A stretch of DNA of 40,940 nucleotides, from the NCBI GenBank assembly GCA_004293855.1, contig RDYZ01000205.1:1-40940 (forward strand). The letters run 5' to 3'. The first letter of the stretch is position 1. Each line of letters begins with the position of its first letter. The notes beneath the pieces are model-generated. The model saw only the letters and a program-made list of their open reading frames with translations, had not been told where the DNA came from and ran no database searches. The stretch is from Oscillatoriales cyanobacterium (GTDB lineage: Bacteria; Cyanobacteriota; Cyanobacteriia; Cyanobacteriales; Geitlerinemataceae). This document shows positions 1-40,940 of the stretch, one piece after another. Position numbers and translations under genes: made by a program.

Positions 1-45
1 CACCGATCGCACGCATTTACCCCGCACCCACCATCCGCTATCGTC

Positions 46-867
46 ATGCCGCCCATTCCTCCGATGCGATCTGAGCCGAACATCCGTGTCGTTCGTCAGT
101 TATTCTGTCACCCGGTCAAGGGTCTCACCGCGAGTGCGATCCCTCAGGCGGAGTTGCGCCAAGATTGGGGAATGCAGGGCGATCGTCTGTTTGCCTTAAT
201 GTTTGACGATCTCGATTATTCCCCGACACCCAATCTCCCCTGGCTACCCAAACGTTACTTTGCTGTCCAAAATGACTGGCCCGATCTGGCGCGTGTGCAG
301 TGTCATTACGATCTAGCCCGCGCGACCCTCCAGCTTGAATGCAACGATCAGCCCACTCTTGTGGCCCACATTGATCGCGATCGGGCGGCGATCGGTGCCT
401 GGTTTAGTCAATTTTTACAAACCTGTCAGCCCACCATTGGCGCACGCCATCCCCAGCACGCCACGCTAGAACTGGTGGGCGAATCCTCCGGATTAACGGG
501 CTTTCGCGATCGCCGTGCGGGTCAGATTTCCATCATCGGCAGTGCAACCCTCGACGTACTCGCCACCCAGCTCAACACCTCTATTGATCCCCGTCGATTT
601 CGCCCCAATGTCATCCTCGACACTGTGGAACCTTGGGAAGAATTCGATTGGATTGGCCGACGTTTGCGGCTGGGCTCGGTTGAACTGGAGGCGATCGAGC
701 GAATTGAGCGCTGTCTTAATATCGAAGTCTGCCCCGACTCGGGCCAGCGCGACCTGCCCCTACTGGCCACGCTGAAACGCCACTTTCGCCACACCGACAC
801 CGGTATCATCGCCCGTGTCACCCAAGGGGGAATGCTAGCGGTTAACCAGCCCTACAACATTCTTTAA
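46..867 (+). CDS. MOSC domain-containing protein (MOSC N-terminal beta-barrel + MOSC)
   Basis: Complete ORF; N-terminal 'VRQLFCHPVKGLTASAIPQAELRQDWGMQGDRLFAL' and later 'DPRRFRPNVILDT...EEFDWIGRRLRLGSVELEAIERIERC' match the MOSC family pattern. Start may be the ATG at 64. Confidence 0.85.
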   Translation: MPPIPPMRSEPNIRVVRQLFCHPVKGLTASAIPQAELRQDWGMQGDRLFALMFDDLDYSPTPNLPWLPKRYFAVQNDWPDLARVQCHYDLARATLQLECNDQPTLVAHIDRDRAAIGAWFSQFLQTCQPTIGARHPQHATLELVGESSGLTGFRDRRAGQISIIGSATLDVLATQLNTSIDPRRFRPNVILDTVEPWEEFDWIGRRLRLGSVELEAIERIERCLNIEVCPDSGQRDLPLLATLKRHFRHTDTGIIARVTQGGMLAVNQPYNIL

Positions 868-1118
868 CTGGGGGAAACGTTATCCCTCCCAATGCCGGGA
901 TGGGCGAAAACCGTGGGTTATGGGCGGATTTAGGGATAAAAACGGCCTGCATCTGGGGAGGATTGCTCCTAATCGTTGATTCTGCTTTGGGGAACTCCAA
1001 GCCTTTGTCATAATGTATCGAGACACGAGTTCCCAGCGTGGCTTTCGTGTAACCACAGCCTCGAGCTCGATCGCGCTTCCGGTTCGCCCTTCGGCGTTTG
1101 ACATCATCCCAGGCAACT

Positions 1119-2186
1119 ATGTTTTTGCTCTTAACGCGTATCCTTTTGTGGCTGGCCGTTATTGGCGGTATCGGCTACCTTGTCGCCCAAATCGTCCCCA
1201 AACCCTACGTCAACTACGTCGGCTATAGCCTTGCAGCTCTACTGCTCGTTCTAACGTTTTTTGAACCGACGAGTGGGGCTACGATCGCGGCGTGGCAGGT
1301 GTTTTCGATCCCCTTTAAACCCTTTGGATTACTCACAATCCTCTTGTTAAATGCTCTCAGGGGGAATTTGGGCAGTCCCGAAGGCCGGAAACAGTTGACC
1401 ACAGTGATCAGCCTGATGCTGATCTGTAGCTTGTCCTATTTCCCTCGGGTTTTCTGTCAGGCGATCGTGGAACGTGATGCCTACGAACTGCAACGCGCGG
1501 CGATTAATGACCCTCCTGGAGTTCCGGAAGCGATCGTTTTGTTAGGTTGGCAAACCACCGAGCCGAATCAACTCGATGGCCGCATTGATCAACTGTCTAA
1601 AAACGGTGACCTTGTGGTTCATACGGCCAATCTGTTTCTCCAGGGTCAAGCGCCACGGGTCATTATTAGCGCGGGGCCGCGTTTTGATTATGTCGGCAGT
1701 GGCAAACCTCCGATCGAAGCCTATGCCATTTCTCGCTTACTTCAGCGGTTAGGCGTTCCCGAAAGTGCCATCATTATTGACAATCAAGGCATGGATGTAC
1801 GGAGCAGCGCCCGCAATGTGGCGAAGCTGATGGATAGTTTTGGCTTGCCGAAGGATATTGTGTTGGTTTCCACGGCGATTTCAGCCTATCGGGCGATGCA
1901 GGCGTTTTATGAGTTTGATATGGTCGTGACGCCACGTCCGGGGGCCTATCGTACCAATCAGCCGGTTCAAGGGGTGTTTCCATTCCCCAATAGCCGCGAG
2001 TTGTTGCCGACGATCGAAGGCATGGAATTCACTACAGAACTAACGGATGAGTTTCTCAGTTCGATCTATTACTTCCTGCGGGGTTGGCTGTCCCCGGCAG
2101 ATCTGTCGATGAATCAGTTACGACGTGCGGAACACCGGGTTGCACCCGCGATCGCCACAGTTCCGACAACGGCGGATGCGGTGTAA
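1119..2186 (+). CDS. YdcF/ElyC/SanA-like (DUF218) membrane protein
   Basis: ORF 1098-2186 with N-terminal hydrophobic helices, then 'EAIVLLGW...RVIISAGPR...ESAIIIDNQGMDVRSSARNVAKLM...IVLVSTAISAYRAMQAF', the DUF218 pattern. ATG at 1119 is a likely start. Confidence 0.8.
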   Translation: MFLLLTRILLWLAVIGGIGYLVAQIVPKPYVNYVGYSLAALLLVLTFFEPTSGATIAAWQVFSIPFKPFGLLTILLLNALRGNLGSPEGRKQLTTVISLMLICSLSYFPRVFCQAIVERDAYELQRAAINDPPGVPEAIVLLGWQTTEPNQLDGRIDQLSKNGDLVVHTANLFLQGQAPRVIISAGPRFDYVGSGKPPIEAYAISRLLQRLGVPESAIIIDNQGMDVRSSARNVAKLMDSFGLPKDIVLVSTAISAYRAMQAFYEFDMVVTPRPGAYRTNQPVQGVFPFPNSRELLPTIEGMEFTTELTDEFLSSIYYFLRGWLSPADLSMNQLRRAEHRVAPAIATVPTTADAV

Positions 2187-2207
2187 CCGAGCCCGCGAAA
2201 CCGGGTG

Positions 2208-2296
2208 GGGCAAACGCATACTCGTCCGGTGCGATCGTGCGGCTTGATCGTTGGGCGCATCATGCGCCCCTACCCATTCATCATGGTTTATCCATG
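2208..2296. repeat. Partial MITE-like/intergenic repeat: GGGCAAACGCATACTC end motif plus palindrome GGGCGCA-TCA-TGCGCCC (2253-2269) and hairpin CATGG-TTTAT-CCATG (2282-2296)
   Basis: 16 bp at 2208-2223 are identical to the terminal inverted repeat of the element at 8206-8358; inverted repeats read directly. Confidence 0.55.
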
Positions 2297-2315
2297 TCCA
2301 ACCAAATCCGGCCTA

Positions 2316-2410
2316 TAAAGACGTGAGTTCGACGAAAACGGCTGTTCTGGTCTCTCTGCGGAGAGAATGCGGGTTTTAGTCGCCGTCGAACTGTCGAACT
2401 CGCGTCTTTA
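2316..2410. terminator. Large inverted repeat between convergent genes, possible bidirectional terminator/structured 3' end
   Basis: TAAAGACGTGAGTTCGAC (2316-2333) against GTCGAACTCGCGTCTTTA (2393-2410), 17 of 18 paired; the right arm overlaps the stop codon of the minus-strand ABC transporter gene. Confidence 0.5.
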
Positions 2411-4255
2411 CGCCAACAATGCCTCGAGCTGATGCTCACTCCACAGCGAGCTGTACAACCCCCCTTCGGCTAGTAGGGTTGCATGGGTTCCGATTTGAAC
2501 CGCTCGACCTTGATCGAGCACGATCACCCGATCAGCCGTCGCCGCTGCGGACAGTTGATGCGAGATAAACAACACCGTTTTTTTCCGTGTACCACTGGAG
2601 AGATTCCGCAAAATCTGTGTGGCGGTCTGGTTATCAACGCTGGATAGGGCATCATCCAAAATTAAGATCGGCGCATCTAGTAACAAAGCCCGTGCGAGTG
2701 CCGTACGCTGACGCTGCCCTCCAGAGAGGGTGATGCCCCGCTCACCGACGATCGTGTCGTACTGCTGTGGAAAGTTGAGAATTTCGTCATGGATTTGCGC
2801 GGCTTGGGCGGCGCGGCACACATCCTCGAAACTCGCGTCCGGGCAACCATAACGAATGTTGTTGCTGATGCTTGTCCCGAAGAGAAAACTATCCTGGGGA
2901 ACATAGGCGATCGCACGGCGTAGGTCGTGGAGACGAAGGCGGGTGATGTCAATGCCATCGAGGAAAAGCTGATTGGGCGCCAGATCTAGAACACGGGGAA
3001 TGGCATTCGCTAGGGTCGATTTCCCGGAGCCGATCGGGCCAACAATGGCGATCGTTTCTCCCGCTGGAATCTCCACATTGAGCCGGTCTAAGGCTTTGCG
3101 GTGTGATGGCTGAGGCTGGTTTGTGGTGTAATCCGGGTGGGCGGGTTCCATCTCGGCTGAGTCTGACACGCCCCGATCGGCAACGGCATGATCCGCTGTC
3201 GAGATGGTCGGAAAAACGTAGGTGAGATCATGGGCCTGGATATGACCTTCAACCCGATGGAGCGGTAATTCGATCGCATCCGCCGAGTCCATAATGGTCG
3301 GTTGCCGCTCAAAAATCGCCTCAACCCGGTCAATACTGACCTGACCGCGCTGAAACACGGTTAACGTAAAGCCCAGCAAGGCGGTGGGAAATACGAGGCG
3401 ATCGATATAAATGATCATGGCGACTAGCCCCCCCACATCCAGGGCTCCGCGCACAATCTCACCCGCACCAAAGGCCATCAAAATCAATAAACTGGCAGCG
3501 GCGAGACCTTGCAACAACGGAAATAGCGTCGTCCGCGTGCGTGCCAGGGCCAGATTACTCGCCAACAAACTTGCATTCGTTGTTGCAAATGCAGCCCGCT
3601 CATTCAATTCCTGACCATAGATTTTGATCGGTGCAATGCCGCTCATGTCTTCCTGGATCAGATCGCTAATGCGCGAGAGATCTTCCTGAACACTGGCCTG
3701 CTCTAGGCGTAATCGACCGCTAAACACCCAAACCACCGCCAGCATGAGGGGATAAACCGACATGGCTAACAGGGTTAGTTTGCCACTGATGGAAACCAAG
3801 ACCGGAACGGTTAACGCATAGGCAAAGGTCGTATTCAGCAAACTCAGAACCGCAAAACCCAACATGCGCCGAATGTTGTCAACATCACTGGTGGCGCGAT
3901 TGATCAAGTCGCCGCTGGTATTACTGGCAAAATAGCCCGTTTCCAGGGTTAACAGGTGTTCAAAAATACGCTGTTTGAGGTCAAACTCCACCTGTCGCCC
4001 GAGGCCAAATAGGTAGACCCGCGATGCCACACGAATCAGCCACATCACACTGGCTAGGGCAAAGATCGAACCGGCGAAAAAAAGAATACGATCGTAGCTA
4101 AACGTGACCTGTAAATCCTCGATCGCCTGACGAATTTGCAGCGGAATATAAACCCCTAAACCGTTGACCACGAGGAGGGCTAGGGTACCCAGGATCGCCT
4201 GTTTTTTATATGGACGCAGATAGTGCGCCAAAATCTTGAGTCGGTTGCGGCTCAT
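2408..4255 (-). CDS. ABC transporter, fused permease and ATP-binding protein (exporter type)
   Basis: N-terminal TM domain; Walker A 'GPIGSGKST', signature 'LSGGQRQRTALARALLLDAPILILDDALSSVD', H-loop 'FISHQ'. Confidence 0.93.
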   Translation of the reverse strand: MSRNRLKILAHYLRPYKKQAILGTLALLVVNGLGVYIPLQIRQAIEDLQVTFSYDRILFFAGSIFALASVMWLIRVASRVYLFGLGRQVEFDLKQRIFEHLLTLETGYFASNTSGDLINRATSDVDNIRRMLGFAVLSLLNTTFAYALTVPVLVSISGKLTLLAMSVYPLMLAVVWVFSGRLRLEQASVQEDLSRISDLIQEDMSGIAPIKIYGQELNERAAFATTNASLLASNLALARTRTTLFPLLQGLAAASLLILMAFGAGEIVRGALDVGGLVAMIIYIDRLVFPTALLGFTLTVFQRGQVSIDRVEAIFERQPTIMDSADAIELPLHRVEGHIQAHDLTYVFPTISTADHAVADRGVSDSAEMEPAHPDYTTNQPQPSHRKALDRLNVEIPAGETIAIVGPIGSGKSTLANAIPRVLDLAPNQLFLDGIDITRLRLHDLRRAIAYVPQDSFLFGTSISNNIRYGCPDASFEDVCRAAQAAQIHDEILNFPQQYDTIVGERGITLSGGQRQRTALARALLLDAPILILDDALSSVDNQTATQILRNLSSGTRKKTVLFISHQLSAAATADRVIVLDQGRAVQIGTHATLLAEGGLYSSLWSEHQLEALLA

Positions 4256-4593
4256 GAAGAAAAAAATCGTATCGTGCGGAATTCGGATGTTAACGTCAAT
4301 TTGGCCCTGAGACGTCAGAACCGCATCACCCTAACGAAGACGGTACGATCGCTGCACGTGGCGATCGCATCTCCCCATCCTAAAGCACCATCGAGCCTGC
4401 TGCCGTTTCTGCACCCCGTCCCCACCAGAAATCTCCCACCACTGCATCCATTCCCCAGCGATTGTCTTCTTCCTTGCAAGCCGAATAATCGCCTAAACTA
4501 GAGGGAGGTCAGCGCTCCGGCGAGCCCCTTGCGGCACACTCGGAAACCATCGTTGTCAGCCTCCCGATCGTTGCACTCTTTCCATCGCTTCCC

Positions 4594-5760
4594 ATGTCTT
4601 CCCACCCCGAACCGCAATCAGAACATAAGCCCGCACCGGCCTATGTGCGTGTTTTTCGAGCCTACCTCCGGAATGTTTCTAGTCCTGCGGTGTGGGCTCC
4701 GATGGCGATCATTGCCCTACTGTTAGCCCTGAGCGCAGACTATTGGAATTCACTGCGGATCTTGGATGAAGATTTGGATGGATCGCTGATCAGTGAAAAT
4801 ACATCCCAACTGGCCGGTTCGCTATCGGACTCGGGCTCCATCAATGCTTCCGAAATTGATAGCTCTGATGTCCTCTCTAGCTTATTAGCCCAAGGCGCAA
4901 CTCCTGTCACCTCTGAGAAGGATGACAGTAAGAAAAACACCAAGGAACAAAATAAACCGCCCAAGCTTGACGAAATCGACTTGCTCGATCTACCGGATTT
5001 TAGTCAAACCCGCGACAAAGACGGCAATGACACCACCCAGGCAAACGGTGGTGAGGCCAATGCTTCCACACCCAGCCGACGCTTTGGTCTGCTTGATTTA
5101 CTGACGGGCAATACCAATTCGGCTGCATCCACCGCCGCAACCTCCCCCAGCAATGGTTTCATGGATGCTTCGCGGGGACTTTTGGGATTACGCCCGATCG
5201 CAGACGGTAGCGCAACCAATGCGGGCGTAGCCAATACCGACACGACCTCAGGCACCCCGCCGGTCTCTACCCTGTCCAATACCGGTAGCACCGCTCCCAG
5301 CGCAACCCTCACCCAATTTAACGGCAACCAAACTTTCACCGGCTATCCCTACCCCAGTATCGCGGTTCCCAGCTCGCCCAGCGTTAACACAGCTCCGACC
5401 TTTACCGGCTATCCTCCTGCTACAGGGGTCAGTAGTCCCGCCAGCACTCCCTACACGGGCGGCTACACGGGCTATCCAGCCTCTCCCTCCGTGGCCCCCA
5501 ACTATAGCAACACCTACGCTCCTAGCACCTACAACAGTGCGCCCTATGGCAACGTCCAGTACGGAACCCAGCCCAACCTAAATCCGGCAACCGGCGTCAA
5601 CACCGTCCCCGTGACCAGTGGTAGCCCCCAGGGTGGTTATCCCAGTGGTGCTGTGAGTGAAACTGAAGTCCAAACGCCGATCGTTCCCTACTCGGTGCCG
5701 AATTCCACTCCCGGTCGATACATCGGCAATGGTGAGATTAATACCTTTGGCAATCCGTAA
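4594..5760 (+). CDS. Hypothetical protein with one N-terminal TM helix and a long P/S/T/G/Y/N-rich low-complexity region
   Basis: ORF starts ATG; hydrophobic 'VWAPMAIIALLLALSADYW', then disordered sequence with recurrent TGYP motifs. Confidence 0.75.
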   Translation: MSSHPEPQSEHKPAPAYVRVFRAYLRNVSSPAVWAPMAIIALLLALSADYWNSLRILDEDLDGSLISENTSQLAGSLSDSGSINASEIDSSDVLSSLLAQGATPVTSEKDDSKKNTKEQNKPPKLDEIDLLDLPDFSQTRDKDGNDTTQANGGEANASTPSRRFGLLDLLTGNTNSAASTAATSPSNGFMDASRGLLGLRPIADGSATNAGVANTDTTSGTPPVSTLSNTGSTAPSATLTQFNGNQTFTGYPYPSIAVPSSPSVNTAPTFTGYPPATGVSSPASTPYTGGYTGYPASPSVAPNYSNTYAPSTYNSAPYGNVQYGTQPNLNPATGVNTVPVTSGSPQGGYPSGAVSETEVQTPIVPYSVPNSTPGRYIGNGEINTFGNP

Positions 5761-5794
5761 TGTAAACGCTCGATCGCTAGTTTCAATCCATAAT

Positions 5795-6000
5795 CTTTGG
5801 GTTACGGTCTACGGCGTATGAACGGGCGGTAACCGTCCCTCACCGGTTGCTGGAGTCAAGCCTTTAACCGCTTGCTCGAACAGGATGCTACGACTCAGGA
5901 AGGATAAGCCCTAGCTGAAAGCTGGCTCAACGGACTAATGTGGGAAAACTGAGCCTAGGGTCTCAGGTGATGATCCCTTGCAAGGTGCGGGTCACTCGCC
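5795..6000 (+). ncRNA. Structured intergenic segment; possible 5' (domain I/II) remnant of a group II intron
   Basis: No sensible ORF. Helices GGTTAC(5800-5805)/GTAACC(5829-5834), CCCTA(5909-5913)/TAGGG(5956-5960), GGCTCA(5924-5929)/TGAGCC(5950-5955). CTTGCAAGG...GCGGGTCACTCG resembles remembered group II intron sequence near the domain I/II-III region. No RT ORF or domain V seen. Confidence 0.4.
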
Positions 6001-6166
6001 GATCGCTGCGATTTGGGCTCGATCGTGCCTGGTGCTCAACCAACATGACCCAAAGTATGGTCATCGCAGGCGGATCAAGTCATAAGCTACACTCACCGGC
6101 CTAGGCTATTTTGAGTATCAAGGTCAGAGGTTCTGTCGTTTATCCCATCCTAATTCATCCGAGAGT

Positions 6167-6373
6167 ATGGCTCCTAAAAAATTTATTGCCCCGCTGGTTG
6201 TCCTCTTGATTGTGTTTATCACGGTCGGTGATCAGTATAAGTTTTTGCCCGATTCTGCACGAACCGCAAGCTATAAAGCCCGAATGTTCGTGATTGGCCT
6301 CTGGCCAGAGTGGCTCAAACCCAAAAATCAAAATGAACAACGGGAGCAAGAAATTGAACAGTTAGGTCAGTAA
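6167..6373 (+). CDS. Small hypothetical protein, 68 aa
   Basis: ATG start, hydrophobic N-terminus, charged Q/E-rich C-terminus; sits just upstream of a LapA-like ORF. Confidence 0.55.
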   Translation: MAPKKFIAPLVVLLIVFITVGDQYKFLPDSARTASYKARMFVIGLWPEWLKPKNQNEQREQEIEQLGQ

Positions 6374-6441
6374 TCACCGATGCCGCCAACCGTTGCGAGT
6401 GTCCACCGTTGTCCTTCCTTAACCTAGGGTTAAAACACGCT

Positions 6442-6666
6442 GTGAAACAACTTGTTCTCTTGAGCCTGTGTCTGATCGTTGTCACGATCGGCGGAACCTC
6501 TGCCCTGCTCGCGATCCAGAATGTTGATCCGGTTGCGATTACACTGCTCAACTTTCGCTCGATTCAGATTCCCTTTGGTTTAGCCCTAACCCTTTGTGCC
6601 TCCTTGGGGGCGATCGTCACGGCGGCAAGTCTGGCTCTCAGTCCCGGCTCCGGTCGCCAGCGTTAG
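6442..6666 (+). CDS. Small membrane protein, LapA/DUF1049-like
   Basis: Two predicted TM helices with 'ALLAIQNVDPVAITLLNFRSIQIPFGLALTLCASLGAIVTA', the DUF1049 pattern. GTG start at 6442 or TTG at 6409. Confidence 0.65.
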   Translation: MKQLVLLSLCLIVVTIGGTSALLAIQNVDPVAITLLNFRSIQIPFGLALTLCASLGAIVTAASLALSPGSGRQR

Positions 6667-6723
6667 GGCGATCATCACACCGATCGCACCGGCGTGAATT
6701 CTGTGGGGCGATCATTGCCCCAC

Positions 6724-7947
6724 TTAGGACAGTGAATACACTTTGCCGTCTATTAAAACCCGTGTGATTCCCTTCGCCTGAAGATGAGCCCCGGTCTTTT
6801 GCAAAACACGACTATCCGGGATTTTCATCACACGCTGACTGCGGTTTGCAAATCGGCGAGCCACCCGATGATTATCAAAAATCGGTAGGGTCTGCTCCTG
6901 ATTTTCACCCTGGGGAATTTCACCGAGTTCTTCAAAATCTTGCAACGGACGCGAAATCAACTCGGATAGACGATCGACCACGAGATAGCAGGTTTTCGGC
7001 AACGTTGCTTCGGACAGTGGAGGCGAGGTTAGGGGAGATACACGCATCGGTTGGGTCAGATCGAACTCCTCCGAAACAGCCTCCGCAACCTGGGGCTCAT
7101 CCGGATCGTCCATGTCCTCCGGGTCAGCATGATCGAAGCTCGCGGGGGGTGGCAGCGGTTCAATACGAGGCTGCGGCGATCGTTCGACGGGAAAATCAGG
7201 TGTAGGAGAGCTCACGACGACACTCCGAGAGCGGCGTTTACGTGATCGCGGCCACGATTCATCGGGTTCGCTGTCCTCTTCGACGTGATCGATCGCTCTC
7301 GTCGTGATTTCATGCGGTACGGGAGGGGGAGTGATCTCCCGAGGGGCTGCATGGCGGATAACCTCAGACACGGACGTGACGGAGGAACGCCGCCGCCGCC
7401 GCCGTGATGCGGTCTCCTGTTGATCTGGCACACATTCCCCAAATGCCTCCACCGGTATCGGAGAGGGGGACACACTTTCGTCGGTAAGGTTACTGTCTAA
7501 ACCGAGTCCCAGTTGAGTTTCATGATCGGTCGCGATCGCCTCCGAGTCTGTGGAGCGTGTCCGCGTTCGTGTTCGTGTCCGTGTTCGGCTACGTAGCTTC
7601 GGAGCTTCCTGTTGTAGGGCCGGTTCTGCGCGAGAAACACGGACGATCGGGGGCGCAGGGGTCACCTCAGGCTCGGAAGTTTCAGGCTCGGGAGTTCCAG
7701 ATTCGGGGGTGACTGCCGTTAAATCCATGACATCCGAGATCCGTGCCGCACCTCCCCGTCCAATTAAACGTTTTTGCTGTACCAGCTCTTCGTATTCCTC
7801 TTCACTAAAGCTGTTTTTCAGTAAACGCCCGATCGTTGACGTACTGACCCCGAAAGCGCGGGAGAGGGTCGCCGTACTTTCATTTGGCTGACGGTAGCGC
7901 TCGGCGATTTCTTGTTTTTCGGTTTCAGATAGTCGTTTAGGAGCCAT
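6724..7947 (-). CDS. HTH-containing hypothetical protein with long charged low-complexity middle
   Basis: N-terminus 'LSETEKQEIAERYRQPNESTATLSRAFGVSTSTIGRLLKNSFSEEEYEELVQQKR' looks like a helix-turn-helix; (RT)n tract; separate C-terminal 'CYLVVDRLSELISRPLQDFEELGEIPQ...'. Confidence 0.75.
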   Translation of the reverse strand: MAPKRLSETEKQEIAERYRQPNESTATLSRAFGVSTSTIGRLLKNSFSEEEYEELVQQKRLIGRGGAARISDVMDLTAVTPESGTPEPETSEPEVTPAPPIVRVSRAEPALQQEAPKLRSRTRTRTRTRTRSTDSEAIATDHETQLGLGLDSNLTDESVSPSPIPVEAFGECVPDQQETASRRRRRRSSVTSVSEVIRHAAPREITPPPVPHEITTRAIDHVEEDSEPDESWPRSRKRRSRSVVVSSPTPDFPVERSPQPRIEPLPPPASFDHADPEDMDDPDEPQVAEAVSEEFDLTQPMRVSPLTSPPLSEATLPKTCYLVVDRLSELISRPLQDFEELGEIPQGENQEQTLPIFDNHRVARRFANRSQRVMKIPDSRVLQKTGAHLQAKGITRVLIDGKVYSLS

Positions 7948-8205
7948 AAACAGCCAAGAAGAAAAGAGTTAGTAAAAAAACAGCACTCAGGCAGAAGGTG
8001 ACCTGTGATTCCTGGAACCAATGGTTATCAATTTAAATTGACCGAAGACTCAAAATAGACAACATTTAAAATGATCGAGGGGTTTGAACTTCCCAGAACT
8101 AGCCCTAACCGTAGCGGTCTACGTACTGCGCTGGACTGCTGGAATTGCCGTACCCTAAATCCTAGCGGTATTCCATGAAATTGGCACAACGGAAGCCCTG
8201 TAATG

Positions 8206-8358
8206 CAGGGCAAACGCATACTCCCAATGAATGCCCTCATCCCCCAGCCCCTTCTCCCATTTTGGGAGAAGGGGAGCCAGATTTTAAGGATCAAAGTCCC
8301 TCTCCCGGCCTGGGAGAGGGATTTAGGGTGAGGGTCTGCAGAGTATGCGTTTGCCCTG
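8206..8358. mobile_element. MITE-like element, 153 bp, with 18-bp perfect terminal inverted repeats
   Basis: CAGGGCAAACGCATACTC (8206-8223) and its exact reverse complement GAGTATGCGTTTGCCCTG (8341-8358). Inside: CCCCTTCTCCC/GGGAGAAGGGG (8248-8274), CCCTCTCCC/GGGAGAGGG (8298-8320), enclosed by CCCTCA(8234-8239)/TGAGGG(8329-8334). Confidence 0.8.
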
Positions 8359-8410
8359 AATATCCCCCAAGTCCGGACTCATTCCAACCGCTTCCGGTGA
8401 GGGATGTGAG

Positions 8411-9484
8411 TTATGAAGAAGCCCCACCCCGGCGGCGGCGTCCGCCACGAGAACTGGACTTGATCGCTCGTGTGGAAACGTCATATTCCAAAATTGCACC
8501 GATCGCAAAGAATACACCGGTGAAGGTGAAAAACACCTCTAATAGGTCGCCACTTTCATAATCTGGGATGTTTTTATCGGCATATTTAAACCACATATCG
8601 GCGATATACAGTGAAAATGCTGCCGCCGCAATCATGCGCCAAGACTGGGAAAAACGACCGCCCCAGAATGCCAACAACAACACCGAAGCAATGATCAACA
8701 GCAACACATCTAAGACAACGTAGGTCAGGTTCAAGGCACTGCCAAATGGCTCAAGACGCCGATCCATCGCTTTTACCCAAGCGGGTACTGGATGCCGCGT
8801 TTCTTCCGCTTCAACTTCTGCTTCTAGTTCTGGTGCTGCCACTGTGCCATCTGCGATCGCCTCGGACCCCACAACCTGTTCGATCGCGGGACTGGCCTCG
8901 ATCGCGTCCGGAGCCTCCATGCCAAATTCAAACGGGTAGGACAACCACGCCGCGATCGCAATGCCCGTCGCCGCAATGCCCACAACGATGCCCCACTGCC
9001 AAACCTCCAGATTTAACCGCCGCGATCGAACCGCCAGGATCATACCCGTCGCCAGACAGAGATAGCTGATGATGTACAACAAATCCCCCGGCGACACCGT
9101 CGGACTCAAGCCCCAGTACAGCTCCCACCAGCTAAAGAAGAGGTTGCCGACAAAATAGGACAGCAAGCCAATTCCAATTCCGAGCCAGACATTTCGTCCA
9201 CTCACAATCTTGTTACTAAACCCGTTGCGTAAGCAAAGGATACCAGCGAGGAGAAAGCCCATTTGCTCCAGGATGACAGTCCCCACCCCATACCAAGCAG
9301 GCCGACCTTCCCCCGGCAGGGTGACGCTAAAGAGGAGAAAAAACAGCAGTGCGATGACACCCCAACCGACCGCAATCAGAATGAGGGTTGGAGTCGCCAA
9401 AAGAGACTGAAAAAAACCGAGCTTGCCTTTGTCTGAAGTGGTACTCATGAACAGTGGAAACGTGAGTGGTGAATGGTAAGCCAA
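8411..9484 (-). CDS. Conserved-looking multi-pass membrane protein of unknown function
   Basis: Long ORF with about eight hydrophobic segments and an acidic cytoplasmic loop; probable start ATG at 9448 (MSTTSDKG). Confidence 0.7.
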   Translation of the reverse strand: MAYHSPLTFPLFMSTTSDKGKLGFFQSLLATPTLILIAVGWGVIALLFFLLFSVTLPGEGRPAWYGVGTVILEQMGFLLAGILCLRNGFSNKIVSGRNVWLGIGIGLLSYFVGNLFFSWWELYWGLSPTVSPGDLLYIISYLCLATGMILAVRSRRLNLEVWQWGIVVGIAATGIAIAAWLSYPFEFGMEAPDAIEASPAIEQVVGSEAIADGTVAAPELEAEVEAEETRHPVPAWVKAMDRRLEPFGSALNLTYVVLDVLLLIIASVLLLAFWGGRFSQSWRMIAAAAFSLYIADMWFKYADKNIPDYESGDLLEVFFTFTGVFFAIGAILEYDVSTRAIKSSSRGGRRRRGGASS

Positions 9485-9727
9485 ACGACGGATTCCGGTA
9501 AAGGTCTCAGGCCGTCGTGATCAGTAGTCGTCGTACTCTGTTGAATCTAAAGCATCAAAGAGCAATCGCAGTTCGGTAACGTTGAGCCGGAATCGTAGAC
9601 GTGTGGGTCGGGGTGTCGTCTGATTGCAACGGGACATCGGGGGAAGTTCATCGGACGTATTCTCATTATTTAATTGAGCCTTAAACTGCTGTACGATCCA
9701 CCGGTTTTATTTATGGTTCGTAACATT

Positions 9728-10393
9728 TCAGACGGTTTCCCACATTTTGCCGAGGGGAGATTGATTGAGCCAGCCGACAAACTGAGAACGCTCACCATCG
9801 GGCATGTCTTTTAACGCTTCGATCGCCCGTCCCACAAAACTCGTATTCCCAAAGTACTCCTTACCAATGCGGTACAGTTCCTGGAGTAGCGTATTGAGGT
9901 GGTGTTCTTGCCAGGGCGGAATCTGACCACTTTCGAGGGGATCTTGCTCGAGTAACTCGGCGACCGCCTCGGGCGCTGTGGCATCGGGAAAATTCCACTG
10001 CTGAAACAGTTTGGTTACATCCTTTTGAAAGGCTCCGGCCTGACGATTGCCTAGCAAATCCTCGATCGCGTAGTACACCTCTTGCAGCAAGATCAAGGAC
10101 GCTTGCGTAAAGAACGGTGACGCCGCGCCGCTGTTGTGATCATCATCAAGCTGCTCAATCCGGATCTTACCCCAAACACTGTAGCGGTCTGGCTCTTCAA
10201 GCAAGACACAGGCTTTGCCTCGGTTATCGGTTAGGTCGCGCCAGAAATTTCTCGCCTCTTCTGCTTGTTTAGCATTAAACACGCTAATTAGGCGAAATGT
10301 TTGATCCTGATAATTCAACACAGGAATGTTCTGGCCGGTTTTCGGGTGCTGAATACCGGATATTTCAACATCCTGCCTTTTTAAGATGAACAT
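9728..10393 (-). CDS. Hypothetical protein, 221 aa
   Basis: ORF 9728-10444; internal ATG at 10393 (MFILKRQDVEISG) is the more plausible start. Confidence 0.65.
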   Translation of the reverse strand: MFILKRQDVEISGIQHPKTGQNIPVLNYQDQTFRLISVFNAKQAEEARNFWRDLTDNRGKACVLLEEPDRYSVWGKIRIEQLDDDHNSGAASPFFTQASLILLQEVYYAIEDLLGNRQAGAFQKDVTKLFQQWNFPDATAPEAVAELLEQDPLESGQIPPWQEHHLNTLLQELYRIGKEYFGNTSFVGRAIEALKDMPDGERSQFVGWLNQSPLGKMWETV

Positions 10394-10439
10394 GACGCTG
10401 TTGATAGACTCCGATCGAGGCAAATCGTGCAGAGGGGGA

Positions 10440-10850
10440 AGCACGCGACAGCCAGACTGTCATGCGAGCGAAAGCGCACGTTAAGACATTTGAGCAGTTT
10501 GAAAGGCCAGAGACCTCAGAGAGGTTGGCTGAATCAAAACCACATCGTCACGTGTGGCGGTGGCTTTCGCCCTGTAGGCGTTTCCCACTGCTCAGTAACG
10601 AAGGTCTCCCTAGTGTACATTGCCGCTTCAGTAGATGGCATGACGATACTCTACCCCCAAGCTCACACTCTGAGAATGGTTATGAGGCTATCATTCTCTC
10701 AAGATCCTGCAAATGCAGGGTGAACCCGAGGGGATAGAGATTTGGCACCCAATCCTTGGGTCTTAGGGGAGCGCTGCCGAGCTGTGGGGGAGTTCTGGCC
10801 CTGCGGAGAACGCCTCAAAACACCCCTGATGTAGCACACTTCGCGACCTG
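10440..10850. ncRNA. Candidate structured non-coding RNA, family and strand unassigned
   Basis: Dense inverted repeats: GACAG-CCAGA-CTGTC, TGAGCAGT(10491-10498)/ACTGCTCA(10587-10594), GAGAATG(10672-10678)/CATTCTC(10692-10698), CCTGCA-AA-TGCAGG(10706-10719), ACCCAA-TCC-TTGGGT(10747-10761), GTTCT(10792-10796)/AGAAC(10807-10811). Confidence 0.5.
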
Positions 10851-11004
10851 ATTTTCTGGGTTTAGATCAAAACTTCGTGTTGGGATGCGATCGTCAGGCG
10901 ATCGATACGTCCGAGAGGAGCCTGCTGTGAGTGTCCAGCGTGAGGGCCGCCAACTCTCGCACCAACCTCCCAACGACATTCCCGACAACTCGATTAAATT
11001 TTCT

Positions 11005-11023
11005 CGTTTAAGAGTTAGTTAAG
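11005..11023 (-). promoter_or_regulatory. Possible Pho box (two repeats)
   Basis: Minus strand reads CTTAACTA-ACT-CTTAAACG: two 8-mers 11 bp apart, resembling the cyanobacterial Pho-box repeat; about 200 bp upstream of phoU. Confidence 0.3.
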
Positions 11024-11220
11024 TGTGATGTGTGTTGCAGATGAAACTTCATAATTGATGCATAGAATTGACACATAATTTGCGTGTTTATGATTATCAG
11101 TTTGTTTCCATATCTCTATGGTTACTTAGGACACTCCACTGTGTAGGAACGCGATAACACCGGCCAGCCCACATCCATCAAGTCGCAGGTTGTTTCCTTA
11201 GCCTGTGCCCAGAATCTTCA

Positions 11221-11907
11221 GTGCAAAGTCAGTTTTCTCCAGCGACCGTCGTGCCACTCCATGCGGGGCGGACTCAGCTTCAACGCAAACTCGAAAAGCT
11301 CCGCCAAGATGTGCTGCGGATGGGGGCTTTAGTTGAAAATTCAGTCCGTCTTAGCCATCTTGCCTTGTTTGAATGCAATCTTGAGGCAGCCAACTCGATC
11401 GCTCCCCTTGATAAGAAAATCGATAAGTTTTATCGCCAAATCGAATCCGATTGTGTGATGCTCTTGACCCTCGAATCGCCCGTAGCCCAGGATGGCCGAC
11501 AGTTGGGAGCGTTAATGCAGTTGATTCGCGATTTGGAGCGGATTGGTGATTATGCGAAGGATCTGGGTTCGATCGCCATGAAGCTATTTCCCTATCCGAA
11601 ACACGCCTGCATGTCCGATATTGAGCGGATGTCGCGGGAATCCCAGGCCATGCTCGCGATGGGCTTGGCGGCTCTGATTGAGTTTGATGGGAAGGCGGGC
11701 AGCAAGATGAAACAGCGCGATACGATCGTCGATGATGCCTACAAAAGCTTGTATCGGCGGTTGGCTTACCAACGTGACTACAGCGGCATTCTCGAGCCGA
11801 TCGTGCTCATGACCCTCATTATTCGTCATTTGGAACGCATGGCAGACCATGCCACGAATATTGGGCAGCGTGTCACCTATATGGTGACGGGCGAGCGGCG
11901 CATCTAG
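11221..11907 (+). CDS. phoU: Phosphate signalling complex protein PhoU
   Basis: GTG start; 'LRQDVLRMGALVENSVRLS...IDKFYRQIESDCVMLLTLESPVAQDGRQLGALMQLIRDLERIGDYAKDLG...HLERMADHATNIGQRVTYMVTGE' is typical of PhoU. Confidence 0.95.
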   Translation: MQSQFSPATVVPLHAGRTQLQRKLEKLRQDVLRMGALVENSVRLSHLALFECNLEAANSIAPLDKKIDKFYRQIESDCVMLLTLESPVAQDGRQLGALMQLIRDLERIGDYAKDLGSIAMKLFPYPKHACMSDIERMSRESQAMLAMGLAALIEFDGKAGSKMKQRDTIVDDAYKSLYRRLAYQRDYSGILEPIVLMTLIIRHLERMADHATNIGQRVTYMVTGERRI

Positions 11908-12109
11908 CCAAGACCTCCACCCAGGGTTTCATTGAATGGGAGTTGTCACAAAAAGATTAACGATTTCAACGAAATGGTAACGAACGATGGCGTCTGCCTA
12001 GTTGCGATCGAATCTTCGCGGGACAATAGAGATACGACATTTGGGAGCGTGATCAACCCTCATCTCACAATCCCAGGTGAGATCTCTCGAAATACTAGGG
12101 GAACCAACC

Positions 12110-12721
12110 ATGAAAGCTGGCGATATTATGACCCGCGATGTGGTCACCGTAAAAGGCGTTACGTTTGTCTCCGAGGCGGTTCAGTTGATGCGGAGCCACG
12201 GGTTACGAGCCTTGATCGTCGCACCTCGTGATGAACGTGACGCCTATGGGATTGTGACGGAAGTAGACATTGCCTATAAGGTGGCGGCCTATGGTAAAGA
12301 TCCGAAAACCATGCGGGTTTTTGAGATTATGACCAAACCCTGTATTACGGTGTCGCCGGATCTCGGGGTGGAGTATGTGGCGCGATTGTTTGCGAATACG
12401 GGAATCCGTCGGGCTCCCGTGGTGGATACGGAACTGCGCGGTATTGTCTCCGTGACCGATATTCTGATGCAGAGTAATTTTGATGTGGCGCCGGTCAGTC
12501 TGAAGCTTGAAGAACGGATTCAAACGGCGATCGCTGAAGCTCGGCAGATCACCCAGGAAGAGGGAGCCCGATCGAAAGCAAGCGCAGCGGCATGGGATAC
12601 CGTTGAAGAGTTACAGGCCGAAGCAGCTCATCAGAGTGCCAAAACTCTGCCTAAAACGGCCTTTGAACTGTACTGTCAAGATAATCCGGAGGCCCCGGAA
12701 GCTCGCATGTACGATGATTGA
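12110..12721 (+). CDS. CBS domain-pair protein
   Basis: 'MKAGDIMTRDVVTVKGVTFVSEAVQLMRSHGLRALIV...VFEIMTKPCITVSPDLGVEYVARLFANTGIRRAPVVD..LRGIVSVTDIL': two CBS motifs. Confidence 0.9.
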   Translation: MKAGDIMTRDVVTVKGVTFVSEAVQLMRSHGLRALIVAPRDERDAYGIVTEVDIAYKVAAYGKDPKTMRVFEIMTKPCITVSPDLGVEYVARLFANTGIRRAPVVDTELRGIVSVTDILMQSNFDVAPVSLKLEERIQTAIAEARQITQEEGARSKASAAAWDTVEELQAEAAHQSAKTLPKTAFELYCQDNPEAPEARMYDD

Positions 12722-13072
12722 ACGTTTGACAGGCTGGCGATCTCCGAAATACTCGGGTCGTCAATCTTGCATTCAGTCCTCATCACGATCCTCGGTCACG
12801 ATTGTGTGAATCCCTGAGGTGCGTCATCCGATGGTCAAGTCCGATGGCAAGATGGGGTTAGAGATGGGTCACTGGAGCCATCCTCTGGCCCTGATCGGGC
12901 TAGCCGCTCGATCCCGATCGGCCCAACTGTATCCGGGCGGAGTCTGCGTCCTCAGACTCCCAGGGTGATGGGCGATCGTGTCTTCCGGTTTGAGCGTCAG
13001 GCGTTGATCGTAACGGCGGTGGAACGACATGGCGGACTGAGGATTGATTGCGGCGTTGTTTTGCCTTACTGA

Positions 13073-13942
13073 GTGTTTCGCGATATGCGTGTCGAGCCCT
13101 TTAACGTTCTGTCTTCGGATGATATTGACGATCGCCGTCGTCAGCTTCGGCGCCAGCGCAGTCTGCATCGCTGGCGCAATGGGGCGAGATTTGTGGTGTT
13201 GGCCGCGTTGACCGTTGGGGCGATCGCCTTGATTCGTCAACCGGGCTGGACACTCAAGGATGCGAGTGCCATCAAGGTAAGTGGTAATCACTGGTTGCCA
13301 GACGATACGATCCGCACCCTCCTGGATCTGAACTATCCCCAATCCTTACTCCGTCTCGATCCGAATGAACTGGCCCAACACCTCAGCGAATCTGAAACCA
13401 TTGCAGAGGCACGGGTTTACCGTGAATTGATCCCCCCTGCCCTCAAGGTCTGGGTGCAGGAACGTCAGCCCGTGGCGATCGCGTATCCAGCGAATACACC
13501 CGTCGTTTCAGGGTCAATGGCGATCGCTGGACGGGGAAGACTCGACGATCGGCTGGGTTTGATCGACGCGAGCGGCCAATGGATGACCTACAAAGATTAT
13601 GTGAATCGTCCCAAAATGCCACCCCTGCCCACCCTGGCAACCCTCGGCAATTACGACGACTACAAAAATCATTGGGCTGAGGTCTATGCCGAACTGTCCC
13701 ACAGTAGCGTCCAGATTGCACAGATTGATTGGCGTGACCCCCGTAACATTATCCTGAGTACTGAAATCGGGTCGGTCCATCTGGGTCCGATCGGGTCACG
13801 TTTGCCCGAGCAGATTGTTGCCCTCGATCGCCTGCGAAACCTGCCACAACAGGTGGGAGCCGATCGCATTCTCTATGTGGATCTCAGTGATCCCAGGTCG
13901 CCCTATGTGCAAGCACCATCGCCTTCCCAGCCACAACCCTAA
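13073..13942 (+). CDS. ftsQ: Cell division protein FtsQ (POTRA domain)
   Basis: N-terminal TM, POTRA-like 'KDASAIKVSGNHWLPDDTIRTLLDLNYPQSLLRLDPNELAQHLSESETIAEARVYRELIPPALKVWVQERQPVA'; directly upstream of ftsZ. GTG start. Confidence 0.88.
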   Translation: MFRDMRVEPFNVLSSDDIDDRRRQLRRQRSLHRWRNGARFVVLAALTVGAIALIRQPGWTLKDASAIKVSGNHWLPDDTIRTLLDLNYPQSLLRLDPNELAQHLSESETIAEARVYRELIPPALKVWVQERQPVAIAYPANTPVVSGSMAIAGRGRLDDRLGLIDASGQWMTYKDYVNRPKMPPLPTLATLGNYDDYKNHWAEVYAELSHSSVQIAQIDWRDPRNIILSTEIGSVHLGPIGSRLPEQIVALDRLRNLPQQVGADRILYVDLSDPRSPYVQAPSPSQPQP

Positions 13943-14152
13943 AATCCCCATTCTGTAACCGTAGATGCCCTTGCTATGATGAGTTGGCCTGAAAAATAAA
14001 TTGTCAGGCGGCTTTCAGCGTCCGTCATGGATGCAATGGCCAGTGCACGCGAGGCGATCGTCCTTGCAACGGGTGAAAGTTGACTTTTTAGGATCGAACG
14101 TAGACACTTCTGTTAAACAAAACTGCTACGATAAGCTCTCTTTTTGACTCCC

Positions 14153-15421
14153 ATGACCCAGGATCGCTCGAACCAGCTTGCGACACCAGCGTTTGCATCT
14201 GAGGGAGCCGCTCCGTTCCCCGTTGCGATCGATGCCGCCAATCCGTTCGGCACTCCCGGAACCACTAACGAACACCCACGAGATAACCGAGATAACACTA
14301 TGCCTGGGGAAGACACCAAAATCGGAGATATCATCCCGAGCAGCGTCGCACGGATCAAGGTCATCGGCGTTGGCGGTGGCGGCGGCAATGCCGTGAATCG
14401 CATGATTGCCTCCGATATGGCAGGGATTGAGTTTTGGTCAGTCAATACAGACTCGCAATCATTGGGGAACTCGGCGGCCAAGAATTATATGCAGATCGGC
14501 CAAAAGCTGACGCGAGGGCTAGGGGCCGGAGGTAACCCGGCGATCGGGCAAAAGGCGGCGGAAGAATGTCGTGAAGAGTTGATGGCAGCCCTAGAAGGGG
14601 CTGACCTGGTGTTTATTACCGCAGGCATGGGAGGCGGAACCGGTACGGGAGCCGCGCCATTGGTGGCTCAGTTGGCGAAGGAAGTGGGCGCTTTAACGGT
14701 GGGGATCGTGACGCGCCCGTTTGTCTTTGAAGGTCGTCGTCGTTCCGAGCAGGCCAAGTTGGGCATCGAAGCTCTGCAAAGCAGTGTGGATACCCTGATT
14801 GTGATTCCCAACGATAAGCTGCTGTCGGTGATTCCCGAGCAAACCCCTGTTCAGGAAGCCTTCCGTTATGCGGATGAAATTCTGCGCCAAGGGGTTCAGG
14901 GCATTTCAGACATTATTACAATTCCCGGCCTGGTGAATGTGGACTTTGCGGACGTGCGGGCGGTGATGGCGGATGCAGGGTCGGCGATGATGGGGATTGG
15001 TCACGGCTCAGGCAAGTCGCGGGCGCGGGAAGCGGCAACGGCGGCGATCGCCTCGCCTTTGCTGGAATCTTCGATCGATGGTGCCAAAGGTGTGGTGTTT
15101 AACATTACCGGTGGTACGGATCTGACGCTTCATGAGGTGACAGCCGCCGCTGAAACCATCTATGAAGTGGTTGATCCCGACGCAAATATCATTTTTGGAG
15201 CGGTTCTCGATGAGCGCCTGCAAGGTGAAATCAAGATGACCGTGATTGCGACAGGTTTTACGCCAAATGCGACCCCCATTCAGCGGGCGATTCCGACCAG
15301 TGCCGATATTTTCGGTCATTCAGAGTCCTCTAACGCGCCGTCAGAATCGGGGATCTCTCGTTTTGGCATGGGGCTTGATATTCCAGAATTTCTTCAGCGT
15401 CGCCGCTCTAGCGATTCCTAG
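14153..15421 (+). CDS. ftsZ: Cell division protein FtsZ
   Basis: Tubulin/FtsZ signature '[23 protein letters not shown]', '[17 protein letters not shown]', '[22 protein letters not shown]'. Confidence 0.98.
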
Positions 15422-15509
15422 GTCTGGTTCAAAGTGTGTCAACAGTTGCGGATGGCTTGCGATCGAAACCCACTCATCCGGTCAACGATCGCACTCTATT
15501 GCCAATGGG

Positions 15510-15543
15510 TGATTGCAAGCTGAGTGCTTGCAATCATTTTTTA
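15510..15543 (+). terminator. Rho-independent terminator downstream of ftsZ
   Basis: GATTGCAAGC-TGAGT-GCTTGCAATC followed by ATTTTTT. Confidence 0.85.
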
Positions 15544-16011
15544 TGCGTGTGATTGGGGTGGCCGCTCAGTTTGTCTGAGAGTGCTGACAATGGGGGACGC
15601 ATCACTCCAATGTTCTTGACTTGAACAGAATTGATCCGGACAGTAGATTAACCTAGGGAAAATTCTCCAGCTCATATTTGTCGTGATACGTGTGACCTTC
15701 ATGCGTATTGAGGAAAGGGAATCCTGGATAAATAGAGGATGATTCCCGAGTACACAGTACAGACCCTCGTTATGCTGGGCGGATAGGGCAACACGACCTT
15801 GAAGCACAGTCTACAAGCTCTACAGGGTCTGGGCGTCAGGGACGGTTAGGACAATCCCAGGGAACAGTTCGACGCGGTGTTGCCCTGGTTTCATCCTTAG
15901 CTACACGTTAGCCACAAGGGTCAAACGTACCTGGAATTCGATGCTTCTGGGTTTGATCGGTGTCTGATGTTACCGATGCATCGTGAGCTATTTTCTTAAG
16001 TTACTGAGCCC

Positions 16012-19000
16012 ATGGCTACTTCTGTTCCGCGATCGCTGCTGCCCAAAACACCACTCCCCAAAGAGTTAAGTGTGCTTGAGGTGTGGGGATTTGGACTGAG
16101 CGGTTTGCTGCTATGGCTGGGTCCGGCGCCTGCGATGAATGCCGATCTAGGCTCTCAGTCTGTGTTTGTTTGGGGTTTGGCGACGATCGGCGGCATCTTA
16201 CTGAATTTGCAGGTGCAACATCTCGGGGTTCGCTGGCCGGAGCGATCGGGCGGCACGCCCAACTACACCACGGAACTGCTCAAGGATCGCCCCCTGTTTG
16301 CCATCTACGGCGCGATCGGCTACTTTCTCGGCTGGGTTTCGGTTCCCGCCATGAATGGCATCATTTTGACGGACTTGGTGGAAGCAAATCTCAATGCCAT
16401 TGGTTTGAGTGTGCCGGAAGTCTTGCTCCACATTGTGTTTACCAGCGTGCCGTTCATTGTTGCCCTGAGTGGCACGCGAGCCCTCGGTTTGCTGCACCTG
16501 TGCTTTATTGTGCCTGCGGTGGGTTTTTTGCTGCTGTTTTGTGTGCAGGGGTTGGGCTGGCTGGCGATCGCCCCGAGTAGTCCGAGCTTTCTCCCCGATC
16601 AATGGTCGAGCTTTTCACTCACCGGCTGGATGAAATGGTACTTTCTAGCGGTGTACGCGGCCTATGGCTGTGAAACCGCCTCCTCCTTCATTGCCGACAA
16701 TCGCAATCATCGCGCCTCTCTACGTAGCCTGTCCGTGGCCGCGATACTCTTGCCGATCGTCTACTTTGGCGGTTCCTGGCTCCTGATGCGTCTTGCCACC
16801 GATCCCAGCTTACAGGACAACGCCTACCTCAATCTGGTGGCCGTCTCTCGCCCCTTTTGGGGCAATGCTGCCACTCTGATTGTGACGTTTCTGATTGCGT
16901 CTGGATGTCTGCTCAGTTCAGCCACTGCCGTTGCAAACTCACCTCGCATTCTGTACCAGCTTGCGATTGATCGTTACTTCGCCCCCGTCTTTTCGATCGT
17001 CTCGCGGCGTGGCTCCTTCGGCCCTGGATTGATCTTTACACTCATCCTCAGTTTGGCCTGTCTCGTGTGGGGCAATGTCGAGCGAGTGGTAATGATTACC
17101 GGCACGGGTTACCTGTCCGGCATGATTGCCATTCACCTTGGGATCTGGCTGCAACGGGGCAAACGTGGTGTCTATCAACCCTATGGAGCCTTAGCCTTTG
17201 GTTTGTTGGAGCTGATCGTGTTGGTCGTCGGAGGGCTGGCCTGGAGCTGGCAAGATTTGCTCTTGGGGCTACTGATGCCCTTGGGGGTCTACGGCCTCAA
17301 TCAAATCATTGCCCGAATACCGTTGCCGCTCTTCTCGATGGCCTGGTGGTTTAGACGTTACCGTCAGGTGAGAACCGAGAGCTTTGGGCGCTTCGTGACC
17401 GTTCAAATTTTGGTGCTGATCTTTCTGGTTTGCGGTGGTACATTCACCGGCTGGCAACTGCATACCTTAGTCGCACTGCCCACCGAGGTCGCCAACAGTC
17501 CCGAAGTAACAACCAACCTCTTGGTGATTTTATTGCTGGTGATGGGGTTTGTGGGAGTGGCGATCGCCTGTTGGACAAGCCTCCCCCAGGTGGCGGCCAT
17601 TGCCGATGCCCGTGAACAATTTGAGCGGTTGTTTGCGATCGACAAAGACGGCATTGTCGTGATTGATAGCCACAGTGAAATTCGTCAGGCCAATCCAGCA
17701 GCCCAGACCTTCCTGGCCCACACCGGGCAAACGGTTGTCGGACAAACCCTGCACCAGTGTTTACCCGAACTTCCCCCCCAGGTCCAACAGTGGCATCATC
17801 GCACCGAAATTAAGCTCCGTTCTGCTCCCTCGGTGCGTGATCCCTCGCCCGATCGCACCCGAGTTCTGGAAATGACCATTTCGCGACTCAGTTTGGATGA
17901 AGACTCGGACTATTTGGTGATTTTGCGTGACATCACCGAACAAAAGCGAGCCGAGAATGCACTGCTCGATCAAGCTCAAGCCCTCGAAATTCGCGTGCGG
18001 GAACGTACGGCGGAACTGGAGCAGGCTAAGGAAAAAGCCGATGCCGCCAACCAAGCAAAAAGTACGTTCATTGCCAGCATGAGTCATGAGCTCCGAACCC
18101 CGCTGAATGCCATTCTGGGTTTTGCTCAGATCATGACCCGATCGCAAACCCTACCCACCGAACACCAAACAAACGTCGGCATCATCGCCCGCAGTGGAGA
18201 ACACCTCTTGATGCTGATCAACAACATTCTCGACCTCTCGAAAATCGAAGCGGGCAAAACCAGCCTCAACTTACAAAGCTTTGATCTCCACCAATTGCTG
18301 CATGATGTCCACGATCTTCTGCACTTCAAAGCTGACGATCGTCACCTCCAGATGCTTTTAGAATACGACGCCAACGATTTGCCGCGTTATATCTGTAGCG
18401 ATCCGGTTAAACTGCGCCAGGTTCTGATCAATCTGATTGGTAACAGTCTTAAATTCACCGAATACGGTGGGATTGCGGTGCGCGTGGCCCGATCGTCCCA
18501 GTCCGCCAATACCCTCGAATTTGAAGTCGAAGATTCTGGCGCAGGCATCGCCCCCGAAGAACTCGACACCTTATTCGATGCCTTTACCCAAACCGCCACG
18601 GGCCGACAGGCGCAGGAAGGAACCGGCCTGGGTTTGCCCATCAGCCGCCGCTTCGTGCAACTCATGGGTGGTGATATCACCGTCCAGTCACAACTCAATC
18701 AAGGCAGCATTTTTCGCTTTTCCATCCAAGTCACAGAGGCCAGTGCCGAGGAGGTGGTCAACCTCAAACCCCAACGACGCATCCTAGCCCTAGAACCAGG
18801 CCAGCCCCAGTATCGGCTGTTGATCGTGGATGACAAGCCCTTGAATCGTCAGCTTTTAATGAAGCTACTGGCTCCCCTGGGCTTTGCGCTGAAAGAAGCC
18901 AGTAACGGCCAGGAGGCGATCGAACTGTGGCAAAGCTGGCATCCTCACTTAACGTGGATGGATATGCGAATGCCCGTGCTTGATGGCTATCAAGCAACCC

Positions 19001-19443
19001 AACACATCCGCCAACTCCCCCCTCCCCCGGAGATCGAAACCAGCAACAAGATTATTGCCGTCACAGCCAGCATGTTTGAAGAGGAGCGAGCCGTTGTCTT
19101 GGCCGCCGGGTGTGACGACTTTTTACGCAAACCGTTTCGCGAAGACTCCATCTTCGAGATGCTCGCCAAACATTTAGATGTCCGCTTCATTTATGAAGAG
19201 ATAGAGGTCAGTGACTCCCCGCCCGATCGCACCGTCCTGCGGCCCCAAGATCTCGACGGTATACCGCGCGATATCCTGGATCGTCTTGTCGATGCGATTG
19301 TTTCCTCCGATCTCACTCAAATTTCCCAAGAATTAGACGAAATTTCTATCCATAGTCAAACCGTAGCGAAAGTCCTACGGAAATCCCTCGACCAGTTTGA
19401 ATATGAACCTATATTAGAATTAATATCTGACACAACAGTCTAA
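16012..19443 (+). CDS. Hybrid sensor histidine kinase with N-terminal APC-permease-like domain (APC-PAS-HisKA-HATPase-REC)
   Basis: About the first 500 aa are polytopic and APC-like ('KELSVLEVWGFGLSGLLLWLGPAPAMNADLGSQ...'); PAS 'RLFAIDKDGIVVIDSHSEIRQANPAAQ'; HisKA '[18 protein letters not shown]'; HATPase 'DSGAGIAPEEL', 'GTGLGLPISRRFVQLMGG'; REC 'LLIVDDKPLNRQLL...TWMDMRMPVLDG...DDFLRKPF'. Confidence 0.9.
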   Translation: MATSVPRSLLPKTPLPKELSVLEVWGFGLSGLLLWLGPAPAMNADLGSQSVFVWGLATIGGILLNLQVQHLGVRWPERSGGTPNYTTELLKDRPLFAIYGAIGYFLGWVSVPAMNGIILTDLVEANLNAIGLSVPEVLLHIVFTSVPFIVALSGTRALGLLHLCFIVPAVGFLLLFCVQGLGWLAIAPSSPSFLPDQWSSFSLTGWMKWYFLAVYAAYGCETASSFIADNRNHRASLRSLSVAAILLPIVYFGGSWLLMRLATDPSLQDNAYLNLVAVSRPFWGNAATLIVTFLIASGCLLSSATAVANSPRILYQLAIDRYFAPVFSIVSRRGSFGPGLIFTLILSLACLVWGNVERVVMITGTGYLSGMIAIHLGIWLQRGKRGVYQPYGALAFGLLELIVLVVGGLAWSWQDLLLGLLMPLGVYGLNQIIARIPLPLFSMAWWFRRYRQVRTESFGRFVTVQILVLIFLVCGGTFTGWQLHTLVALPTEVANSPEVTTNLLVILLLVMGFVGVAIACWTSLPQVAAIADAREQFERLFAIDKDGIVVIDSHSEIRQANPAAQTFLAHTGQTVVGQTLHQCLPELPPQVQQWHHRTEIKLRSAPSVRDPSPDRTRVLEMTISRLSLDEDSDYLVILRDITEQKRAENALLDQAQALEIRVRERTAELEQAKEKADAANQAKSTFIASMSHELRTPLNAILGFAQIMTRSQTLPTEHQTNVGIIARSGEHLLMLINNILDLSKIEAGKTSLNLQSFDLHQLLHDVHDLLHFKADDRHLQMLLEYDANDLPRYICSDPVKLRQVLINLIGNSLKFTEYGGIAVRVARSSQSANTLEFEVEDSGAGIAPEELDTLFDAFTQTATGRQAQEGTGLGLPISRRFVQLMGGDITVQSQLNQGSIFRFSIQVTEASAEEVVNLKPQRRILALEPGQPQYRLLIVDDKPLNRQLLMKLLAPLGFALKEASNGQEAIELWQSWHPHLTWMDMRMPVLDGYQATQHIRQLPPPPEIETSNKIIAVTASMFEEERAVVLAAGCDDFLRKPFREDSIFEMLAKHLDVRFIYEEIEVSDSPPDRTVLRPQDLDGIPRDILDRLVDAIVSSDLTQISQELDEISIHSQTVAKVLRKSLDQFEYEPILELISDTTV

Positions 19444-19445
19444 CT

Positions 19446-20792
19446 ATGGAATCCTCAAAAAATAACCTAATAGGTGAGATTGTTATCATCGATGATACTC
19501 CAGCCAATCTCCGTCTTCTCGCTAGTTTACTCAGCGATCGAGGCTATCAAGTGCGTCCATTTCCCAGCGGGAAACTTGCCTTAGCGGGTCTAGAGCGGTG
19601 TGATCCAGACCTGATTTTGCTAGACATTCAGATGCCACAAATGGATGGTTATGAAGTCTGTAAAATTCTGAAAGCCCAGCAACGCACCCGAGATATACCA
19701 ATCATTTTTATCAGTGCTCTCAGCGAAGCACTCGATAAGGTTAAAGCTTTTTCCTGTGGTGGTGTGGATTACATCACAAAACCCTTTCAAGCGGAAGAAG
19801 TGATTGCACGGGTCGGAACCCATATCAAACTCAGCCACCTGCAACAACAGCTACAACATCAGAACAGCTATCAGGCGTCTCAATTAATCGAGCAAAATAA
19901 AAAGCTTCAGACCATGAATCAGGAGCTACTCGAACAGTATCACTATGTGAAAGAAGCCCAACTTCAGCTCGTTCAAGCTGAAAAAATGGCGACCTTGGGA
20001 AACTTAATTTCAGGTGTCGCTCATGAGGTGAATAATCCACTGGGGTGTATTAACGCGAACTTACAAATTGCCCAGGATTACATCACTGAACTGCTGGAAT
20101 TTGTCAAACTCTCCATTACCGTGGGCATCCCCTCCGAAGGGGAGATCAACCAAGGTCTCCAGGACTTTGATCTTGAGTTTATCCAAACCGATTTACCGCA
20201 ACTCTTAGATTCGATTTTACGTAGCACGAATACCATTCGCGATATTAGCGATTCATTACGCATTTTCTCCCGCATTGATAATGAACAAAATAAGGTTTGC
20301 TTCAATATTCACGCTGGACTCGATAGTACCTTGCTCATTTTGCGCTATCGCCTGAAAGCGAACCACAAGCGACCGGAAATTCAGGTGATTAAGGAGTATG
20401 GTGCTATCTCTGATATTGAGTGTTTTCCGGGCAAACTCAATCAGGTTTTTATGAATATCCTGGCCAATGTGATCGATGCGTTTGAGGAAGCAAACCAGAA
20501 CCGCAGTTATAACGATATCGAAGCAGCTCCCAATCAAATTTGGATTCGGACGATGTTTGTGGATGGAGCCATCCTCCAGATTGAGATCCAGGATAATGGC
20601 CCAGGTATGAGCGCCACGGAACAGACTCAAGTGTTTAACCAAGGCTTTACAACCAAGCCGGTCGGTAAGGGAACCGGCTTAGGCTTGGCGATCGCCCGTC
20701 ACATTATTGAAGTCGAGCATAGTGGTTCGATTGATCTACACTCTGTCCCAGGAGAGGGATCAACCTTTAAGATCGGTATCCCAATTGTTTGA
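19446..20792 (+). CDS. Response regulator receiver-histidine kinase (REC-HK)
   Basis: REC 'IVIIDDTPANLRLLASLLSDRGY...DLILLDIQMPQMDGYEVC...DYITKPF'; phosphoacceptor 'EKMATLGNLISGVAHEVNNPLG'; HATPase 'NQVFMNILANVIDAFEE', 'DNGPGM', '[12 protein letters not shown]'. Two nt after the previous stop. Confidence 0.93.
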   Translation: MESSKNNLIGEIVIIDDTPANLRLLASLLSDRGYQVRPFPSGKLALAGLERCDPDLILLDIQMPQMDGYEVCKILKAQQRTRDIPIIFISALSEALDKVKAFSCGGVDYITKPFQAEEVIARVGTHIKLSHLQQQLQHQNSYQASQLIEQNKKLQTMNQELLEQYHYVKEAQLQLVQAEKMATLGNLISGVAHEVNNPLGCINANLQIAQDYITELLEFVKLSITVGIPSEGEINQGLQDFDLEFIQTDLPQLLDSILRSTNTIRDISDSLRIFSRIDNEQNKVCFNIHAGLDSTLLILRYRLKANHKRPEIQVIKEYGAISDIECFPGKLNQVFMNILANVIDAFEEANQNRSYNDIEAAPNQIWIRTMFVDGAILQIEIQDNGPGMSATEQTQVFNQGFTTKPVGKGTGLGLAIARHIIEVEHSGSIDLHSVPGEGSTFKIGIPIV

Positions 20793-21013
20793 AATCTTCC
20801 CCGTCGTCCCTAGGCGGGGTTTCCGGACTATGCTACCCGCACCGAACCTTTGGCAAACCATGAACAGTTGTGTGCCGATCGCCACGGCATAGGATGACGG
20901 TCGATCGAGGCGTGGAACCCAGGGCAAACTGTTCAATTGATCGGCTTACAGACTCCCCTTAAAATGCCCTAAATGGGTCTGACACAAATCGGGAGGGGGT
21001 TCACTAAATTTAA

Positions 21014-21085
21014 AGCCAGTGACGAGATTTGAACTCGTGACCGCTCGATTACGAATCGAGTGCTCTACCACTGAGCTACACTGGC
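21014..21085 (-). tRNA. tRNA-Thr (anticodon CGT)
   Basis: Reverse complement GCCAGTGTAGCTCAGTGGTAGAGCACTCGATTCGTAATCGAGCGGTCACGAGTTCAAATCTCGTCACTGGC(T) folds as a full cloverleaf; anticodon loop TTCGTAA; CCA not encoded. Confidence 0.96.
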
Positions 21086-21423
21086 GAATCGGCTAGAACA
21101 TCATAGCAAGGCTTTTCGGATTTGTTAACATTTTTGAGATTTTTTTCGCCAGAACAGCAACGCGGGGAAGATGACAGCTTCCAACACGAACCCATGACAG
21201 GGACGATCGATCACCCGAGAGTCGTGACCGGATCTCGCTGAAGACTTCATACGCTCTACTACAATTGACATAGTGCATACCGGATCTGGCCAAGACGGTA
21301 TCTCGATCGAGACCAGACATCCGCAGGGTGTCACATAACTCGCGACGTCATCTTTGGCCACCCCACAGTCGTTACTATTGAAAGTCCGCGAGTAGGCATG
21401 AGGTTTTGCGACGGGTAGTTCCT

Positions 21424-23379
21424 ATGTATGTTTTCGAGCAAGGCGATCTGTTTCAAGCCCTGTTGACATCGAGCCCGACAGCGATGGCGATCGTCGATCG
21501 TCAGATGCACTACGTTGCTGTCACCCATCAATGGACGAAAACGTTCGGTCTTGAGGAGGCCGACCTCCTGGGCACGAGTCATTACGCCCTGTTTCCACAG
21601 CACGGCCCAAGCTGGCAGCGTATCCACCAGGCGTGTTTAAACGGCCAAAGTGGTCAATGGCAAGAACCCGAATGTCAACTCCCCAATGGCAAGGTGGTGG
21701 CCGCGCAATGGTCGATTCGTCCCTGGCTGGGTTCACGAACCACGATCGAGGCAAGTTCAGAGGCTCCCCCCCCCATTCTGGGTCTTGTCCTATCTTGGGA
21801 AGATATTTCTCGAGCCAAACAGGCACTGCAAGCCGCCTGGACGCAACAAAAAAATCTGCATAGGCAGGTGCAAGCACTCACTCGTGCCCTCGAACACGAG
21901 CAAAAAGAGCGTCAGCGCATCGATGACATGCTACCCCTCGGACAAATTTCGATTAATAAATCGGGGGATGCGGTGTTTTGGCTGGATCACGACGGGGGAA
22001 TCTTCTACGTCAATGATTCCGCCTGTCTCTCGTTGGGATACACCCGTAACGAGTTACTCGAGATCAAAATTCACGATATTAATCCGGACTTTCCGCCCGA
22101 GATTTGGCCGGACTATCGCGATCAGGTGCGCGAATTTGGGTCGTTTACCTTGGATTCACGCCATCGACGCAAAAACGGCAAGATCTTCCCGGTGGAAATT
22201 ACGATCACGTCCCTGGTGTATCGCGGTCAGGAGTACATTTGTACCTTTGCGCGGGACATTACCGAACGCAAACGGGCGGAGGCAGAACTGTACCAGGCCA
22301 CGATCGCCGCTGAAGCTGCGAATCAGGCAAAAAGCTCATTTTTGGCGAACATGAGCCACGAGCTACGCACGCCCCTCAATGCCATTATTGGCTACGGCGA
22401 AATTTTGCAGGAAGAAATCGAGGATCTCGACCTGGATGGGGATGAATCGGAAGATTTGATGGCCGATCTCAAGAGCATCACGACGGCGGGACGGCATTTG
22501 CTATCGATTATTAGTGATATCCTCGACTTTTCCAAAATTGAAGCGGGGCGTATGGATCTAGCCCCTGAAGAGTTTGATGTTTCGACGCTGATCTACGAGC
22601 TGGAATCGACGGTACAGCCTTTGGTGGAGAAAAATACCAACACGCTGAAGGTAGAGTGCAGCCTGAATCTGGGGACGATGTACGCCGATCGCACCAAGAT
22701 CAGCCAAGTCTTGCTCAACTTGCTCAGTAATGCGGCGAAGTTCACCCACCAGGGAACGATCGTCATGACGGTGAATCGTCAAGAATCCCCCTTCAGCGAG
22801 ATTCGCAACGAGGCCGAACGCGACGCTGAAGCCAGCAGCAGTGCCGCCGACCCCACGGCCTGGATTTGCTTTCGGGTCAGTGATACTGGCATTGGTCTTA
22901 CGGATGAGCAGATCCAAAGTATCTTTCAGCCGTTCACCCAGGCGGACGAATCCACAACGAAGCGTTACGGTGGCACGGGTTTAGGTTTAGCCATCAGCCG
23001 CAAGTTTTGTCAGATGATGGGGGGCGATATCACGGTGGAAAGCGAGCTGGATGTGGGGTCAACCTTTACGGTTGATCTCCCCGCTGCGGATAAAGCGGCT
23101 GACCCCGCCGCCGGTTTGACCCAAACTCGGACGGATCTATCATTCCGATCGGGGTCAGAAATGGCAACGATCGAGCTTGATGAGGATCTCGAATCCGTCA
23201 CCCAAACCGAAACACCGCTCCTGAATGAAACCGCCGAACTGCTGGAGTTACCGGAGTTTGCGGGGGTTTCGTTTCATGATTTAGCCGAGGAAGAGGACAC
23301 CGAACCGCCCCGATCGTCGTTTTTGATCGATTCGTTTGACGATGATGCACCCCTAGAAGAAAACGAATGGTTTATCTAG
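21424..23379 (+). CDS. PAS-PAS sensor histidine kinase
   Basis: Two PAS regions ('[28 protein letters not shown]', '[30 protein letters not shown]'), '[19 protein letters not shown]', '[48 protein letters not shown]'. Acidic C-terminal tail. Confidence 0.93.
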
Positions 23380-23612
23380 CGTGAGTTCGGGTTAAGGAGT
23401 CCCTACTCTGGCGGCTTTCCTTCTCCCTAAATCCCCTTCGGCCCGCTTAGGGCATCGCCTTTCCCAGGACAGGAGAGCAACTTTTAAACACCCAATCCGG
23501 TTTCATGAGTAGCACAATTACGTTGATCGTTATTTAGTATCAACCTGCACCTCGACTCCACTCAGTGCTCATCGGAAATCGCTACTTTGTAGCCCGGATT
23601 TAGTATGAAGTG

Positions 23613-23753
23613 ATGTTTTTACCACCGTATTCATCGGACTTGAACCGCGTAGAGAAATTCTGGGCGCGAGTGAAGCTGATGGTTGGTCAGTTGCCTGAGG
23701 ATGGAATGGGCCTGCTAGAGGCTGTGATTTGCTCCTTGGTCAAGCCGTTCTAA
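23613..23753 (+). pseudogene. Remnant of an IS630-like transposase (C-terminal DDE region)
   Basis: Translation MFLPPYSSDLNRVEKFWARVKLMVGQLPEDGMGLLEAVICSLVKPF*, matching the LPPYSPDLNPIE-FW-LK pattern; no upstream transposase ORF. Confidence 0.75.
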
Positions 23754-23764
23754 CCAAATCGGGG

Positions 23765-24238
23765 ATGCTACAGCACCCTGCTCATTCTCAAATATCGGCT
23801 CAAAGCCAATAAACACCGTCCTGAAATCCAAGTTCTGCACCGGTATAGGGAACTGCCTGATGTGCAATGCTTCCCTGAGCAACTCAACACAGGTAGTGAT
23901 GAATATTCTAGCCAATACGATCGATCTGTTTGATGAAATGACTGAACAGTCTAGGTTTGCCGAGTTGGCAGCGCATCTGCAAACTCTAACAATTCAAACG
24001 GCCCTAACTGGCAGTACGGTCAAAACCCGCATTTACGATAATGGCAAAGGTTATGACGGAGGAAGCCAAAGCCCGCATCTTTAACGATTTATTTACCAAC
24101 AAAGGAGTGGGTCAAGGCACGGGGCGGGAATTGGCGATTACACGTCAGATTATCGACGAAAAACATAGTGGAATGATCATGGTAAATTTTGAGATGGGTC
24201 AAGGAACAGAGTTACTAGTCCTGTTGCCACTCCAGTAA
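23765..24238 (+). pseudogene. Truncated, frameshifted duplicate of the HATPase region of the downstream MASE1 kinase
   Basis: Nucleotide-level similarity to ~25720-26183, e.g. CTGCTCATTCTCAAATATCGGCTCAAAGCCAAT; frame breaks near CAACACAGGTAGTGATG (vs CAACCAGGTATTTATG) and AAAGGTTATGAC (vs AAGGGTATGAC). Confidence 0.85.
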
Positions 24239-24269
24239 AACTGTTTTCATCTACTCACTTCTTAGCTAT

Positions 24270-26183
24270 ATGCCGAAACAGAAACATTTGCCGACGTTTA
24301 AATTTTACTGGAAAGCGAATTTAATTTTTGCGTTGAGCTACGTTAGTTTGGCTGAGGCTTCTCGTTATTTGGCATCAACCCCCGACTCAGTCACACCAGT
24401 TTGGCCACCGGATGGGTTGGCAGTGGGTGCTGCGATCATCTATGGGAATGGCATACTTCCTGGTGTGTTTCTGGGGTCTTTTTTAGCAAATATTCAAGCG
24501 TTCTGGAATTTCCAGAATCCCATTGCAGTCTTGATCTCTGTGTTGGCTGTGCTGGGGATTGCTGGAGGAACAACGCTCGGAACTTGGTTGGGCAAGACAA
24601 TACTGGGGCATTCGACTCAGCAACGCCATTCATTAAATCGAGTATCTGACACACTCTACTTTTTGCTATATGCAGGCTTAGTCGGACCGATAGTGAATGC
24701 AACGATCGGTGTAGCAATGTTGGTTCTCGCACAGAAAGTGCCGCTGGAGTCTTATCACAGCATCTGGCTAATTTGGTGGATTTCAAATGTTGGGGGTATT
24801 TTCATTTTGACACCCTTGCTTTTAAGCGTACATTATTCGCTGCGATCGTCTCAACCAGAAGGGCTGTGGCAGCTAAATTCGACTCTCTTCAAAGCTTGGA
24901 TGGCTAAATTTTACTCAAAAGGCTTAGAAGCGCTAGTTTTGGTCGGGGCAATTTTTCTAATCGGGAAAGCGGCGTTCTGGAATAAATACCCTGTGGCCTA
25001 TATCCTCATTCCTTTGCTTGTGTGGTCTGCCTTTCGCCTGGGTTCTCTGGGTACAACCCTCAGTATGTTTATCATCTCAACGATCGCAATTCTAGGAACG
25101 GTTAGAGGCTTAGGCAGCTTTGCAGGCCCTGATCTCAACCAATCGCTGATGAGATTGCAGTCATTTGTTGTAGTCGTTGTCTTTACAGGGTTGATTTTAG
25201 GTGCAGTGCTCTCAGAAAAGGCATACTCTAAATCTCGTCTCAAAGAAGCCTATTCAGAGTTACAAATTACCAATGATATTCTCGAAAAACAAACTCAAGC
25301 GTTAGCAGATAAAAATCAACAGTTATTACAAACACTAGAAGACTTGAAACAGGCTCAAGCACAACTCATTCAAAGTGAAAAAATGTCTGCTCTGGGTAAC
25401 TTGGTGGCAGGGGTCGCCCACGAAATCAATAATCCGATCGGCTTCCTCAATGGCAGTATCAACAATGGTAAAGACTACGTACAGGATTTGCTGGGACATT
25501 TAGTTCTCTATCAGAAACACTATCCTAATCCTGTTGCCCCGATTCAAGACAATGCTGAAGATATCGATTTGGAATTCTTGAGTCAAGACTTACCCAAGTT
25601 ACTGACATCAATGGAAGGGGCTACTGATCGCATCAAAGGCATCAGTACTAGTCTGCGTACTTTCTCCCGTGCCGATACCACACACAAAGTCAGTGCCAAT
25701 CTGCATGAAGGACTAGATAGCACTCTGCTCATTCTCAAATATCGGCTCAAAGCCAATGAACACCGTCCTGAAATTCAAGTTCTGCGCCAGTATAGGGAAC
25801 TGCCTGATGTGCGATGCTTCCATGGTCAACTCAACCAGGTATTTATGAATATTCTAGCCAATGCGATCGATATGTTTGATGAAATGGCTCAACAGTCTAC
25901 TTTTGCTGACCTACAGGCGCATCCGCAAATCCTAACGATTCAAACGGCAATGGTTACCGCCGATACTGCCGAAATCCGCATCCGCGACAACGGCAAGGGT
26001 ATGACTGAGGAGGTAAAAGCCCAGATTTTTGACCACTTGTTTACCACTAAAGGCGTAGGGAAAGGAACAGGGTTGGGATTGGCGATCGCCCGTCAGATTG
26101 TGGAAGAAAAACATCAGGGGCGGTTGGAAGTTCAGTCTAAATTAGGGCAGGGAACTGAGTTTTTGATTGCTCTTCCGGTATAG
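24270..26183 (+). CDS. MASE1-domain sensor histidine kinase
   Basis: 'TPDSVTPVWPPDGLAVGAAIIYGNGILPGVFLGSFLANI' (MASE1-like), coiled coil, 'EKMSALGNLVAGVAHEINNPIGFLNG', '[19 protein letters not shown]'. Confidence 0.92.
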   Translation: MPKQKHLPTFKFYWKANLIFALSYVSLAEASRYLASTPDSVTPVWPPDGLAVGAAIIYGNGILPGVFLGSFLANIQAFWNFQNPIAVLISVLAVLGIAGGTTLGTWLGKTILGHSTQQRHSLNRVSDTLYFLLYAGLVGPIVNATIGVAMLVLAQKVPLESYHSIWLIWWISNVGGIFILTPLLLSVHYSLRSSQPEGLWQLNSTLFKAWMAKFYSKGLEALVLVGAIFLIGKAAFWNKYPVAYILIPLLVWSAFRLGSLGTTLSMFIISTIAILGTVRGLGSFAGPDLNQSLMRLQSFVVVVVFTGLILGAVLSEKAYSKSRLKEAYSELQITNDILEKQTQALADKNQQLLQTLEDLKQAQAQLIQSEKMSALGNLVAGVAHEINNPIGFLNGSINNGKDYVQDLLGHLVLYQKHYPNPVAPIQDNAEDIDLEFLSQDLPKLLTSMEGATDRIKGISTSLRTFSRADTTHKVSANLHEGLDSTLLILKYRLKANEHRPEIQVLRQYRELPDVRCFHGQLNQVFMNILANAIDMFDEMAQQSTFADLQAHPQILTIQTAMVTADTAEIRIRDNGKGMTEEVKAQIFDHLFTTKGVGKGTGLGLAIARQIVEEKHQGRLEVQSKLGQGTEFLIALPV

Positions 26184-26395
26184 GGTTGAGTCGTTCATTA
26201 CCCTAGAATTGGATTACCCTTGAATCATTAAACTTGTACATGCATCGGCGAAACGTCTTGAAAATAAGCACATTAAGGTAGAGATGCACTGTAACGGTGC
26301 TTAGTAACTGAAACTGATGTCTGTTCAGCATCTCAGATCAGAAATACCATTACTCTACATCTTTACCCTCACCGAATTGGTCGGTGGATGTTGGC

Positions 26396-27112
26396 TTATT
26401 CCTCCTCTGGCCTATCCTCTTTCCAACGCTTGAGGGGAATGCAATCGAGATCCAGTTGATCAAACACTCGCGCTACGACAAAATCCACCAGATCTTCGAT
26501 CGTCTGGGGTTGGTGATACCAGGCGGGAATTGCGGGGACAATTCGCGCTCCCGCCTCGGCTAATGCCGTCAAGTTACGCAAATGGATCAGACTAAACGGT
26601 GTCTCGCGCGGCACAACCACCAGCGATCGCCCTTCCTTCAGTTGGACATCCGCCGCCCGTTCGAGCAAATCGGAACTGAGACCGTTCGCCAGCTTGCCCA
26701 CGGTGCTCATGCTACAAGGCATCACGATCATGCCCCGCGTGCGAAATGAGCCACTGGCAATATTGGCCCCCACATCGCTCGCTGGGTGACAGCGCAGCCG
26801 TCCGGTGATCGGAACGCCTGCCTGCGATCGCCAAAACTCGGCTTGCTTAACCGGGTCTGTCGGCATCGTGATTTGATTTTCCGCATTCCAAACCATAGCA
26901 GCGGAGCGGGACGCCACCAGCTCGATCGCCTCGTTGGCCTCCAGCAAGTATTTCACCGCACGGACGGCGTAAATCAGCCCCGACGCACCGGTTACACCGA
27001 GGACGATCGGGCGTGAGGGTGTGGTGGTGGGACTGGCGATCGGAGGTGTATCAGGATGGGTCACAGAATCATTCCCAGGGCGGGCATCATAGTCTCGTGG
27101 ATCGTCGAGCAA
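26396..27112 (-). CDS. ubiX: UbiX-family flavin prenyltransferase
   Basis: 'PIVLGVTGASGLIYAVRAVKYLL...RGMIVMPCSMSTVGKLANGLSSDLLERAADVQLKEGRSLVVVPRETPFSLIHLRNLTALAEAGARIVPAIPAWYHQPQTIEDLVDFVVARVFD'. Confidence 0.95.
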   Translation of the reverse strand: MLDDPRDYDARPGNDSVTHPDTPPIASPTTTPSRPIVLGVTGASGLIYAVRAVKYLLEANEAIELVASRSAAMVWNAENQITMPTDPVKQAEFWRSQAGVPITGRLRCHPASDVGANIASGSFRTRGMIVMPCSMSTVGKLANGLSSDLLERAADVQLKEGRSLVVVPRETPFSLIHLRNLTALAEAGARIVPAIPAWYHQPQTIEDLVDFVVARVFDQLDLDCIPLKRWKEDRPEEE

Positions 27113-27127
27113 CGGACGAGAACCAAC

Positions 27128-29467
27128 CTATTCATCCATCATGTCGTCCAGGGCATCGTCGGGATGGTAGGCCGTATTCGGTTCTACGTCCTGAACGGAA
27201 TGCACCGGTGCTAGGTCGATTTGTTGGCGATAATAATCGACGCTTTTAACCTGGACATCCACACGCCCGCCGAGGCCATACTGCTTGCGGCTCTTGCGAC
27301 CGACTAGGGTTTGTTGGCGCGATCGGTATTCATACCAGTCATCTTTCAACGAGGACACATGCACCAACCCTTCCAGGCGACTCGGTGCGGGGCCATCCTT
27401 ACCCGATTCGATTTCCACAAAGAAGCCGTAGGACTGTACCCCGGTAATCAAACCGGTGAAGATCTCACCCGTGCGCTCCTTCATCATGCCTGCTTTTTGG
27501 AGGCCGCTCAGATCGCTTTCGGCTTCATGGGCCAGGTTTTCGCGCTCCGTCATCGGAATCGCCAAGAGGTTGACCAGGTGTTCAAACTCGCTATGAATTT
27601 CCGGCGGCAGCACATTCCAGTTAATTTTGCCCTGACAGGAGGAGTGACGCAGGTTCACCCCTTCCTTGGTGCGGGTGGTGCGCCGATCGCGCCCGTGTTC
27701 AAACACAGCATGGAGGAAATATTGCGTCAGCATGTCGGAGTAGCGCTGCAACGGCGACGCGGCATGAATATAGCCCTCCTCTAGGGCAAGGCCGAAATGC
27801 TGGCTGACTTCAGGGCTGTAATGGGTCGGTTTGAGGATGGCTTCGAGGAGATAGGACAGGATTTTTTCGTGTTCTGACTCGGCAAAGCGATCGGTAAACG
27901 TCTTGAAATCGCTGGGGTACACCTCTTCGTCATCTTCCAAAGCTAGCTCAATCCCCATATTCGCCACCAGCTTGATGGCTTCGATCGCATCGGCAGGATC
28001 GACCGCAGGCTGAACCGAATGCAAGACCGGAATTCCCAGGGCGTGGAGATGTTCACCAATACTTTGATTAACCAGCAAAACCACCTCACTGATCATCGTT
28101 TGCGCGGCAGACAGGGGCGCTGTCACCATCGCGCCGAGCTGGGTTTCGTCGTCAAAGTGGGCGTGGGTTTCCGGTAGGGCCAGATCAAAGGAACCGCGCT
28201 CGTAGCGTTGATCGCGCAGGGCATTGGTGATCGACCAGAGTACACTAATCGTTTCTGCAATCCAAATCGGTTGGCCTTTGAGCTGACCTTTGGGGTTGGC
28301 AACGACTTCGCCTTTTTTCTCGGTGAAAAACACAGCCGCAGAGTCATAGGTCAGGCTCGTATCGACCCGAATTACTGTGGGTTGAATTTCGTAGTCGAGT
28401 ACATCGCCATTGGTGTCGATCGCAAACACCAAGGAAATCGCTAGGCGATCGTTACCGGGGGTTAGATTCAGCGCCTGGATGACCGGCTCCGGCAGCATGG
28501 GAATAATCAGATCCCCAAGAAAAATCGCCGTGCCGCGTCGTTGAGCTTCCCGATCGATCGTGGATTCCTGGGGAATATAGGCGGCCACATCCGCGAGGTG
28601 AACCGCGAGTTGCCACTGACCGGCCACCTCGCCCGGTGTCAGGCTAAAGGCCCGATCGATGCTAATCGCGGGGTTGTCGGGGGTTGGGTTGGCGGGGCTG
28701 AGGGTAAAGGTGGGAAGTTGACGGAGATCGAGACGGTTCGCCGGATCAACCTGAGCCAGCCGATCGCCCATCTGACTGAGCGCCCGTTCGACTTTGGCGG
28801 AAAATTTGCGGGGGAGGTCGTGTTTACAGCACACGATATCGATGTCGTTGGCGGTTTCTGCATCACTGCCAAGCACCTGCGCCACCTCTCCGAGGGGTGG
28901 TTTAGACCCGAGGGGATAGCGTTTGACCTCCACGTGAACGAGATAGTCCAGGATGTCTTTAAAGTTGGGCTGTTCTTCGAGTTCAATCTCAAACAGGAGA
29001 CGATCATCGAGCGGCACAGCGCGATAGCCATTGTCCGGCACTTCCTTAATGCGTGCTAACACCGACGGATTCGCCCGCTCTAAAATCAGCTTCACCTCTC
29101 CCTCGGGCGATCGGCGGCGACTGCCTTCCTTGATCACTTTCACTAGGACGCGATCGCCATTCCAGGCATTACTCAGGTACGACTCCCGCACATAGATATC
29201 ATCCGCCCCCTCTTCGTCCTGGATCGCAAAACAAAAGCCCTTGCTCGAACAGCGGAGCCGCGCCTCGACCCACTCATCCGGATCATTACGACGGTAGCGA
29301 CCCCGATCTTTAGACACCAACCCTAGCTTTTCCAGGGCATCCAGGGCGATTTGTAGTTTTTGTAACTCGCTTTCTTCGTCACATTCGAGCTTTTTTTCTA
29401 ACGCCTTGGGCGCGATCGATTTGTCGTCGGGGAAGCTAGATAGCAGGGTCGCAATCGAGAATTCCAT
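27128..29467 (-). CDS. RNase II/RNase R-family 3'-5' exoribonuclease
   Basis: RNB features 'ISIDRAFSLTP...WQLAVHLADVAAYIPQESTIDREAQRRGTAIFLGDLIIPMLPE', 'SPLQRYSDMLTQYFLHA', C-terminal S1-like domain. ATG at 29467 (MEFSIATLLSSFPDD) preferred over the 857-aa ORF start. Confidence 0.93.
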   Translation of the reverse strand: MEFSIATLLSSFPDDKSIAPKALEKKLECDEESELQKLQIALDALEKLGLVSKDRGRYRRNDPDEWVEARLRCSSKGFCFAIQDEEGADDIYVRESYLSNAWNGDRVLVKVIKEGSRRRSPEGEVKLILERANPSVLARIKEVPDNGYRAVPLDDRLLFEIELEEQPNFKDILDYLVHVEVKRYPLGSKPPLGEVAQVLGSDAETANDIDIVCCKHDLPRKFSAKVERALSQMGDRLAQVDPANRLDLRQLPTFTLSPANPTPDNPAISIDRAFSLTPGEVAGQWQLAVHLADVAAYIPQESTIDREAQRRGTAIFLGDLIIPMLPEPVIQALNLTPGNDRLAISLVFAIDTNGDVLDYEIQPTVIRVDTSLTYDSAAVFFTEKKGEVVANPKGQLKGQPIWIAETISVLWSITNALRDQRYERGSFDLALPETHAHFDDETQLGAMVTAPLSAAQTMISEVVLLVNQSIGEHLHALGIPVLHSVQPAVDPADAIEAIKLVANMGIELALEDDEEVYPSDFKTFTDRFAESEHEKILSYLLEAILKPTHYSPEVSQHFGLALEEGYIHAASPLQRYSDMLTQYFLHAVFEHGRDRRTTRTKEGVNLRHSSCQGKINWNVLPPEIHSEFEHLVNLLAIPMTERENLAHEAESDLSGLQKAGMMKERTGEIFTGLITGVQSYGFFVEIESGKDGPAPSRLEGLVHVSSLKDDWYEYRSRQQTLVGRKSRKQYGLGGRVDVQVKSVDYYRQQIDLAPVHSVQDVEPNTAYHPDDALDDMMDE

Positions 29468-29947
29468 GGGGGGTCGATCCTTAGTCTGTCTCAGGTAGGT
29501 ATGGTCGGGTGCTGCGATCGAGCCCAACAAGCGGCCAAACGTGAAGCGGCGGCGATGATCGGGCTCGAGGCATGGCCACAGTTCCTCGCTTTCATCCCAA
29601 GTCAGCACTTGTATCGAACGGATGAGGTGAGCAACCTTGTTCGGGTTCGTGGCAGCACGCGTGCGATAGTTTCGATTTAGGCTCGATCGGGCCTCAATCA
29701 CACGGCATTTACCATTCTATGTTTACGGCGGACATTTTCTTTGCGGAATTTTTTCCCCATCTTCCCAACGCGGGCGAAACGGCGGTGACTTGGGCCCTGT
29801 TCTCCGGTGTTACCGTTGCCTCCCTGTGGTGTCATGCTTGCCAGTGCTAGCGCTGACCTCACCAGGGTTACAGCTCCTCATTTGGCGTCAGGATGGGTGT
29901 TCAATAGTGTCGTTGATCCGGGTTCTAGGATTGATGACTGACACACC

Positions 29948-31618
29948 CTAGCCTAAATTGAGGGACGAAAAAGCTTTACGCCGATCGCTGTGTTTCAGGC
30001 TTGGATCGATCTGCTCGGCGATCGCAAAGGATTGTCGTGCTTCCTGGGGACGATTCAGCCGTTCGAGCGCCGCACAGCGTTGAAGCCACCCTTCGCTACT
30101 CGTCGCCTGAAGTTGCACGATGCGATCGTAATTACTAAGAGCCTCGTCGTAACGTCGCAACTTGCACAGCAACGCACCTCGGGCAAACCAGAGATCTAGG
30201 TGATCCGGCCACAGAGTCAGCGCCCGATCGTAACCCAACAGTGCCTCGTCATAGCGTTCAAAGCGTTCGAGTAAGGCGCACCGATCGCCATGACCCTCAA
30301 GCCGGGTAATGTCGTTGTCAAGGCCCAGATCGTAGGCGGCGATCGCCGCCTCGGGTCGATTTAATGCGGCCAGCGCAGCGCCACGGGCAAATTCAGCACG
30401 GGCGGTGGTGACCCGATCGCGATCGCGGCTGAGGTCAATCGCTTTGTCGTAGGAGGCGATCGCCACGTCGTAACGGTGTACCGCTGCGAGGGCTCGCCCG
30501 CGTTCAATCCAAGCGGCCCCATGATCGGGCTGAATTTGTAGCGCGTTGTCAAAGGCGATCGTGGCATCGTCATAACGCTCGAGCCGCAGCAATAAACGCC
30601 CCCGCTCCAACCAGCTTGGCGCAAAATCTGGATCGAGGTGTGTCGATCGATTAAAGGCATCGAGCGCCGCTTGATCTTGCTGGGCATCCAAGGCAACCAA
30701 GCCTTTGCCATACCAGGCCGCAGCGGATCGCTCCTCGATCGCGATCGCCCGATCAAAACAGGCCCGTGCCGAACCCGGTTCCTGTGAACGTAGCGCCATT
30801 CCCTTCGCAATCCAGGCGTCAATATGGTCGGGTTGATGTTGCAGCAGCCGATCGTAACTGGCCAGAGCGTCTGAGGTGCGCTGTAACCGTTCCAGAATAA
30901 AACCACGATCCAAGATGGCATCGGCACGATCAGGCGTCAGCACCAGCAGGCGATCGTAGGCCACGAGGGCATTCTGAAAATCTCCGGCATGACGACAGGC
31001 GCGGGCATACCGCTCCCAAAGTTCGGCATAATCCGGCACGATCGCGATCGCAGCGGCGTAGGTTTGTGCGGCCTCGGCATCCCGACCACAGGCGGTAAAG
31101 GCAGAACCACAGCGCAAATGTAAATCCAAATCCGTCGGACGCAGCACCAGAGCTTGCTGGTAGGCCAAGGCTGCATCCAGAAAGCGATTTAACCGTTCTA
31201 AGCTTCGAGCCAGATACAGCCAGACCTCGGGGCGATGACGATCGCATTCCCCGGCGCGTTCCAAACTATTGGCCGCCTCATCAAACCGCTCACGCTCGTA
31301 CAGCAGCCGCCCGCGCAGCAACCAACCCCACACGTCATCCTCTCGTAGCGCGATCGCCTGATCGTAGGAATCCAGCGCCTCACTGTAGCGCTCAAGCTTG
31401 ACCAAGGCTTGTCCGCGTCGCAGCCATGCCGGATGTAAACCGGGGTCTAGGTCGAGAGCCCGATCGTAGGACTCAAGGGCGCGATCGTACTGCCGCGCTC
31501 GATACCAGCGGTTGCCGCGCCCGAATTCGGGCGACAAGCCCAACCATTGGGATGACGTTTTGAGCAGCCAGCGTTTGAGGCCGTGGTCGTCGGAATAGCT
31601 AGAGGAGGTAGGTTCCAC
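29948..31618 (-). CDS. Tetratricopeptide repeat protein
   Basis: About 15 TPR units of the form 'YDRALESYDRALDLDPGLHPAWLRRGQALVKLERY'; possible GTG start at 31618, ORF open to 31813. Confidence 0.9.
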   Translation of the reverse strand: MEPTSSSYSDDHGLKRWLLKTSSQWLGLSPEFGRGNRWYRARQYDRALESYDRALDLDPGLHPAWLRRGQALVKLERYSEALDSYDQAIALREDDVWGWLLRGRLLYERERFDEAANSLERAGECDRHRPEVWLYLARSLERLNRFLDAALAYQQALVLRPTDLDLHLRCGSAFTACGRDAEAAQTYAAAIAIVPDYAELWERYARACRHAGDFQNALVAYDRLLVLTPDRADAILDRGFILERLQRTSDALASYDRLLQHQPDHIDAWIAKGMALRSQEPGSARACFDRAIAIEERSAAAWYGKGLVALDAQQDQAALDAFNRSTHLDPDFAPSWLERGRLLLRLERYDDATIAFDNALQIQPDHGAAWIERGRALAAVHRYDVAIASYDKAIDLSRDRDRVTTARAEFARGAALAALNRPEAAIAAYDLGLDNDITRLEGHGDRCALLERFERYDEALLGYDRALTLWPDHLDLWFARGALLCKLRRYDEALSNYDRIVQLQATSSEGWLQRCAALERLNRPQEARQSFAIAEQIDPSLKHSDRRKAFSSLNLG

Positions 31619-31995
31619 GATCAAGATTGCAGTGGGAAAAATAAAGACAGCGAGATGACGGATGGTGTCATTAAGTGTGAGCGATCGCCAACGATTCGCA
31701 ACCCAGCGATGATGCGACCAACACAACACCAATCCAATGCACGACCATTCTTGCAGACACTTTACGGGGCGAAACACGAGCATTGCGGATTTAGCCACAG
31801 ATTCCGTCCACAAGGGACTCAGTCAGGCTCATTCTGACCCGATTAAGACCCTGGGAGGGACAGAGCATTGCCCTCCTGTCGGCAGCGCAGGCGATCGCCG
31901 CTGCACAGGGCGACGAATATTTCAAATTGTAAACAAGGGTGGTGGGTTTCACCCCACATCGCCTATTCTTAATTCAGTAGATGCACCCTGATGGC

Positions 31996-32030
31996 AACGC
32001 CTAGAGCTTTATGCTCGGGCGTTTTTTTTT
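31996..32030 (+). terminator. Strong Rho-independent terminator, plus strand, with no annotated plus-strand gene upstream
   Basis: AACGCC-TA-GAGC-TTTAT-GCTC-G-GGCGTT followed by a T tract. Confidence 0.8.
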
Positions 32031-32118
32031 GCGCGTGTGTGGCCGATCGTCGCAGAACGGTAGACTTGGACGCCTCAAAGGTCTAGCCCCCGACGATCCC
32101 GTGTTGGATGGAAAGGGC

Positions 32119-33282
32119 TTAATCGATGCGAAACCCGGAATCGGCGATCGATCGCTCAAACAGAGCCGTCGAAACCGATTGCTCCACCGTCCAGACCCCC
32201 GGCTTTGCAATCTCCCCAGTTAACACCGCCGCCGCCACACTGCCCGCCCCAACTCCCGCCGCCCGTGCCGTATCGTCATGACATAGCGTCGCCTCCGCCG
32301 TCACCGCTTGCCCAGACCCATCGCCTAAATCACCAGCATTAGCAGAACCGTGATGGCTAGCCACCACTCGCGCCCGCATCGCCACTCCGACCCCACTCCA
32401 GCGATCGGTCACCTGAGTCATCGCAAAACTCACCTGGGATAAAAATTCGATCGCGGTCGGATGTTGCAGCAACGCCGCCGGACAAAACCGGGCCACCGCT
32501 GCCGTTAAATAGTTGTAAAAATCAGGCGCCGAGCCAAATTTGGTGGTGACGCTGCGGGTGTTGAAGTGACGCGCTAGGGTGAGGGTTTCGGGAACGTCGA
32601 ACCAGTAGGTGCCGATCGTGCCAAAGGGGGACGGAAAGGCGATCGATTCGCGATCGCGATAGGGCAAGACGGATCGCCACTCGCCGTTTAGCTTGGCGGT
32701 GAAGGCGTGCTGAAGGGCTAAAAAGGTGGTGCGCATCACCGTTACCCCAGCGCCACCGGAACCGGAAACGGCGTAGTGCAAGGCGATCGAGTCCAGCTCA
32801 ATCCCGGACTGTGTCTGCTGTTCGACCCGCTCAACGCACGCTTTGACCAAACTATTGGAGAGACCCGGAAACACGCCGGTGTTGATGATCGCGACGATTC
32901 CCGCCGATCGTGCCTCATCGTGTAATGCCAACATCGCTTCTGTAAAGGCACGATGGTCACTGACATCGAGATAGTGGGTTTTGCTGGCGATGCAGTACCG
33001 CAAGACGCGATCGTCCCGGTAAGCAAAGGGGCCAGCGGCGTGAACCACGAGATCAGCAGCGGCGATCGCAGCGCTCAAAGCAGCCTGATCCTCAAGATCG
33101 AGTGTGATGCTGTTGGGTTGATTGGGGTTGGAAGCACGATCGCCAGAATTCGCGTGAACGGGCGATCGTTGGCTGAGTGTAAGGTCACAGGCTAAACCGA
33201 TCGCACGACAACGCGCCGCTAAATCCCGCGCGATCGCGCCACCAATCCGACCAGCACCGCCCAGAATTAACACCCGTTTCAT
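32119..33282 (-). CDS. Saccharopine dehydrogenase-like NAD(P)-binding protein
   Basis: 'MKRVLILGGAGRIGGAIARDLAARC...AIAAADLVVHAAGPFAYRDDRVLRYCIASKTHYLDVSDHRAF...INTGVFPGLSNSLVK'. Confidence 0.88.
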   Translation of the reverse strand: MKRVLILGGAGRIGGAIARDLAARCRAIGLACDLTLSQRSPVHANSGDRASNPNQPNSITLDLEDQAALSAAIAAADLVVHAAGPFAYRDDRVLRYCIASKTHYLDVSDHRAFTEAMLALHDEARSAGIVAIINTGVFPGLSNSLVKACVERVEQQTQSGIELDSIALHYAVSGSGGAGVTVMRTTFLALQHAFTAKLNGEWRSVLPYRDRESIAFPSPFGTIGTYWFDVPETLTLARHFNTRSVTTKFGSAPDFYNYLTAAVARFCPAALLQHPTAIEFLSQVSFAMTQVTDRWSGVGVAMRARVVASHHGSANAGDLGDGSGQAVTAEATLCHDDTARAAGVGAGSVAAAVLTGEIAKPGVWTVEQSVSTALFERSIADSGFRID

Positions 33283-33376
33283 CGTCGCTGTGTCCTCTCG
33301 TGATGTACTGGTTGCCTCTAAAAATTACGGCGAAATCATGCCGAGGTCGCACCCGATCAGGACACCTAAGCCTCTT

Positions 33377-33652
33377 TTAAGCCTCTTTCGGCCACAGCAG
33401 CCGCAACCCGATCGTCGCAAAACCGATCGCGGCGATCCCTTTGAGCAGTTGCGTCGGTAGCACCTGCGCCACCCCTTGACCGAGCAGCACCCCGACTAAA
33501 CTCGCCAGCAATAACGCGCCCGCTGTTCCGAAAAAAACCGCCTGGGGTGACTTCGAGCTACCCCCCAGGGCGATCGCGGCGATCTGGCTTTTATCCCCCA
33601 GTTCGGACAAAAACACCGCTACAAAACTAACACTCAGTAAATCCCAATCCAT
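33377..33652 (-). CDS. TMEM165/GDT1 (UPF0016) half-size protein
   Basis: 'FVAVFLSELGDKSQIAAIALGGSSKSPQAVFFGTAGALLLASLVGVLLGQGV' contains the E-x-G-D-K-S motif. Confidence 0.9.
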   Translation of the reverse strand: MDWDLLSVSFVAVFLSELGDKSQIAAIALGGSSKSPQAVFFGTAGALLLASLVGVLLGQGVAQVLPTQLLKGIAAIGFATIGLRLLWPKEA

Positions 33653-33821
33653 CGTTCACTTGCCTTTTAATGCGACTAATTTGACTCAATCCACTTTCGA
33701 TCGGGTTGAAATCCTCTGTTTCAATCCCCTGTTTTAATCCTCAATCTCAATTCCCAACGTCAAGCTTGAATCGCAACTCCAAAACCCAGGGTTTTGTGCT
33801 GCGGTGCGGCGATGCCCTGGT

Positions 33822-34247
33822 CTAGGTCATATCCAACATGTCACCTATCAGCAAGACCGCAATCACCATCAAGGCGATCCCCGCTGCGGTTTCGATCGCC
33901 GCTTCTGAAACCCGACTCGCCAACCAGCGCCCCAGCAATACCCCAAGCAAACTCGTCGTCACCAGTGCCGAACCGGCTCCCAAAAAGACCATCAGCGGCT
34001 TTTGCGATTCTGCCGTCATCAAGAGCGTTGTGAGCTGGGTTTTGTCGCCCATTTCGGCAAATAAAATCGTAAAAAAAGTGGAGGTAAAAACGCTCACGAA
34101 CGTCGATTTACCCGGAGTTTTGGCGGTTGTGTTGGGTGTTTCAGAGGGAACGATCGAGGGTTCAGGGGCGGACATGGAGGGCGACCGAAAGAGGGTGAGC
34201 TTGAAATCAACCAGAGCGGCGATCATTAACCTTGGCGAATTGTGCAA
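33822..34247 (-). CDS. TMEM165/GDT1 (UPF0016) half-size protein
   Basis: 'FTSTFFTILFAEMGDKTQLTTLLMTAESQKPLMVFLGAGSALVTTSLLGVLLGRWLA' contains the E-x-G-D-K-T motif. Confidence 0.9.
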   Translation of the reverse strand: MHNSPRLMIAALVDFKLTLFRSPSMSAPEPSIVPSETPNTTAKTPGKSTFVSVFTSTFFTILFAEMGDKTQLTTLLMTAESQKPLMVFLGAGSALVTTSLLGVLLGRWLASRVSEAAIETAAGIALMVIAVLLIGDMLDMT

Positions 34248-34365
34248 GATTCAGCCAGATTGACGTGCTGCACGGTGTAGACAGTATCTCACACGGAACT
34301 TGTGTCCATCCCGGCTGGGGGCTGTGGAAATTGCGGCTCCGTTGCGGTTGCAGGTGTGGAGCCAT

Positions 34366-34399
34366 AAAAAAATCTCGCACAGGGGATCTGTACGAGATT
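34366..34399 (-). terminator. Rho-independent terminator, minus strand
   Basis: AATCTCG(34371-34377)/CGAGATT(34393-34399) with inner ACAG/CTGT; A tract on the left becomes a T tract on the minus strand. Confidence 0.7.
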
Positions 34400-34663
34400 C
34401 GCGCTTAGATTTCAGGCGTGTCATCAAGCCATCGTAGAACTCTGGTCGGGGAAGCTGTGAAACATCTAACCCAACCCAGAGATTAGGGGCGATCCCCTCG
34501 CTGGGTCAGCGCTAGACCGGTCAGGGATGACAGCCCTGAATCTGAGCAGGCGTAAATTCTAGAATCGATCTCCAATCCTGATCGTGACAGGCTATGTGAG
34601 ACAACACGGTGTCTCAAAACGCACCCATCACGATGCGTTAAAGCGGTTGAGACGTCCTTAGAT

Positions 34664-36265
34664 TTATTTTTTGAAGGAATCGAGAAAACTGCGAATTTGT
34701 TCCGTTGCAATTTCACGGCCACCCAAGCCAAAGGCGATCGCCGTCGCGACAGCCAATGCACCCAGCAGCAAGCCAAAGGCCAAATTGACAATATCCGGTG
34801 CAATGCCCATTTGTTGGAGACCCATCGCAACGGAGAGAACAATAATCGCAACGCGAGCGATTTGACCCAAGAGGTGAGCCTGTTCGAGACCCGATTTGAC
34901 GATGAGACCAAAGGCCAGATTGGCTAAGTACAGACCGATCGCCAGGACGATCGCCCCTGCGAGAATCTGACCAAAGACCACCGTTAGGCCGGAAATAATC
35001 GTATTGAGTTGCGAGAAATCCAGGACATCAACCGCCGCGATCGTCGCGAACAGCATGATGCCAACCCAGATCACAATCCCGACAAATTCCGACGGTGTAC
35101 GCGCCGCACTGTTGGTCGGAACCAAGCTCGGGTCTGTTTCGGTGGACGTCGGCGAGGTCGGCGGATTGATGCCCATCGACGACAGGATGTTATCAAACCC
35201 AAAGCTGGTTAACAGATTGGTGACGATCTCGGAGATGAAACGGCCAATAAAGAAAAAGGCCGCCAGGATGAAGCTAGCCGAGAAGAGTTTTGGAATGATA
35301 TCCATTACGCTCTCAAGCATCGCGATCGCCGGTTCTGAGATCGCCTTGATATTGAGGGCGTCGAGGGACGAAATCGCGATCGGGATCAAGACAATGACAT
35401 ACACCACCGTGCCGATCGCCGCTGACAGCGACATCCCCGACATCATTTGCGTCAGGCCAAATCGATTACCGAGGGCATCGGTTCCCGTTGCCGCCAGCAG
35501 ATTGGTGACCACACCACGAATGATGCGTGCTGCAAACCAACCGATCACCCCGATCGCCATGGCTGTAAAGACATTCGGCAAATAGCCGAGGATCTTTTCG
35601 AGCATGGCCTGAAGCGGCGTCAGCAAACCATCTTGGCCGAGCGTGTCGAGCACGTTGGGCAAGAACAGCAGGAAGATAAACCAGTAAAGCGCGTTCGCGA
35701 GGGTTTCGTTCACCAGGAACGGTGACCCACCCGACTCGGCCAGTTTGTCATCCAGCTTGAATTTGGATAAACCGGTGGTGAGCAGCACTTTAGCCAAGGT
35801 TGCCACAACCCAAGCGACACCCAACCAGATCGCAGCTCCGCCCACCTTGGGCAAGAAGACAAAAATCTGATCCAGGAAGTTCGACAATGGAGCCGAGACC
35901 ATCGCCAGGTCTAGGGCATTGAGGAAGGCAATGATGCCGAAGAGCAGGATCACCCAGTAGATGATCGCTGCTGCCCATTGCTCCACGGGAAACTTGGCCT
36001 GACTGCTGCCGTTTGACACCCAGGCGGCCAGTTGGTTATCGAGCTTGGTTTTGCTCAGTAGGGTTTTAACGATCGTGGCTGCAATCGTGGCGGCGATCCA
36101 AAATAGGATCAAGATGGCGATCGCGCCGATCACATTGGGTAAAAAGCTGCCAAATTTGCTGCTGATTGATTCAACAAAGCTCAATAATGGCCCAGCATTC
36201 GCCTCTGCAAGAGGCGATACACTGAATATTGGTAGATTCGATGGGATATCCCAAATCTCGTTCAT
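34664..36265 (-). CDS. Mechanosensitive ion channel-like membrane protein with repeated TM-helix units
   Basis: Repeated pattern 'LPNVIGAIAILILFWIAATIAATIVKTLLSKTKLDNQLA', 'LPKVGGAAIWLGVAWVVATLAKVLLTTGLSKFKLDDKLA', 'LPNVFTAMAIGVIGWFAARIIRGVVTNLLAATGTDALG', ending 'IAFGLGGREIATEQIRSFLDSFKK'. Confidence 0.85.
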   Translation of the reverse strand: MNEIWDIPSNLPIFSVSPLAEANAGPLLSFVESISSKFGSFLPNVIGAIAILILFWIAATIAATIVKTLLSKTKLDNQLAAWVSNGSSQAKFPVEQWAAAIIYWVILLFGIIAFLNALDLAMVSAPLSNFLDQIFVFLPKVGGAAIWLGVAWVVATLAKVLLTTGLSKFKLDDKLAESGGSPFLVNETLANALYWFIFLLFLPNVLDTLGQDGLLTPLQAMLEKILGYLPNVFTAMAIGVIGWFAARIIRGVVTNLLAATGTDALGNRFGLTQMMSGMSLSAAIGTVVYVIVLIPIAISSLDALNIKAISEPAIAMLESVMDIIPKLFSASFILAAFFFIGRFISEIVTNLLTSFGFDNILSSMGINPPTSPTSTETDPSLVPTNSAARTPSEFVGIVIWVGIMLFATIAAVDVLDFSQLNTIISGLTVVFGQILAGAIVLAIGLYLANLAFGLIVKSGLEQAHLLGQIARVAIIVLSVAMGLQQMGIAPDIVNLAFGLLLGALAVATAIAFGLGGREIATEQIRSFLDSFKK

Positions 36266-36789
36266 ACAGTTTTGACTGTTCGTGTCATCGCTCCGTAGCT
36301 AGCGTAGGAATGGTGATGACCCAAACATGTCCTCCTATGGTTGAACAACTCACGTAATAGCTGTGTGATTCAGGGATTTGCGATCGTCTCGATCGAAGTC
36401 GAGACCAGGCGCTATCCCCAGAACGAAGACGAACATGGCGTAAAAAATGTCGATACGGTTGTTACCGGACCGAACACGCCCTTATCTTACCGATACACAC
36501 TCGAACCGTAGAGCGTTACCGGCGTTTTATTTACGTTTTCGTTGCGTTTTTCTCGGGGATCGCACGGTTACGGATCTCGGACGTATTCGAACATACGGAT
36601 AGAAAGTACGTAATTTTACGCCACACCGATCCGTGTTGCTGTTGGGGGTGAACGATCGATCAGGCTCCGGGATGATCTCTCCAGATCAATCCCGAGCACA
36701 CGACAGCTCAGTGCTGCTGGCGTATCAGGTCACACGGGACAGACACCCTTCACAATGGGAAGGGTTAGCCTTCGTTTTCATCTGTACCT

Positions 36790-37263
36790 GTGACCTTGAA
36801 ACCCAATTCCGCCACACGCCACTACGAAAATTCGATCCAGATCGACGCCAGCGCCACGATCGTCGAGCGGTGTTTTACGGATCTCGACTTGATGCATCGC
36901 TGGCTCAATCCGGCCTTAACCTGCCACCCGATCGGGGACTGGAGTACCGAGATCGGCGCTCGTAGTCGGTTTACGATCGCCGTTCCCTTCGTGCAGCCCA
37001 GCCTCCATAACACCGTAGTCGAACGGTCCCCAGGGCTGATCGTTTGGGAATTTAAAGGATTTTTTGTGGGACGCGATCGCTGGGAATGTCATCCCAACGC
37101 GATCGGTACTCAGTTAATCAACCAATTTAGTTTCGAGATCCCCAATCCCCTCGTACGGTTTGGGTTTGATACGTTTGCCGCTCGCTTGACGGAATCGGAT
37201 ATGCAGAAGCAACTACGCCGCTTAAAAGCCGTAGCAGAACGGGAATATTTAGCTGCGCGTTAA
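36790..37263 (+). CDS. SRPBCC-superfamily (START/polyketide cyclase-like) protein
   Basis: 'HYENSIQIDASATIVERCFTDLDLMHRWLNPALTCHPIGDWSTEIGARSRFTIA...VWEFKGFFVGRDRWECHP'. Confidence 0.75.
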   Translation: MTLKPNSATRHYENSIQIDASATIVERCFTDLDLMHRWLNPALTCHPIGDWSTEIGARSRFTIAVPFVQPSLHNTVVERSPGLIVWEFKGFFVGRDRWECHPNAIGTQLINQFSFEIPNPLVRFGFDTFAARLTESDMQKQLRRLKAVAEREYLAAR

Positions 37264-37412
37264 GGCACAACGCACAACAGGAAAGGAATGCCATCAACTC
37301 AGCCAAAACGGCCTGTCGGAATCTGGACGGAACACCAAGCCGGAGTAATCGGCAAATCAGCAGATTGGTGAATGGATCAAGGGGTCGCTGAATCGGTCGA
37401 TGACCGATCAAG

Positions 37413-37796
37413 TTAACGCTGACGGTAATTGATATTACTCAGCGACAGAAGTTGTTCCTCTAACGCTGCGATGCGGTTGTAGGACGCCGTTAACTGAGCC
37501 GTCAAGCGCTGGATTTGAGCTTCCGGGGTCATCTTGGTGTCTTCGTCACCATGACGATCGGTGCTCACTAGGTCGCGATCGAGCAAGACATCTTGATGCT
37601 CAAACATGGCGTCGAGCTTACTGGTTTCTCGCGATCGCGATCGTTCAGAATGGGGATACAGGGTTTCCGTCTGGCCATCCCGTACGTTGGCATCTGCAAG
37701 CAAATAGTCCACATTGGAACTCAATCGCTCAATGAGCGTGTAGAGTGCATCAACTTTATGATCAAGTGTTTCTATTTGTGTCTGGAGATGGTTCAT
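37413..37796 (-). CDS. Small hypothetical protein with coiled-coil ends
   Basis: 'MNHLQTQIETLDHKVDALYTLIERLSSNVDYLLADANV' and C-terminal 'PEAQIQRLTAQLTASYNRIAALEEQLLSL'. Confidence 0.65.
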   Translation of the reverse strand: MNHLQTQIETLDHKVDALYTLIERLSSNVDYLLADANVRDGQTETLYPHSERSRSRETSKLDAMFEHQDVLLDRDLVSTDRHGDEDTKMTPEAQIQRLTAQLTASYNRIAALEEQLLSLSNINYRQR

Positions 37797-37986
37797 ATTA
37801 CGATCCTCGTCATAAGGCGTGCACTCACTATCCTATGGAGTAACCCTAAGAAATCTATTTTTTCCCTCATTTATTTAACTTTTTCATGCTAAACATTGTG
37901 TCAGGCAACATTGTACAAACAAAAACGAGTTATCAATACTCAATAAATAAGAAATCAAACATCTCTTCACAGAAAGATCTGGGATT

Positions 37987-39306
37987 GTGACTAACGAATA
38001 TCGGGATTCGCTGGCCGCTGTAAGTCAATTACTGAAAGGCCGATCGGTTAACGCATTGAGTCGTCTAAATCGCCGTTCTTTTTTGACCTATTTGGCCTAT
38101 ATTTCAGCGGCGCCGCTGCTGGGGGGATGTCAACGGGAATCACAGAATTATTTAAGTATTCAGGCCATCAAAAAATCCGTTCCGCGTGCCCTAATTCAAG
38201 CCTTTCGACGGGAAATGGGAGGAGCGCTGACCCTAGACTTCAATTCCGTGGCGCAGCGTCAAGATTGTTTCGATTTGCTGCAAAAATGGCAGCGAGAAGC
38301 GGGACAAAATCCGGGAAAAGCAGCGGCTCAAGCTGCCGATCGATCGCCATCCTCGGGTCTGTTCTCACGGTCTACATCCACAGCGTCGCAGGACTTGCCC
38401 CCCAGTTTGTGTCAGTTGGGGCATTACTGGATGGATCGGGCGGTGGCGCTGGAGGTGATTGCCCCCCTGGATCGCCTGAAAACCTCCTGGGCAACCTTGG
38501 CAGCACGATCGCCGTTTGACTGGTTCTATCGTCCCGTGTCACCCGTGGTTGCAACGTCTCCCCCGGACGCCGTGGCTGCGAATTTAACCGATCGGGCTTT
38601 GTGGGGAGTGCCCTATCGCTGGAGTAGCACGGCAATCGCCTATCGCACGGACAAGCTCGGAGATTGGCGACCGCGTGATTGGGTTGATCTGTGGGAGAAT
38701 CCCCAGCTTCAGGGTCGAATTATTTTGCCGGATAGTCCGCGCGAGGTCATTGGTCTGGCTCTAAAAGCCCTGGGCGCAAGCTACAACACCGATCGCCCCG
38801 ATCGGATTGCCGGTCTGGAGGATCTGCTCGCCAAATTGGGGAAACAGGTGTTGACCTACAGCTCGACGGAGTATCAGCAGGCGTTAACCCTAGGGGATGC
38901 CTGGGTGGCGGTGGGGTCATCCCAGGATATTGCCATGATGCCGGAGTATGGTCAGTCGGTGGCGGCGGTGGTTCCCGAGTCTGGGACGGCGCTGTGGGCT
39001 GATTTATGGGTGCAGCCTCGCGCCAATGCGGCGGAGGAGGATGCAGAACGCGATGCTCTGGCCCAGCGTTGGATCGAGTTTTGCTGGCGACCGGAGATTG
39101 CGATCACCCTATCGCTCACCAGTGGTGCAGCGTCACCCGGTTTATTTGGCCTCGATCGCGATCAGCTACCGTCGGATCTGCGGGAGGCGGCGCTAATCTT
39201 GCCGCCGGATGCTGTTTTGGCAAAATCGGAGTTTTTACGCCCGCTCACCTCTGCGGCAGCCGTGGACAGCTACCGCCAACTGTGGCAAGCTTTGCGCTCG
39301 GTTTAG
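37987..39306 (+). CDS. Extracellular solute-binding protein (PotD-like), Tat-type/lipoprotein signal
   Basis: 'NRRSFLTYLAYISAAPLLGGCQ' (twin Arg plus lipobox), 'LWGVPYRWSSTAIAYRTDKLGDWRPRDWVDLWENPQLQGRIILPDSPREVIGLALKALG'. Confidence 0.85.
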   Translation: MTNEYRDSLAAVSQLLKGRSVNALSRLNRRSFLTYLAYISAAPLLGGCQRESQNYLSIQAIKKSVPRALIQAFRREMGGALTLDFNSVAQRQDCFDLLQKWQREAGQNPGKAAAQAADRSPSSGLFSRSTSTASQDLPPSLCQLGHYWMDRAVALEVIAPLDRLKTSWATLAARSPFDWFYRPVSPVVATSPPDAVAANLTDRALWGVPYRWSSTAIAYRTDKLGDWRPRDWVDLWENPQLQGRIILPDSPREVIGLALKALGASYNTDRPDRIAGLEDLLAKLGKQVLTYSSTEYQQALTLGDAWVAVGSSQDIAMMPEYGQSVAAVVPESGTALWADLWVQPRANAAEEDAERDALAQRWIEFCWRPEIAITLSLTSGAASPGLFGLDRDQLPSDLREAALILPPDAVLAKSEFLRPLTSAAAVDSYRQLWQALRSV

Positions 39307-39387
39307 CGCCGTGGGATCACGGTTGATCGATTACAGTTGAAAGAATACGACTGTCTATCGATGCTGTACCGCTCACATCACACCACA

Positions 39388-40713
39388 ATGACCGCGACTG
39401 TTTCTGCTTCTGATATGCTCCACGCCGATCCGGACCTCACGACGATCGCCCGTCGCACCCGTGAGGCGGCTCAGGGCTTGGCGATTTTGCCGACGGCGGA
39501 TCGCAATGCTGCGATCGCGGCGGTGGCGGCGGCGCTGAGTGCGGCGGAGTCTGAGATCCTTGCCGCCAATGCGATCGACTGTCAGCAAGCCCAGATCGAT
39601 GGCATCGCCACCCCGTTGTACAACCGTCTGAAACTGGATGCGGCCAAACTGAGCAGCACGATCGCCGGGGTGCGCGATGTGGGGAAACTGGCCGACCCGG
39701 TCGGTGCGGTTCAGATTCACCGTGAACTCGACACCGGTTTAACGCTCCAACGGATTACCTGCCCCCTCGGAGTCCTTGGCGTGATCTTCGAGGCGCGACC
39801 GGACGCGGCGATTCAGATTTCCAGCTTGGCGATTAAGTCGGGGAATGGGGTCATCCTGAAGGGGGGACGCGAGGCGATCCATTCCTGTCAGGCGATCGTC
39901 ACGGCAGTCCGCGCGGGGTTAGCCGCAGCAGGCGTCAATCCGGAGGTGGTGCAGCTTTTGACGACACGGGAGGAAACCCGATCGCTCCTCGCCCTCGATC
40001 GCTATGTGGATTTAATTATTCCGCGTGGATCGAATTCGTTTGTGCGATTCGTGCAGGACAATACCCGGATTCCCGTTTTGGGTCATGCCGATGGGATTTG
40101 TCATGTGTACGTCGATCGAGCGGCGGATCTAACGAAAGCCGTGACGATCGCCGTAGACTCAAAGGTGCAGTATCCGGCGGCCTGCAATGCCATAGAAACG
40201 CTGCTAGTCCACGAGGCGATCGCGGCGAATTTCTTGCCCCAAGTGGTGGCCGCCCTGGAAGCGAAACAGGTGACGGTGCGAGGAGACGCTGCGACACAAA
40301 CCTATGTGAAGGTTGCAGCGGCCACCGACGAGGATTGGTCTACGGAATATAGCGATCTCATCCTGTCGGTCAAAGTGGTGGCCGATTTTGAGGCGGCCTT
40401 GGATCACATCAATACCTATGCCTCACGCCATACCGATGCGATCGTCACGGAAGACGCGGCGATCGCGGCTGAGTTTCTTGCCCGCGTGGACAGTGCCGGG
40501 GTGTTTCATAACTGCTCGACCCGCTTTTCCGATGGTTTCCGCTACGGCTTTGGTGCCGAAGTGGGCATCAGCACCCAAACCCTACCACCACGCGGCCCGG
40601 TCGGTCTGGATGGCTTGGTGACGTATAAATATAAGCTCGTGGGGAATGGTCATGTGGCGGCAACCTATGCCGGACACGACGCGAAACCATTTACCCATCG
40701 TGATTTGGTCTGA
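39388..40713 (+). CDS. proA: Glutamate-5-semialdehyde dehydrogenase (gamma-glutamyl phosphate reductase)
   Basis: '[39 protein letters not shown]', '[36 protein letters not shown]', '[20 protein letters not shown]', '[44 protein letters not shown]'. Confidence 0.96.
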
Positions 40714-40770
40714 TTTAGTCTGATTTGGCCTGATTTGGCGTAATTTGTTGTGATTTGCTGCGATTTAGCG
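40701..40770. repeat. 10-bp tandem repeat, about 7 degenerate copies (TGATTTGGYC)
   Basis: TGATTTGGTC TGATTTAGTC TGATTTGGCC TGATTTGGCG TAATTTGTTG TGATTTGCTG CGATTTAGCG. Confidence 0.9.
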
Positions 40771-40940
40771 AGTATTGGTGATCGAGTTCGTCGGATTCAG
40801 GGCGATCGGCCTCAACCCCGTCGGTTTCACGGTGGTCAGCCCTATCGTTGGCTGTCCTCTTGGTCAATCAGGGCGTCGATCGGGATACTGACCTGCGGTT
40901 GGATGGTGGGTAGCTTCGGGACTCCCGCTCTGGCTCAGGT

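Follow-up and report, generated by a model that had tools for sequence, protein, structure and literature searches.

A cyanobacterial sensor kinase whose input module most likely evolved from an APC-family permease

The fusion gene and its neighbors

The stretch of DNA analyzed here (hereafter, the window) comprises 40,940 nucleotides of contig RDYZ01000205.1 from an Oscillatoriales cyanobacterium, and the gene of interest runs from ATG to stop over 1143 amino acids of its forward strand, without a single internal stop codon or frameshift. Its orthologue in a sister genome begins at the same start and is 83% identical across the full length. An earlier note on this DNA had described a polytopic, APC-like N-terminus of about 500 residues that continues unbroken into a hybrid histidine kinase, and this continuity is borne out, as one frame carries PAS, HisKA, HATPase and REC domains that all exceed their Pfam cut-offs. 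The features of the locus are as follows, in coordinates of the window.

16012..19443, + strand: whole fusion gene, 1143 aa, ordered as 14-TM APC module, PAS, HisKA, HATPase, REC and helical tail
16072..17316, + strand: APC/LeuT-fold core, residues 21-435, 12 TM (AF2, Foldseek, hhalign; PF13520 in relatives)
16102..16122, + strand: TM1 segment GLLLWLG (31-37), where ordinary permeases have the substrate motif G-x-G-I/V-F (alignments)
16513..16518, + strand: TM5 P168-A169 (family profile against ApcT, alignments)
16654..16680, + strand: TM6 YAAYGCETA (215-223), a putative retained pocket element (alignment)
17338..17610, + strand: TM13-TM14 hairpin, residues 443-533, ending in ACWTSLPQ (519-526), without counterpart in ordinary permeases
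17647..17949, + strand: PAS domain (PAS_4, 546-646; Pfam)
18055..18255, + strand: HisKA (682-748), H-box SMSHELRTP with phospho-acceptor H692 (Pfam, motif inspection)
18400..18732, + strand: HATPase_c (797-907), N, G1 and G2 boxes intact (Pfam, motifs)
18820..19164, + strand: receiver domain (Response_reg, 937-1051), DD, D984, T and K motifs intact (Pfam, motifs)
19243..19437, + strand: C-terminal helical tail (full-length model)
19446..20792, + strand: REC-HisKA-HATPase protein, a probable partner, with its ATG 2 bp after the stop codon of the fusion

Judged by its motifs, the protein should qualify as a hybrid sensor histidine kinase. Namely, it has the H-box histidine, the N and G boxes, and the receiver aspartate and lysine, with D984 lying within TWMDMRMP and the lysine within LRKPF. 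No Hpt domain was recognized by Pfam in the helical tail. At each of the 12 loci from the clade to which the window's protein belongs, the gene that follows the module gene is a co-directional histidine kinase and/or REC gene, as it is for 21 of the 67 copies in total; at other loci a small REC protein takes the partner's place, in two cases with a 4-bp overlap. No conserved metabolic gene was found beside the module, and the genomic context therefore does not name a ligand. An apparent conserved ABC-ATPase cluster near the module turned out to be a mix of unrelated ATPases.

Identity and distribution of the APC module

Searches with single sequences are weak in this family, and it is the relatives, together with the structure, that secure the APC identity of the N-terminal part. 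The window's protein itself scores 16.8 bits against PF00324 (E 0.0028), below the cut-off of 24.6 bits, and returns no match from the PDB unless a family profile is used. Its 90%-identical sister, on the other hand, reaches 78.3 bits against PF13520 (cut-off 27 bits), and the best family members attain 7.4e-22 with PF13520 and 7.7e-14 with PF00324. In other words, the comparison with these two Pfam families that had been proposed as a check succeeds for the sister and other relatives, but not for the window's protein against PF00324. A profile of 36 family members finds ApcT (E 8e-8) and LysP (E 2.6e-4) in the PDB, and hhalign joins the module to ordinary APC permeases over 425 columns with 99.4% probability (E 1.6e-21). 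What is more, Foldseek pairs the AF2 model of the module (pLDDT 87.5, pTM 0.88) with AdiC, y+LAT1, LAT1, ApcT, BasC, GkApcT and KimA, with best E-values of about 1e-9 to 1e-8 and TM-scores, normalized to the target, of up to 0.73. Residues 21-435 thus form a LeuT 5+5 fold with 12 TM helices. For the N-terminal part of the window's protein and its family, Pfam matches are to APC families only, with none to SSF (SSS/SLC5). The proposed resemblance to a permease therefore holds for the fold, but a plain permease it is not, given a total of 14 TM helices with an extra hairpin.

Among close relatives, the module has a match in 21 of 59 genomes and 13 of 46 genera. A phylum-wide draw yielded 44 full-length copies in 35 of 386 cyanobacterial genomes, so that the architecture, for which a survey had been suggested, is indeed found more widely. 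All 44 lie in open frames of 822-1194 amino acids and none stands alone, in a search that scored few candidates per genome and hence does not strictly exclude rare stand-alone copies; the weaker further matches are ordinary permeases or pseudogene fragments. In a tree with stand-alone APC proteins, the modules form one clade of their own (SH-aLRT 99). The fusion is, in the genomes searched, obligate: of 72 copies examined, one (L035) is cut by a contig end, two (L033 and L051) are broken within the kinase, and the remainder carry an output. One of the 72, L069, contains a run of N. All named records are from cyanobacteria, as the earlier note had presumed of the setting (Coleofasciculaceae, Spirulina, Microcoleus, Nostoc, Pseudanabaena and others), and so are all matches from a scan of the whole GTDB, which reaches close relatives only. 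No match to the module was found in 72,556 plasmids or in PHROGs. APC proteins of 761-767 amino acids had looked like a second type of fusion, but the one tested is SLC12-like (PF03522); two longer frames, L142 and L137, contain no recognized signaling domain.

Could the fusion be accidental, a frameshift or an assembly error that joined two genes? The source genome is a metagenome-assembled one in 496 contigs, which is the one circumstance in favor of this idea. However, the same fusion occurs in independent assemblies, among them genomes assembled as one contig (G007, G008 and G045), and in 72 copies, and is reproduced in every full-length homologue found, which together with the single open frame excludes a permease and a kinase encoded as two genes. 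We therefore regard the artefact as refuted, with a probability that is negligible for practical purposes. The two findings by which the earlier note would have had to be abandoned, a different fold or a second gene, are accordingly both absent.

Outputs, the proposed coupling hairpin and the former substrate site

The APC module is a clade-wide sensory unit that exchanges its outputs. Behind it, we find HisKA kinases with or without PAS or REC, HisKA_2 kinases, GGDEF-EAL proteins and, once, SpoIIE, the C-terminal arrangements being PAS-HisKA-HATPase with or without REC, PAS-GAF-HK, PAS-HisKA_2, PAS-GGDEF-EAL, PAS-SpoIIE (L062) and a GGDEF-EAL form devoid of PAS (L114). Most copies contain a PAS domain, and in about a dozen TM14 leads straight into the histidine kinase or the GGDEF-EAL unit. 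Mapped onto a 71-module tree, the type of output switches at least 3 times, the presence of PAS 5 times and that of REC 4 times; the window's protein belongs to a clade of 12 members, all PAS-HK(-REC) forms (SH-aLRT 100). Neither this clade-wide swapping nor a coupling hairpin of the module's own figured in the earlier note.

The membrane part consists of 14 TM helices, that is, the 12-TM core followed by a hairpin at residues 443-533 which, according to the alignment, is missing from ordinary permeases. In the 386 cyanobacterial genomes, a profile of the hairpin matches only module proteins and decayed remnants of them. Conservation along the module is among its highest where TM14 ends, in VAIACWTSLPQ, with A519, W521 and T522 each present in 71 of 71 sequences. 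Lysine and arginine are enriched in the predicted cytoplasmic loops and do not occur in the predicted outer loops examined, a distribution that fits 14 TM helices with both ends inside. In the full-length model, an unbroken helix (497-541) extends from TM14 toward the PAS domain, the model having a pTM of 0.52, modest inter-domain confidence and a pLDDT of about 50 at residues 530-541. Between this helix and the PAS domain, which starts at residue 546, neither Pfam nor the model reveals any domain, and hence nothing of the STAC type. The TM13-TM14 hairpin is thus private to the module family and, following the model, may be a coupling element.

The hallmarks of a functional transporter are altered in two places. 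In the substrate site of APC proteins, the G-x-G of TM1 binds the backbone of the amino acid. Ordinary cyanobacterial permeases have G-x-G-I/V-F here; the module family has the GLLLWLG segment instead, and W35 occupies the place of the motif in 69 of 71 modules (97%), with the exact residue equivalence depending on the alignment by one gap either way. In TM5, position 169, which follows the invariant P168, is alanine in 66 of 71 modules (93%). The equivalent residue is K158 in ApcT, where it serves proton coupling, and most of the cyanobacterial permeases aligned, their main group included, likewise have lysine at this position, although this lysine is not common to all APC transporters. With both the TM1 GxG and the TM5 lysine lost, the core has most likely ceased to transport.

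Other parts of the core are kept. In particular, Y215, Y218, C220 and E221 of TM6 are each 92-94% conserved, W108 of TM3 is strongly conserved, and the RxxYQxxxD motif after TM8 is retained. The residues of the TM6 segment YAAYGCETA presumably correspond to W202 and E208 of AdiC, an assignment made by alignment rather than from superposed coordinates. The conserved residues lie on helices that line the pocket, which in LeuT-fold carriers is formed by TM1, 3, 6 and 8 (PMC5809530). Conservation of the substrate site, the examination of which had been proposed, is thus partial: two transport-related motifs are lost and some TM3 and TM6 residues persist. Compared with the sister, the core has a dN/dS of 0.04, i.e. 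it is under strong purifying selection, and with a dN of 0.053 it is under tighter constraint than any other part, ahead of the kinase (0.086), PAS (0.19) and REC (0.34), in a comparison where dS is near or at saturation and where a frameshift in the sister inflates the value for REC. From these sequence comparisons we infer a receptor, in which the pocket would have stayed under selection and the chemistry of transport would have been removed.

A transporter-derived receptor and its alternatives

Taken together, the module is most likely a receptor evolved from an APC permease and probably a non-transporting one. We consider it likely that the whole protein is a membrane receptor kinase with an input domain descended from an APC-family permease, whose core would most likely not transport and whose hairpin would couple it to the kinase. 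The core has retained the LeuT fold, and its central region is strongly conserved. In such a receptor kinase, a solute or another signal from the membrane side would enter the former substrate site and the core would shift its conformation; the TM13-TM14 hairpin would relay this movement along the long helix (497-541) to PAS and on to the dimer of HisKA; phosphorylation of H692 would change; and the phosphate would then move to D984 of the receiver. The REC-HK protein encoded 2 bp downstream is the probable partner for onward phosphotransfer. For a still broader proposition, we see the chances as about even. Namely, the modules may represent an undescribed cyanobacterial family of output-swapping receptors. 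In this family, the APC fold would have become a solute receptor that does not transport and that brings along a coupling device of two helices; it would act on histidine kinases, c-di-GMP enzymes and a PP2C phosphatase, and its conserved ligand would be something other than a standard alpha-amino acid.

One can argue, following CbrA, that the module has remained an importer of some solute and that the kinase responds to flux or occupancy. Indeed, both the general fold and the motif after TM8 are kept, and conservation near the pocket is strong at E221, Y215 and W108. What is more, the loss of motifs is no proof of the loss of transport: CbrA lacks the residues of the classical Na2 site, yet it transports histidine in a proton-coupled manner, and its kinase domain is dispensable for this (PMC7918813). 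That said, the family-wide loss of both the TM1 and the TM5 hallmarks, together with the obligate fusion (with no stand-alone carrier of the clade in the 386 genomes), makes a transporting module unlikely. The transceptor idea raised in the earlier note is supported. The other extreme, a module that merely anchors or scaffolds a protein in which PAS is the real sensor, could appeal to the presence of PAS in most copies. However, about a dozen copies signal directly from TM14, so that PAS cannot be the general sensor and the APC module must be the input; moreover, the APC core is the slowest-evolving part, and an anchor would have no need of 14 conserved TM helices with near-invariant residues. 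We consider this reading very improbable.

If a receptor is thus preferred, what might it bind? The earlier note had suggested an amino acid or polyamine in the classical APC substrate site, in line with which the solved structures nearest in fold are those of AdiC, LAT and ApcT, and a solute-binding protein of the SBP_bac_8/6 type is encoded about 18 kb away in the window. This suggestion fares poorly, and we now deem it distinctly unlikely, since the backbone-binding GxG has been replaced, with a tryptophan conserved in its place and alanine in that of the TM5 lysine. Another candidate is a methylated amine or osmolyte such as TMAO, betaine or choline, whose quaternary or tertiary ammonium group would sit in an aromatic pocket. 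Here the evidence comes from L070, the nearest relative that stands alone. It reaches 543 bits with NF053774, a model of TMAO permeases, falls together with the module in the tree (SH-aLRT 90) and in the alignment also lacks the canonical GxG and the TM5 lysine; the sister's sole NCBIfam match is to the same model (E 1.2e-4, 20.9 bits). On the other hand, L070 falls below the cut-off of NF053774 (690 bits), the N-terminal part of the window's protein does not match this model at E<=1, let alone at 690 bits, ordinary cyanobacterial permeases score as high against it as the modules do, two long branches meet in the tree of L070, and no osmolyte gene adjoins. A methylated amine is therefore a lead only, and quite an improbable one.

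The module probably works like the transporter-derived receptors CbrA, Amt5 and Ssy1, while being neither of the SLC5-STAC type nor, probably, a working amino-acid permease. The analogy with CbrA drawn in the earlier note is apt in that CbrA, CrbS (MxtR) and RpuS of Pseudomonadota likewise join an N-terminal LeuT-fold carrier to PAS-HisKA-HATPase, with or without REC. These kinases, however, have an SLC5 (SSS) domain, 13 TM helices and a soluble STAC four-helix linker, whereas here we find an APC domain (PF13520/PF00324), 14 TM helices and a membrane hairpin in place of STAC, as well as GGDEF-EAL and SpoIIE among the outputs. Ks-Amt5 of Kuenenia, in which a histidine kinase is attached to an ammonium transporter of the Amt type, is a sensor that binds without translocating (PMC5764959); some module copies resemble it in lacking a PAS, HAMP or STAC linker, but its fold is the trimeric one of Amt rather than that of LeuT, and its ligand, NH4+, is known. 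Yeast Ssy1, which serves the SPS sensor as its receptor for amino acids, is an APC-family permease turned receptor that signals via its conformational state and exhibits no detectable transport (PMC12958826); it differs in belonging to the eukaryotic YAT family, in acting through Ptr3/Ssy5 proteolysis with no covalently attached kinase, and in having a known amino-acid ligand. ApcT (MJ0609), AdiC and LAT/BasC share the fold of residues 21-435, but have a GxG-type motif in TM1 and neither the extra hairpin nor a signaling domain. Finally, L070 and the NF053774 family, the nearest stand-alone sequence relatives found, are proteins of about 490 amino acids with about 20% identity, their long branches making the relationship a weakly supported one.

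In the open-access papers searched, we found no description of bacterial kinases fused to an APC domain, an absence that is no proof. Transporter-derived receptors are considered rare (PMC11109136). The bacterial examples rest mainly on SLC5-STAC proteins, Amt5 and S-component kinases, and for cyanobacteria the present family would add a candidate class of sensors for a solute. It also constitutes a natural and widespread series, with a single permease-fold module placed before different outputs and a PAS relay either present or absent, and on account of this series the conversion of a LeuT-fold conformational change into a signal becomes testable through output swaps.

Surroundings and C-terminus of the fusion gene

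The features of the window that flank the fusion gene, or that form the end of its product, are the following:

13073-15421, an ftsQ-type POTRA gene and ftsZ, directly upstream of the fusion gene
19243-19437, a four-helix tail following the REC domain of the fusion protein
19446-20792, a REC-HisKA-HATPase (REC-HK) gene
21406-23379, a PAS-PAS-HK gene
24270-26183, a MASE1-HK gene
37987-39306, an SBP_bac_8/6-type extracellular solute-binding protein, lying some 18 kb away from the fusion gene

The fusion gene is followed by a run of three more sensor genes (19446-26183). A Pfam search returned no family matching the four-helix tail.

In the sister genome, the gene preceding the orthologue is a different one from the ftsQ-type POTRA gene/ftsZ found here. 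The orthologue itself (locus L042, 6385-9705) shows an apparent frameshift close to the end of REC, which could possibly be an error of the draft MAG.

Long APC proteins and other copies of the module

Long APC proteins also occur in cyanobacteria (locus L149, 1285-3585, with similar frames of 761-767 aa in genomes G005, G017 and G018). The one tested carries an SLC12-like C-terminal domain (PF03522) and is unrelated to the APC module of the fusion gene.

Decayed module fragments containing stop codons, which are pseudogenes, were found in five genomes (genome:contig G083:C55, G205:C3 at 4044089, G415:C1, G332:C21 and G311:C49), some of which also hold intact copies. Finally, module-kinase genes stand in tandem in G045:C1 (three copies, 1184759-1192660) and G032:C1 (two copies, 98568-103824), which suggests local duplication of the receptor.
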